Source: an uncultured Pseudomonadota bacterium (lineage in GTDB: Bacteria; Pseudomonadota; Alphaproteobacteria; UBA9219). From it: 58,709 nt of DNA. A program made the translations under genes and the position numbers. The stretch lies in NCBI GenBank assembly GCA_903919315.1, contig CAIXHP010000068.1:1-58709 (forward strand), given 5' to 3'. The number at the start of each line of letters is the position of its first letter. Position 1 is the first letter of the stretch. Below the pieces are notes generated by a model that did no database searches, was not told where the DNA came from, and was given only the letters and a program-made list of their open reading frames with translations. Shown one piece after another: positions 1 to 58,709 of this stretch.

Positions 1-576
1 CAGGAGGGTGATGAGAGGGTAGTCAGGATTGAAGGACAGCAGCTCGATTTTCTGTCCGCCGTCGCGGCCCAGCTGTTTAACCATCACCTCGCCGTTGCGC
101 GTGCGCACGGCGACGCGGTCGCCGCGACGGGGTTTCTCGGCAGGAGAAAGAACAATGCGGGCGCCTTCGCGATAAACGGGCTCCATGCTCTTGCCGCTGA
201 TCTCCAGCGCAAAGGCATGCGGATCATTCGCGCCGGGAAGAACAATCTCGTCCCAGCCGCGCCCCGATGGATACCCGGCTTCGTCGAAATAGCCCTCGCG
301 TCCGGCCTCAGCATAGCCGAGCAACGGCAACCGCGTGCGCGTCGCAGCGCCAACGGCGGCCAGTGCCACAAAGGCATCCAACTCCGTCCCCGTCGCCTGC
401 AAAATCTGCGCAATACTCTCAGTAGAGGGCCAACGCTTGCGCTTGCCCATCGTCCGCTTGCTGGGATTGAACAACGTGGCGCTCAGCCCCGACTTGCGTG
501 CCAATCCCGAAGGCGACAAACCGTGAAGCTCCGCCAACCGATCAATGGCTCGCCATATATCCGCGTGTTTCAGCAT
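1..576 (-). CDS. S24/LexA-like HTH repressor, C-terminus cut by window edge
   Basis: This gene reads off the left edge; 192 codons are visible. The N-terminal ~60 residues form a helix-turn-helix (LSPSGLARKSGL) of the kind seen in alphaproteobacterial XRE/S24 regulators. The C-terminal part is an S24/S26 serine-protease fold: ISGKSMEPVYREG carries the catalytic Ser, and GEVMVKQLGRD carries the partner Lys. LexA- and CI-like proteins of this family bind operators and may self-cleave upon stress. Whether this one does is not visible, and no Ala-Gly cleavage site was identified with confidence. The start ATG lies about 8 bases after an AT-rich GATAAT-like box and has no clear Shine-Dalgarno sequence, so translation may be nearly leaderless. 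It faces the same way as the small gene at 624-767. Confidence 0.85.
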   Translation of the reverse strand, partial: MLKHADIWRAIDRLAELHGLSPSGLARKSGLSATLFNPSKRTMGKRKRWPSTESIAQILQATGTELDAFVALAAVGAATRTRLPLLGYAEAGREGYFDEAGYPSGRGWDEIVLPGANDPHAFALEISGKSMEPVYREGARIVLSPAEKPRRGDRVAVRTRNGEVMVKQLGRDGGQKIELLSFNPDYPLITLL

Positions 577-623
577 CTAGGAATATTATCCCATTCGAAC
601 GAAAAAAGCAAATCAGTCAAAAC

Positions 624-767
624 TCAGTGCTTTGTTTCCTTCATCGCTTCAACGGCAGCATAGGCAGCCTTGAGAGCCGCGCTCTCTTCGCGCGAAGACT
701 CGGATTCCGTCTTCACGGCTTCCGCGCTGGGCGCCTTCTTCGCCTTCGCTTTCTTGGCTTTGGGCAT
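624..767 (-). CDS. 47-residue Lys/Ala/Glu-rich protein of unknown function
   Basis: The protein begins with a basic tract (MPKAKKAKAKKAPS) and continues as an Ala/Glu/Lys-rich helix, with no membrane segment or signal peptide. A good Shine-Dalgarno GGAG sits 7-8 bases before the ATG, which is why I chose this start over a longer upstream one. Composition resembles histone H1-like or nucleic-acid-binding tails, but no family is recognised. It lies just upstream of the S24 repressor on the same strand, 47 bp away, so the two might be co-transcribed. An AT-rich leader with an inverted repeat lies directly upstream. Codon use is ordinary. Confidence 0.55.
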   Translation of the reverse strand: MPKAKKAKAKKAPSAEAVKTESESSREESAALKAAYAAVEAMKETKH

Positions 768-798
768 GTGTGTCTCCGTAATATGACGTACGAATATA

Positions 799-816
799 AG
801 TCCTCGATATAGGACT
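799..816. promoter_or_regulatory. Inverted repeat, candidate operator upstream of the 47-residue gene
   Basis: AGTCCT and AGGACT form perfect 6-bp arms around the 6-base centre CGATAT, inside an unusually AT-rich stretch (about 778-910) that contrasts with the GC-rich genes around it. It lies about 32 bases upstream of the small leftward gene. A nearby S24 repressor makes an operator role plausible, but this is inference only. Confidence 0.3.
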
Positions 817-996
817 AGGTATACACAGCCTCGTAATACTTTCACCAGCACAAATATAGACATACGAAAGAATGTTGCTGATCAGTCCATCAACCAATCC
901 AATAAAGTAAGCAAAACCGCCATTTCTGCCGCAGCGTTGCATTTTGCGAATCCATTCATCATGCCCGCCGCGAAACGTGAATGGCTCAATTTAGGG

Positions 997-1608
997 TTAA
1001 AACGAGGGTTTTTGGTTCCAAACCACCACACGCCACCCTTCGCCCTCCGGCTCCAGCACACAGATATGGCCCGTTTTCACCTTAGCCGCCGCGTCGCCAC
1101 CGCCCACCAACGCATGAACGATACGCAAAATGCCGTTGCTGGTCACCGCGAGGCGCGTCGTCGCATCCGTCGCCAAAGCACGGCGCTGCTCATCGAGAAA
1201 AGCCGTCAACGACATCCGCAGCGCCGCCAACGAAGGCGACCACCCCATCCCCTCCGGCCACACGCCTTGCTTCTCCCACGGCTCCAAGACAGCCGCGCCG
1301 AAACGCTGCGCGATGGCATCGTTGCTCAAGCCTTCCCACTGGCCGTAATCAATCTCGCGCAAACGATCATCGACATGAACCTCTTGCCCCGACGACGCGG
1401 CGATAATCGCCGCCGTGCGCCGCGTCCGCTGCAACGGCCCCGCGATGATCGCGGCAAAAGGCGCGTCGCACGCAACAGCCCGCGCCGCCGCCTCGGCCTG
1501 CGCCTCGCCGGTCGCGGTCAAAGGCATGTCCGTACGCGCACCCACCCAAACCGGCGTTTGCCCGGCTTCGAACGTATTGCCATGACGGATAAGAATGAGT
1601 TTGGGCAA
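997..1608 (-). CDS. Histidine phosphatase (phosphoglycerate mutase-like) family protein
   Basis: This 203-residue protein opens with LILIRHG, the branch-1 histidine phosphatase motif with the phospho-acceptor His at residue 9. The conserved Arg in GPLQRTRRTA (about 58-67) and acidic DYGQWEGLS (about 87-95) are present. The second core histidine, normally in a [V/T]SHG motif, is replaced: the sequence reads VTSNGI, with Asn at 158. That could lower or alter phosphatase activity. Translation is assigned to a TTG preceded by AGGAG at 7 bases; no ATG fits as well. The substrate is unknown. It is followed 44 bp upstream on the same strand by the DUF1284 gene. Confidence 0.85.
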   Translation of the reverse strand: MPKLILIRHGNTFEAGQTPVWVGARTDMPLTATGEAQAEAAARAVACDAPFAAIIAGPLQRTRRTAAIIAASSGQEVHVDDRLREIDYGQWEGLSNDAIAQRFGAAVLEPWEKQGVWPEGMGWSPSLAALRMSLTAFLDEQRRALATDATTRLAVTSNGILRIVHALVGGGDAAAKVKTGHICVLEPEGEGWRVVVWNQKPSF

Positions 1609-1652
1609 AGAAAGGCTCCTGTTCCTAATGAAGCTCCAGCCTAACGCCGTCG

Positions 1653-2186
1653 CTATCCCAACTCAAGCTTTGCGCCGACGAAGCCCCGCGCCGCCCCCTC
1701 CGTGCAGCGTCGCTCATGCGGACACCCACCGCACACGCCGCGCCGGATCGAACCATCGTGAAACACCTCACGCATCAAGGCAAGAAGAGGGCGATCCAGT
1801 TGAACCTCCGTCCCCACACGCACCGGCAAACCCTGCGGAAGGCAATCCTCCGCGCCGTGTGTCGTAATAAGCCGCGTGAGATAGCGCAAAACACGCGCAT
1901 CGCGGATAGGCAAAACCCGCAGGCTGTTGCAAAACCTTCCGGGACACATCGGATCGCAAACAGCGTCGCGTCCCCGCACCACGGCAAGCCGCGCAAATCC
2001 ATCGACGCGCAACGCGACATTGATCCGATCAATCAGCCCCTCGAAATGCCGCCCGAAAGCAGGCGTGTAAGCCGCGCCGCTATAGCCCAACAGGCACAGA
2101 TAATGGTGGCCGCGAAGCGCCACAGCCTCGTCACGGGCCGCGACTCCGCGACGGACGGGAAGCTTAGATATTGCTAAAACTGCCAT
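1653..2186 (-). CDS. DUF1284 domain protein, Cys-rich (possible Fe-S or Zn)
   Basis: This 177-residue protein carries the DUF1284 signature near its start (LRGHHYLCLLGYSGAAYTP, about 24-42). Two cysteine clusters follow: C77, C81 and C86 in VCDPMCPGRFC, and C152, C155 and C161 in CGGCPHERRC. The spacing suggests a metal or Fe-S cluster, but no reaction is known for the family. Its start overlaps the end of kdsB by 23 bp, so the two are probably translationally coupled. That does not by itself show a role in Kdo metabolism. Confidence 0.75.
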   Translation of the reverse strand: MAVLAISKLPVRRGVAARDEAVALRGHHYLCLLGYSGAAYTPAFGRHFEGLIDRINVALRVDGFARLAVVRGRDAVCDPMCPGRFCNSLRVLPIRDARVLRYLTRLITTHGAEDCLPQGLPVRVGTEVQLDRPLLALMREVFHDGSIRRGVCGGCPHERRCTEGAARGFVGAKLELG

Positions 2187-2973
2187 CGTACGTCGGCAAC
2201 AATTCGCCCTCGGCGGCGATGATCTGTTCGGCGCGGCGACGGTCGGCTTCGCTGTCCACGCCCGTATGGCTACGTCCGCGATAATCCACCGGAACGACGC
2301 GGATCTTTATCCCGTTCTCCAGCGCCCGCAGTTGCTCCAGCTTCTCCGCTTGCTCCAACACCCCCGGCGGCAACGCAACGATCTGCGCCAACACATCGCG
2401 GCGATACCCATACAACCCGATATGCCGCCACACCGGCGGATTTTTCATCCCGTCGCGCACATAGGGAATGATGCTCTTGGAGAAATACAAAGCGTTGTGG
2501 TCATGGTCGAACGTCACCGTCGTGCCGCCCACCTCGCCCTCGTCCTTCGCCGCCTTCAGCGCGGCATAGGCCGCGTCGCTCAAGTGAACCGCAGGCGTAG
2601 CGATGCCCACCGTGTCGTCGGCACGCATCGCCTCCATCACCGCGCGGATCACCCACGGCGGAGTCAGCACCGCGTCGCCCTGCAGATTGATGATCCGATC
2701 AACCTCGGCAGGCAAAGATTGCAACGCCGCATGCGCCCGCTCGGTTCCGTTCGGTAGCGCCGGATCGGTCATCACGCAAGCCGCGCCAAGCTTGGCGCAA
2801 AAATCAGCGATGCGCTGATCGTCCGTCGTCACCACCACGCCGTCGCGCCCGGCGACGCTGACTCCCAAGGCCCACACCCGCTGCAACAACGGCACCCCCG
2901 CGACAAGTGCCAAAGGCTTGCCCGGAAAACGCGTCGAACCATAACGAGCGGGAATAATAATGCGAAAGGACAT
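2164..2973 (-). CDS. kdsB: 3-deoxy-manno-octulosonate cytidylyltransferase (CMP-Kdo synthetase)
   Basis: KdsB activates Kdo with CTP to give CMP-Kdo for the inner core of lipopolysaccharide, in the cytoplasm. The N-terminus IIIPARYGSTRFPGKPL is the nucleotide-binding signature of this family. NLQGDAVLTPPWVI (about 93-106) holds the metal-binding Asp, and YFSKSIIPYVRDG and GLYGYRRDVL match the conserved core. The length of 269 residues is slightly above the usual 245-260. It follows clpB on the same strand by about 30 bp and overlaps the DUF1284 gene. It is direct evidence for a Kdo-containing LPS. Confidence 0.95.
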   Translation of the reverse strand: MSFRIIIPARYGSTRFPGKPLALVAGVPLLQRVWALGVSVAGRDGVVVTTDDQRIADFCAKLGAACVMTDPALPNGTERAHAALQSLPAEVDRIINLQGDAVLTPPWVIRAVMEAMRADDTVGIATPAVHLSDAAYAALKAAKDEGEVGGTTVTFDHDHNALYFSKSIIPYVRDGMKNPPVWRHIGLYGYRRDVLAQIVALPPGVLEQAEKLEQLRALENGIKIRVVPVDYRGRSHTGVDSEADRRRAEQIIAAEGELLPTYDGSFSNI

Positions 2974-3004
2974 GCCGTGTTCCTAAATATGAGAGCCGCG
3001 TTCT

Positions 3005-5605
<2,601 letters not shown>

Positions 5606-5682
5606 GATCCCAACCCTTTGAAACGAAGGCCGCCCGTCCTAACAGGGCGAAGCAAGCCCCGTTCAGCGGACACCAAGAGAAC

Positions 5683-5710
5683 TTAAGGTTAATGCGCCAA
5701 ATTACAAGGG
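5683..5710 (-). promoter_or_regulatory. Candidate RpoH-type promoter of clpB
   Basis: Read on the minus strand, CCCTTG is followed after about 18 bases by CCTTAAG. This resembles the alphaproteobacterial sigma-32 pattern (CTTG box and a C-rich -10). It lies about 78 bases upstream of the clpB ATG. The match is partial. Confidence 0.35.
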
Positions 5711-5783
5711 CTCGATAGCGGAAACACCGCTCAAATGCTAGCGGATCAGCCGCTTCATTAAGCATAAGTTCTTAGCATTTGAC

Positions 5784-5814
5784 TTGGCGTGCATCAGTAT
5801 GACATGACTATAAT
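5784..5814 (+). promoter_or_regulatory. Candidate promoter for the small secreted protein
   Basis: A perfect TATAAT lies at 5809-5814, 37 bases before the ATG at 5852. TTGGCG at 5784-5789 could serve as the -35 with a 19-base spacer; an overlapping TTGACT at 5779 would give 24 bases. Only the -10 is convincing. Confidence 0.35.
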
Positions 5815-5851
5815 ATTGTTAAACGCACAGCACTCGTCGATTGGATAAACC

Positions 5852-6133
5852 ATGAATATTCTATCATTGGCAAAAACAGCAGCCCTATCGCTCACCATCG
5901 CCGTCAGCCCTCAGGCGCTTGCCTATAAATTGAGTGGTCGTAGCGTGGACGAAGCAATAAGAAACGGTCTACCAGGATACGAATGCTGCACGGGCTGCTC
6001 GTGTTCCAATTCTAAGCTTATCATTGTTGCGCCGGAAGCGGTTCCGCCCACACAAGGTCGCCCCAGATTTGACGCGGCCAGAGCAGCCAATGAAGCGCGG
6101 CAGCGCGCCCAACGAAACCGCATGCAACGATAA
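5852..6133 (+). CDS. Small exported Cys-rich protein, unknown function
   Basis: This 93-residue protein has a clear Sec signal peptide: MNILSLAKTAALSLTIAV, then SPQALA with a probable cut after ALA near residue 24. The mature part has a compact cysteine group (YECCTGCSCSN, four Cys at about 50-56) and an Arg/Gln/Ala-rich tail ending RNRMQR. The Cys group could bind metal or form disulfides; no family was recognised. It is the first of three orphan genes between divergent clpB and the glycosylation cassette. A TATAAT box precedes it, so it is probably its own transcription unit. Confidence 0.6.
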   Translation: MNILSLAKTAALSLTIAVSPQALAYKLSGRSVDEAIRNGLPGYECCTGCSCSNSKLIIVAPEAVPPTQGRPRFDAARAANEARQRAQRNRMQR

Positions 6134-6215
6134 TTGCATAAGATAGCTTTGACTTAAGATCGGATCAAAGCGCGCCGACAGCAACTCGCTGTTGATCACC
6201 AGAAAGTCCCTAAAC

Positions 6216-6596
6216 ATGAACAACCCCAGCGAAATCTTCTTACAAGAACTCGCCCGCCTCGCCGAACTGCGCGAAGCCTACGCCACCATGGGTGGCATGA
6301 GCCTTTTTGAAGCCAGCCAACTCCAGAGCCAGCTGGATAGGCAATCGCAAGATGAATTTGAACAACGCTGCCGCGATCTGCCTGATGATGCCAACGATGA
6401 AGCCCGACGCATACGCAGTGAAGTCGACGCCGCCGCTGGTCGCGAGTTCACGACGCGCTTTGTTTTTCCGTTTTCGTCCCGTTTGGGAAAAGAACAACAA
6501 CTCGATGACGTTCTAGACGTCACACCCCACAATATTGTGCTGGAGTGCAGTTCCTCGTATCGGGCATGCTTTTACGACGGAACGGAACGGAACTAA
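6216..6596 (+). CDS. Hypothetical protein, 126 residues
   Basis: The product MNNPSEIFLQELARL... is a charged, largely helical cytoplasmic protein with no signal peptide or membrane segment. Residues 1-70 are Gln/Glu/Leu-rich and could form a coiled coil. The rest ends in ECSSSYRACFYDGTERN. I chose ATG 6216 over an upstream in-frame TTG at 6192 because the protein then starts at its helical domain; neither start has a strong Shine-Dalgarno. No homologous family is recognised. An open frame in another phase begins before its end and contains the next gene. Confidence 0.5.
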   Translation: MNNPSEIFLQELARLAELREAYATMGGMSLFEASQLQSQLDRQSQDEFEQRCRDLPDDANDEARRIRSEVDAAAGREFTTRFVFPFSSRLGKEQQLDDVLDVTPHNIVLECSSSYRACFYDGTERN

Positions 6597-6661
6597 GACC
6601 CGGCAATCTGCCACAAAAAATCGCAACCGCTGGCCTAAATGGAACAACGCCAACGGAAAAA

Positions 6662-6931
6662 ATGAAGGACCTCTCGCGCATGCCCCAAGCGCTGGATGCG
6701 ATCATCGCCCAGCTTGAAGAGAGCAAGAGCAACCCAGCCATCTTCAGACCCGACGAAAACTATCGAGTGCAAGCGTTTGGAGGGCTATTGCAGGCCATGC
6801 GAACATCCGTCGCCACGCTGCTCGACCACCGCGACACGATACGGGAAGAACTGGGCCTCCCGCGTCTCACGCCGAAAACGCCACAGACACCCCGCGATGC
6901 AGCGGCGAAGCTCGCGCCTGCGCTGGGGTAG
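6662..6931 (+). CDS. Hypothetical protein, 89 residues, helical
   Basis: It starts MKDLSRMPQALDAIIAQLEE and continues with LLQAMRTSVATLLDHRDTIREELG, a predicted two-helix protein with a Pro-rich tail. GGA sits 6-8 bases before the ATG. The reading frame stays open upstream to a GTG at 6545 inside the preceding gene, but that part reads like out-of-frame sequence. It converges on the GtrA-like gene with only a few bases between stops. No function can be assigned. Confidence 0.4.
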   Translation: MKDLSRMPQALDAIIAQLEESKSNPAIFRPDENYRVQAFGGLLQAMRTSVATLLDHRDTIREELGLPRLTPKTPQTPRDAAAKLAPALG

Positions 6932-6933
6932 CC

Positions 6934-7332
6934 TTACCGAAAAACCAAATGGCGCGACGCGAAGAAATTAAAGAACATCCCCGCTAGCGAACCCGCTGCA
7001 ATCCCAAGAATGGGATAAGCGGCCACCAACGGCTGCGTGGCGATCAGCGCGGCATAAGCGCCATAGTTAAAGCAAAAACCGCCCACGCTCACCAAGACGA
7101 ACCGCGCCCATTGCGCATGAACAGCGCCGCCGCCCTGCCCCCGAAAGGTAAACACGCGATTGCAAAACCAAGTCGTGGTCGCTGCCGCGATGAACGACAC
7201 CACACGTCCATCGTACAGCCCCATGCCCAAAAACGTCATGCACAGCTTCAGAATCCCGACATCCACCAGAAAGCCGATGCCGCCGACGATGCCGAACTTG
7301 ATAAACTGAACGACGACAGGCCGCGCGATCAT
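6934..7332 (-). CDS. GtrA-family membrane protein (candidate lipid-linked sugar flippase)
   Basis: This 132-residue protein has four hydrophobic segments and the GtrA/DPMS-C signature: FIKFGIVGGIGFLVDVG at the start, CNRVFTFR in the second half of the domain and FNFFASRHLVFR at the end. GtrA proteins are thought to move undecaprenyl-phosphate-linked sugars across the inner membrane. I use the ATG at 7332, which has GGAG at a 5-base spacing. A GTG at 7356 would overlap the GT2 gene. It is the last gene of a leftward set with a GT2 and a GT-C-like protein, the classic gtr composition. Confidence 0.8.
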   Translation of the reverse strand: MIARPVVVQFIKFGIVGGIGFLVDVGILKLCMTFLGMGLYDGRVVSFIAAATTTWFCNRVFTFRGQGGGAVHAQWARFVLVSVGGFCFNYGAYAALIATQPLVAAYPILGIAAGSLAGMFFNFFASRHLVFR

Positions 7333-7345
7333 AGGCGCTCCAGCG

Positions 7346-8290
7346 TCATTTCCCACCTACACCATCGTGAAGCGCGGGGATGTTGAGATAGCGCATGCGC
7401 TTCATCTCGCGCCGCCCGCGCGTCACGGTGTCGAGGATCAGGCCGCACGACAGGCTGAGAAAGCCGATAAGCATCAGCCCCATCGACAACACCGCCGTCG
7501 GCAAGCGCGGCACAAGGCCGGTTTCGGCGAATTCGATCACGATCGGCACGATCAATAAGGTCGACACAAACGCCAACAGCGCCGCCATCAGCGAAAAGAA
7601 CTGCATCGGCCGTTCTTCCTTGATCAACACGACAATCGTCCACAAAATCCGAAACCCGTCGCGGAACGTGCTGAGCTTGCTGACGGAACCTTCGGGACGA
7701 TCTTTGTAAGGCGTCGCCACCTCGGCGGTCGGCATCCGCAGCTCCAGCGCATGCACCGTCAGTTCGGTTTCGGTTTCGAACCCCGCCGCCAGCGCCGGAA
7801 AACTCTTCACATAGCGCCGCGACATCACGCGATAGCCCGAAAGCATGTCGGTAAAGCGATTGCCGAACGTCCACGCCACCATGCTGGTCAACAGCCAGTT
7901 GCCGAAACGATGGCCGGGCCGATAGGCCTTTTCAATTTGCGTGACGCGCGCGCCGTTCACCATATCGAGCGACTCGGTCACAAGGCGTTTGACCATCATC
8001 GGCGCGGAGGCCGCGTCATAAGTCGCGTCGCCGTCCACCAGAACATAAATATCGGCCTCGATGTCGGCGAACATGCGGCGCACGACGTTACCCTTGCCCT
8101 GCAAGGTTTCGGTGCGGACGATGGCCCCGGCGGCGCGAGCGACTTCAACCGTGCGGTCGCGCGAGTTGTTGTCATAGACATAGATCGTCGCGTCGGGCAG
8201 AGCCTTGCGAAAATCCGCCACGACCTGAACGACAGCCGCTTCTTCGTTGTAGCAGGGGATCAGAACGGCCGTCCGCAAAGCTTCAGTCAT
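7346..8290 (-). CDS. GT2 glycosyltransferase, GtrB/DPM1-like (polyprenyl-phosphate sugar synthesis)
   Basis: This 314-residue protein has a GT-A catalytic domain at residues 1-220: VLIPCYNEEAAV at the start, IYVYDNNSRDRT, and the metal-binding DGD in VLVDGDATYD near 90. Two transmembrane helices follow (about 235-255 and 268-292). This layout matches GtrB and bacterial DPM1-like enzymes, which transfer a sugar from a nucleotide donor to undecaprenyl phosphate on the cytoplasmic face. The sugar is not predictable. It overlaps the upstream GT-C-like gene by 8 bp and lies 13 bp before the GtrA-like gene. Confidence 0.85.
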   Translation of the reverse strand: MTEALRTAVLIPCYNEEAAVVQVVADFRKALPDATIYVYDNNSRDRTVEVARAAGAIVRTETLQGKGNVVRRMFADIEADIYVLVDGDATYDAASAPMMVKRLVTESLDMVNGARVTQIEKAYRPGHRFGNWLLTSMVAWTFGNRFTDMLSGYRVMSRRYVKSFPALAAGFETETELTVHALELRMPTAEVATPYKDRPEGSVSKLSTFRDGFRILWTIVVLIKEERPMQFFSLMAALLAFVSTLLIVPIVIEFAETGLVPRLPTAVLSMGLMLIGFLSLSCGLILDTVTRGRREMKRMRYLNIPALHDGVGGK

Positions 8291-9938
8291 GTTTCACCAC
8301 CGGGTTGGTTCGTGCCAAATCGCACAGTTCGAGCTTGGTATCATAGAGATGATCGGCAACAGCTTGGCATGATTGCGGCAAAATCTTGAAATCATAAAAT
8401 TTCAAGGCCGCCGTCGCCAAATCGCGCTGCCAGTTCGGTATGAGCAGCTTAAAGATTCCGCGATGCGCCGCAACCCGTTCGTGCAGCATGCGGTTGATGC
8501 CCTTGTCCTGATCCGGACTGGCAAAGTTGCTTTGTATCCGCACGAACTTCACCTGCGGCGGAAACGCGCTCACGACATGGGAATATGGCTCGAATCCGGC
8601 CATCAGCACCATCAGGTCGGCATCCTGCGGCAAAGCCGGAATCTCCGCCTCGACGGTATGATCCAACCATGACGGCAAGCGACCCCAAGTGCCGGGCTGG
8701 ATCACCGCGATGACAACCCCCAAAGCAAAGCCGATCAACATCCCCCGAAACGGCAACCGCAACGGCAGATAGCCGATGGCAAAAACGATCAACAACGGAG
8801 CCAGCATCTCCAACGGAATGGCATAGCGGTAAATGGCAAACATCAGCAGCCAAACCGCATAGGAAACCGCCGCCGTCCAAAGCAGATAACGCGCGACAAA
8901 CGGCTCAGCGACCTGATCGTCGCGCGACGTGTTGCGCCCAAAAAGCAACCGCAACACCAACGCCGCCGGAAGCAGCGCGTAGAGAATAGGCAAACGCCAA
9001 TCGCGCCAAGGAATCTCCCCCACCTCCAGCGGATTCGCCGTGAACGCAAACGGGAAAGCCAAACGATCCGCCCACGAAGTCGGCACGAACTGCACATCGC
9101 GCGCGCTGGTCAGAGGAGCCAACGGCGATTTGAAAACCTCGTTGAAATAGGGAAACAGTGGACTGCCGTAATGCGTCTGCAAATAGAAAGCCCACGGCCC
9201 CAACGTCACCGTTAAGCCAGCCAAAACGCCCACGCCAAACATAAATCCCAAAAGAATGCGCCGCCGCCATGGGCCCGCCGCCAGCACCAAGGCACAGCAC
9301 AGTCCGACGCAGAACAGAACGCTGGGCAGCTTCAGCCCCATCATCGCTCCGGCAGGAACGCCGCTCAACAACGCCCATCCCGCCGCCTGCCGCCACGGCC
9401 CCGTCAACAGAGTCCGGTAATGGCGAACGACGAGCAACGCCGAGGCGAAAACGCCGAGGCTGGTGATGTTGTCGTAAAACACCGTCCCGATCTGCGCGAT
9501 GCCGCCGCCTCCCAACATGCCGAGCGCCGCCAAAAGCGTGCAAGCCCAGACCTTCTGACGCGGGTTGGAGAGCCGCAAACTGGCATGGGCCAGCATGAAC
9601 AGCAGGACGAAATTCAACCCCTGCACAGTCCCCAGCACAAACCCGGCCACCCGCGCCGAGACATGCGTCGCCAACAGATAAAAGGGAACGTCCAATGCCG
9701 GGTTGTAAAAAAACGGAGTCTGCGATGGCAAAAGATCAAGCGCGTAGCGCTGGTTCACCAAGGCATAGGCGTTATACCAATGATAGTTCCGCAAATCCCA
9801 ATTGGCATCCTGCCCCAGAAACAACGCCAACGCACCGAACGCCAACGGTGCTAGAAAAAGGATCGCCAACGCCAACGCACGTCCGCGACCCTGCGGCAAC
9901 ACGCGCACATCCATCGAGTCCAGAGCGAACCGAGCCAT
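8283..9938 (-). CDS. Polytopic GT-C-like membrane protein (candidate sugar transferase)
   Basis: This 551-residue protein has about 10-11 hydrophobic helices and a C-terminal soluble region of about 120 residues. An early periplasmic loop contains DANWDLRNYHWYN (about 44-56). Acidic residues in the first loop are typical of GT-C transferases that use polyprenyl-phosphate sugars. I do not recognise a named family, and the acceptor is unknown. Its position ahead of GtrB-like and GtrA-like genes, with overlapping ends, suggests it is the serotype-specific transferase of a gtr-like set that modifies a surface glycan. Confidence 0.65.
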   Translation of the reverse strand: MARFALDSMDVRVLPQGRGRALALAILFLAPLAFGALALFLGQDANWDLRNYHWYNAYALVNQRYALDLLPSQTPFFYNPALDVPFYLLATHVSARVAGFVLGTVQGLNFVLLFMLAHASLRLSNPRQKVWACTLLAALGMLGGGGIAQIGTVFYDNITSLGVFASALLVVRHYRTLLTGPWRQAAGWALLSGVPAGAMMGLKLPSVLFCVGLCCALVLAAGPWRRRILLGFMFGVGVLAGLTVTLGPWAFYLQTHYGSPLFPYFNEVFKSPLAPLTSARDVQFVPTSWADRLAFPFAFTANPLEVGEIPWRDWRLPILYALLPAALVLRLLFGRNTSRDDQVAEPFVARYLLWTAAVSYAVWLLMFAIYRYAIPLEMLAPLLIVFAIGYLPLRLPFRGMLIGFALGVVIAVIQPGTWGRLPSWLDHTVEAEIPALPQDADLMVLMAGFEPYSHVVSAFPPQVKFVRIQSNFASPDQDKGINRMLHERVAAHRGIFKLLIPNWQRDLATAALKFYDFKILPQSCQAVADHLYDTKLELCDLARTNPVVKHD

Positions 9939-9980
9939 CAGAACAATCCAAGACGGGCGGCTGCCGACACCGGAGAACCG

Positions 9981-10646
9981 TTACCAGCCCTTAGACGAAC
10001 CGACCGGAGCGCCAAGATCCACAGGAGCCATCATCGCCGGATCGCCCGTCTGTTGCTGAGGCGCGGCAACAAGGAAGCGCGGCATATGATCCCGCATCGC
10101 CCGCTCAAGATTGACGTTCAGATCCGCCATGATCTTCGTGACCAAAGCGTTATAAGCCGCCTGAAGCTCGTTCGCGGTCGGATCCTCAGGCAGCGTCACA
10201 TAATGCGCGGCATTGGCTGTAGCTATCCCCGTCATATTGTTGACGGGCGACTGGGAATCCACCGTGACCTCGACATGGCCGACGAGCTTATAGGCCTGCT
10301 CACGCGTGAACATGCCGCTGAGTTCGGTGGAAACGGGCAAAAGCTGGCGACTGACGCTGGCATCCTTGATGATGAGGGTCGTGTGGCCCATCATGCCGAC
10401 CGCCTGCAACCGGTCATCCGCCCAACGCTTCACGGCATCGGCCAGCTTCGGCTGCAAGTCATGCCCGACATAGGGCGACCATTTCGGCACGCTGTACGAG
10501 CGATCAAGGATCCGCATATCCTGCGTATCGATATAGATTTTGCCCAAGCTGGCAAAATCGGGAGCGAGCGGCGCAATCGGCTTAGGTTCCGCCGCACAAC
10601 CCGCCAGCGCCACACCAAGACCAAGAATGAGGAAAAGCTTTTTCAT
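9981..10646 (-). CDS. Putative outer-membrane lipoprotein, unknown function
   Basis: The 221-residue product starts MKKLFLILGLGVALAGCAAE, a signal peptide with lipobox LAGC and lipidated Cys at residue 17. Residues +2/+3 are Ala, which would favour outer-membrane sorting under Lol rules. The mature part is globular and contains SVPKWSPYVGHDLQPKLADA and DLNVNLERAMRDHMP. No named family was recognised, though proteins of this shape are common in alphaproteobacteria. An in-frame ATG lies three codons upstream; the chosen one has the basic n-region. It ends 42 bp from the start of the GT-C-like gene. Confidence 0.7.
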   Translation of the reverse strand: MKKLFLILGLGVALAGCAAEPKPIAPLAPDFASLGKIYIDTQDMRILDRSYSVPKWSPYVGHDLQPKLADAVKRWADDRLQAVGMMGHTTLIIKDASVSRQLLPVSTELSGMFTREQAYKLVGHVEVTVDSQSPVNNMTGIATANAAHYVTLPEDPTANELQAAYNALVTKIMADLNVNLERAMRDHMPRFLVAAPQQQTGDPAMMAPVDLGAPVGSSKGW

Positions 10647-10800
10647 GGGTAGCATCCTAAGGAACAGCGTCGATTCTGTAAAGCCTCAAGCCGCCCCAAG
10701 CGGCATATCCCCTCTCTTTAGGGAAAAATCCGATGTTTTTAAGCTAAAAACCGCGCCAAGCCCCTACCCAAATCCCGCCTTCCTATGCTACGCCATAGGC

Positions 10801-11286
10801 ATGAACCAACGTTCGACCGACCAATTGGATAAAGTTCTGGCGCTTGCGGATTCGAGCCATGAGGGCGAAGCCGTGGGCGCTGTGCGCATGGCGCGGCAAT
10901 TGCTGTCCCGCGACGGCCTGAGCTTTGGCGACTTGGCCCGCGCAGCCTCCAACCGTTCGCGCTTCGCCCGTCCTTTGTCGTTCTTTTCCAGCCAGCAAGT
11001 GAATCTGGAAGCGCAAATCGCGCCCTTTCAACAGCAGATCGCCGACCTACAGGCCGACAATCAAAGCCAAGCCACGCAAATCGAATTCTGGCGTCGCCGC
11101 GCCTTTGAACTGGAACAACAGCTCAACCTCAGCCAGACCGAAGCCCAGCGCTGGAAGGAAATGGCCCGCGAAACCTTGGAAAAACTGTGGGACATGGGCC
11201 AACAGGCCGACGCGCCCGCGTTCGACTCGGGCGACACCGACTTTGAAGAATCCGCGCCGCCGCTTCAGGCGGTCGGGAAAAAGTAA
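10801..11286 (+). CDS. DUF2786-like N-terminus with coiled coil, 161 residues
   Basis: Residues 8-45 ([31 protein letters not shown]) resemble the helical DUF2786 domain seen in DNA-associated proteins. Residues about 75-130 form a Gln/Glu/Leu-rich coiled coil. The tail is acidic and disordered. No catalytic motif is seen. The ATG follows directly on a small inverted repeat (CCTATG/CATAGG, 10782-10799) and has no obvious Shine-Dalgarno. It lies 29 bp before purA on the same strand, but a functional link is unproven. Confidence 0.6.
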
Positions 11287-11315
11287 CCCTCGCCCCCCTT
11301 TCGGAGTCTCTCCCC

Positions 11316-12611
11316 ATGAAAAATGTCGTGATAGTCGGTGCCCAGTGGGGCGACGAAGGCAAAGGCAAGATCGTTGACTGGCTCTCTTCCCGCGCTGACG
11401 TGGTGGTGCGGTTCCAAGGCGGCCACAACGCAGGCCACACGCTGGTTATCGACGGCAAAGTTTACAAACTCAATCTTCTACCCTCCGGCATCGTGCGCGA
11501 AGGCAAACTCTCGGTCATCGGCAACGGCGTGGTGGTCGATCCGTGGGCCTTGCTCAAGGAAATCGACAACATCCGCACGCTGGGCGTGACGGTCTCGCCG
11601 GACAATCTGATCGTCGCCGAAAACTGCCCGTTGATCCTGCCGGTTCACGGCATGGTCGACCGCGCGCGCGAAGCGGCCAGCGGCGCGAAGAAAATCGGTA
11701 CAACCGGACGCGGCATCGGCCCGGCCTATGAAGACAAAGTGGCGCGCCGCGCCATCCGCCTCTGCGATCTGGCGGAATCGGAATCCTTCCTGCGCGACAA
11801 GATCGAGCGCCTGTTGGTGCATCACAACGCGCTGCTGCGCGGCTTTGGCGTGGAAGAAGTCGATCCCGCCCAAATGCTGCAAGAGTTGCAAGCCCTCGCG
11901 CCGCAAGTCCTGCCCTATGCCGCCGTGGTATGGAAACGTCTTGAGGAAGCGCGGCGCGAAGGCCGCCTCATGCTGTTCGAAGGCGCGCAGGGCATGATGC
12001 TCGACGTGGACAGCGGCACCTATCCCTTTGTCACCTCCAGCAACATCGTCGCGGCGCAAGCCGCCACCGGCTCCGGCGTAGGCCCCAAAACGCTGGGCCG
12101 CGCCCTCGGCATCTGCAAAGCCTACACGACGCGCGTCGGCTCCGGCCCCTTTCCCACCGAAGACACCGGCGAGATCGGCGAATTGCTCGGCACGCGCGGA
12201 AATGAATTCGGTACCAACACCGGGCGCAAGCGCCGCTGCGGCTGGTTCGATGCCGTGCTGGTACGGCAAGCGGTCAAGGTCGGCGGCCTCGACGGCATCG
12301 CTTTGACGAAAATCGACATCCTCGACGGGCTGAAGGAACTGAAAATCTGCCGTGGCTACAAACTCAACGGCAAGATCATCGACTACCTGCCCGCCAGCGC
12401 GACCGCGCAAGCCGCCGTGGAGCCGATCTATGATGTCTGCGAAGGCTGGAGCGAAAGCACGCACGGCGCGCGCAGTTGGGCCGACCTGCCGTCGCAGGCC
12501 ATCAAATACATCCGCCTCATCGAAGAAATGATCGAGGCTCCCGTCACCCTGCTCTCGACCAGCCCTGAGCGCGACGACACCATCCTGATGCGCGACCCCT
12601 TTGCGGATTGA
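11316..12611 (+). CDS. purA: Adenylosuccinate synthetase
   Basis: PurA joins IMP and aspartate using GTP, the first committed step to AMP. At 431 residues it is the normal length. The N-terminal [16 protein letters not shown] is the GTP-binding/catalytic signature, with catalytic Asp at about 13 and GGHNAGHT containing the catalytic His. [22 protein letters not shown] and [13 protein letters not shown]-like segments of the IMP site follow, as does [13 protein letters not shown] 11316 is preceded by GGAG. The gene is cytoplasmic and housekeeping, followed closely by a YchJ-family gene. Confidence 0.97.
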
Positions 12612-12634
12612 GCGCACTGACTGAGGAACAGCCC

Positions 12635-13117
12635 ATGTCGACCTGCGTCTGCGGTTCCGGCCTTGCCTTCGCCCTGTGCTGCGAGCCCATATTGAACGGC
12701 AAGCCCGCGCCGACGGCGGAAGCGTTGATGCGTTCGCGTTACGCCGCCTACGCCCTCGGCAAGCTCGACCACGTCGAACGCACCGCCACGCCCGAAGCGC
12801 TCGAAGGCTTCAACCGCCAAGATTCGGAACGGGTCGTCGATGAATCGAAATGGCTGGGTCTGGAAATCCTCCGCACCGTCGACGGCGGCGAAGGCGATCA
12901 AACCGGCCAAGTGGAATTCGTCTTCCGCTACAGCCTGCGCGGCCAAACCTACGCCCAGCACGAGCTGTCCACCTTCTGCCGAAAAGACGGCGCGTGGCTC
13001 TACAGCAGCAGCGAGATCAACCCCAAATCGCCGCCCGTCCGCGTCACAAAGGAAGGCCGCAACGACCCCTGCGCGTGCGGATCGGGGAAAAAACACAAAA
13101 AATGCTGCGGAGCCTGA
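12635..13117 (+). CDS. YchJ/UPF0225 family protein with two SEC-C-type Zn motifs
   Basis: This 160-residue protein has a CxCxS...CC motif at each end: [15 protein letters not shown] at the N-terminus and [15 protein letters not shown] at the C-terminus. Both match the zinc-binding SEC-C pattern. The middle ([18 protein letters not shown]) is the NTF2-like YchJ core. The function is unknown; YchJ-type proteins are widespread. The ATG at 12635 has GAGGA 9 bases upstream and begins directly at the first Zn motif; an in-frame TTG at 12608 would overlap purA. The next gene also encodes a cysteine-cluster protein. Confidence 0.85.
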
Positions 13118-13123
13118 CCCGCC

Positions 13124-13888
13124 GTGGCGGAACAACGCTTCAACTGCACGCTCTGCGGTCAATGCTGCCGAGGCTGGATTCCGCTGACGCTCGACGACGC
13201 GCTCGCCAACGCCGGACGCTTTCCTCTGGCAATGGTGTGGACACCCGTGCGTCCGGGCAGCCGCGCCTTTGACCTGACCACGCGGCTGGGTACGACGGTG
13301 CAACTCCGCAACCACAAGCAAGTCGCCGTGCTGATCGCGCCGACCGCCTACATCCCGCCATCGTTTCCGTGTCCTGCACTGACGGCAGATAATCTCTGCG
13401 GCATCCAAGGCGACAAGCCGCAGCGCTGCCGCACCATGCCGTTCTATCCCTACCGCGAAGAAAACGACCAAGCCGATATTCTCGTCCCCCGCAAAGGCTG
13501 GGCCTGCGACACGTCCGCCGCCGCCCCGGTCATCTACCGTGACAAAACGATCATCGACCGCGAAGCCTTCGACCGCGAGCGCGAAGCCCTGACCGCGCAA
13601 GCCCCCTCGCTACGCGCCTACGCCGAAACCATGTTAAAGCAAAACGCGGCGCTGACGGACTATCTGACAAAAGCCGCCCAAAACCCCGTGGCGGGCCATT
13701 TCGCCGTCAACTTCTCGTCCTACCTACGCCTCAACCGCTCCTACGACCTGATCGCCTTCGCCAAAGCCCAACACCCCGTCCTAACCGCCTTCGCAAACCG
13801 CACCGAAAAAACGCCAGAACTGGCCGACTACCACACCTATTACAAGGAATCCGCCGCCGAACTGTCCTGGTTCGCGCAGCGCAGTTAG
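13124..13888 (+). CDS. YkgJ-like cysteine-cluster protein
   Basis: The 254-residue product starts with NCTLCGQCCRG and has a second group, CPALTADNLCGIQGDKPQRC followed by RTMPFYP, matching the YkgJ/CxxCxxCC family thought to bind Zn or an Fe-S cluster. The C-terminal half is helical and lacks further motifs. GTG at 13124, six bases after the YchJ stop, gives the natural N-terminus MAEQRFNC. The close spacing suggests an operon with the YchJ-like gene. The physiological role is unknown. Confidence 0.75.
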   Translation: MAEQRFNCTLCGQCCRGWIPLTLDDALANAGRFPLAMVWTPVRPGSRAFDLTTRLGTTVQLRNHKQVAVLIAPTAYIPPSFPCPALTADNLCGIQGDKPQRCRTMPFYPYREENDQADILVPRKGWACDTSAAAPVIYRDKTIIDREAFDREREALTAQAPSLRAYAETMLKQNAALTDYLTKAAQNPVAGHFAVNFSSYLRLNRSYDLIAFAKAQHPVLTAFANRTEKTPELADYHTYYKESAAELSWFAQRS

Positions 13889-14000
13889 ACGGCGATAATC
13901 AAAGCAGAAAATCATTCCCTATTGCTTAAAATCGTCATTGTCTTTAGGATTTAACAGTCATTTGCGCCGCACATTTCCGGCCCGTCAACCTGATCGATGG

Positions 14001-15140
14001 ATGAACCCCATGAGCCTGAAAGCCCAACTGCAGCGCTGGCAAAAGGCCGCTGTGCTTGACACCGCCACGGCAGCGCAAATCGAAACTTATGAAAAGTCGC
14101 GGCACGGATTTCGGTTTAGCACCGCCATGCTAGGGCTGGGCGCTCTAGCCATCCTTCTCGGCATCGCGGCGGTTGTCAGTTCAAACTGGGATGCTATTCC
14201 CGCCTTCGTCAAACTACTGACACATGCCGCACTCAACCTGACGCTCATCGCAGGCATCGGGTTCAGCCTCCGCGCGGGACGAACCGTAGCCAGCGAAGTC
14301 ATGCTGTTTTTGCTGGGCGGATTGACGCTAACTTTCATCGCCCTGATCGGACAAATCTACCAAACCGGCGCTCCGCTGTGGCAGGCGTTGACGCTGTGGC
14401 TGGTCATCACCTCGCCCTTCCTCTTCTATCTAGCGCGGGCGAGGTTCACCATGGTGTGCTGGATTGCCGGATTTCTAGCGACGCTGACCGCTGCGGAAGA
14501 AGCTATCACCTACTATCTCGGCCCGCTCAATCTGGAGGACTCCTTTTACACAGTCATTCCCGTTGCGATGATCGTAGCGGGACAATGGACGCAGTTGAAG
14601 GAAAGGTGGCAGGTATGGCCGACCTTTCTGGCCAAGAGCGGCTACGCGCTGACGGCCTGTGCCGTATCCATGGCACAGTGGGGATGGCACGACTCCATTA
14701 CCAACCTTCTCCACAACAGCACCATAACGCCTATCTATCTGGCTTTCTTTACCGGACTCGTGGCATCGGGACTGCTGCTCGCCCTGCGCCGCGCCCACTA
14801 CATCGAGGCCAAGCCACCGATCATCGACTTCTTTATGCTGGTCAGCGTCCTTGTCGGTTTCCTCCCCTTTCTGATCCCCCACACACAAATGTCGGTCGTC
14901 GGCGCAGCACTCTTTATGGCCTACTGGGCGCTGATCGGATGGACAGGGCTGCGGCTCGGCATGCACTGGATTCTCAACACGGCCATCGTCATCATCGCGC
15001 TGCGTCTGGTCATCGTTTACATTGAAGTGTTCGGGAGTCTGCTTGCGACCGGCGTAGGGCTGATCGTGAGCGGCGTTCTCCTCATCGCCCTTGTGCAGGG
15101 CACACGTAAGCTGATTCAAAAACTGGGGCGCAAAGCATGA
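14001..15140 (+). CDS. DUF2157 polytopic membrane protein
   Basis: About 379 residues with a soluble helical N-terminus (LQRWQKAAVLDTATAAQIETYE, typical of DUF2157), followed by roughly 10-11 membrane helices. FSTAMLGLGALAILLGIAAV begins the first one. The role is unknown. DUF2157 proteins are regularly found with GDYXXLXY-domain proteins, as here: the stop overlaps the next start by 4 bp (ATGA), so coupling is expected. Two ATGs (14001 and 14010) are possible; longer TTG-initiated versions read as non-coding. A 112-bp gap upstream probably holds the promoter. Confidence 0.8.
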   Translation: MNPMSLKAQLQRWQKAAVLDTATAAQIETYEKSRHGFRFSTAMLGLGALAILLGIAAVVSSNWDAIPAFVKLLTHAALNLTLIAGIGFSLRAGRTVASEVMLFLLGGLTLTFIALIGQIYQTGAPLWQALTLWLVITSPFLFYLARARFTMVCWIAGFLATLTAAEEAITYYLGPLNLEDSFYTVIPVAMIVAGQWTQLKERWQVWPTFLAKSGYALTACAVSMAQWGWHDSITNLLHNSTITPIYLAFFTGLVASGLLLALRRAHYIEAKPPIIDFFMLVSVLVGFLPFLIPHTQMSVVGAALFMAYWALIGWTGLRLGMHWILNTAIVIIALRLVIVYIEVFGSLLATGVGLIVSGVLLIALVQGTRKLIQKLGRKA

Positions 15141-16189
15141 CCCAACAGAAACGCCTGACGCTGGCCGTCATCCTGCTCCTTTTGCCTTTGTTGGCTCTGG
15201 GCTGCATCGTCGCCAAGAACGAAGCCGATTTGGCGCGCGCGAAGACATGGCGCGTCAAAATCACCGGCTACGACCCGCGCGATTTGCTGTCCGGTCATTA
15301 CCTGAATTTCCGCTTTGACTGGCAACATCAACAACACCGCGCCTGCGCGGTTGGAGAAGACTGCTGCCTGTGCCTCAATGCCAAAGACGGATCAAACATC
15401 CCCACCACAAGCATCAAGACATGCAAAGCTGCCGCCGCCTGCGTCAGCAGCCTTCCGATGCTGGGCGACGACCCCTGCGGTCGCGGCGAGTTCCGCTGTA
15501 TTAAACGCGACATCACCTCCGACCCGGAAGACCAGCAGCGTTACTACATCCCGGAAGAATCCGCTCCGCAACTCAATGCTCTGTTGGCCGACTCCGCGAT
15601 GAATCTAACCGTGGATTTGAAAGTCACGCCCTCTGGCCGCCGTCTCCTCACCGCGCTTTACGTCAACGACATCGAATGGCGCGATTATCTGCGCCAGCAC
15701 CCGGAACTCAATCAACCCCAAGCCACCGGGTCACGAGAACACGCATGGCGTATAAAGATAGCTCAGCCGACGCTCTACGGATCACATCTGATCTTTCGTC
15801 TCAATTGGGGCGAGGCGACAAAAAGCGACACCTGCACAGAGAGCTGTGCGCTTTGCCTGAATGAGCAATTCGGCACAAACGAACCGGCAATAAGCTATGT
15901 TTCCAACGGGAGAAGTCCCTGCCTTGAACGGTTCCTGTTAACGTCCAAAAATCAGACCACGCGCCGTCTCGCCTATGGCGACTTTTCTCCTAATGACCCG
16001 CAACTGTTCGCCTTATCGACTATCGACACAGAAACCATGGCACTGCTTCTCGCAGCCCCCCCCAAAGAATGGGCTATCGACGTTAAGACGGAAGGCTGGG
16101 GCGGAGCGCCTGAATTCGGCGACATCTACATCGACAATATCGAATGGCGCGAATGGGCGCGGCAACATCAAGCGAAGAGCCAGCCCTAA
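15137..16189 (+). CDS. GDYXXLXY-domain protein, internally duplicated, membrane-anchored
   Basis: Residues about 8-26 form one N-terminal membrane helix (or uncleaved signal). The first domain holds a GDYXXLXY-like motif, YDPRDLLSGHYLNFRFDW (about 45-62), and closes with LYVNDIEWRDYLRQH. A second copy starts with WRIKIAQPTLYGSHLIFRLNW and closes with IYIDNIEWREWARQH at the C-terminus. Each copy has a cysteine-bearing insert ending C-L-N (GEDCCLCLNAKDG and TESCALCLNEQFG), so these cysteines are probably structural or metal-binding. The usual family member has one copy and about 170-200 residues. It is coupled to the DUF2157 gene. Function unknown; envelope location is likely. Confidence 0.75.
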   Translation: MTQQKRLTLAVILLLLPLLALGCIVAKNEADLARAKTWRVKITGYDPRDLLSGHYLNFRFDWQHQQHRACAVGEDCCLCLNAKDGSNIPTTSIKTCKAAAACVSSLPMLGDDPCGRGEFRCIKRDITSDPEDQQRYYIPEESAPQLNALLADSAMNLTVDLKVTPSGRRLLTALYVNDIEWRDYLRQHPELNQPQATGSREHAWRIKIAQPTLYGSHLIFRLNWGEATKSDTCTESCALCLNEQFGTNEPAISYVSNGRSPCLERFLLTSKNQTTRRLAYGDFSPNDPQLFALSTIDTETMALLLAAPPKEWAIDVKTEGWGGAPEFGDIYIDNIEWREWARQHQAKSQP

Positions 16190-16265
16190 GGGGCAATGCC
16201 AGCGTTTGATCCGCCCCATGATTTCGCGTAACATTCCAGCCTGATTCGTTCGCTTCAGGTAACCC

Positions 16266-18299
16266 ATGGCCCACGCAGAGCAAGCGCAGGAAAATCTTGG
16301 CAAAGCGCTGTCGCTTGGCGTGAAGGTGGACGTGTATCCGGATTTGCCCTTGCCAGAGCTTAACGGCGCGGGCGGCCCGGCCTTTGCCGCCAAGATGCGC
16401 GGGGATGGCCGCTCCGACCTTATGGCCGTAATCTGCACGTCGGGTCTGCCCGCGCGGTTCGATCTGGTCAACGCCATGCGCACCATCGACAACCCCAGCG
16501 TGCTGAGGCTGCGTGAAAACGGCGTGATCCACTGGCCCGCGCAAAACGCCCACTACTACGCTCTGGCCTACGAACGGCCCTTGGCGCCGCGCTATCGGCA
16601 CACCATCGACGACACATTCCCGCCGATGAGCGAAGATGCCATCAACCACTATTTCGTCACGCCCATGATCGGCGCGTTGCTGGAATTCCAACGCACCGGT
16701 ATCGTGCATGGGGCCATCCGCCCGACCAATATCTTTTGGCGCGACGGCGGCGCGACCGCGCCACAACTGGGCGAATGCCTGTCCTCCCCGGCGGGCATCG
16801 GCCAGCCTGTGCTGTTCGAAACCATCGAACGCGGCATGAGCCTGCCGATCGGTCGCGGCCCCGGCTCGCATGTGGACGACACCTATGCCTTTGGAGTCAT
16901 GCTGGCGCTGATGGTGGTGGGACGCAACCCGTTGCAAGGCATGGACGACAACGCCATCCTGCAAGCCAAAATGGCGCACGGCAGCTTCAACACCCTCGTC
17001 AGCAACACGCGGCTCGCCGCCTCGCATATCGAGCTGCTGCGCGGCTTGCTCAGCGACGACTCGCGCCAGCGCTGGGTAGCCTCCGATTTGGAACAATGGC
17101 AGGCAGGCCGCCGCCTCACGCCGAAAAGCACCGACTCGGGCCGCCGCGCCAGCCGCCACTTCCCGATTGGCGGCAAGGAATACTTCCAAGTCCGCCCGCT
17201 GGCCGCCGCGCTGGCCAGCAACGTTCCCGAAGCCGTCAAAATGATCGAAAACAGCAGCCTTGAGAAGTGGCTGCAACGGTCGCTCGGCGACGACGACCGC
17301 GCCAAGGAAGTCACGCAGGTCGTCGCCGAGTTGAAGGAAAGCGGCAAAACCGCGCATTTCGAAGACCAGTTGGTGACGCGCGTCTGCATCGCGCTCGACC
17401 CGACCGCGCCGATCCGCTACCGAGGCATCGCGGTCATGCCGGGCGGCATCGCGGCGATGCTGGCCGAAACGATGCTCACAGGCGGCAACCCGCAAATCCT
17501 CAGCGAGATCATCGCCAGCCAATTCTCGACCGCCTGGGTCAATCTGCAAAAAGAAGTCAAGACCGAGATGGTGCCGATGGCGCAGCAGCTCGAACGCATG
17601 CGCAGCGTCATCGAAAAAACAAGCTTCGGCAACGGAATCGAACGCGCCACCTATGACCTGAACCCCACGCTGCCCTGCCTGAGCCCCATGCTGCGCGGCC
17701 AGTACGTCACGACCGCCAAGCAAGTCCTGACCGCGCTGGAATATATCGCAACACAGCCCAACCGCCCCCGCGAACCGATGGATCGGCACATCGCCGCCTT
17801 TTTAATCGTGCGCGACCGGCGCAGCGACCTTCTGTTCGAAGCCATGTCCTCGCCCGAAGGCTCGCTTCGTCGCGGCATGGCCATGCTGGCGCTCTACAGC
17901 GAGCTGCAATACCGCCACGGCCCCGATCAGGCTCCGGCACTGGCGGCATGGCTGCTGCCACTGATCGAACCGGCCATCCGCCGCTTTCTGAGCAAACCGT
18001 ATCAGGAAAAAATCCGCCAGCAGGTTAAAAGCGCCGTCGAACACGGCAACCTCGACATGCTGCAAAAACTGGTGGACGATCCCAAGCGCATCGAACACGA
18101 CGAAGTAAGCTTCCTTCAAGCCCGCCGCATGTATCAGGACATCACGCGCGAAATCGCTTCGCTCGAAGAACGGCTCGGCAACCGCGACCGGGTTGCGTTG
18201 GTGGTCGGTCGCCCGTGGGCCGCCACCATCGCCAGCGCCCTATCCATATTGCTGATTTCCTTCGCCGCCGTCCGCGCCATCCTGCATCATCTGGAGTAG
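16266..18299 (+). CDS. Tail-anchored protein-kinase-like protein, probable pseudokinase
   Basis: Residues about 20-270 follow a Ser/Thr kinase fold, but the catalytic residues are absent. MAVIC (53-57) stands where VAIK would put Lys, HGAIRPTN (148-155) replaces HRDLKPxN, and LGE (168-170) replaces DFG. The structural segment VDDTYAFGVMLALMVVGRNPL (about 203-223) matches the kinase D-x-x-S/A-x-G-x-x-x helix. Residues 290-640 are helical with no known domain. A single hydrophobic segment near 650-670 lies at the very C-terminus, so the kinase-like domain should face the cytoplasm. A small membrane-protein gene follows 4 bp later, then clpS. No phosphorylation activity is expected; scaffolding or regulation is inference. 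Confidence 0.75.
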   Translation: MAHAEQAQENLGKALSLGVKVDVYPDLPLPELNGAGGPAFAAKMRGDGRSDLMAVICTSGLPARFDLVNAMRTIDNPSVLRLRENGVIHWPAQNAHYYALAYERPLAPRYRHTIDDTFPPMSEDAINHYFVTPMIGALLEFQRTGIVHGAIRPTNIFWRDGGATAPQLGECLSSPAGIGQPVLFETIERGMSLPIGRGPGSHVDDTYAFGVMLALMVVGRNPLQGMDDNAILQAKMAHGSFNTLVSNTRLAASHIELLRGLLSDDSRQRWVASDLEQWQAGRRLTPKSTDSGRRASRHFPIGGKEYFQVRPLAAALASNVPEAVKMIENSSLEKWLQRSLGDDDRAKEVTQVVAELKESGKTAHFEDQLVTRVCIALDPTAPIRYRGIAVMPGGIAAMLAETMLTGGNPQILSEIIASQFSTAWVNLQKEVKTEMVPMAQQLERMRSVIEKTSFGNGIERATYDLNPTLPCLSPMLRGQYVTTAKQVLTALEYIATQPNRPREPMDRHIAAFLIVRDRRSDLLFEAMSSPEGSLRRGMAMLALYSELQYRHGPDQAPALAAWLLPLIEPAIRRFLSKPYQEKIRQQVKSAVEHGNLDMLQKLVDDPKRIEHDEVSFLQARRMYQDITREIASLEERLGNRDRVALVVGRPWAATIASALSILLISFAAVRAILHHLE

Positions 18300-18302
18300 C
18301 CC

Positions 18303-18848
18303 ATGGCCGAAACGAAACAACCCACGCCGGAAAAAGCCGCGCCGCCGTCCGACAAGAAAGCGGACAAAAACGCCGCCAAACCGCGCGGCGGAAAGTGGCG
18401 CACCGTGGCCATCACGGTATTGGCGGTTCCCACCATCCTGCTGGCCGGACTGCCCACCCTGCTGCTGTGCGTGGGCATGCTGCCGACGCTCGTGGCGCTG
18501 GTCACCGACACCGACCCGCGCAAATCCGGCGCGGCCACGATCGGCTTTATGAATCTGGCCGGAGTCGCGCCCTTCATCATCGATTTGTGGGGAAGCGGTC
18601 AAACGATGGGGAACGCCATCGCCATCCTGTCCACGCCCAGCACATGGCTGGTGATGTTCGGCGCGGCGGGAGTCGGGCACCTGTTGCTCTACGCCATCCC
18701 CACCGCCACCGCGACGCTGACCCTCACGCGCATGGAAAGCCGCCTCAAAATTCTCAAGGAAGCAATCGAGCAGATGAAGACCACATGGGGCCCTGACATC
18801 GCGACGAATAAGTCGCTCGAAGACGTGCGCAAAAAGAACGGGGCCTGA
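18303..18848 (+). CDS. Small membrane protein paired with the pseudokinase
   Basis: The 181-residue product has a Lys/Pro/Ala-rich cytoplasmic N-terminus (1-32), then three or four hydrophobic segments (about 33-62, 77-95, 105-140), and a helical, charged C-terminus ([20 protein letters not shown]). No family was recognised. It begins 4 bp after the pseudokinase stop, so the two are very likely co-translated and may interact in the membrane. clpS follows after 5 bp, which could give shared expression. Confidence 0.65.
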
Positions 18849-18853
18849 GCGCC

Positions 18854-19216
18854 ATGCCGCCGCTTCTTACGCTCACAATCACCCCACCGCGAGCCGGAAA
18901 GGGAGGCGGCGACACCGTCGGCCCGCGCACCGATGTCGCGGTCAAACCCCGCCCCAAGACGAAAAAGCCGTCGATGTACAAAGTCTTTTTACTCAACGAC
19001 GACTACACGCCGATGGATTTCGTGGTGCGCGTGCTGGAGACCTTCTTCAACAAGAACCGCGAGGACGCCACGCGCATCATGCTGCATGTGCATCAGCGCG
19101 GCGCAGGCCTTTGCGGCGTCTACACCTTCGAAGTGGCCGAAACCAAAGTCGCCCAAGTCCTCGCCGCCGCGCGGCGCGAACAGCACCCGCTGCAATGCAC
19201 GATGGAGAAAGAGTGA
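18854..19216 (+). CDS. clpS: ClpS adaptor of the ClpAP protease
   Basis: ClpS delivers N-degron substrates to ClpA. The 120-residue protein has a disordered N-terminal arm (1-40) and the conserved core: [20 protein letters not shown] with the N-degron pocket residues, then [24 protein letters not shown]. The usual partner clpA is not in this window. The gene sits at the end of the pseudokinase/membrane-protein run with a 5-bp gap. The N-terminal arm ([20 protein letters not shown]) is somewhat long but ordinary for alphaproteobacteria. Confidence 0.95.
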
Positions 19217-19231
19217 ACCGTCTCGCCGCCG

Positions 19232-20020
19232 TCAATACAGCCGATTGACCCCGATATACCGGCGCACCCCGACGTTGAACACCCACACGGCCAAGCTCGA
19301 ATAAACCACCGTCGCGCCCAGCAACACGGCCAGAACCGGCCACGAAAAATCGCGCAGCAACGTGATCGGCAGAAAGACCATGAACCCCGCCGGAAGGACG
19401 GAGAACATCGCCAGCTTAAGCCCCATCGGCTGCACATTCTGCGGCACCATGGTCATGGTGATGAGAATCTCGAACAATTTGTAGGACAACGGCTCCGCCC
19501 GCTGCACCCAAAAAGCTAACGAGAAAAACATCACGAGACTGGCCAGAAAAATCACCGCCGCGATCACCGAAAGCCCAAGCAGTCCCCAAAACTGCCACGG
19601 CGTGACATGGGCGAAAAAGACCCACCACAGCGGCCCGCTGACAATATCCCCCAACGACGCGGCATTCGACCGGCTGAGCAACAACGCGGGCAGAGGATGG
19701 CGCGGCTTGGCCAGAAAACTCTCGATGCTGCCATCCTGCACTGCCAGCGCAATCGTTCGCGCCCCGTCCGCCATGAACAACGCAAGTCCAATCGTCGTAG
19801 CGCCCAGTCCAAACATCAGCGCCACGTCTTCAAGTTGCCAACCCTTCACCTGCCGCACCGCGCCAAAGAAAACGACCCACAACAGGAAAAACAGAAAGTT
19901 TTGAAAGACCATAAAGGCGGACAACAGCAAAGGCCGCTTCCACTCCGTGTAATGCGCCTTCCCATTCGCCCGTAACAAAGCGGCGATGTAGGAAAGCTGT
20001 TTGCAAAGCGCCTGTCCCAC
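19232..20020 (-). CDS. ABC-2 exporter permease subunit 2 (COG4587/COG3694 type)
   Basis: This 262-residue protein has six hydrophobic segments. The N-terminus (LLRANGKAHYTEWKRPLLLSAFM) and the C-terminal INR/RLY end fit the ABC2_membrane_6 family of two-permease exporters. The GTG start at 20020 begins one base after the stop of the first permease. An upstream ATG at 20140 would run inside that gene and is rejected. It works with the preceding permease and ATPase genes in the inner membrane. The substrate is unknown. Confidence 0.8.
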   Translation of the reverse strand: MGQALCKQLSYIAALLRANGKAHYTEWKRPLLLSAFMVFQNFLFFLLWVVFFGAVRQVKGWQLEDVALMFGLGATTIGLALFMADGARTIALAVQDGSIESFLAKPRHPLPALLLSRSNAASLGDIVSGPLWWVFFAHVTPWQFWGLLGLSVIAAVIFLASLVMFFSLAFWVQRAEPLSYKLFEILITMTMVPQNVQPMGLKLAMFSVLPAGFMVFLPITLLRDFSWPVLAVLLGATVVYSSLAVWVFNVGVRRYIGVNRLY

Positions 20021-20021
20021 G

Positions 20022-20825
20022 TCACGCCCCTTCGTTCTGAATACGGCGCAGCATCGCGCCGTTTGTCTTGGCGACGAGAACGAGCAGCACCAGCGTCCAG
20101 AATCCCTGATGCAAATACCCCGCGACAAGCGGCAGAACATCCGCCCCCACCATCCACCCGGCCGGAGCCGCGAGAACCGACGGAAACGGAGTCAACCAAA
20201 CCAGCCGCGCCAACAAATCGGGATACAGCGCAAGCGGCCACAGCAAACCGCCCAACAGAAACAACGCCTTCTGCCAAACCCAAAAAGCCGGTTCCGCCTG
20301 CTTTAGCCACAGGCACGACACGCCGACCATAAAATACGATCCCAAAAGGATGAGACCCGCGAGCGGCAAACCCGCCAACATGCCCACAACAGCGCCCACG
20401 CTCGGAACAACGCCTTCAGTCAGAAAAAAGATCAGCGCGGCGCAGGGAACGAACAGAACGAAAAACCGCACGGCATATTGCCCGCTCCAATCCCCCAGCC
20501 GAACGACCCACGCGGGGCAGGGCCGCAACAGCTCCAAATGAATCTGATCGGACAAAATATCGCTCTGCATCTCCTTATAATGAGCCGTCGCCGCGCAGAA
20601 CAACACAAACTCCGTCACGCCCAGATAGGCGATCAGTCCTTCGACCGTCACATGATGAGCCGCAAGCACATCCGCCGGAATCCACCGGAACACCCCCGCA
20701 TAGGCCAGCAGTATGACGGCATACATGAGAAAATTGCCGAGCAGGGACAAGCGTTCCGCGCAGGCCTGCTTAAAGCCAAGCCGCGCCGCCGCCCCGAATA
20801 CGCCGAGGCCATGCCGCGCCCTCAC
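20022..20825 (-). CDS. ABC-2 exporter permease subunit 1
   Basis: This 267-residue protein has about six membrane helices, with the amphipathic start LGVFGAAARLGFKQACAERLS typical of ABC-2-family permeases. It overlaps the ATPase stop by 4 bp (ATGA), and the second permease starts one base after its stop. The three genes therefore form a tightly coupled exporter operon. No substrate clue is visible in the neighbours. Confidence 0.8.
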   Translation of the reverse strand: MRARHGLGVFGAAARLGFKQACAERLSLLGNFLMYAVILLAYAGVFRWIPADVLAAHHVTVEGLIAYLGVTEFVLFCAATAHYKEMQSDILSDQIHLELLRPCPAWVVRLGDWSGQYAVRFFVLFVPCAALIFFLTEGVVPSVGAVVGMLAGLPLAGLILLGSYFMVGVSCLWLKQAEPAFWVWQKALFLLGGLLWPLALYPDLLARLVWLTPFPSVLAAPAGWMVGADVLPLVAGYLHQGFWTLVLLVLVAKTNGAMLRRIQNEGA

Positions 20826-21817
20826 GTCGCGCCCCGTTGTCCGGCGTAAATCGTCTTGATGACCTCCTCCAAGGGCAAATCTTCAATTGCGATGTCGTGA
20901 AGCGTGAACCGCGCAAAGCAGGCCGCTACGACTTGCTCCAACGGCACAACGCCCACATCTACACTAAGGACAAGCCGGTGAGGCGCCTGCTCGATCACCT
21001 GAACCCCCGCCTGATCATAAGTCGGGCTTTCCTCTTCCGTCGCGAGGCTCAAAGTCTTAAAGCGCGTGTATTCGCGGCGCAGCTCGTGCAGGCTCGTGTC
21101 CAGCAGTTTGCGCCCGTGATCGATCAAAATGACGCGTTCGCACAAACGTTCGATGTCGTCCGTATCATGGCTGGTCAGCAGGATCGTCGTGTCAAACGCG
21201 CGGGCCAGCGTGTTCAGATGATCGCGCAACAAAGCCTTGGCCGTCACGTCCAACCCAATCGTCGGCTCGTCGAGAAAAAGCACCGAAGGTTGATGCAACA
21301 AAGCCGCCGCCAGATCGCAGCGCATCCGCTGCCCCAGCGACAAGGTTCGCGCCGTCTGCGTCAGAAAGCCGCCCAGCCCGAACGTCGCCACCAGCTTGGC
21401 GCGCTGAGACTTGTACGCTTCCGGTGTCAGATCATAGATCCGCGCCAACAAGTCAAAGCTGTCCGTCACCGGCAACCCCGGCCACAAATGCGACCGCTGC
21501 CCGAACACCAGCCCGATGCGCCGCGCCAGCGCCCTCGTTTCGTCCCACGGCACATGCCCGCACACACGCGCCGTGCCGTCCGTAGGCCGCAAAAGACCGC
21601 ACAGCATTTTCAGAGTCGTGGACTTGCCCGCCCCGTTAGGGCCGATAAACGCCACCTTCGCGCCGCTGTCGATGCTAAAGGAAAGATCGCGAACGGCGGA
21701 AAAAGTCGTCGTCTCCGCCTTGCCAAACCACCGCGCCCAACCCGTCGCGCCCGTCCGCGTCCGGCTGACAAAATGCCGCGATAAAGACTCAACCCGAATA
21801 ACTGGCTCGACCATCAC
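20822..21817 (-). CDS. ABC-2 exporter ATP-binding protein (COG4586 type)
   Basis: This 331-residue ATPase has Walker A GPNGAGKST (about 60-68), the signature LSLGQRMRCDLAAALLH, Walker B VLFLDEPTIGLD and the H-loop LTSHD. A C-terminal extension of about 80 residues follows, as in DrrA/COG4586 exporters. A 27-residue insert before the first strand (RTRTGATGWARWFGKAETTT) matches that subgroup. It heads the leftward exporter operon. The start ATG at 21817 has AGAGGT about 5 bases upstream. Confidence 0.9.
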   Translation of the reverse strand: MMVEPVIRVESLSRHFVSRTRTGATGWARWFGKAETTTFSAVRDLSFSIDSGAKVAFIGPNGAGKSTTLKMLCGLLRPTDGTARVCGHVPWDETRALARRIGLVFGQRSHLWPGLPVTDSFDLLARIYDLTPEAYKSQRAKLVATFGLGGFLTQTARTLSLGQRMRCDLAAALLHQPSVLFLDEPTIGLDVTAKALLRDHLNTLARAFDTTILLTSHDTDDIERLCERVILIDHGRKLLDTSLHELRREYTRFKTLSLATEEESPTYDQAGVQVIEQAPHRLVLSVDVGVVPLEQVVAACFARFTLHDIAIEDLPLEEVIKTIYAGQRGAT

Positions 21818-21904
21818 TACCTCTCATGACGAGGATAGCCGAAGATCGCTGCATAAATACAGATAAAACCTCGCGTACTACCGCCGAAGAGCAGCCTAAG
21901 CGGT

Positions 21905-24565
21905 TTACTTCCCCGCCAACGCCGCTTCAATGGCCGCGATGGCCTTGGGCATAGCCGTAGCATCCACGCCACCAGCCTGCGCCATATCGGGACGGCCACC
22001 GCCGCCCTTTCCGCCCAACGCTTCCGCGCCGACCTTGACGAGATCAACCGCGCTGATCCGCGCAATCAGATCTTCGGTCACGGCCACGACCAACGAGACT
22101 TTGCCGTCGGCGCTGGCCGTAAGAGCGATAACGCCTGAGTTGATCTGGGTCTTAAAGGCATCGGCCATCGGCTTCAGGTCTTTGGCCGGAATGTCGGCCA
22201 ACACGCGACTGACGAAATTCACGCCGCCCACTTGCTTGGGCGCTTCGGAGGCCGCGCCTCCGGAGCCGCCGCCCAAAGCCAACTGACGTCGCAAATCGGC
22301 AACCTCGCGTTCCAGCCGCTTGCGCTCATCCATCAATTGCGCGACACGTCCGGCGACTTCAGAAGCCGGAGACTTCATGGCCTCGGCCACGTCGCGCAAC
22401 TGGCGTTCCTGCTGCGCGAACCAATCGAGCGCCGCCGGGCCGGTCAAGGCTTCGATGCGCCGCACGCCCGCCGCGACCGCGCTTTCAGCCACGATCTTCA
22501 ACACGCCAATGTCGCCCGTGCGCCGCACATGCGTACCGCCGCACAGTTCGACGGAGAAAGCGGGACGGCCATCGTCCTCGCGCCCGCCCATCGACACCAC
22601 GCGCACCTCGTCGCCATACTTCTCGCCGAACAACGCCATCGCGCCCTGCTCCATCGCTTCCTGCGGCGACATGAGGCGCGTGGTCACGTCTTCGTTCATG
22701 CGAATGCGGCGATTTACTTCCGCCTCGACCTCGGCCAAAGCCTCGGCGGCAATCGGCACCGGCTGGCTGATGTCAAAGCGCAAACGCTTGTCGTCCACCA
22801 TCGAGCCTTTTTGCGCGACATGCGTTCCCAGCTTGCGGCGCAGAGCCTCATGCAGCAAATGCGTGGCCGAGTGATTGCCGCGAATGCGCGCGCGGCGCTC
22901 AGAGTCCACCTGCATGACAATCGCGTCGCCCGTCTTGATCTCACCTTTTTCAACATGAGCGTGATGCACCCAAACGGCCCCGGCTTCCTTTTTCGTATCG
23001 GTGATTTTCAACACCGCGCCGCTGGCCGTCGTCATCGCGCCGCTGTCGCCCGTCTGGCCGCCGGACTCGGCATAGAACGGCGATTGATTGACGATGATCT
23101 GCACATCCATGCCCGCCTTGGCATCCGCGACGCGCGCGCCGTTGCGCACCAACGCCGTCACCACGCCTTCGGCCTTTTCCGTGCTGTAGCCAAGAAAATC
23201 CGTCGCGCCCAAAGCGTCGCGCAAATCGAACCACAATTTGGAAACACCGACATCGCCGGACCCCGCCCAAGCCTCGCGCGCGACGGCCTTCTGCTTCGCC
23301 ATCGCGGCCTCAAAGCCCGTCACGTCGACGGTCTGTTCCCGCCCACGCAAAACATCCTGCGTCAGGTCAAGCGGGAATCCGAACGTGTCGTAAAGCTTAA
23401 ACGCCACATCGCCCGCCAAAGGCTGGCCCGCCTTCAGCTTGCCGGTTTCTTCGTCCAGCAACTTTAGCCCACGATCCAACGTTTGCTTAAAGCGCGATTC
23501 TTCCAGCTTCAGTGTTTCGGTGATGAGAGATTCCGCGCGGACGAGGTCGGGATAAGCCGTTCCCATCTGCCGCACGAGTTCCGGCACGAGACGATAGATC
23601 AACGGCTCCTTCGCGCCCAGCAAATGCGCGTGGCGCATGCCGCGCCGCATGATCCGGCGCAGCACATAGCCGCGCCCTTCGTTGCTCGGCAACACGCCGT
23701 CGGCGATCAGGAACGCCGTGGCGCGCAAATGGTCGGCGATGACGCGGAAGGACGGCTTTTGCGCGCCTTCGGGATCGACTTTCACCAATTCCGCCGTCGT
23801 GCCGATGATCGCCTTAAACAAATCAATGTCATAGTTGGACGTAACGCCCTGCATGATTCCGGCCATGCGCTCCAGGCCCATGCCCGTATCGACCGAAGGC
23901 CTCGGCAACGGCACGCGTTTGCCGCCGCCCTGTTCTTCGAATTGCATGAACACGAGGTTCCAGAATTCGAGAAAGCGGTCGCCGTCTTCGTCCGGCGATC
24001 CGGGCGGGCCGCCCTGCAGTTTGTCGCCCTGATCAATGAAGATTTCCGAGCAAGGCCCGCAAGGCCCGGTATCGCCCATGCGCCAGAAATTTGCGTCCGT
24101 CTTGATGCGGATAATCTTGTCGTCGGAGAACCCGGCGATCTTCTTCCACAGGTTCGCCGCCTCTTCGTCCTCGTGATACACGGTGACGAGCAGCTTCGAT
24201 TTGGGAAGGTCGAAATGCTTTGTCCCCAACGTCCACGCGAATTCAATCGCCTCCGGCTTGAAATAATCGCCGAACGAAAAATTGCCGAGCATCTCGAAAA
24301 ACGTATGGTGCCGCGCCGTATAGCCGACATTCTCAAGATCGTTGTGCTTGCCGCCCGCGCGCACCGACTTTTGCGCCGTCGTCGCCCGCTTGTAGGGACG
24401 GGTTTCCGCGCCGGTGAAGACGTTCTTAAACTGCACCATGCCGGAATTGACGAACATCAACGAAGGATCGTTGCGCGGCACCAGCGGCGACGACTCCACA
24501 ACCGTGTGCCCCTGATCGGCGAAATAATTCAGGAACGTCGAACGAATATCGGCAAGCGTTTTCAT
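21905..24565 (-). CDS. alaS: Alanyl-tRNA synthetase
   Basis: The 886-residue enzyme charges tRNA-Ala and edits mischarged Ser and Gly. It has the class II core at the N-terminus (residues about 1-440), the editing domain with metal ligands in [13 protein letters not shown] and [13 protein letters not shown], and the C-Ala domain with a glycine-rich end ([16 protein letters not shown]). The ATG at 24565 has AGGAG 10 bases upstream; the frame is open further upstream to 25114, but that part lies antisense within the neighbouring gene. It diverges from the ScsB/DsbD-like gene with a 99-bp spacer. Confidence 0.97.
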
Positions 24566-24664
24566 GGCAAAGTCTCCTTTTCGGCGGCATTTTCGCGGAT
24601 ATTTCGGTTGGAGTCTACGAGCAAATAGGATAAATCCGAATCCTCCCTTTGAACCGGAGCCGCC

Positions 24665-26734
24665 ATGCGCCGCTTGCTGTTGCTTCTGCTCACCCTCTTG
24701 GCCGCCGCACCCCACCCCGCGCAAGCGGCGGCTAGCGCGTGGCAGCGCGATGCCGACGCAGGCGCGCGCCTGATCGCGGCGACGGACGCCACCGGCGCGG
24801 AAACGAGCCTTTCGCTTGGCCTTGAGATCGACCTCGCCCCCGGCTGGCATACCTATTGGCGGTCGCCGGGCGATGCCGGACTGCCGCCCCAACTCGACTG
24901 GAAAGCCAGCCAGACCGCCGAAGGCAATCTGCAAAACGCCGACCTCCTCTACCCCGCCCCACGCCGTTACAGCGCGTTGGGTATGGAAACCATCGGCTAC
25001 CGCGACCACGTCGTGTTCCCGATCAACGCGCAACTTCGCGCCCCCGACCAGCCCCTGAGGCTGGAGGCAAATCTGGATCTCTTGGTCTGCAGCGACATCT
25101 GCGTGCCCAAACATTTCACGCTACGCCTCGACCTGCCCTCCGGCGAAGCCGCGCCGAGCGCCGAAGCGGCCCTCATCGAGAAAGCCCGTGCCCAAGTGCC
25201 GGGCGATGCGCAAAAGTCTGGCCTGACCATCACCTCGGTGCAACGCCAAACCGAAACGCTAAAAATCGCGATAGCCGGACGCGCCCCCCTGATCGATCCT
25301 GACCTCTTCATCGAAACAGATGAAAACATCGCCTTTGACAAGCCCAATATCGTCGTCGGCGCGGACAAACACACTGCCGCCTTCACGCTGAAACCCTTGG
25401 GCACGCTTCCCAAAGGCATCACGCTGGCAACCCTGCCGTTTACCGTGACCGTCGTGGATGGCGACCGTGCGCTGGAGCAAAAACTGGATGAAACCTTCAT
25501 CGCCCCAAGCGCGAACGTCCAACCGGAAGGCACCGCGCTGGGCTGCATCCTGCTGATCGCGCTCCTCGGCGGCTTTATTCTAAATCTGATGCCATGCGTC
25601 CTTCCTGTTCTGTCCTTGAAAATTCTCAGCGTCATCAGTCACGGTGGCGGCGCAAAACGCGACGTGCGGCGCTCCTTCCTGATGACGGCGGCGGGCATCC
25701 TGTTTTCCTTCCTCGCGCTGGCGGGCGCAACCATCGCGCTCAAACAGGCCGGACACGCCATCGGCTGGGGCGTGCAATTTCAGCAACCGGTGTTTCTGGT
25801 GCTGCTCATTGTCGTCCTGACCTTTTTCGCCGCCAGCCTATGGGGCTTTCTCGACATTCCTCTGCCGCGCTTTTTGGCCGATCGGCTCGATCCGCGCTAT
25901 CACCCCAAACGCGCAGGCGACTTTTTCTCCGGAGCCTTCGCCACGCTGCTCGCCACGCCTTGCACCGCGCCGTTTCTCGGCACCGCCGTCGGCTTCGCGC
26001 TCGCGTCCGGGCCGCGCGATATTTTGCTGGTCTTTGCGGCGCTGGGCCTCGGCATGACCTTGCCCTACCTCGCCATCGCGCTCTGGCCGCGCCTCGCGAC
26101 GATGTTCCCGCGACCGGGCAAATGGATGGTCACGCTGCGTCATCTCTTGGGCTGGGCGCTGGCTTTGACCGCACTGTGGCTGATGTGGGTTCTGGCGGGC
26201 GAAACCGCCCTCGCCTACGTCGTCGCCCTCGGCAGTTGCATGCTGGCGTTGCTCGCCCTGCTGCACGGACGCAAGCGGGGGCGGTTTCCGGCCTTCCTGC
26301 GTTCCGGCATCGTGGTGCTGCTGGCGCTCGCGTTCGCCGCCGCGCTGATGACCGCCACGCCGTCGAATCCATCAACCGCCAACTGGCAGCCCTTTGACGA
26401 AAGCGCCATAGCGCGTCATGTCGCCGAAGGCAAAACCGTGTTCGTCGACGTCACCGCCGACTGGTGCCTCACCTGCAAAGCGAACAAGAAATTCACGCTG
26501 GAACGCGAAGACATCACACGCCGTCTGTTCGCAACGCCGAACGTGATCGCGATGCAAGCCGATTGGACGAACCCCGACCCCGTCATCGCCGCCTTTCTGA
26601 AAAAATTTGGGCGCTATGGCATTCCTTTTAATGTGGTCTTTGGGCCATCCTTGCCGAATGGCCTTGTTCTCTCTGAGCTTTTAACGCCACGCGCCGTCAA
26701 AGACGGTTTGGCGCGCGCCGAAAAAAAGCCATAG
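24665..26734 (+). CDS. ScsB/DsbD-like thiol:disulfide interchange protein
   Basis: This 689-residue protein carries electrons from cytoplasmic thioredoxin to periplasmic partners. A signal peptide ([15 protein letters not shown]...AQA) leads into a periplasmic DsbD-alpha-like domain (about 25-280) of the ScsB type. An eight-helix DsbD-beta membrane domain follows, with redox Cys in [10 protein letters not shown] (near 310) and [10 protein letters not shown] (near 430). The C-terminal thioredoxin domain has DWCLTCKAN near 600. All three Cys pairs or positions expected for electron relay are present. The periplasmic acceptor is not in the window. The gene diverges from alaS. Confidence 0.9.
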
Positions 26735-26751
26735 CTCTGGGTTGTATGTCC

Positions 26752-26780
26752 TTTATGACGAACGTTCTGTTTGCTATAAT
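26752..26780 (+). promoter_or_regulatory. Candidate promoter of the peroxiredoxin gene with internal palindrome
   Basis: TTTATG (26752-26757) and a perfect TATAAT (26775-26780) are separated by 17 bases. The spacer contains the 8-bp palindrome GAACGTTC (26760-26767). An additional inverted repeat AGGAC/GTCCT follows at about 26781-26797. The arrangement suggests a regulated promoter for the gene at 26837. Confidence 0.5.
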
Positions 26781-26836
26781 CAGGACAGCGGGAGTCCTCA
26801 TCAAAACGGAGACGCAACCACACAGGAGAGCAAATC

Positions 26837-27343
26837 ATGAGCATCAAACCTGGCGACAAAATCCCGTCTGTGATCCTAAAACAATTGGGCAACGGCGGAC
26901 TGCAAGACCAGACCACGGACAGCATCTTCGCCGACAGAAAGATTGTGATGTTCGGCGTACCGGGCGCGTTCACCCCCACCTGCTCGACCAAACACCTTCC
27001 GGGCTATGTGAACCAAAAGAATGCGTTCAAAGCCGAAGGCATCGACATCGCCTGTCTGGCCGTCAACGACCCTTTCGTCCTCAATGCGTGGAGCAAAGCC
27101 TGCAACGCGGACGGCGTGATCATGATGGCGGACGGCAACGGCACCTTTACCAAGGCGCTGGGGCTTGAAATGGACGGCAGCGGCTACGGCCTCGGCCTCC
27201 GCAGCCAGCGGTTCGCGCTTTACGCCGAGAACGGAATCGTCAAGGCTGTATCCGTCGAACGTCCCGGCATGTTCGACGTGTCCAGCGCTGAAGCAATGCT
27301 CAAGACCATCCTCGGCCTAAAGTCCGCTGCTGCTGCCGCCTGA
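26837..27343 (+). CDS. Peroxiredoxin, Prx5/hybrid redoxin type
   Basis: This 168-residue protein reduces peroxides with thiols. PGAFTPTCSTKHLPGY holds the peroxidatic Cys49, with the typical Thr and Pro of the PxxxTxxC motif. The length, the SIKPGDKIP start and the LGLRSQRFALYAENGIVK segment match the alphaproteobacterial Prx5-like branch. Shine-Dalgarno GGAG lies 7-10 bases before the ATG. The gene stands alone with its own promoter and converges with rnhA. Confidence 0.93.
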   Translation: MSIKPGDKIPSVILKQLGNGGLQDQTTDSIFADRKIVMFGVPGAFTPTCSTKHLPGYVNQKNAFKAEGIDIACLAVNDPFVLNAWSKACNADGVIMMADGNGTFTKALGLEMDGSGYGLGLRSQRFALYAENGIVKAVSVERPGMFDVSSAEAMLKTILGLKSAAAAA

Positions 27344-27358
27344 CGACGGCAAAACAGG

Positions 27359-27808
27359 TTACCGCGCCCGCGCCTTAGCGATCGCCTCACGCGCCAATTG
27401 GTCGCAGCGTTCGTTTTCGGCGTGGCCGTTGTGGCCCCTCACCCAATGAAGCTTCACGTCGTGGAGTTTCATCGCGGCTTGAAGCCGCTGCCACAAATCG
27501 ACGTTCTTGACCGGCTTGTTGTCGGCGGTTTTCCAGCCGCGCTTGACCCACTGCGGCATCCACTTGGTGAGTCCGTCCTTCAGATACTGGCTGTCGGTCG
27601 TCAGATCGACCTGCGAAGGCCGCGTCAACGACTCCAGCGCCGCGATGGCCGCCATCATCTCCATGCGGTTGTTGGTGGTCGGCGACTCGCCGCCCGAAAG
27701 CTCCTTCTCCGCGTCGCCATAGCGCAGAATAGCGCCCCAACCGCCGGGGCCGGGATTGCCGCTGCACGCGCCGTCCGTGAAAATCTCAACCCGTCCTGAA
27801 ACAGTCAT
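27359..27808 (-). CDS. rnhA: Ribonuclease HI
   Basis: The enzyme cuts RNA in RNA:DNA hybrids. The 149 residues fit the family. Catalytic acidic residues are seen in [11 protein letters not shown] (Asp12), [10 protein letters not shown] (Glu50) and TDSQYL (Asp72), with a fourth near ERCDQLA. The basic loop ([13 protein letters not shown]) is present. The start overlaps the thrB stop by 4 bp, the arrangement common in alphaproteobacteria. Confidence 0.96.
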
Positions 27809-28770
27809 GCGTCAAATCCATAAGCGGCAAGAGTGGTCGTCTGCTGAAAGAACTGCAAACGCGTCAGATATTTTAAGGGATCGTGCGGCTTCACAAGCGC
27901 CCCCGGCACCTGATTCAACCAATCATGCAACCGCGTCAACAAAAAGCGCATCGACGCGCCGCGCAGCAAAATCGGCAAGGCCGTGCGCTCCGCCGCCGAA
28001 AGAGGCCGCGCCGCCTCATACCCGCGCAGCAACGCGCGCGCCTTTGTGATGTTAAAAGCCACGTCGCGCTCAAAGCACCACGCGTTAAACGTGATCGCAA
28101 GATCGTAAACCAGTGCGTCGGAACAGGCGAAGTAAAAGTCGATCATGCCGCATAGCTTCGCGCCGTCGAAAAACACATTGTCGGCAAAGAAATCGGCATG
28201 GATCACGCCACGCGGCAGATCGTTTGGCCAGTGTTGGCTCAAAAACGCCAGTTCATTCCGAACAACATCGCCCAACCCTTGCCGCACTTCGTCGGTACGC
28301 GCTTCGGATTTGGCGAACAACGCCGCCCAAGCCGCCTGCCCCAACGTGTTGGGACGCTCCAACGGAAACCCCTCTCCAGCCCGATGCAATTGCGCCAAGC
28401 CGCGCCCCACCTCGCCGCAATGCTCAGGCGTGATGGGATTCGGCGTCGCGCCATCGAGAAAGGAAACGATCATCGCAGGCCTGCCGTTCAACACGCGCAA
28501 AACCTCGCCGTCGCGCCCCGGCACCGGAGCCGGACAAGGCAAACCGCGCCCCGAAAGATGCGTCAGCAACTGCGCGAAAAAAGGTATCTCATCGCGGCGC
28601 AAACGCTTTTCATAAAGCGTAAGGATGAACCGCCCCTGCGTGGTCGTCAGAAGAAAATTGGTGTTGTCGATCCCCTGCTTGATGCCGAACAAACCGCGCA
28701 GTTCGCCCACGTCATAAGCGCCCAGAAATGCGGCGGCTTCGGAATCGGAAACTTTGGTATAGACAGCCAT
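27805..28770 (-). CDS. thrB: Homoserine kinase, choline-kinase-like type
   Basis: ThrB phosphorylates homoserine in threonine synthesis. This 321-residue protein is of the APH/choline-kinase fold found in alphaproteobacteria and pseudomonads rather than the GHMP type. [20 protein letters not shown] at the start, [11 protein letters not shown] with the catalytic Asp, and [10 protein letters not shown] with the metal-binding Asp are all intact. It is coupled to rnhA by a 4-bp overlap. Other threonine genes are not in the window. Confidence 0.92.
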
Positions 28771-28830
28771 AGGTCTGGTTTAGCATTTTGATTTGGTTTG
28801 CATAATCTTTTTCACATTGGGAATCCCGCC

Positions 28831-29781
28831 TTGCGCATCCTGTTCATCACCGCGAACCGAATTGGCGATGCCGTGTTGTCGACCGGCCTTCTGGACTGGC
28901 TGACGCGCCAACATCCCGACGCGCGTATCACGGTCGCCTGTGGGCCAGTCGCCGCCGACCTGTTCCGCGCCTTGCCGCAGCTGGAGCGCCTGATCGTCCT
29001 GCGCAAAAAGAAATGGAGCGGCCACTGGGTCGACCTGTGGCGCGATTGCGTCGGCACACGCTGGGATTTGATCGTCGACCTGCGCAACAGCCTCGCCTCG
29101 CGCCTTCTGTCGGCCAAGCGGCGCGGCTATCGCCCCGCGCACAAATCGAACCGGCACCGCGTGGCCGACAACGCCATCGCCCTGAACCTCGCGCCACCGC
29201 CCGCGCCCAAACTGTGGCTCGACGCAGCGGCGGAAAATGCCGCCAACCGCCTGATGCAGAACGCATCCGGCCCGATCCTCGCCCTCGGCCCCGCCGCCAA
29301 CTGGCCCGCCAAGCAATGGCCCATCGAAAAATTCACGGAATTGGCGCGACGGCTCACCGCAACCGACGGCCCGCTGTCGAACGCGCGCATCCTCATCGTC
29401 GCCGCGCCGCATGAACGGGATCAGGTAGCGCCGCTGGTGCAGGCTCTCCCCCCAAACCAAATCATTGATGCCATCGGCCACGACCTGCTGACCGTGGCGG
29501 CCTGCCTGAAACGTTGCCGCCTGTTCATCGGCAACGATTCCGGCCTGATGCACATCGCCGCCGCTGTCGGCACGCCGACGCTGGGATTGTTTGGGCCGGG
29601 TTACGAAAACGTCTATGGGCCATGGGGCGAACGCGGAGCCGTGGCGCGAACGCCCGAAAGCACAGAGGAACTTCTGGCCCGCCTGCCCTACCCCGGAGCC
29701 TTCGCCCCCAACCTGATGGGAAGCCTGAGCGTCGAGACCGTCGACGAAGCGGCGCGAACCTTGCTCGCCCGCACCGCCTAA
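28831..29781 (+). CDS. GT9 family glycosyltransferase (heptosyltransferase-like)
   Basis: This 316-residue protein is a GT-B fold member of family 9. The N-terminus MRILFITANRIGDAVLSTGLLDWL is the heptosyltransferase signature, and LFIGNDSGLMHIAAAVGTPTLGLFGP is the donor-binding part. WaaC/WaaF-type enzymes add heptose to the LPS core; the exact acceptor cannot be told. Initiation is assigned to TTG 28831, preceded by GGGA at 8 bases; an upstream TTG at 28798 would add 11 non-conserved residues. Its stop overlaps the convergent PBP gene by 4 bp. Confidence 0.85.
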   Translation: MRILFITANRIGDAVLSTGLLDWLTRQHPDARITVACGPVAADLFRALPQLERLIVLRKKKWSGHWVDLWRDCVGTRWDLIVDLRNSLASRLLSAKRRGYRPAHKSNRHRVADNAIALNLAPPPAPKLWLDAAAENAANRLMQNASGPILALGPAANWPAKQWPIEKFTELARRLTATDGPLSNARILIVAAPHERDQVAPLVQALPPNQIIDAIGHDLLTVAACLKRCRLFIGNDSGLMHIAAAVGTPTLGLFGPGYENVYGPWGERGAVARTPESTEELLARLPYPGAFAPNLMGSLSVETVDEAARTLLARTA

Positions 29782-31775
29782 TGCCCGCGCCGCGCCGCGC
29801 GTTCGCCCGATGAGTCCTCGCCGAACAATCCTTGAATGAGCCGCTCCAGCCCATCAAGCGGCTCGGCGACCGCCTGCGGCAGAGCGGGATTCCCGCCATT
29901 CGCCCCGGAAAGCAGATCACGCGGCGGCAAATTAGCCTCAGCCTCCATCATGTAATCATGCCAAAGTTCCGCCGGAAGACTGCCGCCGGTCACCTTCTGC
30001 ATAGGATCGTTGTCGTCGTTGCCCAACCAAACGCCCGTAGTGTAATCCGCCGTAAAGCCAAGGAACCACGCGTCGCGGTAATCCGAACTGGTGCCCGTCT
30101 TGCCCGCGACCGGACGATCAAGCGTCGCCTTTTTCCCGGTGCCGGAGCGAACCACCTCGGTCATCATATCGGTCAGCATCGCCACCGACTGAGGATTCAC
30201 GGTTAACGGCGCGTTGATCGAAGCCCGCCGGTACAACACCTGCCCGTCACGATTGCGAATTTCCTTGATGGCGTAAGGCGTGATGGCCCTCCCGCCCGCC
30301 GCGATGCTGGCGTAAACCCCCGTCAGCTCAAGCGGTGTCATCAGGTTGGTGCCGAGCGCGAGGCTCATGTCATGCCCGATCGGCGACGCGACTCCCAAAT
30401 CCCGCGCCGTCTGGATCACAGCGGGAATCCCCGTCCGCTGCAACAACCGCACCGCCACCGTGTTGATCGACTGCGCCAAAGCCTCACGCGCCGTGACCGT
30501 GCCGTGATATTTGCCGTCATAATTTTCCGGCGACCATTTGCCGATGGTCACAGGCTCATCCTCGAACGTGTCGTTGGGCGACAGGCCTTGCTCCAGCGCC
30601 GTGAGATAAATAATCGGCTTAAACGACGAACCGGGCTGGCGCATCGCCTGCGTGGCGCGATTAAACTGGCTTGCGCCATAGTCGCGTCCGCCCGCCAAAG
30701 CGCGCACCGCCCCATCCGGTGCCAATGTCACGACAGCGCCCTGCGTCACGTTCCTGCTGCCGGAAGCGGCGAGAACCGCGTCCAGATGACGCTCCGCCGC
30801 GCGTTGCAGATTAAGATCGACGGTCGTGGCCACCACAAGATCTTGCGGCGCGTCGCTGAGCAACGCGTTCGCCTGCTCCGCGACCCAGTCGGCAAAGTAA
30901 TGGCCATCCCCGCCCGCCCCCGGCTTGCGGCGCGGTTGCGGCACGCTGACCATCGCGGCCTTGGCCTCCTCCTCTGTTATATAATCGCATTCGACCATCG
31001 CCCCCAGCACGATCTGAGCGCGTTCCAAAGACTGCTCGGCATCGTTAAGCGGCGAAAACCGCGACGGCGCGCGCAACAACCCCGCGATGATCGCGGCTTC
31101 GCGCAAATTGATCGTGCTGACCGGCTTGCCGAAATAAATCTCCGCCGCCGCATCAACGCCATAGGAGCCGGAGCCAAGATAGACGCGGTTGAGATAAGCG
31201 GTCAGGATCTGATCCTTGGAATATTTATGCTCCAGCCACAAAGCCAACAGCAATTCCTGAGCTTTGCGGCGCAAGGTGCGTTCCGGTGTCAAAAACAGAT
31301 TCTTCGCCAACTGCTGCGTCAACGTCGAGCCGCCCTGCACCATATGGCCCGCCAGAATGTTCTTAACCATGGCGCGCATCAAGCCGATGGGATCCACGCC
31401 GAAATGGCTGTAAAAGCGCCGATCCTCGATCGCGATGATGGCGTGAACCAGATTCTTGGGCACCTCGTTCAACGTGACGTGCTCGCCGTAAAGATCGCCA
31501 TAGTGCGCCAGCACCGTTCCGTCGTTGGCGAGCATGGTGATGGCGGGACGGCGCTGCGGCTGCGTCACCTGCCGAATGTCCGGCATGTCGTAAGCGTAAA
31601 AAATCAAAATGACGGCCAGCAAAATCCCACCCCAGATCGCCGCCAGAACGCCGATGCGCAGCGACCAGCTCATGACCGGCCACAGCCATCGCAGCCATGA
31701 CTTTTTGGGCGCTTCCTCTTGCGGAGCTTGCTCCTGCGGCTTGGAACGCGAGCGCGGGCGGTGTTTGGGAGGCAT
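29778..31775 (-). CDS. Class A penicillin-binding protein (PBP1A-like)
   Basis: This bifunctional enzyme polymerises and cross-links peptidoglycan. A basic cytoplasmic tail (1-27) precedes one membrane helix (about 35-62). The GT51 domain holds IAIEDRRFYSHFGVDP and QGGSTLTQQLAKNLFLTPERT. The transpeptidase domain has the active Ser in QPGSSFKPIIY, SxN in AQSINTV, and KTG in AGKTGTSSDYRDAWFLG. At 665 residues it is shorter than E. coli PBP1A and lacks an ODD-type insertion, closer to the alphaproteobacterial PBP1C/1A short forms. It is 12 bp downstream of the DevB-like gene. Confidence 0.92.
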   Translation of the reverse strand: MPPKHRPRSRSKPQEQAPQEEAPKKSWLRWLWPVMSWSLRIGVLAAIWGGILLAVILIFYAYDMPDIRQVTQPQRRPAITMLANDGTVLAHYGDLYGEHVTLNEVPKNLVHAIIAIEDRRFYSHFGVDPIGLMRAMVKNILAGHMVQGGSTLTQQLAKNLFLTPERTLRRKAQELLLALWLEHKYSKDQILTAYLNRVYLGSGSYGVDAAAEIYFGKPVSTINLREAAIIAGLLRAPSRFSPLNDAEQSLERAQIVLGAMVECDYITEEEAKAAMVSVPQPRRKPGAGGDGHYFADWVAEQANALLSDAPQDLVVATTVDLNLQRAAERHLDAVLAASGSRNVTQGAVVTLAPDGAVRALAGGRDYGASQFNRATQAMRQPGSSFKPIIYLTALEQGLSPNDTFEDEPVTIGKWSPENYDGKYHGTVTAREALAQSINTVAVRLLQRTGIPAVIQTARDLGVASPIGHDMSLALGTNLMTPLELTGVYASIAAGGRAITPYAIKEIRNRDGQVLYRRASINAPLTVNPQSVAMLTDMMTEVVRSGTGKKATLDRPVAGKTGTSSDYRDAWFLGFTADYTTGVWLGNDDNDPMQKVTGGSLPAELWHDYMMEAEANLPPRDLLSGANGGNPALPQAVAEPLDGLERLIQGLFGEDSSGERAARRGH

Positions 31776-31787
31776 GGTCGTTATCCG

Positions 31788-32735
31788 TTACTTTCCTGCT
31801 TCGATGAACACATCGACCAGCTGACCGATATAGAGGGGTTGATCCGAAGCTTCAATGCTATACAGCACCTCCATCACCCGCGTATCGACGCGCTCGGAGG
31901 TATCGCCCGTAAGCGCGCGCTTGGGAATGACATAAGGCTCGATCCGCACGAACTTGAGCGGAAAATGAATATCGCGGTTGCCGCGCAACGCGCCCTGCGC
32001 CGCCGCGTCGGGTTTCAGCCGCCAGAGGTCGTTTTCGTCCAAACTGACGCGCACATGCAACGGCTTGTCGTTGCCCATCACCACCGAAGCCGTTCCGCCG
32101 CTCCCCGCCTGCACAAACTCGCCCGGCCTGATGTTCACCTTCAGCACCCGCCCCGCGACGGGAGCCTTGACGGTCAGCTTGTCCAGCGTCACCGCCGCCG
32201 CATCGCGCCGCGCCTTGGCCGCCTCCAGCCCCGCCTGCGCCGAACCGAGCCGCGACTCCGCCAGACGCACGGCAAAGCGCAGACGTTCGATCCGATCCGT
32301 CGTCACGCTGATTCCCGGCCTGAGGGTATCGACGCGCTTAAACGGATCCTTTTGATCCGCGAGATTGACGCGAGCTTCCTCCACTTGCGCCAAAGCCGAA
32401 GCCCATTCGGCCTCCTGCACGGCAAGATCAGCCTTGGCCGAACGATCATCAAGTTGGAACAGCATCGCATCCGCCTGAACTTCCTGCCCCTCCGTCACCG
32501 CCAAATCACGGACGACACCGGACACATAGCTCCCCACGCTAATGTTGCGCGTGTTGGCCTCGACAAGGCCGGAACCGGAAATCGTGTTGGCATAAGGGCT
32601 GCTGAACGGCATCTGCGGCGGCTGCGTCGGCACGACGGGCGGATCGGTCATCAACGTGGTAAACAGCACCCCGGCCAAAATCCCCACCGCGCCAAGCGCT
32701 GGCACAATGTAACAAGACAATTTTTGCGGCATCAT
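31788..32735 (-). CDS. HlyD/DevB-type membrane fusion protein
   Basis: This 315-residue periplasmic adaptor has an N-terminal membrane anchor (about 8-27), a lipoyl/barrel-sandwich start with GSYVSGVVRDLAVTEGQEV, an alpha-hairpin (about 110-190) and a second lipoyl half with VKAPVAGRVLKVNIRPGEFV. DevB-like adaptors connect an inner-membrane ABC exporter to a TolC channel. The gene overlaps the ATPase gene stop by 4 bp. Substrate unknown; cyanobacterial DevBCA moves glycolipids, but that cannot be transferred here. Confidence 0.88.
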   Translation of the reverse strand: MMPQKLSCYIVPALGAVGILAGVLFTTLMTDPPVVPTQPPQMPFSSPYANTISGSGLVEANTRNISVGSYVSGVVRDLAVTEGQEVQADAMLFQLDDRSAKADLAVQEAEWASALAQVEEARVNLADQKDPFKRVDTLRPGISVTTDRIERLRFAVRLAESRLGSAQAGLEAAKARRDAAAVTLDKLTVKAPVAGRVLKVNIRPGEFVQAGSGGTASVVMGNDKPLHVRVSLDENDLWRLKPDAAAQGALRGNRDIHFPLKFVRIEPYVIPKRALTGDTSERVDTRVMEVLYSIEASDQPLYIGQLVDVFIEAGK

Positions 32736-33468
32736 AGGGACTGCGACTCCGTCGGGGAAAAGGAAGATAGCCCGTCGCCCCCATGAACGATCATCCCGTC
32801 GTCCATGTGCGCGATGCGGTCAGCATAGCCAAAAATACGGTTATCGTGTGTCACAATAATGAGCGTCGCGCCACGATCCCGAGCCGCCCCGCGCATCATC
32901 TCCATAATCTGAGCGCCCGTGGCATGATCGAGGGCGCTGGTCGGCTCGTCGCAAACCAACAGCCCCGGCTCATGCGCAAGAGCGCGGGCGATGGCAACCC
33001 TCTGCTGCTCGCCGCCGGAAAGCTCAGCCAGAAGTCGCCCGTGCGTCCGCCAAGCCCCATCTCGCCCAAAATAGCCTCGGCGCGCCGCGCCGCCTTGTGG
33101 CGTTCCCACCCGTTGATGATCAGCGGCACGGCAACGTTCTCTGCGATCGTCAGCGCAGGCAGGAGGTTAAAGGACTGAAAGATAAACCCGATGTTTCTGC
33201 CGCGAAAATCGATCATCTGGTTGTCCGACAAGCTGGCGAGTTCCACGCCAAGAACGGCGCAACACCCCTCATCAGGCTTCAGAATCCCGGCGATGATCGA
33301 AATCAACGTCGTCTTGCCGCACCCCGAAGGTCCCACCAACATCATCAATTCACCGAGCGGCACGTCCAAATCAATGCCGCGCAACGCTACAACTTTTCCG
33401 GCACCAACCTCAAAGGACTTGGCGATGGCGCGACAAACGACGGCAGGCGTTGTATCGGAGCCCTCCAT
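32732..33468 (-). pseudogene. DevA-type ABC exporter ATPase, broken by one-base frameshift
   Basis: The sequence encodes a complete MacB/DevA-like ATPase in two frames. The first runs from ATG 33468: Walker A GPSGCGKTT, Q-loop FIFQSFNLLPALT, then AILGEMGLGGRTGDF. It then leaves the family pattern. The second frame carries LLAELSGGEQQRVAIARAL (signature), LLVCDEPTSALD (Walker B) and IIVTHDNRIFGYADR. The switch lies at about 33031-33036: GACTTCTGGCTG would read D-F-L-A with one extra T. The 737-bp span is one base short of an intact 245-codon gene. The flanking permease and adaptor genes are intact and overlap or abut it. This may be a true recent mutation or a sequencing/assembly error; a programmed shift is less likely, as no slippery site is visible. 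Confidence 0.85.
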
Positions 33469-33470
33469 GC

Positions 33471-34622
33471 TCAGCTCCGAAACACAGTGGCGGGGTCGAG
33501 ACGGATCACGGAACGGATACCGACCAAAGCCGCCAGCACGACGATCAGCGCAACGCCCGCCGCCGTCGACAGCAACAACTGCCACGGCATGTAATAAGCC
33601 AAAACGGAATCCCGTATCGCCACGCCGAACAAAGCCGACAACCCGATGCCGAACCCATAACCGATGCTGCCCACGACGGCCGCCTGCAACAACACCATCC
33701 GCACCAGAGTCCCATTGCGCACGCCCATCGCCTTAAGCGCCGCGAACTGCCGCAGGCTCTCGCGCACAAAATTGAAAAAGCTCTGCCCCGCGATGGCCGC
33801 GCCCACCAGAAAGCCCAGCATCACCGAAATGCCGAAGTTGATCGGAATGCCGGTGTTCTTCATCCAGTAATCCAGATTGACCTTTTTGAACGCCGCCGCC
33901 GTATAGGCCGCCAGCCCCGTCTCCCGCCGGATACGCGCCGTGATCTCGTCCAGCGCCGCGCCGGGCTGCGCCTTGACGAGGATATATGTCAACTGCCGCC
34001 GCTGCGCCGGAGCGTAGCGCATAGCGCGGGTGTAGGTGGTAAAGGCGAGCGGCTGGGTCGTGAACGTGCGCCGCATTTTGGCGATGCCCACCACCACCGC
34101 GCGATGATCGTTGATCTCCAGCACGTCGCCGACCTTCACCGGATGCTTAACGCCATCCGGCCCCGTCGTGGCAAAACGGTTGGAAGCTTCAAGGTCGAGG
34201 ATGATCGCGTCGTCCTGCCGCAGGTCGGTGATTTTTCCCTCCAGCATGACGTTGGGCGCGCCGATCAGCGTCGCGTCGTCCACGCCGCTCACGTCGATCA
34301 CCTTGCGCGCGCCGTCCGGCAACCGCGCTACCAGCATGCCCTTGAACAACGGCGTCGCCCAAGCGACCCCCGCAACGCCGCGCACACGTTGCAGCTCGGT
34401 ATCGCGCAACGGCTTGTTCTCCTCCACGAACTGCACGGTGGGATCCATCACCCAAATATCGGGCAACGTCATATCCTCGATGTAGCTGTACGTCCGCGAC
34501 AGCAAACCAAAGAAAATCGCCGGTTGCTGGGTCATGATCAGCGCGGCAAAGGTAATGCCGACGATCATCGCGCCGTACTTCCCGCGATCCCCGAACAGCA
34601 TCTGCAACGCGATAAAATTCAT
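33471..34622 (-). CDS. DevC/FtsX-like ABC exporter permease
   Basis: This 383-residue permease has one N-terminal helix (about 16-38), a periplasmic MacB-PCD-like domain (about 45-255) and three C-terminal helices of the FtsX core. IALQMLFGDRGKYGAMIVGI at the start matches the DevC type. The stop lies two bases before the ATPase start. A very strong Shine-Dalgarno (GGAGGTG) precedes the ATG, and an inverted repeat lies just beyond it. It is the first gene of the exporter operon. Confidence 0.88.
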   Translation of the reverse strand: MNFIALQMLFGDRGKYGAMIVGITFAALIMTQQPAIFFGLLSRTYSYIEDMTLPDIWVMDPTVQFVEENKPLRDTELQRVRGVAGVAWATPLFKGMLVARLPDGARKVIDVSGVDDATLIGAPNVMLEGKITDLRQDDAIILDLEASNRFATTGPDGVKHPVKVGDVLEINDHRAVVVGIAKMRRTFTTQPLAFTTYTRAMRYAPAQRRQLTYILVKAQPGAALDEITARIRRETGLAAYTAAAFKKVNLDYWMKNTGIPINFGISVMLGFLVGAAIAGQSFFNFVRESLRQFAALKAMGVRNGTLVRMVLLQAAVVGSIGYGFGIGLSALFGVAIRDSVLAYYMPWQLLLSTAAGVALIVVLAALVGIRSVIRLDPATVFRS

Positions 34623-34642
34623 GGACGCGACACCTCCACCGG

Positions 34643-34669
34643 TACGGCCTGAGGAAATCCAAGGCCGTA
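34643..34669. promoter_or_regulatory. Inverted repeat in the leader of the DevC-type operon
   Basis: TACGGCCT and AGGCCGTA form perfect 8-bp arms with an 11-base loop, 21-47 bases upstream of the devC-like ATG and directly above its Shine-Dalgarno. It could be an operator or an mRNA hairpin. It lies in the 138-bp spacer shared with divergent hisS. Confidence 0.4.
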
Positions 34670-34760
34670 TCGTAAGCTTTTACATCCTTTGCGCCTGTGT
34701 TACCAATCTTCTAAACACGGGGGGATTGGCCCCCGCCCCCTTTATTTGAGCATCGACCCC

Positions 34761-36116
34761 ATGGCCTCCTTGATCCAGCCCCGCACCGTCCCCGGAACCC
34801 TTGAACTGCTCCCCCGTGACCAGATGGTGTTCCAGCATATGATGGATGTCATCCGGCGCGGGTACGAGAGCTTCGGTTTCGTGCAGATCGAAACGCCGGT
34901 TTTCGAGGCCAAAGACGTACTGCTCACCAAATCCGGCGGCGAAACCGAAAAGCAGGTCTATTTCGTGCAATCGACCGGATCGCTGCAACAAGGCCACGAA
35001 GCCGACATGGCGTTGCGCTTTGACCTCACCGTGCCGCTGGCGCGTTACGTCGCCGAACACGAACGCGACCTCGCCTTCCCCTTCCGTCGCTATCAAATTC
35101 AGCGCGTCTATCGCGGCGAACGCGCGCAGCGCGGACGGTTCCGCGAATTCTGCCAGTGCGACATCGACGTGATCGGCAAAGACAAGCTCGACTCCGCCTA
35201 TGATGCCGAACTGCCCGCCATCATCGCCCAGATTTTCACCGAGCTGGGCGTTCAAGACTTCACCATCCACTTCAGCAATCGCAAAGTCCTTCTGGGTCTT
35301 TTGACCGGATGGGGCGTAACGGACGGCGAAAAGCAAAAACTGGCGCTGCGCGAAATCGACAAACTCGACAAAATCGGCGCGGACAAAGTACGCGCCGCAC
35401 TGCTGGAACTAGGCCTCAACGGCGATGTCGCCGACCGTCTGCTGCGCCTCATCGCGCTCAAAGGCGACAAAGACACGATGCTCGCGGCGCTGCGCGAACA
35501 GAACTGCGGCGACGCGCTGTTCCAGCAAGGCTTGGCGGAATTGGAACAGATGGTCACCTCGCTCCGCGCCCTCGGCGTGCCGGAGGAACGGACGCGCCTC
35601 AACCTCGCCATCGCGCGCGGATTGGATTATTACACCGGCACCGTCTATGAAACGCTGATCGACGCGCACCCCGAATTCGGCAGCGTTTGCTCCGGCGGGC
35701 GTTACGACGATCTGGCCAGCCACTACACCAAATCGAAACTGCCGGGTGTCGGGCTTTCCATCGGCCTGACCCGCCTGTTCGACCAGTTGAACGCGAACAA
35801 CCTCCTGCCGCCCGCGCCGCACTCCGTCCAAATCCTGATCACGCAGTTAGAGCCGGAACGCCGCGCCGAATACCTCGCGCTGGGGGCCGAGCTGCGCCGC
35901 GCCGGTTTCCGCGTGGAAAATTATCTGGAACCCGCGAAGTTCGACAAACAACTGAAATACGCCGACAAATCCGGAGTCCCCTTCGCCATCCTGTTCGGCA
36001 CGGCGGAACGCGAAAAAGGCGCGGTTTTGGTCAAAGACCTAGCCCAAAAACTTCAACACGAAGTCCCCCGCACCGACCTCATCGCCAAACTGAACGAACT
36101 GCTCAACCCCGCCTGA
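34761..36116 (+). CDS. hisS: Histidyl-tRNA synthetase
   Basis: This 451-residue class II enzyme charges tRNA-His. Motif 2 region ALRFDLTVPLARYVAEH and FRRYQIQRVYRGERAQRGRFREFCQCD are intact, as is the histidine-binding signature IARGLDYYTGTVYE. The motif 3-like part GGRYDDL/GLSIGLTRLF and the C-terminal anticodon-binding domain follow. ATG 34761 starts the typical N-terminus. It diverges from the DevC-type operon. Confidence 0.96.
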   Translation: MASLIQPRTVPGTLELLPRDQMVFQHMMDVIRRGYESFGFVQIETPVFEAKDVLLTKSGGETEKQVYFVQSTGSLQQGHEADMALRFDLTVPLARYVAEHERDLAFPFRRYQIQRVYRGERAQRGRFREFCQCDIDVIGKDKLDSAYDAELPAIIAQIFTELGVQDFTIHFSNRKVLLGLLTGWGVTDGEKQKLALREIDKLDKIGADKVRAALLELGLNGDVADRLLRLIALKGDKDTMLAALREQNCGDALFQQGLAELEQMVTSLRALGVPEERTRLNLAIARGLDYYTGTVYETLIDAHPEFGSVCSGGRYDDLASHYTKSKLPGVGLSIGLTRLFDQLNANNLLPPAPHSVQILITQLEPERRAEYLALGAELRRAGFRVENYLEPAKFDKQLKYADKSGVPFAILFGTAEREKGAVLVKDLAQKLQHEVPRTDLIAKLNELLNPA

Positions 36117-36210
36117 CGGCGGCGTACGGACGCTCGACGATGAAACTATTCTTGCGCTTCGTCTGCGGCTACTATCCGCATACTTTTTGGCAAGCGCGAA
36201 AGGGTCAGCG

Positions 36211-37101
36211 ATGAGCAAATTTCTTGGCAAACGAGAGTTCCTGCGTCTGTTGGGCAGTGCGGCCGTCGCCGCGCCGACGGCCCTTGTGGCAAGCCGGACG
36301 ACCGCGCCCCATGCGCCCACCGACGACCACGCCGCGTCCACCTACGCAAAGATCATGAAGTCGCGCACAATCCGTTGCGGCTATCTGGTTTATTCCCCCT
36401 ACATCCGACGCGATCCCAACACAGGCGAGCTTTCCGGAATCTTTTTCGACATCATGGAACAGATCGGCAAAAACGCCGGACTGACCATTCGCTGGACGGA
36501 AGAAGTCGGCTACGAAAACATCTTCACCGCGCTCGACAGCCAGCGTTTCGACATCTTCTGCGGCGGGCTTTGGCCGAACGCGACGCGAGCGCTGATGGGA
36601 TCGTTCTCATCCCCCGCCTTTTACAGCACCGTCGTCGCATGGGTACGCGCCGACGACGAACGCATTCACAAACTTGATGACCTGCGCAAAACCAAAGCGC
36701 GCATCGCCGTCATCGACGGCGCGATGGAAGACCTGATCGCCCGCGCGGATTACGCCGACCTGCCGCGCGTTTCGCTGCCGACGCTGTCACCGTTCAATCT
36801 CAATTTTCAGAACATCATCGGCAAAAAAGCCGACGTGACCTTTGCCGAACCCTCAAGCGTGGCAGAGTTTCTGCGATCCAATCCCGGTACGCTGCGCTCG
36901 CTGGGCGAAAGCCAGCCCCTGCGCGTCTTCGGCAACGCGCTGGTCGTCCGAAAGAGCGACGAAGACACCAAGGAATTCCTCGACCTCGCCATGCAAGAAT
37001 TGGTTTACAGCGGCCAAATGGATCGAATACTCGCCCGCTACGAAATCACCCCCAACGCCTTCCCACGCGTGGCGCTACCCTACAAAGAAGCCGAACGCTA
37101 A
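36211..37101 (+). CDS. Family-3 extracellular solute-binding protein, no permease nearby
   Basis: This 296-residue protein has an N-terminal signal with KREFLRLLGSAAVAAP, weakly Tat-like (no twin Arg). The periplasmic binding fold follows: IRCGYLVYSPYIRRDPNTGELSGIFFDIMEQIG and FDIFCGGLWPNATRA are typical of SBP_bac_3. C-terminal VFGNALVVRKSDEDTKEFLD is also conserved. Ligand unknown; the class usually binds amino acids or acts as a sensor. No transporter genes are adjacent. ATG 36211 has AAAGGG at 7-12 bases. Confidence 0.85.
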   Translation: MSKFLGKREFLRLLGSAAVAAPTALVASRTTAPHAPTDDHAASTYAKIMKSRTIRCGYLVYSPYIRRDPNTGELSGIFFDIMEQIGKNAGLTIRWTEEVGYENIFTALDSQRFDIFCGGLWPNATRALMGSFSSPAFYSTVVAWVRADDERIHKLDDLRKTKARIAVIDGAMEDLIARADYADLPRVSLPTLSPFNLNFQNIIGKKADVTFAEPSSVAEFLRSNPGTLRSLGESQPLRVFGNALVVRKSDEDTKEFLDLAMQELVYSGQMDRILARYEITPNAFPRVALPYKEAER

Positions 37102-37301
37102 AAAAAGTCAGCGCGAGCCGGAGAAAAGGATTTAAAAAAAACAGGATTCCCGCCCGCACAGGCGCGACGAAATTTGCCTTTAAATTCAATTATCTATCGT
37201 CACCCCCGCGAAAGCGGGGATCCCGTTTGGTTTCTTCTTTCAGACTCTATCACACAACGTCAGCGCCCCGCCTTTGTCAGCCCTGAAGACCCGTGTTTTC
37301 C
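37102..37301. other. Non-coding gap with REP-like hairpin
   Basis: I see no gene in this AT-rich stretch between the solute-binding protein and the ankyrin island. The notable element is the hairpin CCCCGC-GAAA-GCGGGG at about 37204-37219, followed by ATCCCGTTTGG. It is the familiar small palindrome type scattered in alphaproteobacterial genomes. It is followed by T-rich sequence and could also weakly terminate transcription. Confidence 0.5.
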
Positions 37302-37330
37302 TTGATTGGAATATAGTTGCGTGATACAAT
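37302..37330 (+). promoter_or_regulatory. Sigma-70-like promoter of the first island gene
   Basis: TTGATT (37302-37307) and TACAAT (37325-37330) are separated by exactly 17 bases. The start codon at 37432 lies about 100 bases downstream, leaving a leader of about 95 nt that shows no recognised structure. This is the clearest housekeeping-type promoter in the window. Confidence 0.6.
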
Positions 37331-37431
37331 GAAACCATTGGAAGCATTAACCATTGTTAGGGTTCAACCCACACAACCCACCATGCGACCCAGTCGTTAA
37401 ATCGACATCATTACAAAGGAAATGTATTACG

Positions 37432-38337
37432 ATGCTAACAAGCGACGAAAACCGCTCATTCCACCGCATCTCGCAAGCCATTTTTCTGGCCATAGCGGTC
37501 GCAAGTGTCAGACCACACGCAGCACCAACCCTCGACACCGAACTGGACCGCGTTCTCGACCGAACCCCCTCGGCGGTACAGATCACCGATATGCAAAGAG
37601 AAAGCGCCCTAACCGCGTTTAATGCGGTTCTGAACAAACATCGGGACGAGCCTCGCGATGTAATGACTTACTACTCTGCCTTTTCTGCGGCGATCACGAT
37701 AGGCGATCTGAGGTTTGCGCGTGCGCTGGAACAAGATTCCACAGAGATGTCCCCGGTGGCCCAAAGCCTCGCGCTTGTTGGAGCCTTGCGAGGCACGACA
37801 AATCTCGCAAACGACCTATACTTTACGAATGCCCCCCCGGAAACAGTCAAGAGAGTTGAGTCACAAGCCCGTGATCAGCTCGACACCCTGTTGCGCGACT
37901 ATATCTCGCCTCAAGTCGTAGATTCGTTCGAGGCCTTCGAGAGCGCCTTTGAAAAAGGACCGGAAGTCTATGTTTTCGAAGCGTTAACAGCGCGCGGCTT
38001 TAATCCGAAAGCCATAAGCACTGAGGCAACCTACAGAATGACCGGAAATCAAGGAGAAGTGGCCAAGGGCAGCACGCTCTTGCATGTTGCGGCGCTGTAT
38101 GGAGATGAAAATACAGCCAAATTTCTCCTGCAACGCGGTGTTGACCCCACGATCATAAACAACGACGGCAAGACGGCCGCCGATGTAGCCCGCGAATACA
38201 ACATGCCCGATCTCGCCGTCACGTTGGATGCCGCTGCAAAAGCCAGCGCGATGGACAGGACACCCACAAGCCGTAATCCCTTTGCCAACACGCTGCAGCT
38301 ACTACAAAAATATCCCCACAAACCAACGATGGGCTAA
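37432..38337 (+). CDS. Exported ankyrin-repeat protein, island gene 1
   Basis: This 301-residue protein has a charged start and a hydrophobic run (QAIFLAIAVASVRPHAA) that looks like a signal peptide cut near residue 32. The N-module (about 33-200) is helical with no known family. The ankyrin part (about 218-275) reads GSTLLHVAALYGDENTAKFLLQRGVDPTIINNDGKTAADVAREY, two repeats. Gene 2 has the same order and similar motifs (DLGSELDAFE vs TLDTELDRV; GSTLLHFAAYARDD). AAGGA lies 12 bases before the ATG. GC content is visibly lower than in the flanking housekeeping genes. Function unknown; secretion to the periplasm is likely. Confidence 0.65.
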   Translation: MLTSDENRSFHRISQAIFLAIAVASVRPHAAPTLDTELDRVLDRTPSAVQITDMQRESALTAFNAVLNKHRDEPRDVMTYYSAFSAAITIGDLRFARALEQDSTEMSPVAQSLALVGALRGTTNLANDLYFTNAPPETVKRVESQARDQLDTLLRDYISPQVVDSFEAFESAFEKGPEVYVFEALTARGFNPKAISTEATYRMTGNQGEVAKGSTLLHVAALYGDENTAKFLLQRGVDPTIINNDGKTAADVAREYNMPDLAVTLDAAAKASAMDRTPTSRNPFANTLQLLQKYPHKPTMG

Positions 38338-38455
38338 CACGAAACCGACGATGGCCCCCGGCAGAACATGTCGCTGTCAATGACTTGAGGAGTTAAAGAA
38401 CATCTATTCGGCACAACAAAGCCATTGTTTCTGATTTTTTAGAAACTAGTTATAA

Positions 38456-39745
38456 ATGGTGCGAGAAATGTCAAAACGCTCAAATTACTCCTTTAAAAAC
38501 ATTACGCGAGCCTTTTGCATGGCCGGAGCGCTCCTTGTCGCGGCACCGCCTGCGGCGGCGGATCTGGGAAGCGAGCTGGATGCCTTTGAGAGCACCTACC
38601 TCAACGGATCAAGCGCCGAGTACCGCGCGGTCAGCGACAACCAACGACGCAGAGCCCGGACCGCCTTTGAAAGAATCCTGCGAAACCACAGCGGCGAACC
38701 GCTCGATGAAAGACTTGTCGCCACCGCCTATAGAACGGCGATGGGAACCGACAACCCCGATCTCGTCCATAATCTGAACAGCCATTACCCGTCCGAACTG
38801 CGGAACCACCAGAATACAGCCGTAGAGGCCGCCGCCGAAGGCATGCGATACGCCTCGAACCAGCGATTCGCGTCCGATAACGCAAAGGCTACGCCGGACA
38901 GAACGATGTCCGACATCGGAGCAACACTCGGCTCGCTTCTGAAGGACTATGCATCCAAAGATGCCCTTGACCGCACCCAAGCTTTTACCGACGCCTTTAT
39001 GAAAGGCGACGGCTACGATACAATGAAACCCTTGTTGGATTTGGGCCTCGACCCCAACTTCCGTACCGATGAGACAATTGACGATCTGTCATCGCGCGGA
39101 GGCGATGTCGCGGCTGGCAGCACGCTTCTGCATTTCGCCGCGTATGCAAGAGACGATACCGCCGTCGAAGCCCTGCTAAAGCTAGGCCTTGACCCCACCG
39201 TCAAGAACCAGGACGGAAAGACGGCCGCCGACATCGCCAGAGAAGAAGACCTGCCGCAGATCGCGGCCATTTTGGACGAAGCCACCGCCGTGATCGAAGA
39301 AAAAAAACGCGCCGCGCAAAAAAAGGTGCCTCCAGCCATCGGCAAATACACGCAGGTAGTCTATGCCCTCCAGCCCGCCAACGGCCTGCCCGAACCTTAC
39401 CTCGCCACAGTGGCGCACGACACCCGTCCCTGCGAATACAGCGCGCCGGAGTGCACAGGCATCATGGCGCTGCATATCGATTTGGAACACAACAAATACG
39501 GTGTCGTACGCGCCAACGACCAATTGGCCGTAACGGTCACAATGGCAGGCGTTTTCGCCTCCGTCATTCCTGCGGAATACCAAAAACTTCCCACAAGCGA
39601 ACAACTGGCCATTGCGCAAAACGCCCGGAAAATCGTGGACGGCGCGGCGGCAAAGCACGGCCTGCTGACAACCGCAACCCCGACGCGCCCCAACGCCCCT
39701 AAGACCGTGGCGGGCACCGCACAAAAAATGCAACCCGGCGGATAG
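38456..39745 (+). CDS. Exported ankyrin-repeat protein with extra C-module, island gene 2
   Basis: This 429-residue paralogue of gene 1 has a signal peptide (FCMAGALLVAAPPAAA, cut near 38), an N-module, and ankyrin repeats at about 220-270 (GSTLLHFAAYARDDTAVEAL, DGKTAADIAREEDLP). A C-module follows from about 295 (GKYTQVVYALQPANGLPEPY ... CEYSAPECTGIMALHIDLEH ... MAGVFASVIPAEYQKLPTS). The C-module also forms nearly all of gene 3. Two Cys in CEYSAPEC could form a disulfide. In-frame ATGs at 38456 and 38468 are both possible. No homologous family recognised for the N- or C-module. Confidence 0.65.
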   Translation: MVREMSKRSNYSFKNITRAFCMAGALLVAAPPAAADLGSELDAFESTYLNGSSAEYRAVSDNQRRRARTAFERILRNHSGEPLDERLVATAYRTAMGTDNPDLVHNLNSHYPSELRNHQNTAVEAAAEGMRYASNQRFASDNAKATPDRTMSDIGATLGSLLKDYASKDALDRTQAFTDAFMKGDGYDTMKPLLDLGLDPNFRTDETIDDLSSRGGDVAAGSTLLHFAAYARDDTAVEALLKLGLDPTVKNQDGKTAADIAREEDLPQIAAILDEATAVIEEKKRAAQKKVPPAIGKYTQVVYALQPANGLPEPYLATVAHDTRPCEYSAPECTGIMALHIDLEHNKYGVVRANDQLAVTVTMAGVFASVIPAEYQKLPTSEQLAIAQNARKIVDGAAAKHGLLTTATPTRPNAPKTVAGTAQKMQPGG

Positions 39746-39817
39746 GCAAAACACCTGCGGCACGGCCCTTCATACCGCCGACGTGATGAGAAACTTGAGG
39801 ACAAGAGAACACCAAAG

Positions 39818-40366
39818 ATGACCAAAGCCGACAACAAAGCCCTCCCCCGTATCGTGACAGCCTTTCTGGCCGCCACACCCCTCTTTGCCACGCAGAATTT
39901 GGCCGCTGGCCAGACCCCGCCCCCCGACCTCGCGCGAAGCACGCCCGGAATAGAATCGGCACCGCCCGACTTCGGCCCCTACACGCAGGTTGTCTATTCC
40001 GTCCAGCCCGAAACCGGTATCGATCAAAGTCTTTTCCCCATCATGGCGCGCGAACTCCAACCCTGCGCCTACAGCCAATGCCCCGGCATGGCGCTTTATA
40101 TGGAGCCCAGCAAAAAATATGGTGTCGCGCGCAAAAACGACGGATTTGCCGCAACGGTCACCGCCGCCGGTGTCTTCGCCACCGTGGATCCAGGCATCTA
40201 CAACAACCTCCCCACAAGCCAACAATTGCAACTCAAGGAAACAGCCCAACAGCTTGTCGACCGCGTCGTCGCTATAACCAAAATTTTACACGCGCCAGCC
40301 CGCCCCGACACCACGCCGCAACCAATCGTCTACCAGAAGCTTGAGAACGAGGACTACTCCCCCTAG
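39818..40366 (+). CDS. Exported single C-module protein, island gene 3
   Basis: The 182-residue product has a signal peptide (LPRIVTAFLAATPLFATQ...) and then the same module as the end of gene 2: GPYTQVVYSVQPETGIDQ, CAYSQCPGMALYMEPSKKYG, TAAGVFATVDPGIYNNLPTS, and QLVDRVV. The two Cys are again in CxxxxC-like spacing. It has no ankyrin repeats. It lies 72 bp after gene 2 and may be co-transcribed. Function unknown. Confidence 0.6.
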   Translation: MTKADNKALPRIVTAFLAATPLFATQNLAAGQTPPPDLARSTPGIESAPPDFGPYTQVVYSVQPETGIDQSLFPIMARELQPCAYSQCPGMALYMEPSKKYGVARKNDGFAATVTAAGVFATVDPGIYNNLPTSQQLQLKETAQQLVDRVVAITKILHAPARPDTTPQPIVYQKLENEDYSP

Positions 40367-40532
40367 GCCTCGGCGGCTTAATCTCAGGTTGCGCACACAA
40401 AGAACAAACAAAGAACAAGATGGTGGCGCGGCCATCTATATTGCACTGCCGTAGTCCTTTCATTTCGACCACGGCACGATGTTAACTAAGTTTCTGGTTT
40501 ATTAGCGCATTTTTATCACATAGCCCTTGCCA

Positions 40533-40567
40533 TCCCACGCCTCCCCATGGTATCCCATACCCACCCA
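40533..40567 (+). promoter_or_regulatory. MraZ operator: four NCCCA repeats at 10-bp spacing
   Basis: NCCCA occurs at 40533-40537, 40543-40547, 40553-40557 and 40563-40567, with 5-base spacers each time; on the other strand this is TGGGN repeated. A fifth degenerate copy (GCCCT) fits the phase at 40523. The E. coli MraZ operator is known as TGGGN direct repeats with 5-nt spacers, so these are very likely autorepression sites, located 50-84 bases before the mraZ ATG. A possible -35 TTGCCA at 40527 overlaps the first repeats. Confidence 0.8.
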
Positions 40568-40616
40568 AACAGGAGACTGCCTCGCAGCTCCGCCGCCTGT
40601 CGCCCTGAGGATTTTG

Positions 40617-41099
40617 ATGGCCGTTTTTCTGTCCAGCTATGTCAATCGAATTGACAAAAAAGGACGGGTGTCGGTTCCGGCGTCGTTTCGCGCTGTGTTG
40701 GGTTCCGAGGCTCCCGGCATTGTGGTGTTCCGCTCGCTCCAGCTCGAAGCGCTTGAAGGCTGCTCCGTTGCGCATCTGGAACTATTGAGCCAAAGCCTCG
40801 AAAAGCTCGATCTCGCGCAGGAAACTTACGAACTGATCGAAACCACGATCTTCGGCGGCTCGGTGCAAGTGCCGTTCGACAGCGAGGGCCGCATCAGCCT
40901 GCCCGCGCATTTGGCCTCTGCCGTCAGCATCGCGGACGAAGTCGCCTTTGTGGGCCGCCGCAAAACATTCCAGTTGTGGAACCCCCAAAAGCTGGCCGCG
41001 CACGAAGATGCCGCCCGCTCGGCCGCCCGCGCCAAGGACATCTCGCTCAGCAAGATCATCGCGCAAGCTGCCAGCAAACTGGAAGAGGGGACGCTCTGA
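40617..41099 (+). CDS. mraZ: Transcriptional regulator MraZ
   Basis: MraZ represses its own dcw operon. The 160-residue protein holds the two AbrB-like half-sites: YVNRIDKKGRVSVPASF near the start and VPFDSEGRISLPAHL in the second half. ATG 40617 has GAGG upstream at a proper distance; the frame is open earlier, but that part covers the operator. The stop and rsmH start share bases (TGATG). Confidence 0.95.
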   Translation: MAVFLSSYVNRIDKKGRVSVPASFRAVLGSEAPGIVVFRSLQLEALEGCSVAHLELLSQSLEKLDLAQETYELIETTIFGGSVQVPFDSEGRISLPAHLASAVSIADEVAFVGRRKTFQLWNPQKLAAHEDAARSAARAKDISLSKIIAQAASKLEEGTL

Positions 41100-42058
41100 T
41101 GCACGCCCCCGCCCCTCACATGCCCGTTATGCTGCGCGAAGTGATCGCGGCGTTGAACCCAAAGGCGGAAGGTCTTTATGTGGACGGCACCTTCGGACGC
41201 GGCGGCTACACACGCGCCCTGCTCACCGCCACCTCGATGCGCGTGGTCGGCATCGATCGCGACCCCGAAGCCATCGCGGCGGGGCAAAGCATGGTGCAAG
41301 ACTTCGCGCCGCGCTTCAAACTGCTGCAAGGCGTGTTCGGCGACATGGAATCGCTTTTGGCGACAGAGAACGTCGCGGCGGTGGACGGCGTGACGCTCGA
41401 CCTCGGCGTGTCATCGCCGCAGCTCGATCAGGCCGAACGCGGCTTCTCCTTTCAAGACGACGGCCCACTCGACATGCGCATGAGCCGGAGCGGCGCGACC
41501 GCCGCCGACATCGTCAACGCGACCGCTGAGCGCGAACTCGCCGACCTCATTTTCAAATACGGCGAAGAACGCCACTCGCGCCGTGTAGCTAAGCGCATCG
41601 TGGCCGAACGCGCGACGACCCCCTTCACCAGCACGCGCCAACTCGCAAGCGTCGTGCGGCAAGCGGTGCCGCGTTCCGCCGACGGCATCGATCCTGCGAC
41701 GCGCACCTTTCAAGCGTTGCGCATCGCCGTCAACGACGAACTGGGCGAACTGGAACGCGGCCTACGCGCCGCCGAGCGTTTGCTGAAACCCCAAGGCCGT
41801 TTGGCCATCGTATCGTTCCATTCGCTCGAAGATCGCTGCGTGAAAGATTTTCTGCGTCAGCGCAGCGCCGACGCGCCGCGCGCGTCGCGTCACGCGCCCG
41901 CGAATGATCGCGTCGCGCCGCCAAGTTTTCGTTTACTGAATCGCAAACCGCAATTACCTTCCGAATCCGATATTGCGGTGAATCCTCGGGCGCGTTCTGC
42001 CCGGCTTCGGGTGGCCGAACGTACTGATGCTCCGGCCCTTTGGGAGAATGCCGCATGA
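41099..42058 (+). CDS. rsmH: 16S rRNA (cytosine1402-N4)-methyltransferase RsmH
   Basis: This 319-residue SAM-dependent enzyme (formerly MraW) methylates C1402 of 16S rRNA. Motifs: HMPVMLREVIAAL at the start, VDGTFGRGGYTRALL (SAM motif I), LDLGVSSPQLDQAERGFSF, and the C-terminal SFHSLEDRCVKDF. It overlaps mraZ by one base and ftsL by 4 bp. Confidence 0.96.
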   Translation: MHAPAPHMPVMLREVIAALNPKAEGLYVDGTFGRGGYTRALLTATSMRVVGIDRDPEAIAAGQSMVQDFAPRFKLLQGVFGDMESLLATENVAAVDGVTLDLGVSSPQLDQAERGFSFQDDGPLDMRMSRSGATAADIVNATAERELADLIFKYGEERHSRRVAKRIVAERATTPFTSTRQLASVVRQAVPRSADGIDPATRTFQALRIAVNDELGELERGLRAAERLLKPQGRLAIVSFHSLEDRCVKDFLRQRSADAPRASRHAPANDRVAPPSFRLLNRKPQLPSESDIAVNPRARSARLRVAERTDAPALWENAA

Positions 42059-42564
42059 CAAAACCATACCTGATGCTGTTCTGGCTGGCCCTGACCATTT
42101 TTGTCAGCGGAGCCCTGTACCACACCAGCTATCGCGTGCAGGAGCTGGATCAGCAACTCCGCGCGATCAACACAAAGATCGTCGCCGAGCAAGCGAACAT
42201 CCACGTCCTGAAAGCGGAATGGGTCTATCTCGCGAATCCGGCCAAAATCGAAGCGGCGGCGCGCAAATATCTGGCGCTGCACCCCACCGCGCCCCAACAG
42301 GTCGCGACGATGGACAGCCTGCCGAAAATCCTGCCCACGCAAACCGAAGTTCTGGCGAGCGCGGCGAAACAAGCCGCGCCGTTGGCCAGCATCGCCACGA
42401 ATCGGCCAACGCCTGCCGCCGTGGCCGCAACGCCGCAACGTAAAGTGGCGGCGGCGGATACCGACCACATCAACACCCGCATGGTGTTCCAACGCACCGC
42501 AAGCGCTGCGACAACGCAGGGTCAAAACCGCATTCTTCTAGCCGACTTCGGCACGGCTCCATGA
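42055..42564 (+). CDS. ftsL: Cell division protein FtsL-like
   Basis: A short cytoplasmic start (MTKPY) precedes one membrane helix (about 6-23), then a periplasmic coiled coil (YRVQELDQQLRAINTKIVAEQ) and WVYLANPAKIEAAARKYLAL, the typical FtsL-type end of the coil. The last ~80 residues are Ala/Pro/Thr-rich and longer than in E. coli FtsL. The name rests on topology and position between rsmH and ftsI; sequence conservation of FtsL is low. It overlaps ftsI by 4 bp. Confidence 0.85.
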   Translation: MTKPYLMLFWLALTIFVSGALYHTSYRVQELDQQLRAINTKIVAEQANIHVLKAEWVYLANPAKIEAAARKYLALHPTAPQQVATMDSLPKILPTQTEVLASAAKQAAPLASIATNRPTPAAVAATPQRKVAAADTDHINTRMVFQRTASAATTQGQNRILLADFGTAP

Positions 42565-44405
42565 AACGTTGGCGTTCATCAGAGCGCCCCCACGTCACGC
42601 TCCAGCCCTGCCTTCCAGGACTGTCGAATCCGATGGATGGGGCCGAATCCCCCAGCGGCAGCGCCGCGCGCCGTCTGGCGACACCGGGTGAATTCGCGCT
42701 GACGCGTGCGCGGGCGCGTCTCGGTTTCGCCGTTATCGTGTTCGGAATCGTGTACCTGATCATCGCCGGACGCGTGGCCGACCTCACTTTGTTCAACGAA
42801 GCACCGGAATCCTCCTCGGTCGCTGCCGCCGGAGAAACCGTAGCCACGACCCATCGCGCCGACATCGTCGACCGCAACGGAACCATTCTGGCAACCTCGC
42901 TGCCACTCTTTTCGCTGTGCGCGGACGGCCGCAAAATCCTCGACCCCGACGATGCGGAACGCAAACTGCTTAGCGTCCTACCCGATCTGGACACAGAACG
43001 TCTCGACGATCTGTTGCGCGGCAGCAAGCACTGCGCTCCCATCAAGCGCCATGTGACACCCCGTCAGTACTACGCCGTCAACAAACTCGGCATCGCCGGG
43101 CTGGAGTTCAGCCCCGACGAAGGCCGCACCTATCCGGCAGGCGCGGTCACGGCGCATGTTCTGGGCTATACCGACATCGACAACAACGGCATTGCGGGCA
43201 TAGAGAAAAGCCTGAATGGCAAACTCCAACGGAACGCCGATCCTATCGCGCTGACCCTCGACCTGCGCCTGCAAACCATCCTGCACCGCGAGCTAAGCGC
43301 CGCATTCGAGACCTTTCACGCGCTGGGCGCGGCGGGCCTGATCATGGACATCGCCAGTGGCGAGATTCTTTCGCTGGTGTCGCTCCCGGACTTCGACCCC
43401 CAACGCGCGGGAAGCGCCGACGACGACGCAAAGTTCAACCGCGCCACGCTGGGCGTGTATGAAATGGGCTCGACCTTCAAGATCTTCAACACGGCGATGG
43501 CGCTCGACTCCGGCCTCATCAAAGCGTCCGAGCGTTTTGACACCACGCACCCGCTCGAAACGAGCCACAAAACGATCCGGGATTTTCACGCCTCAACCCA
43601 CCACCTGAACGTGGCGGAAATTTTTATCGAGTCCTCGAACATCGGCTCCGCCCTCATGGCGGACCGGCTGGGCGCAGCGCGGCAAAAAGCCTTTCTCGGC
43701 CAGCTCGGCCTGATGGAAAAATCGTCCATCGAACTGCCCGAAGTCGGCGCGCCGCTGCTGCCCCCCGCCTCCGGATGGGGCGAGACGACCACGATGACCG
43801 TGTCGTTCGGCCACGGCATCGCCGTCAACGCCGTGCAACTGGCCGGAGCCGTCGCCACCATCCTCAACGACGGCGCGCCCGTGCGTCCCTCGCTGCTCAA
43901 ACACGATCCAGAGGCACAGGAACGCGCCCCCGAACGTCTGGTCACGCCGCGCACCGCCGAAATCATGCGCGCCCTGATGCGGCTCGTCGTTACGCAAGGC
44001 ACCGCCAAATCCGCCGAAGTGACAGGCTATATGGTCGCGGGCAAGACCGGAACCGCCAACAAACAAAGCGGCGGGCACTATGTCAAGGACGCGCGTTTAT
44101 CGTCATTTATCGGGGTTTTCCCGGCCAACGCGCCGCGCTATCTTGTCTTCGCCATGCTGGACGACCCGAAGGGGAACGCCAAGACTCGCGGCTTCGCCAC
44201 CGCAGGCTGGACGGCGGCTCCGGTGGTCAGCCGCGTGATCGGACAAATCGGCCCCTTGCTCGGCCTGCCTCCGGTGGAACCGGACGCGCTGGCCGCCGCC
44301 GAACACCGCTTGCTGAGGGCATTAGGGAACGACGTGCTGGATAGTCTGCAAATCAATACGGGAACGGATGATTATGCTTCTGTCGAATCTAACAGCGCCC
44401 AATAA
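42561..44405 (+). CDS. ftsI: Septal peptidoglycan transpeptidase FtsI (PBP3)
   Basis: This 614-residue class B PBP has a cytoplasmic N-terminus of about 53 residues, one membrane helix (about 55-77), the pedestal domain, and the transpeptidase. The active Ser is in GSTFKIFN, SxN in ESSNIGS, and KTG in VAGKTGTANKQ. It makes cross-links at the division septum. It overlaps ftsL by 4 bp and murE by about 30 bp. Confidence 0.95.
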   Translation: MKRWRSSERPHVTLQPCLPGLSNPMDGAESPSGSAARRLATPGEFALTRARARLGFAVIVFGIVYLIIAGRVADLTLFNEAPESSSVAAAGETVATTHRADIVDRNGTILATSLPLFSLCADGRKILDPDDAERKLLSVLPDLDTERLDDLLRGSKHCAPIKRHVTPRQYYAVNKLGIAGLEFSPDEGRTYPAGAVTAHVLGYTDIDNNGIAGIEKSLNGKLQRNADPIALTLDLRLQTILHRELSAAFETFHALGAAGLIMDIASGEILSLVSLPDFDPQRAGSADDDAKFNRATLGVYEMGSTFKIFNTAMALDSGLIKASERFDTTHPLETSHKTIRDFHASTHHLNVAEIFIESSNIGSALMADRLGAARQKAFLGQLGLMEKSSIELPEVGAPLLPPASGWGETTTMTVSFGHGIAVNAVQLAGAVATILNDGAPVRPSLLKHDPEAQERAPERLVTPRTAEIMRALMRLVVTQGTAKSAEVTGYMVAGKTGTANKQSGGHYVKDARLSSFIGVFPANAPRYLVFAMLDDPKGNAKTRGFATAGWTAAPVVSRVIGQIGPLLGLPPVEPDALAAAEHRLLRALGNDVLDSLQINTGTDDYASVESNSAQ

Positions 44406-45852
44406 GGGCGAAACCTTCGTCGATCGCGACATTCGCGGCATCACGGACGACTCGCGTCTGGTCAAGCCCGGCTATCTGTTCATCGCCGTCACCGGGGCGC
44501 AACAGGACGGACGGGCCTTCATCAAAAGCGCCATCGAACGCGGCGCGACAGCCGTGGTCATGGAACCGACGCTGGACCCTATAGAAAACTTCGTCCCCCC
44601 CGACGCGAACGTCGCGATCCTCACCGTTCTCGATACACGCTACGCTCAATCCTACATCGCCGCTCGCTTTTATCCGCGCCAGCCGCGCATGATCGCCGCC
44701 GTCACCGGCACCAGCGGCAAGACCTCCACCGCGCAATTCGCGCGCGAACTGTGGCAGCTGGACGGCCGCAACGCCGCCAGCATCGGCACGCTCGGCCTCG
44801 TCACGGCCAAGGAAAGCCGCTACGGCTCGCTGACCACGCCGGGCGCGCTCGCGCTGCACCAGATTCTCGACGAGATCGCGGGACAGGGTGTCACGCATCT
44901 GGCTTTGGAAGCCTCCAGCCACGGCATCGAGCTTCACCGTCTCGACCATGTCAAAATGCGCGTCGCCGCTTTCACCAATCTGTCGCGCGACCATCTGGAT
45001 TTTCACGCGGATATGGAAGCGTATCTCGCCGCCAAAACAAAGCTCTTCACCGAGCTTATGCCCCAAGGCAACACCGCTGTCCTCAACGCCGACATTCCCG
45101 AATTCGAAGCCCTCAACCGCGCCTGCCTCGCGCAAGGCCACCGCGTCATCAGCTATGGCGCAAAGGGGCGCGACATCAAACTACTGGCCCACCGTCCTCA
45201 GCCGCAAGGACAAGACCTCAAGCTGAGCGTATGCGGCAAAGTCCACAACATCCTCCTGCCGATCATCGGCGAGTTCCAAATCTGGAACAGCTTGTGCGCG
45301 CTCGGCATGGCCATCGGCAGCGGCGGCGATGCCGATCAGACCGTCGCGGCGATGGAAAAACTGTCCGGCGTTCCGGGACGTTTGCAAAAAGTCGGCACCT
45401 CGGCGCAAGGCGGCACAGTGTTCGTCGATTACGCCCACAAACCCGGCGCATTGGAAAACGTGCTGACAGGCCTGCGCCCCCACGTCGCGGCGCATCCGGG
45501 GGCAAGGCTGCATGTCGTGTTCGGCTGCGGCGGCAACCGCGACAAAGGCAAGCGCCCGCTCATGGGCGGCATCGCCCAACGCCTCGCCGACAACGTCATC
45601 GTCACCGACGACAACCCGCGCCGCGAAGACCCCGCCACGATAAGGCAGGAAGTCTTGTCCGGCTGCACGACCAGCCCCCACCTGCGCGAAATCGGCGACC
45701 GCGCCCAAGCCATACAAACCGCGATAGCCGCCCTCCGCGACGGCGACGTCCTCGTGATCGCCGGAAAAGGCCACGAAAACGGCCAAATCATAGGCGATCA
45801 AGTCCTGCCCTTCGACGATGCCGACGTGGCGCGACGAGTGTTAACCCCATGA
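44374..45852 (+). CDS. murE: UDP-MurNAc-tripeptide synthetase MurE
   Basis: This 492-residue Mur ligase adds the third stem residue. Motifs: DIRGITDDSRLVKPGYLF at the N-terminus, ATP loop GTSGKTSTAQF (about 112-122), LEASSHGIELHRL, and the C-terminal DDNPRREDP. The DNPR sequence is the meso-diaminopimelate recognition motif, so the peptidoglycan is probably DAP type. Of two close ATGs (44368 and 44374), the second fits the Shine-Dalgarno GGA better. The start overlaps ftsI; the stop overlaps the fosX start (ATGA). Confidence 0.95.
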   Translation: MLLSNLTAPNKGETFVDRDIRGITDDSRLVKPGYLFIAVTGAQQDGRAFIKSAIERGATAVVMEPTLDPIENFVPPDANVAILTVLDTRYAQSYIAARFYPRQPRMIAAVTGTSGKTSTAQFARELWQLDGRNAASIGTLGLVTAKESRYGSLTTPGALALHQILDEIAGQGVTHLALEASSHGIELHRLDHVKMRVAAFTNLSRDHLDFHADMEAYLAAKTKLFTELMPQGNTAVLNADIPEFEALNRACLAQGHRVISYGAKGRDIKLLAHRPQPQGQDLKLSVCGKVHNILLPIIGEFQIWNSLCALGMAIGSGGDADQTVAAMEKLSGVPGRLQKVGTSAQGGTVFVDYAHKPGALENVLTGLRPHVAAHPGARLHVVFGCGGNRDKGKRPLMGGIAQRLADNVIVTDDNPRREDPATIRQEVLSGCTTSPHLREIGDRAQAIQTAIAALRDGDVLVIAGKGHENGQIIGDQVLPFDDADVARRVLTP

Positions 45853-46256
45853 TTGAAGGGATAAGCCATATCACCTTTGTGGTGCGCGACTTAGAGAAAG
45901 CGACGTGTTTTTGGCAAACGGTCTTTGATGCCGAGGAAGTCTATGCAAGCGGCGACGATACCCATTCCGTGGCCCGCGAGAAGTTCTTCGTTGTTGGAAA
46001 CCTCTGGATCGCTATCATGGAAGGCACGCCGCGTTTAGACAAAAGCTACGACCACATTGCTTTCAAAATCACGGATGAACAGTATGACGATTACGCGCAA
46101 CAAATTAAAACGGCAGGAGTGGAAACAATACCATCACGTTCGCGCATCGAGGGCGAAGGTCGTTCCCTTTACTTCTACGATTACGACAACCATCTGTTTG
46201 AAATTCACACCGGTACACTTGATGAACGCCTTAACAAGTACAACGCGGCCGGATAG
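45849..46256 (+). CDS. fosX: FosX-type fosfomycin hydrolase (VOC superfamily)
   Basis: FosX opens the epoxide of fosfomycin with water, protecting MurA. The 135-residue protein lines up over its whole length with known FosX proteins as I recall them. The metal ligands are in place: His7 (GISHITF), His69 (YDHIAFKI) and Glu118 (HLFEIHTGTL). Glu44 in AREKFF is the general base specific to FosX; FosA and FosB, which use glutathione or bacillithiol, lack it there. EGEGRSLYFYDYDNH (101-115) is the anion-binding loop. It starts inside the murE stop (4-bp overlap) and ends 8 bp before murF, so it is an embedded dcw gene. GC content and A/T-ending codons (AAA, ATA, TTA) differ clearly from murE and murF, suggesting recent acquisition. 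Confidence 0.9.
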   Translation: MIEGISHITFVVRDLEKATCFWQTVFDAEEVYASGDDTHSVAREKFFVVGNLWIAIMEGTPRLDKSYDHIAFKITDEQYDDYAQQIKTAGVETIPSRSRIEGEGRSLYFYDYDNHLFEIHTGTLDERLNKYNAAG

Positions 46257-46264
46257 GAGATAAC

Positions 46265-47692
46265 ATGCCCCCCATCTGGCAAGCCGAAGAAGTCCTCCGC
46301 GCGATGCGCGGGCAGTGTTTGCATGAGCAGAGCTGGACGGCGCGCGGCGTGGCGATTGACAGCCGGGCGGTGCAGCCGGGCGACATCTTTGTCGCGCTCA
46401 AAGGCCCCGTTCACGACGCGCACGGCTTCACGGGTCAAGCCTTTGCCAACGGTGCCGCCGCCGCCATCGTGCAACGCGCCCCGTCGCAAGTGCCGCCCGA
46501 CGCGCCGTTGATCTTTGTCGAAGACACCTTTACCGCGTTGCAGGATCTAGGCCGCGTCGGCCGCCAACGCTCCGGCGCGAAGATCGTCGCCGTCACCGGA
46601 TCGGTCGGCAAGACGAGCAGCAAGGAAATGCTCCGCCTGATGCTGGGCGCGGTGGGCGATACCTACGCCAACGAAGGCAGCTTCAACAATCATTGGGGCG
46701 TGCCGCTCTCGCTCGCCCGCCTCCCCGCCGGAGCCAACTACGGCGTGTTCGAAGTCGGCATGAATCACGCGGGCGAGATGGGGCCGTTGGCGCGCGAGGT
46801 TCAACCGCACGTCGCGCTCATCACCAACGTCGAAGCCGCGCATCTGGAATACTTCGCCTCCGTCGAAGCCATCGCCGACGCTAAGGCCGAAATTTTCCTC
46901 GGCATGGATTCCGGCGGCATCGCCGTGTTGAACCGCGACAACGCCCACTACGCCCGCCTGCTCGCCGCCGCGCGTACGCAGGGACTGCGGCGCATCGTGA
47001 GCTTTGGGCGCGACAGCAAAGCCGATGCCCGCCTGCTCAGCCTCGCCGCGACCCCGAACGGCAACGAAGTCAAAGCCAATATCCTCGGACAAAACCTCAC
47101 CTTCCTCGTCGGCGTTCCCGGCGCACATATGGCGTTCAACGCCGTTGGCACACTGCTCGCCGCCGCCGCCGCCGGAGCCTCACCCGAAATCTGCGCCGCC
47201 GCGCTGGAGCGTTACCGCATCCCCGCAGGACGCGGCGGACGGCAGACGCTCCACACGCCCTCCGGCTCCTTCCTGCTGATCGACGAAAGCTACAACGCCA
47301 GCCCCGTCGCGGTACGCGCCGCGATCCACGCGCTGGGCCAAACCGAAGTCGCCTCGTCCGGACGGCGCACCGCCGTTCTCGGCGACATGCGCGAACTGGG
47401 CGCGACCGCGCCGCAGCTTCACGCCGACCTCGCCGAGTCCCTCGTCGCCGCGCGCATCGACACCGTCCACACCTGCGGCGCGATGATGGAACGTCTTTAC
47501 AACGTCCTCCCCCCCGCGCTGCGCGGCCACCACGCCCCCGACAGCGCCACCCTCGCCCCCCTCGTCGCCGCCGAAGTTCAAGCTGGCGACGTCGTGATGG
47601 TCAAAGGCTCGCACAGCATGGAACTGACAAAAGTGATCGCCGCGCTCAAAGCGCTCGAATCTACAACCCAAAACAAAGCGGCCGCCGAATGA
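46265..47692 (+). CDS. murF: UDP-MurNAc-pentapeptide synthetase MurF
   Basis: This 475-residue ligase adds D-Ala-D-Ala to UDP-MurNAc-tripeptide. SRAVQPGDIFVALKG near the start, GSVGKTSSKEMLRL (ATP loop), NNHWGVPLSLARL, EVGMNHAGEMG and IDESYNASPVAVRAAI are all diagnostic. The ATG has GGAG about 6 bases upstream, in the short spacer after fosX. A palindromic element follows before mraY. Confidence 0.95.
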   Translation: MPPIWQAEEVLRAMRGQCLHEQSWTARGVAIDSRAVQPGDIFVALKGPVHDAHGFTGQAFANGAAAAIVQRAPSQVPPDAPLIFVEDTFTALQDLGRVGRQRSGAKIVAVTGSVGKTSSKEMLRLMLGAVGDTYANEGSFNNHWGVPLSLARLPAGANYGVFEVGMNHAGEMGPLAREVQPHVALITNVEAAHLEYFASVEAIADAKAEIFLGMDSGGIAVLNRDNAHYARLLAAARTQGLRRIVSFGRDSKADARLLSLAATPNGNEVKANILGQNLTFLVGVPGAHMAFNAVGTLLAAAAAGASPEICAAALERYRIPAGRGGRQTLHTPSGSFLLIDESYNASPVAVRAAIHALGQTEVASSGRRTAVLGDMRELGATAPQLHADLAESLVAARIDTVHTCGAMMERLYNVLPPALRGHHAPDSATLAPLVAAEVQAGDVVMVKGSHSMELTKVIAALKALESTTQNKAAAE

Positions 47693-47703
47693 TCCCTCTC
47701 ACC

Positions 47704-47834
47704 AACGTCATTCCGGAAAATGGGCGAAGCCCATTTGTCCGGAACCCAGTTGCTATAACGGCACATACGTTTTGCCGATTTTTCCACTGGGTTCCGGACA
47801 AATTTTCTTTCAGAAAATTTTCTGGAATGACGTT
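47704..47834. repeat. 131-bp palindromic intergenic element (paired REP-like units)
   Basis: The ends AACGTCATTCC and GGAATGACGTT are complementary, as are GTCCGGAACCCAGT and ACTGGGTTCCGGAC nearer the centre. Each arm contains a small hairpin of its own: ATGGGC-GAA-GCCCAT in the left, AAATTTTCT-TTC-AGAAAATTT in the right, so the arms differ in the inner part. The whole fills the murF-mraY gap and resembles BIME or MITE-like mobile palindromes. Its folded RNA may affect transcription into mraY. Confidence 0.8.
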
Positions 47835-47873
47835 GACTAGCCCCCTTTTAGCCCCAACAAGGATGACCCTCCC

Positions 47874-48959
47874 TTGCTCTATCATCTGCTCTCGCCATTC
47901 GCGCACGACTTCATCCTGTTCAACCTGTTCCGGTACATCACGTTCCGAACGGGCGGAGCGCTTTTAACGTCGCTCATCATCTGTTTCGTTTTGGGACCGC
48001 GCATCATCCGTTGGTTGCGCGCGAAACAAGGCGAAGGCCAACCCATACGCACCGACGGGCCGGAAACGCACCTGAAGAAAAAAGGCACGCCGACGATGGG
48101 CGGCCTGATGATCCTGATCGCCGCCGTATCCAGCACGCTGCTGTGGGTCGACATGGCGAACGCCTATTCATGGGTCGTCCTGTTCGTTACCATCGGCTTT
48201 GGCCTGGTTGGCTTCGCGGACGACTATCAAAAGCTCACCAAGCGCAACGTGCGCGGCGTGCCGGGAAAAGTGCGTTTGGCAATCCAGTTTGTCATCGCCT
48301 TGGCGGCAACGATCACGATCATCCGCATCGGCGGAACCGAGCAAGCCACCGCGCTGGCCTTCCCCTTCTTTAAGGACATGACGTTGCAACTGGGCGCTCT
48401 GTTCGTGCTGTTCGCGGCCTTCGTCATCGTCGGCGCGAGCAACGCCGTCAATCTGACCGACGGACTGGACGGACTGGCCACCGTGCCGGTTTTGATCGTG
48501 GCGCTGTGCTTCGGTTTAATCTCGTATCTCGTCGGCAACATGATGTTCGCCAATTACCTCCAGCTTCACCACGTCCCCGGAGCGGGCGAACTGGCGGTGT
48601 TCTGCGGCGCGCTGGTGGGAGCCTGCCTCGGCTTTCTCTGGTACAACGCGCCGCCCGCGCAAGTATTCATGGGCGACACGGGATCGCTGGCGCTCGGCAG
48701 CGCCATCGGCAGCATCGCCGTCATCATCAAGCATGAAATCGTTCTGGCCATCATCGGCGGATTGTTTGTCGTCGAAACCCTGTCGGTCATCATTCAGGTG
48801 GCCTCGTTCAAGCTGACCGGCAAACGCGTGTTCCGCATGGCGCCGCTGCACCACCATTTCGAAAAGCTGGGCTGGTCCGAGCCGACCGTCGTGATCCGCT
48901 TTTGGATCATCGCCTGCGTCCTCGCCCTGATCGGTCTTTCGACGCTCAAGCTACGGTAA
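47874..48959 (+). CDS. mraY: Phospho-MurNAc-pentapeptide translocase MraY
   Basis: MraY makes lipid I. The 361-residue protein has about ten membrane helices and the conserved features: [22 protein letters not shown] (catalytic Asp pair), [22 protein letters not shown] and [15 protein letters not shown]. It starts with TTG at 47874, giving MLYHLLSPF, the usual N-terminus; AAGGATG upstream supplies the Shine-Dalgarno. The nearer ATG at 47863 is out of frame. Confidence 0.95.
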
Positions 48960-48963
48960 ACCG

Positions 48964-50082
48964 ATGCCTCCTCTCGCCCGCTCCGATCAATCCGTTCTTG
49001 GCCGCTGGTGGTGGACGGTGGATCGCTGGACATTGCTGGCCATCGTCGCGCTGATCGTCTTCGGCTTTCTGCTGATTTTGGCGGCCACGCCTGCGGTGGC
49101 AGTACGGCATGGCCTCGACAACTTCTATTTCGTCGAACGGCATTTCATCATGCTGGTTCCCGCCGTGCTGATAATGTTCACGCTGTCGTTGATGTCGCCG
49201 CGCCAAGTGCGCTGGCTGGCGCTGGCGCTTATGGTTGTGTTTGTGTTGCTGCTGGTCTCCACGCTGTTCGTCGGCATCGAGATCAAAGGCGCAAGGCGCT
49301 GGCTGCATGTCCCCGGCCTTTCGATCCAGCCGTCCGAATTCGTAAAGCCCCTCTTCGCCGTCACCGCCGCGTGGTTGTTCGCGCGCCAATGCGAACGTCG
49401 CGGCTTTCCGGCGCTCAGCGTCAACGTCGCGCTGTACGGCCTGATTCTCGTCTGCCTGTTGGGACAGCCGGACATTGGCATGACCTTCCTGACCTCGGCG
49501 ATCTGGTTCGGGCAGTTTTTTCTGGCCGGATTGCCGGTGATTTTGGTCGGCGCGACGCTCCTTTTTGGCCTCGGCGGCGCCTTCGCGGCCTACTACGCTT
49601 TTCCGCACTTCCAATCGCGGCTCGACCGTTTCCTGAGCCACAGCGGCGACACCTACCAAACCGACCGGGCCTTGGAAGCCTTTACAAACGGCGGCCTGTT
49701 CGGCACCGGCCCCGGCGAAGGCACGGTAAAAATGACCATCCCCGACGCGCACTCCGACTTCGTCTTCGCCGTTGCGGGCGAAGAACTCGGCCTGATCTGG
49801 TGCCTTGTCATCATAGCCCTGTTCGCTTTCATCGTGCTGCGGGGATTCATGCGGGCGCGGCAAGAAAACAACCTGTTCGTTCTGCTGGCCGTGAGCGGAC
49901 TCCTGATCGAATTCGGCCTTCAGGCCGCGATCAATCTGGCCTCGACCCTTCACCTCATGCCCGCCAAGGGCATGACGCTGCCGTTCATCTCCTACGGCGG
50001 CTCGTCACTGTGGTCGTTGTCCCTCGGTATGGGCATGCTGCTGGCGCTGACGCGAAAACGCTATGGCCTGAGCGACGTATAA
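48964..50082 (+). CDS. ftsW: Septal peptidoglycan polymerase FtsW
   Basis: This 372-residue SEDS-family protein has about ten membrane helices. HVPGLSIQPSEFVKPLF, AVAGEELGLIWCL and MTLPFISYGGSSLWSLSL are signature segments. FtsW polymerises lipid II at the septum with FtsI. It directly follows mraY by 4 bp; in most Gram-negative dcw clusters murD lies between them, and here it does not. Confidence 0.95.
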   Translation: MPPLARSDQSVLGRWWWTVDRWTLLAIVALIVFGFLLILAATPAVAVRHGLDNFYFVERHFIMLVPAVLIMFTLSLMSPRQVRWLALALMVVFVLLLVSTLFVGIEIKGARRWLHVPGLSIQPSEFVKPLFAVTAAWLFARQCERRGFPALSVNVALYGLILVCLLGQPDIGMTFLTSAIWFGQFFLAGLPVILVGATLLFGLGGAFAAYYAFPHFQSRLDRFLSHSGDTYQTDRALEAFTNGGLFGTGPGEGTVKMTIPDAHSDFVFAVAGEELGLIWCLVIIALFAFIVLRGFMRARQENNLFVLLAVSGLLIEFGLQAAINLASTLHLMPAKGMTLPFISYGGSSLWSLSLGMGMLLALTRKRYGLSDV

Positions 50083-50197
50083 ACCGCCGCCGCGCCTCTG
50101 GAAACCGGCGCATCTTTCGGCTAGGTAAATCGGCGGCCCGGAGGTAATTTAAAGGGCAACAGCGCATTGCATCACAGCCCCGCAAGGACTTCGTCGC

Positions 50198-51319
50198 ATG
50201 ACCACGCAGCCCCCCCTCATCATCCTCGCCGCTGGCGGCACCGGCGGCCACGTGTTTCCCGCCGAAGCGCTGGCGCGCGAATTGTTGGGACGCGGCTTGC
50301 GCGTGGCGCTTGTCACCGACCAGCGCGGCGGCAGATTCGGGCACGACCTGACCGTGCCGACCTACCGCATCCGCGCCAGCAGCCTTGGCAAAGGCCTGTG
50401 GGGTAAACTCTGCAGCCTTCTGGAAATGGGGTGGGGCCTCATGCAAGCTCGCCGCCTGTTGTGGAAACTGAAACCCGCCGCCGTCGTCGGCTTTGGCGGC
50501 TATCCCTCGGTGCCGACGCTGTACGCCGCCGGGCAAACAGGCGTGCCGATCATTTTGCACGACTCCAACGCCGTTCTAGGCCGCGCCAACCGCGCCATGA
50601 TGGCCAAAGCCAAGCTTATCGCCACATCCTTCCCGCATGTGGTGGGATTAAAGCCGGGCGCAAACGTGCGCGTCGTGCTCACCGGCAATCCCGTGCGCCC
50701 CGCCTTTGCCACGCTCCGCGCCACACCCTACACGCCCGTGACCGACGAAGCGCCTGTGCGCCTGCTCGTGCTGGGCGGCAGTCAGGGCGCACGGGTGTTC
50801 AGCCATGTGGTGCCGAAAGCGTTGGCGCTCATGCCCGAACATCTGCGCCGCCGCATCATCGTCACGCAGCAAAGCCGAGCCGAAGACATCGAAGCCGCGC
50901 GCGCGGCTTACGCTGGCGCAGGGATCGAAGCCGAACTGGCAACCTTCATCCACGACGTGCCGGAACGTATGGCGCAGGCGCAATTGGCCATCTGCCGCGC
51001 CGGAGGCTCGACCGTGGCAGAACTTACAGCCATCGGCCGCCCCGCCATCCTCGTCCCTCTCCCCTACGGCCACGCGGGCGAACAGATCGCCAACGCCGAA
51101 GCCTTGGCCGAAGCGGGCGGCGCGTGGCTGATCCCCGAACAGGCCTTCACGCCCGAAGCTTTGTCCGTCCGGCTCGAAGCGCTGTTGGCCCTCCCCGGCA
51201 ACCTCGCCAAAACCGCCGCCGCCGCGCGCGCGTGGGGAAGCATCACCGCCGCCGACAATCTGGCCAATTGCGTCGAAGAAGTCATAGGCCACGCGACAAC
51301 GAAAACCATTCCCTCTTAA
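50198..51319 (+). CDS. murG: UDP-GlcNAc transferase MurG
   Basis: This 373-residue GT28 enzyme converts lipid I to lipid II. LAAGGTGGHVFPAEAL (lipid-acceptor loop), GGYPSVPTL, LHDSNAVLGRANR, LVLGGSQGARVFS and CRAGGSTVAELTAIGRP (UDP-GlcNAc site) are all present. It is separated from ftsW by 115 bp with no clear gene, and is the last dcw gene here. murC, murB, ddl, ftsQ, ftsA and ftsZ do not follow. Confidence 0.95.
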   Translation: MTTQPPLIILAAGGTGGHVFPAEALARELLGRGLRVALVTDQRGGRFGHDLTVPTYRIRASSLGKGLWGKLCSLLEMGWGLMQARRLLWKLKPAAVVGFGGYPSVPTLYAAGQTGVPIILHDSNAVLGRANRAMMAKAKLIATSFPHVVGLKPGANVRVVLTGNPVRPAFATLRATPYTPVTDEAPVRLLVLGGSQGARVFSHVVPKALALMPEHLRRRIIVTQQSRAEDIEAARAAYAGAGIEAELATFIHDVPERMAQAQLAICRAGGSTVAELTAIGRPAILVPLPYGHAGEQIANAEALAEAGGAWLIPEQAFTPEALSVRLEALLALPGNLAKTAAAARAWGSITAADNLANCVEEVIGHATTKTIPS

Positions 51320-51355
51320 ATTTCAAATGCAACCGATTAACCGACAGCCACAGCC

Positions 51356-51931
51356 ATGCTCCTCCTGATCGACAACTACGACAGCTTCACCTACAACCTC
51401 GCGCATTATCTGGGCGCGTTGGGCGCGGAGGTGGATGTTCGGCGCAACGATGCCCTGACCGCAGCGGATGCCATCGGCCTCAAGCCCAGCCACATCGTTT
51501 TATCCCCCGGCCCCTGCGGCCCGGAACAAGCGGGAATATGCCTTGAGCTGATCGCGCAAGCCGCCGCGACCCAAACGCCCTTGCTCGGCGTATGCCTCGG
51601 CCATCAAGCCATCGGCCACGCCTTCGGCGGCCAAGTCGTGCGCGCTCCCAGCCCCATGCACGGCAAAGTCTGCGCCATGCGCCACGAGGGCCAGAGCGTG
51701 TTTCAAAGCCTGCCTTCGCCGTTTCTGGCGACACGATACCACTCGCTGATCGTCGCCCGCGAAACCTTCCCCGCCGCGCTCGCCATCACCGCGACGACAG
51801 AGGACGGACTCGTCATGGGTCTGCAACACCGCGAGCTCCCCATCCATGGCGTCCAGTTCCACCCCGAAAGCATCGCCACCGAACACGGCCACGCCATCCT
51901 GAAAAACTTTCTGGCCGTCACGCGGGGCTGA
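51356..51931 (+). CDS. trpG: Anthranilate synthase glutamine amidotransferase subunit
   Basis: This 191-residue class I amidotransferase supplies ammonia to Trp[20 protein letters not shown] at the start, nucleophile Cys in [10 protein letters not shown], and the His-Glu pair in [13 protein letters not shown] are all intact. A role as PabA in folate synthesis is also possible, since the two cannot be told apart by sequence; the adjoining trpD and trpC argue for TrpG. trpE is not in the window. trpD starts 3 bp after the stop. Confidence 0.92.
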
Positions 51932-51934
51932 AGC

Positions 51935-52954
51935 ATGCCGCTCCACGACATCCTAAAAAAACTGGCGGCGCGGCAAAACCTGACCGCCGACGAAACGCAG
52001 TCAGCCCTCGACCGCATTTTCACAGGCGACATCCCGCGCGAAGACATCGCCGCGTTCCTGCTCGGCCTTCACGAAATAGGCGAAACCGCTGAGGAAATTT
52101 TGGGCGCGGCCCGTTCCATGCGAGGCGGCATGCTGGCGCTGAACGCGCCAAAGGGCGCGATCGACATCGTCGGCACCGGCGGCGACTATCACGGCACGCT
52201 CAACGTCTCGACCGCCGCCGCCTTTGTCGTCGCGGGGTGTGGCGTGGTTGTGGCCAAGCACGGCAACCGCGCTTCGACCAGCCTCTCCGGCTCCTCCGAC
52301 GCGCTGCGCGAACTCGGCGTGAGTCTGGAACCGGATTGGAACATTCTGGAAGCCTGTCTGCACGAAGCCGGAATCGCCTTTCTGTTCGCGCCGCGTCACC
52401 ACCCCGCCATGCGCCACGTCGCCGACGTGCGCCGCGAGCTTGGCGTGCGCACGATCTTCAACCTCCTCGGCCCATTGACCAACCCCGCCAACGTCAAACG
52501 GCATCTCATCGGAACCTATGACGGCGCATGGCTCAAGCCGATGGCCGAAGCCCTCCATGAACTGGGCAGCGAACGCGCATGGCTGGCCCACGGGCACGAT
52601 GGGTTGGACGAAATCGCCACCACGGGAGCCACCTCCGTCGTCGAACTGCGCCACGGCCAAACCACAACCTTCACACTAACGCCGGAATCCTTCGGCCTCC
52701 CCAGCGCCACACTGGAGTCCCTCAAGGGCAGCGATGCCAAAGCCAACGCCGAAGCCATCCGCCGCTTGTTAGGCGGTGAGCGCGGCCCCTATCGCGACAT
52801 CGTGCTGGCGAACGCAGCGGCGGCTTTGATCGTGAGTGATAAAGCGGAAACGCTTGAGCAAGGTGTTGCCCTTGCCGCCGCCAGCCTTGACAGCGGCGCG
52901 GCCCGCGACAAACTCGCCACCCTCGTCGCCCTGAGCAACAGGAAGCCCGCATGA
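51935..52954 (+). CDS. trpD: Anthranilate phosphoribosyltransferase
   Basis: TrpD transfers phosphoribose from PRPP to anthranilate. The 339 residues fit. IVGTGGDYHGTLNVST holds the PRPP-binding GTGGD, and VVAKHGNRASTSLSGSSDALRELG holds the substrate KHGNR loop. IFNLLGPLTNPANVKR is also diagnostic. It overlaps trpC by 4 bp. Confidence 0.95.
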   Translation: MPLHDILKKLAARQNLTADETQSALDRIFTGDIPREDIAAFLLGLHEIGETAEEILGAARSMRGGMLALNAPKGAIDIVGTGGDYHGTLNVSTAAAFVVAGCGVVVAKHGNRASTSLSGSSDALRELGVSLEPDWNILEACLHEAGIAFLFAPRHHPAMRHVADVRRELGVRTIFNLLGPLTNPANVKRHLIGTYDGAWLKPMAEALHELGSERAWLAHGHDGLDEIATTGATSVVELRHGQTTTFTLTPESFGLPSATLESLKGSDAKANAEAIRRLLGGERGPYRDIVLANAAAALIVSDKAETLEQGVALAAASLDSGAARDKLATLVALSNRKPA

Positions 52955-53739
52955 CCGACAAATTGCAGGAAATCTGCACGACCAAATGCGAGCATGTGGC
53001 GGAGCGCAAGCGCCAACAGTCCCATGCCTCGCTCGACAAAGACGCACGCGCAGCGCCTCCGCCGCGCGGCTTCGCCAAAGCTTTACGCGCCAAGACAGCG
53101 CAGGGCCAAGCGGGCCTGATCTGCGAAATCAAAAAGGCCTCACCTTCAGGCGGCCTGATCCGTCCCGAATTTGATCCGGCCCGTTTGGCGCAAGCCTATG
53201 AAGCGGGCGGCGCGACCTGTCTGTCCGTCCTCACCGACACGCCCTATTTCCAAGGCCGCGACGAAGACCTCATGACCGCGCGCGAAGCCTGCGCCCTTCC
53301 GGCGCTGCGCAAGGATTTCATCGTCGATGTGTGGCAAGTGGCGGAGTCGCGCGCGCTCGGCGCGGATTGCATCCTCATCATCATGGCCGCCGTGGACGAC
53401 GCGCTGGCCCGCGACCTGCTCGCCGCCGCGACGGATTACGGCATGGATGTCTTGATCGAATCCCACGACCGCGCCGAACTGGAACGCGCGTTGCGCCTGC
53501 CCTCCGGCCTGATCGGCATCAACAACCGCGATTTGAAAACGCTGAAAACCGACATCGGCACGACGGAACGGCTGGCCGGTTTCGTCCCCAAAGACCGTCT
53601 CCTCGTCAGCGAAAGCGGCCTCGCGGCCAAAACCGACCTCGACCGCCTGCGCACATCCGGCGCCTCCGGCTTCCTGATCGGGGAATCGTTGCTGCGTCAA
53701 CCGGACGTAAAGGCCGCCACAAGGGCGCTCAGCTCTTAG
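52951..53739 (+). CDS. trpC: Indole-3-glycerol phosphate synthase
   Basis: This 262-residue TIM barrel closes the indole ring. LICEIKKASPSGGLIRPEFDP (about 54-74) holds the phosphate and catalytic Lys; LRKDFIVDVWQVAESRALGAD and GINNRDLKTLKTD follow, then LVSESGL. The N-terminal helix region (LQEICTTKCEHVAERKRQ) is usual. Its 3' end overlaps the convergent pntB by 11 bp. Confidence 0.95.
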   Translation: MTDKLQEICTTKCEHVAERKRQQSHASLDKDARAAPPPRGFAKALRAKTAQGQAGLICEIKKASPSGGLIRPEFDPARLAQAYEAGGATCLSVLTDTPYFQGRDEDLMTAREACALPALRKDFIVDVWQVAESRALGADCILIIMAAVDDALARDLLAAATDYGMDVLIESHDRAELERALRLPSGLIGINNRDLKTLKTDIGTTERLAGFVPKDRLLVSESGLAAKTDLDRLRTSGASGFLIGESLLRQPDVKAATRALSS

Positions 53740-55123
53740 CCGCCTTCACAATGTCTTCACACATCTGCTTGGCATCGCCGAACAGCATCATGGTGTTGGA
53801 CTGGAAAAACAGCTCGTTGTCCACGCCCGCATAGCCCGAAGCCATCGACCGCTTGACGAACAAAACGGTCTTCGCCTTTTCCACATCCAAAATCGGCATG
53901 CCGTAAATCGGCGATTTCGGATCGGTTTTCGCGGCCGGATTGGTCACGTCGTTCGCGCCGATGACAAACGCGACATCCGCCTGAGCGAAATCGCGATTGA
54001 TCTCCTCCAGCTCCATCACCTCGTCATACGGCACGTTGGCTTCGGCCAACAGCACGTTCATATGCCCCGGCATGCGCCCCGCGACCGGATGGATGGCATA
54101 GCGCACCTTAACCCCGTTGGCCTTCAACTGGTCGGCCATTTCCCGCAACGTGTGCTGCGCCTGAGCGACCGCCATCCCGTAACCGGGCACGATGATGACA
54201 CTCGAAGCGTTCTTCATGATAAAGGCGGCATCTTCCGCCGAACCCATCTTGACGGACCGAGCGGCTCCGCCCGCCGCAGCCGCCGCGCTGCCGCCGTCGC
54301 TCCCGAACCCGCCAAGAATGACATTGAAGATCGAGCGATTCATCCCCTTGCACATAATATAGCTGAGGATCGCGCCCGAAGCGCCGACCAAAGCCCCCGT
54401 GATGATCAACAGCGGATTCTGGAGCGTGAAGCCCGTAGCCGCCGCCGCCCAACCCGAATAGCTGTTCAGCATCGAAATCACGACCGGCATATCCGCGCCG
54501 CCAATGGGCAGGATCAGCAGAAAGCCGAGCAACATCGTCACGGCGACAATGCCCGCAAAGGCAGGAACCGAAGGCTCCAACGCGAAAACCACGAAAAGCG
54601 CCGCCGCGCCCAGCGCGAGCAACAAATTGAGGGCATGCTGAAACCGGAACACTAGCGGCTTGCCGGTCACCAGCCCCTGCAGCTTGGCGAACGCGACCAG
54701 CGAACCCGTAAACGTCACCGCGCCGATGGCCGCGCCCAGCGACATCTCGACCAAACTGGAGGCATGCACCGCGCCCCCGGCGATAAGGCCGAAAGCTTCC
54801 GGATTAACGAACGCCGCCGAGGCCACCAGCACCGCCGCCAAACCGACGAGCGAATGGAACGCCGCGACCAGCTGGGGCAAAGCCGTCATCTTGATCTTGA
54901 GCGCCACCACCGCGCCGATGCCGCCGCCCACCGCAATCGCCACCGCGATCAGCCAAAGCGACGAAGCTTCGGCCAGCGTGAGCGTCGTGCCGATGGCAAC
55001 CACCATCCCGATCACGCCATACAAATTGCCGCGCCGCGCCGATTCCGGTGAAGCAAGCCCCCTCAGCGCCATGATGAAACAGACGCCGGAAAAGAGATAC
55101 GCAAGGGCGATAACGCTGCTCAT
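53729..55123 (-). CDS. pntB: NAD(P) transhydrogenase subunit beta
   Basis: This 464-residue subunit forms domain II-beta with about eight or nine membrane helices and the NADP(H)-binding domain III (about 290-464). GYGMAVAQAQHTLREMAD and YAIHPVAGRMPGHMNVLLAEA, FVIGANDVTNPAA and VDNELFFQSNTMMLFGDAK are highly conserved. It couples proton entry to NADPH formation in the inner membrane. It starts 4 bp after pntAB. Confidence 0.96.
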   Translation of the reverse strand: MSSVIALAYLFSGVCFIMALRGLASPESARRGNLYGVIGMVVAIGTTLTLAEASSLWLIAVAIAVGGGIGAVVALKIKMTALPQLVAAFHSLVGLAAVLVASAAFVNPEAFGLIAGGAVHASSLVEMSLGAAIGAVTFTGSLVAFAKLQGLVTGKPLVFRFQHALNLLLALGAAALFVVFALEPSVPAFAGIVAVTMLLGFLLILPIGGADMPVVISMLNSYSGWAAAATGFTLQNPLLIITGALVGASGAILSYIMCKGMNRSIFNVILGGFGSDGGSAAAAAGGAARSVKMGSAEDAAFIMKNASSVIIVPGYGMAVAQAQHTLREMADQLKANGVKVRYAIHPVAGRMPGHMNVLLAEANVPYDEVMELEEINRDFAQADVAFVIGANDVTNPAAKTDPKSPIYGMPILDVEKAKTVLFVKRSMASGYAGVDNELFFQSNTMMLFGDAKQMCEDIVKAAKS

Positions 55124-55127
55124 CGGA

Positions 55128-55526
55128 TCATTTGCCTTTTTTTCTGTACATCAGCAACATGCGCTGCGTGACGATAAAGCCGCCAAAGATATTGATCGAG
55201 GCCGACACCACAGCGCCCAATCCATACCATTTAAACGGGCCTTCGCCCACCGGCCCCGCCGCCAGCAACGCGCCGACGATAATCACGGACGACACGGCGT
55301 TCGTCACGGCCATCAACGGCGAATGCAACGCCGGAGTCACGCGCCAAACGACGTAATAGCCGACAAAACAGGCCAGAACGAAGATGGTCAAACCCGTAAT
55401 AAAGAACGAAGTCTCGCCCCCCGAAAGGCTCGATGCCTGCGCCCCCAGCCCAACGGCCAGATCCGCCAGTTTCTGTTGCCCGTGGTTCAAACCGTCAAGA
55501 CCCGAAGCAAGCGCGTTGTTTTCCAT
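55128..55526 (-). CDS. pntAB: NAD(P) transhydrogenase subunit alpha part 2 (membrane)
   Basis: This 132-residue protein with about four helices corresponds to the membrane part of the E. coli alpha subunit, encoded separately as in Rhodospirillum rubrum. The helices contain [21 protein letters not shown] and [17 protein letters not shown], both typical. It lies between the extra small gene and pntB on the same strand. Confidence 0.93.
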
Positions 55527-55540
55527 GGTTGGCCCCGCCC

Positions 55541-55861
55541 TTATTGCGCCGCTGGCGCAGGAACGGTTGCCGTTTCAGGCGAAGCCTGATCCGGCGCGGA
55601 TACGGGCGCTGGAGCGGGCGAACTATGCGTCACCGCTGCTTGAGCCGTACGCCGCAGATAGGTCAGCTCGGCCGACAGCTGCATCTGCTGATCACGCAAG
55701 ACATCCAACCGAACGGCGGCGACAGCGCTCTTGACCTGCAAATCCATGATGTAGCCCCCGAACAGCAGGAACAACACGGCGCAACAAAGGACAGAAACGG
55801 CGAGGGTCACCATCCACTGCACGAGCAGATGACTCTCACTCTGATGCTCCGACGTGGACAT
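55541..55861 (-). CDS. Small single-helix membrane protein within the pnt operon
   Basis: The 106-residue product begins [20 protein letters not shown], has one membrane helix (about 17-42), a short charged coil ([20 protein letters not shown]) and a Pro/Ala/Thr-rich tail. A strong Shine-Dalgarno (GGAGGGGG) fixes the start at 55861. It sits between pntAA and pntAB; many alphaproteobacteria have a small gene there, often annotated as cytochrome aa3 subunit IV, but this protein lacks features I associate with that family. Possibly a transhydrogenase accessory; unproven. Confidence 0.65.
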
Positions 55862-55884
55862 GATCCCCCTCCAATTTAACATGT

Positions 55885-57021
55885 TTAACGAACCTGAAAC
55901 TGCGGATGCACGACCGCACCGCCATGGGTCAGGGTAACGGCCTTGACGATTTCGTCGTCCCAGTTGATCGCCAGCTGCCCGCCCGTCTTGGCGGACAAAA
56001 GCGTCACATAGTTGAGAACATTCCGGGAATAGAGCGCGGAAGCGTCCACCGCCACGCGGCTGGGCACGTTGCAATAGCCGACGATCTTGACGCCATGCGC
56101 CTCGACCACCTTGCCCGCTTCGCTGAGCGCGCAATTGCCACCCTGCTCCACCGCCAAATCAACGACGACAGAACCCGGCTTCATGCTCCGCAGCATCTCT
56201 TCGGAAACCAAACGCGGCGCGGGACGACCGGGAATCAGGGCCGTGCAAATCACGATGTCTTGCTTCTTGATCGTCGCGGCGATCAGCTCCGCCTGCAAAC
56301 GCTGATACTCCGCGCTCATTTCCTTGGCATAGCCGCCCGCCGTCTCGGCCTTCTTCGTCTCCTCGTTCTCGACCATGACAAAGGTCGCGCCGAGGCTTTG
56401 CACCTGCTCCTTGGCCGCCGCCCGCACGTCCGTGGCGGAAACAATCGCGCCCAAGCGCCGCGCCGTCGCGATGGCTTGCAACCCGGCCACGCCCGCGCCC
56501 ATCACCAAAACACGCGCCGGAGCAATGGTCCCCGCCGCCGTCACCATCATGGGAAACGCCCGCCCGAACTGGTCGGCGGCATCCAAAACCGACTTATAGC
56601 CCGCCAGATTGGACTGGCTCGACAACACGTCCATCCCCTGCGCCCGCGAGATACGCGGCACCAGTTCCAGCGACATGGCTGTAACGTTATGGCTGGCATA
56701 GGCGGCAAGATCGTCGCGCGCGCTATAAGGATTAAGCAACCCAATCAGCACGGCCCCAGACTTCAAACCGCCCAACTCGTCGGCGCTCTCAGGCCGCTGG
56801 ACTTTCAGAACAATATCCGCATCCTGCACAGCCGCGCTCACCGAAGCCGCCATGGTCGCGCCTGCAGCCACGAACATCTCATCCGAAAAGGACGCAGCAA
56901 GCCCCGCCCCGGCCTCAACCGCCACGGCATAGCCGAGCGCGCAATACTTTTTGACCGCGTCCGGCGTGGCGGCAACGCGTTTCTCAAAAGGACGGCGCTC
57001 TTTCAGGACAGCAATCTTCAT
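55885..57021 (-). CDS. pntAA: NAD(P) transhydrogenase subunit alpha part 1 (NAD-binding)
   Basis: The 378-residue soluble subunit (domain I) binds NAD(H). KIAVLKERRPFEKRVAATPD at the start, SQSNLAGYKSVLDAA, VLVMGAGVAGLQAIATARRLGAIV (Rossmann) and VDLAVEQGGNCALSEAG are diagnostic and related to alanine dehydrogenase. It heads the leftward operon pntAA - small protein - pntAB - pntB. Confidence 0.95.
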   Translation of the reverse strand: MKIAVLKERRPFEKRVAATPDAVKKYCALGYAVAVEAGAGLAASFSDEMFVAAGATMAASVSAAVQDADIVLKVQRPESADELGGLKSGAVLIGLLNPYSARDDLAAYASHNVTAMSLELVPRISRAQGMDVLSSQSNLAGYKSVLDAADQFGRAFPMMVTAAGTIAPARVLVMGAGVAGLQAIATARRLGAIVSATDVRAAAKEQVQSLGATFVMVENEETKKAETAGGYAKEMSAEYQRLQAELIAATIKKQDIVICTALIPGRPAPRLVSEEMLRSMKPGSVVVDLAVEQGGNCALSEAGKVVEAHGVKIVGYCNVPSRVAVDASALYSRNVLNYVTLLSAKTGGQLAINWDDEIVKAVTLTHGGAVVHPQFQVR

Positions 57022-57113
57022 GGCAACCGAATGGGGAAAACGGAAAGGCGAGAATCAGACGTTATGACAGTCTGCATGATTCAGACACGCCTGTGAAGTG
57101 CGCGTTTTCAGAA

Positions 57114-58454
57114 TCAACCGCGCAGATCGTGCGCCGCCAATACTTTCGCCTGCCGCCGCGCCAGAGCCTTGACGTCGAAATCACGGATCAGCTCATGGAA
57201 CATACGATACCAATTGATCTCAGCACGCAAACGCAGAAACACTGAACCGAGTCCGATGGCCGCGCGATCCATAAAGACAAATTCGCGCGGCACCGTCACG
57301 CCGCCGATCTTGCGCAGCTCGGCATGCACCTTGTTGGCGGTTTCGCGGCCATAGAGGCCCGTGTTTGTTTCTTCGATAGGCCGCGTTTTGTCATCCAGCA
57401 ACGGCGCATAGATAAAGCCCGCCCAGATATTGAGGATATCAACCAGCGCCTTGCTGGGATTGGTAAAGCCCCACGCCTTGTAAGCCTCCACCGACAGCTC
57501 CGGTTTCTTCTCAAGCAGCGAGCGGTAGAGCGTAATCACGCCCTGCACCAGTTCCGGCCTAAACACGCGCACGCAACCAAAGTCGAGCAGATTGACGCTG
57601 TTGTCCTCGCGCACAGTATAATTGCCGAGATGCGGGTCGCCATGGATCACGCCATAGAAATAAAACGGCGTGTACCACGCGCGAAACATGTTGATGGCAA
57701 GCGCGTTGCGATCCTTCAGCGACCGCGCCTCCGCCACCTGCGCCAGCTTCGCGCCATCCAGCCACGTCATCGTCAGCAAGCGATCTGTGGAAAGCTGCGG
57801 CACAACCTCCGGCACATGCACACCCGGCACGTCCACAAGCATGGCGCGATAAAGGCCGATGTGTTTCGCCTCGCGGATATAGTCCAGTTCTTCGCGCAAT
57901 CGGTCGCCGATTTCCAACTGCACCTCTTTGGTCGAAACGGCGCGGTCATAGTGTTCGAAAACCGCCAGCGCCATCTTCAACTGCCGCAAATCCGCCTCGA
58001 CCGTCGAAACCATGTCGGGATACTGCAGCTTGCAAGCCAGCGTTCGCCCGTCCAGCCCCACCGCCCGATGCACCTGCCCCAACGAAGCCGCCGCCGCCGC
58101 CGTCGGCTCAAAGCTCTTGAATTTCTTTTGCCAGTCGGGGCCAAGCTCCGCCGCCATACGGCGCTTAACAAACGGCCAGCCCATCGACGGCGCATCGGCC
58201 TGCAGCTGCGCCAGTTCAAAGGCATATTCCTTGGGCACCGCGTCGGGAATGGTGGACAGAATCTGCGCCACCTTCATCAGCGGCCCCTTCAACCCGCCGA
58301 GCGCCACCCGCAACCGCTCCGCCTGTTTTTGGCGGTCAACCTCCACCCCCAGATAGCGCCCGCCCGCCATCCGAGCGCCCACGCCCGCCATGGCCGTCGA
58401 GACTTTGGCATAACGCGTGACGCGCTTGCGCAAACTGTTGGTTTCCTTGGCCAT
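57114..58454 (-). CDS. ABC1/AarF/UbiB-family kinase-like protein
   Basis: This 446-residue atypical kinase-like protein has KGPLMKVAQILS (KxGQ-type motif variant), AAAASLGQVHRAV (Ala-rich nucleotide loop), CKLQYPDM (Lys of the VAIK position), VIHGDPHLGNYTV (catalytic loop) and NLLDFGCVRVF (DFG). Members influence ubiquinone synthesis or lipid metabolism; which applies here is unknown, and the C-terminal membrane helices of UbiB proper are not evident. ATG 58454 follows GGGGAGGGG, a Shine-Dalgarno supplied by the flanking repeat. Confidence 0.88.
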   Translation of the reverse strand: MAKETNSLRKRVTRYAKVSTAMAGVGARMAGGRYLGVEVDRQKQAERLRVALGGLKGPLMKVAQILSTIPDAVPKEYAFELAQLQADAPSMGWPFVKRRMAAELGPDWQKKFKSFEPTAAAAASLGQVHRAVGLDGRTLACKLQYPDMVSTVEADLRQLKMALAVFEHYDRAVSTKEVQLEIGDRLREELDYIREAKHIGLYRAMLVDVPGVHVPEVVPQLSTDRLLTMTWLDGAKLAQVAEARSLKDRNALAINMFRAWYTPFYFYGVIHGDPHLGNYTVREDNSVNLLDFGCVRVFRPELVQGVITLYRSLLEKKPELSVEAYKAWGFTNPSKALVDILNIWAGFIYAPLLDDKTRPIEETNTGLYGRETANKVHAELRKIGGVTVPREFVFMDRAAIGLGSVFLRLRAEINWYRMFHELIRDFDVKALARRQAKVLAAHDLRG

Positions 58455-58460
58455 ACCCCT

Positions 58461-58709
58461 CCCCAAAAGCCCTCCCCCCTTGGGGGGAGGGTTGGGTGGG
58501 GGGTCATATCCCGCAGGTGCCAAACTTGCGACTCCCGACCAAACGGAACCCACCCCCCACCTAACCTCCCCCTCAAGGGGGGAGGAATTCCAATCACGCT
58601 TCCCCAACCGCCCGCAATCACCGCCCCAAAAGCCCTCCCCCCTGGGGGGGAGGGTTGGGGGGGGGGTCATGTCCCGTAGGTGCCAAACTTGCGACTCCCG
58701 ACCAAACGG
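58461..58709. repeat. G/C-rich palindromic repeat, about 163-bp period, continuing past the window
   Basis: An 86-bp block at 58461-58546 recurs at 58624-58709 with a few changes (ATATCCCGCAGG vs ATGTCCCGTAGG). Between them is an inverted partner of the G-run, CCCCTCAAGGGGGGAGG. Units with CCTCCCCC/GGGGGAGG cores are common intergenic palindromes in alphaproteobacteria. The array runs off the right edge, so its true size is unknown. No gene is seen in this stretch. Confidence 0.85.

Follow-up and report, generated by a model that had tools for sequence, protein, structure and literature searches.

Three modular paralogues with predicted leaders, two of them with ankyrin regions, upstream of mraZ in an uncultured alphaproteobacterium: a probable case of tandem duplication and part loss

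What are the three genes that stand just upstream of mraZ in an uncultured Pseudomonadota bacterium (Alphaproteobacteria; UBA9219), and how did they come to have their parts in common? The window analyzed here is a stretch of 58,709 nucleotides (assembly GCA_903919315.1, contig CAIXHP010000068.1), and its positions 37432-40366 hold three intact ORFs on one strand (+, as for all the features of the set given below) that form a series of modular paralogues. Gene 1 (ATG 37432-stop 38337, 301 aa) encodes a signal-peptide-like leader, a part that we call the N-module and an ankyrin region, and its product contains no cysteine. Gene 2 (ATG 38468-stop 39745, 425 aa, with an alternative in-frame start, ATG, at 38456) encodes a leader, the N-module, the ankyrin region and also a C-module, and gene 3 (ATG 39818-stop 40366, 182 aa) encodes a leader and the C-module.

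The spacers measure 130 bp (gene 1/gene 2) and 72 bp (gene 2/gene 3), and a candidate sigma-70-type promoter with an extended -10, TTGATT-N17-TACAAT (37302..37330), in which TG precedes the second hexamer, is located ~100 bp 5' of gene 1. The promoter reported in the preliminary description is therefore present, but 'moderate' suits it better than 'strong', because it matches the consensus at 9/12 positions and is not exceptional, the region containing 4 promoter-like sites of that score against a chance expectation of 1.8 +/- 1.6. The common strand, the short spacers and a promoter-like site before gene 1 suggest that the three genes are co-transcribed. The spacer between genes 1 and 2 also contains an AT-rich inverted repeat, GTTTCT-GATTTTTT-AGAAAC (38427-38446), and a similar sequence, GTTTCTGGTTTATTAG, is found between gene 3 and mraZ (p 0.012); both are possible operators or terminators. 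Between the solute-binding gene that precedes the set and gene 1 there is a dispersed palindromic repeat, CGTCAYYCCCGCGAAAGCGGGRATCC (37198-37223), of which the genome has five exact copies (this one, one in C14, two in C35 and one in C58) and none of the reversed control.

The relation between the three genes was evident from their alignments, which bear out the architectures first proposed (N-module and ankyrin region; both of these and the C-module; C-module only), coordinates included. Gene 1 and gene 2 align over the leader, the N-module and the ankyrin region with 94/302 identical positions (31%, E 4e-34), and residues 288-409 of gene 2 are identical to gene 3 at 55/122 positions (45%, E 4e-29), so that the similarity of genes 2 and 3, on whose significance the preliminary description had made itself depend, is highly significant. 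The phrases by which the relation had been noticed (YTQVVY, CPGMALY/CTGIMALH, AGVFA and LPTS) were also located as claimed. Genes 1 and 3 gave no significant match when aligned with each other and have no module in common, and a genome-wide six-frame search with gene 2 as query matched only gene 1 (E 9e-34) and gene 3 (E 1e-24).

In gene 1 the ankyrin region is located at 38062..38235 (about residues 211-268), where Pfam Ank detects one strong repeat with 28.4 bits against a cut-off of 21.1 (E 1.8e-6). In gene 2 it is located at 39017..39292 (about residues 184-275), as defined by an Ank_5/Ank_2 stretch over residues ~183 to ~269 (Ank_5 31.0 against a cut-off of 27) and by structure comparison, residues 216-273 of the model fitting a designed ankyrin repeat protein with 0.9 A rmsd. 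The ankyrin content is one clear repeat plus partial or capping repeat(s) picked up by the Ank models of greater length, with an E of about 1e-6, and only two or three repeats are recognizable. Gene 3 matches no Pfam family and hence has no ankyrin domain.

If the N-module were a worn ankyrin solenoid, genes 1 and 2 would encode ordinary secreted ankyrin proteins, and the C-module would be the one unfamiliar part of the set. In favor of this reading, the Ank_2 match of gene 2 reaches as far up as residue 183, and the full-length model of gene 2 aligns with ankyrin solenoids over ~residues 78-284 at Z 10-13. However, this is a low-confidence model (mean pLDDT 55, and 40-67 over the N-module), and the comparison tool itself warns that, for helical repeats, values of Z under about 13 are weak. 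Furthermore, an ankyrin consensus scan of the N-module (residues 31-180) was not above shuffles either singly or jointly (best joint score 2 against a 95% null of 15), and the N-module alone did not match Ank at E 10. We regard a worn solenoid as a serious possibility, although a somewhat improbable one. A match of the N-module profile to BamD (E 0.33) was dismissed as chance.

The C-module (39329..39694 in gene 2, residues 288-409, by alignment with gene 3; 39962..40309 in gene 3, residues 49-164) is predicted to adopt a beta-alpha-beta4-alpha fold, with a pLDDT of 70-86 over most of the core. Structure searches with this model gave matches at noise level (a Z of 6.8 at best, and in Foldseek a lowest E of 6.7e-3 at a TM of 0.35), and against viral structures there was no match at E 0.001. 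The order of strands and helices is loosely like that of TBP-like or helix-grip alpha/beta domains such as the BamC N-domain, DUF4468 or Flpp3 (Z 5.5-6.5), but these scores are within the noise band and there is no sequence relation. A pair of cysteines is kept in both C-modules (Cys322/Cys329 in gene 2 and Cys83/Cys88 in gene 3) and may form a disulfide; the window also codes for a DsbD-like protein (24665-26734).

Neither module had been recognized in the preliminary description, and this still stands: no match was obtained for them in Pfam, NCBIfam, PHROGs, PADLOC or the PDB sequences, and the profile searches did not identify either as a known common domain. Apart from the genome itself, the C-module profile detected no homolog in 24 family, 33 order, 385 class and 398 phylum genomes, nor did the N-module profile in 24 family and 398 phylum genomes, these samples overlapping and including the own genome, and the profiles consisting of two rows each, with which distant relatives may be missed. 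When whole gene 2 was searched against 190 genomes, the matches outside its own genome were ankyrin stretches only. A peptide-pattern search of GTDB contigs and viral contigs gave none, plasmids contained no relative, and the one match among phages was to a protein of a Wolbachia phage, confined to its ankyrin stretch. PADLOC and PHROG revealed no relationship past the ankyrin stretch, to which matches with MzaA and PDC-M72A were also confined. Both modules are thus restricted to this genome among the genomes searched. The age of the set can be placed no closer than 'this genus', because the family sample contains no second species of the genus. The ClpB of this bacterium has 75% identity with that of Azospirillum replicons, which makes it a probable alphaproteobacterium on sequence grounds.

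How the set arose had been described as module shuffling. In our opinion it is better read as the tandem duplication of an N-module-ankyrin-C-module gene followed by loss of parts, given that gene 2 is whole, that genes 1 and 3 represent its halves and that the leaders of genes 2 and 3 are alike, a similarity reached in 31/2000 shuffles (~p = 0.015). The ancestor would have had a leader, the N-module, the ankyrin region and the C-module, a form kept by gene 2; after a tandem duplication the gene 1 copy would have been left without the C-module, and a later copy, without the N-module and the ankyrin region, would have given rise to gene 3. For genes 1 and 2, the similarity of the leader alone was reached in 0/2000 shuffles. 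In the case of gene 3, the leader likeness, only suggestive as support for an origin from gene 2, and a ACTTGAGGA...AGAACA block that the spacers have in common (p 0.04) hint that it could be a gene 2 copy minus the middle and not a separate module donor. The gene 2/gene 3 duplication is the younger one, because identical residues of the C-module use the same codon in 36/54 cases against 23 expected (1/5000) and because dS is 0.81 for this pair, with synonymous sites unsaturated, against 1.40 for gene 1/gene 2. What counts against this account is the end of gene 1, where no significant C-module remnant was found behind the ankyrin region (p 0.22 and 0.08) and where simple loss might leave one. 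We consider the architecture and the evolutionary account, in which the order of events is deduced, to be quite probable.

Duplicates of this kind could also be functionless and heading for loss, a possibility with which the truncated architecture, the failure of the searches to find relatives and the GC3 of gene 1 (0.59, compared with 0.69-0.83 for the other window genes) would agree. Nevertheless, every frame is intact and has a leader, and both comparisons give a dN/dS of less than 1, namely 0.54 for gene 2/gene 3 (bootstrap range 0.37-0.81) and 0.52 for gene 1/gene 2 (0.36-0.66), and therefore both regions have been retained as protein. Decay is for these reasons very unlikely. The change of the proteins is fast but constrained by selection, and the low GC3 of gene 1 fits either late acquisition or fast change. 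If duplication and part loss is the right account, this would be a clean case of a lineage-specific exported set, derived from one gene by two duplications in which opposite halves were lost, with proteins that have changed about half as fast as expected under neutrality.

Each of the three proteins has a hydrophobic N-terminus that ends in an AxA/AAA-like motif, with hydropathy maxima of 2.76, 2.35 and 1.95 for genes 1, 2 and 3, respectively (the leaders were scored by hydropathy only), and no lipobox was seen by eye in any of the three. The signal peptides previously attributed to them thus hold up as predicted leaders, and the most likely location of the proteins is the periplasm, reached via Sec. 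The n-region of the gene 1 leader has a net charge of 0, and this lack of a net positive charge counts against the export account. Ankyrin proteins are common among effectors, and the fast evolution of these proteins and their restriction to one lineage would also be expected if they were released outside the cell and acted on a host or prey. However, Sec-type leaders would take them to the periplasm or into a two-step route, genes 1 and 2 are the sole Ank_2 matches in the genome, unlike the situation in effector-rich symbionts, and effector models match the ankyrin stretch only (E 0.02-0.2), which makes such a function unlikely.

The set has hisS and a family-3 solute-binding protein gene (SBP_bac_3) on one side and, on the other, mraZ with the division and cell-wall cluster. 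In related genera the mraZ-mraW cluster is conserved while different genes occupy the slot before mraZ (loci L038-L052), often patatin-like ones, a name that comes from reading their sequences and not from a profile. The slot is a variable site adjoining a conserved cluster, and because of this variation the nearness of the set to cell-wall genes says little. Elsewhere in the window, three short ORFs (93, 134, and 128 aa) without a Pfam match are found at 5852-6931, the first of which encodes a leader like that of a signal peptide as well as a Cys-rich segment, YECCTGCSCSNS, and a 677-aa ORF at 16266-18299 has a weak protein-kinase match, below the cut-off (E 7.6e-4).

A toxin/immunity role had also been suggested for the set, and the related possibility of self-protection has a precedent in Bd3460 of the predator Bdellovibrio bacteriovorus, an exported ankyrin protein that shields the cell from its own endopeptidases (PMC4686830). 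Genes adjoining those of cell-wall synthesis could in principle guard this bacterium from a lytic enzyme of its own, but the site is variable in relatives, as indicated above, and no lytic enzyme, cell-wall hydrolase or toxin-like gene adjoins the set. Moreover, a search of this near-complete genome did not detect Peptidase S13, the family of the DD-endopeptidase target of Bd3460 (the control was positive in 8/14 genomes), and there is no PADLOC or PHROG match beyond ankyrin. Toxin/immunity is accordingly left unsupported, and we judge a toxin/immunity or self-protection set to be quite improbable.

The other role suggested in the preliminary description, protein interaction, is plausible by analogy with AnkB and Bd3460, and we tentatively propose, at somewhat less than an even chance, that the three proteins are a periplasmic partner-binding set, although no partner enzyme is encoded among the neighbors (hisS, SBP_bac_3 and mraZ). 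The observation that started this work is thus confirmed and its interpretation partly supported. In the proposed mechanism, the N-module and the ankyrin face would bind a target in the periplasm, and the C-module, predicted to be a small domain of alpha/beta type in which the cysteine pair is conserved, would contribute another function, either binding or modulation. Under this scheme gene 1 would serve for target binding only, gene 3 would provide the C-domain only and gene 2 would act as a bridge between both. Taken as a whole, a tandem duplication family of periplasmic partner-binding proteins is the best explanation that we can offer, and we believe its chances of being correct to be about even. 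A more speculative and rather unlikely extension would make the C-module a new exported domain, used by this lineage both free (gene 3) and tethered to an ankyrin target binder (gene 2), with gene 1, a binder without it, as a competitor; the three genes would then form a regulator by which a periplasmic enzyme, perhaps one of wall synthesis, could be tuned. If the best explanation holds, the C-module would add an exported domain for which the searches found no relative. The current view of ankyrin proteins in bacteria would stay as it is, because some that are exported and bind enzymes of the periplasm are already known.

The known exported ankyrin proteins act on enzymes of the periplasm by binding to them (PMC4686830; PMC10294975 and references therein). 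One of them, to which similar catalase-linked ankyrin proteins can be added, is AnkB of Pseudomonas aeruginosa, which is described as linked to a catalase and needed for its full activity (Howell 2000, cited in PMC10294975). Our set resembles the AnkB type in kind, that is, in an exported, periplasmic and small ankyrin protein, but AnkB is catalase-linked, whereas the set consists of three paralogues with additional N- and C-modules next to hisS, SBP_bac_3 and mraZ, and there is no catalase gene among its immediate neighbors. In the case of Bd3460, the exported part consists of six ankyrin repeats and the gene is located beside that of its endopeptidase target (PMC4686830), which differs from the fewer recognizable repeats found here and from the neighborhood of the set. 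Both have in common a leader, predicted to be of Sec type in our proteins, and an ankyrin region, and for both the suggested mode of action is the binding of a periplasmic enzyme. The set could work along the same lines as AnkB or Bd3460, the comparison being one of principle and not of membership.
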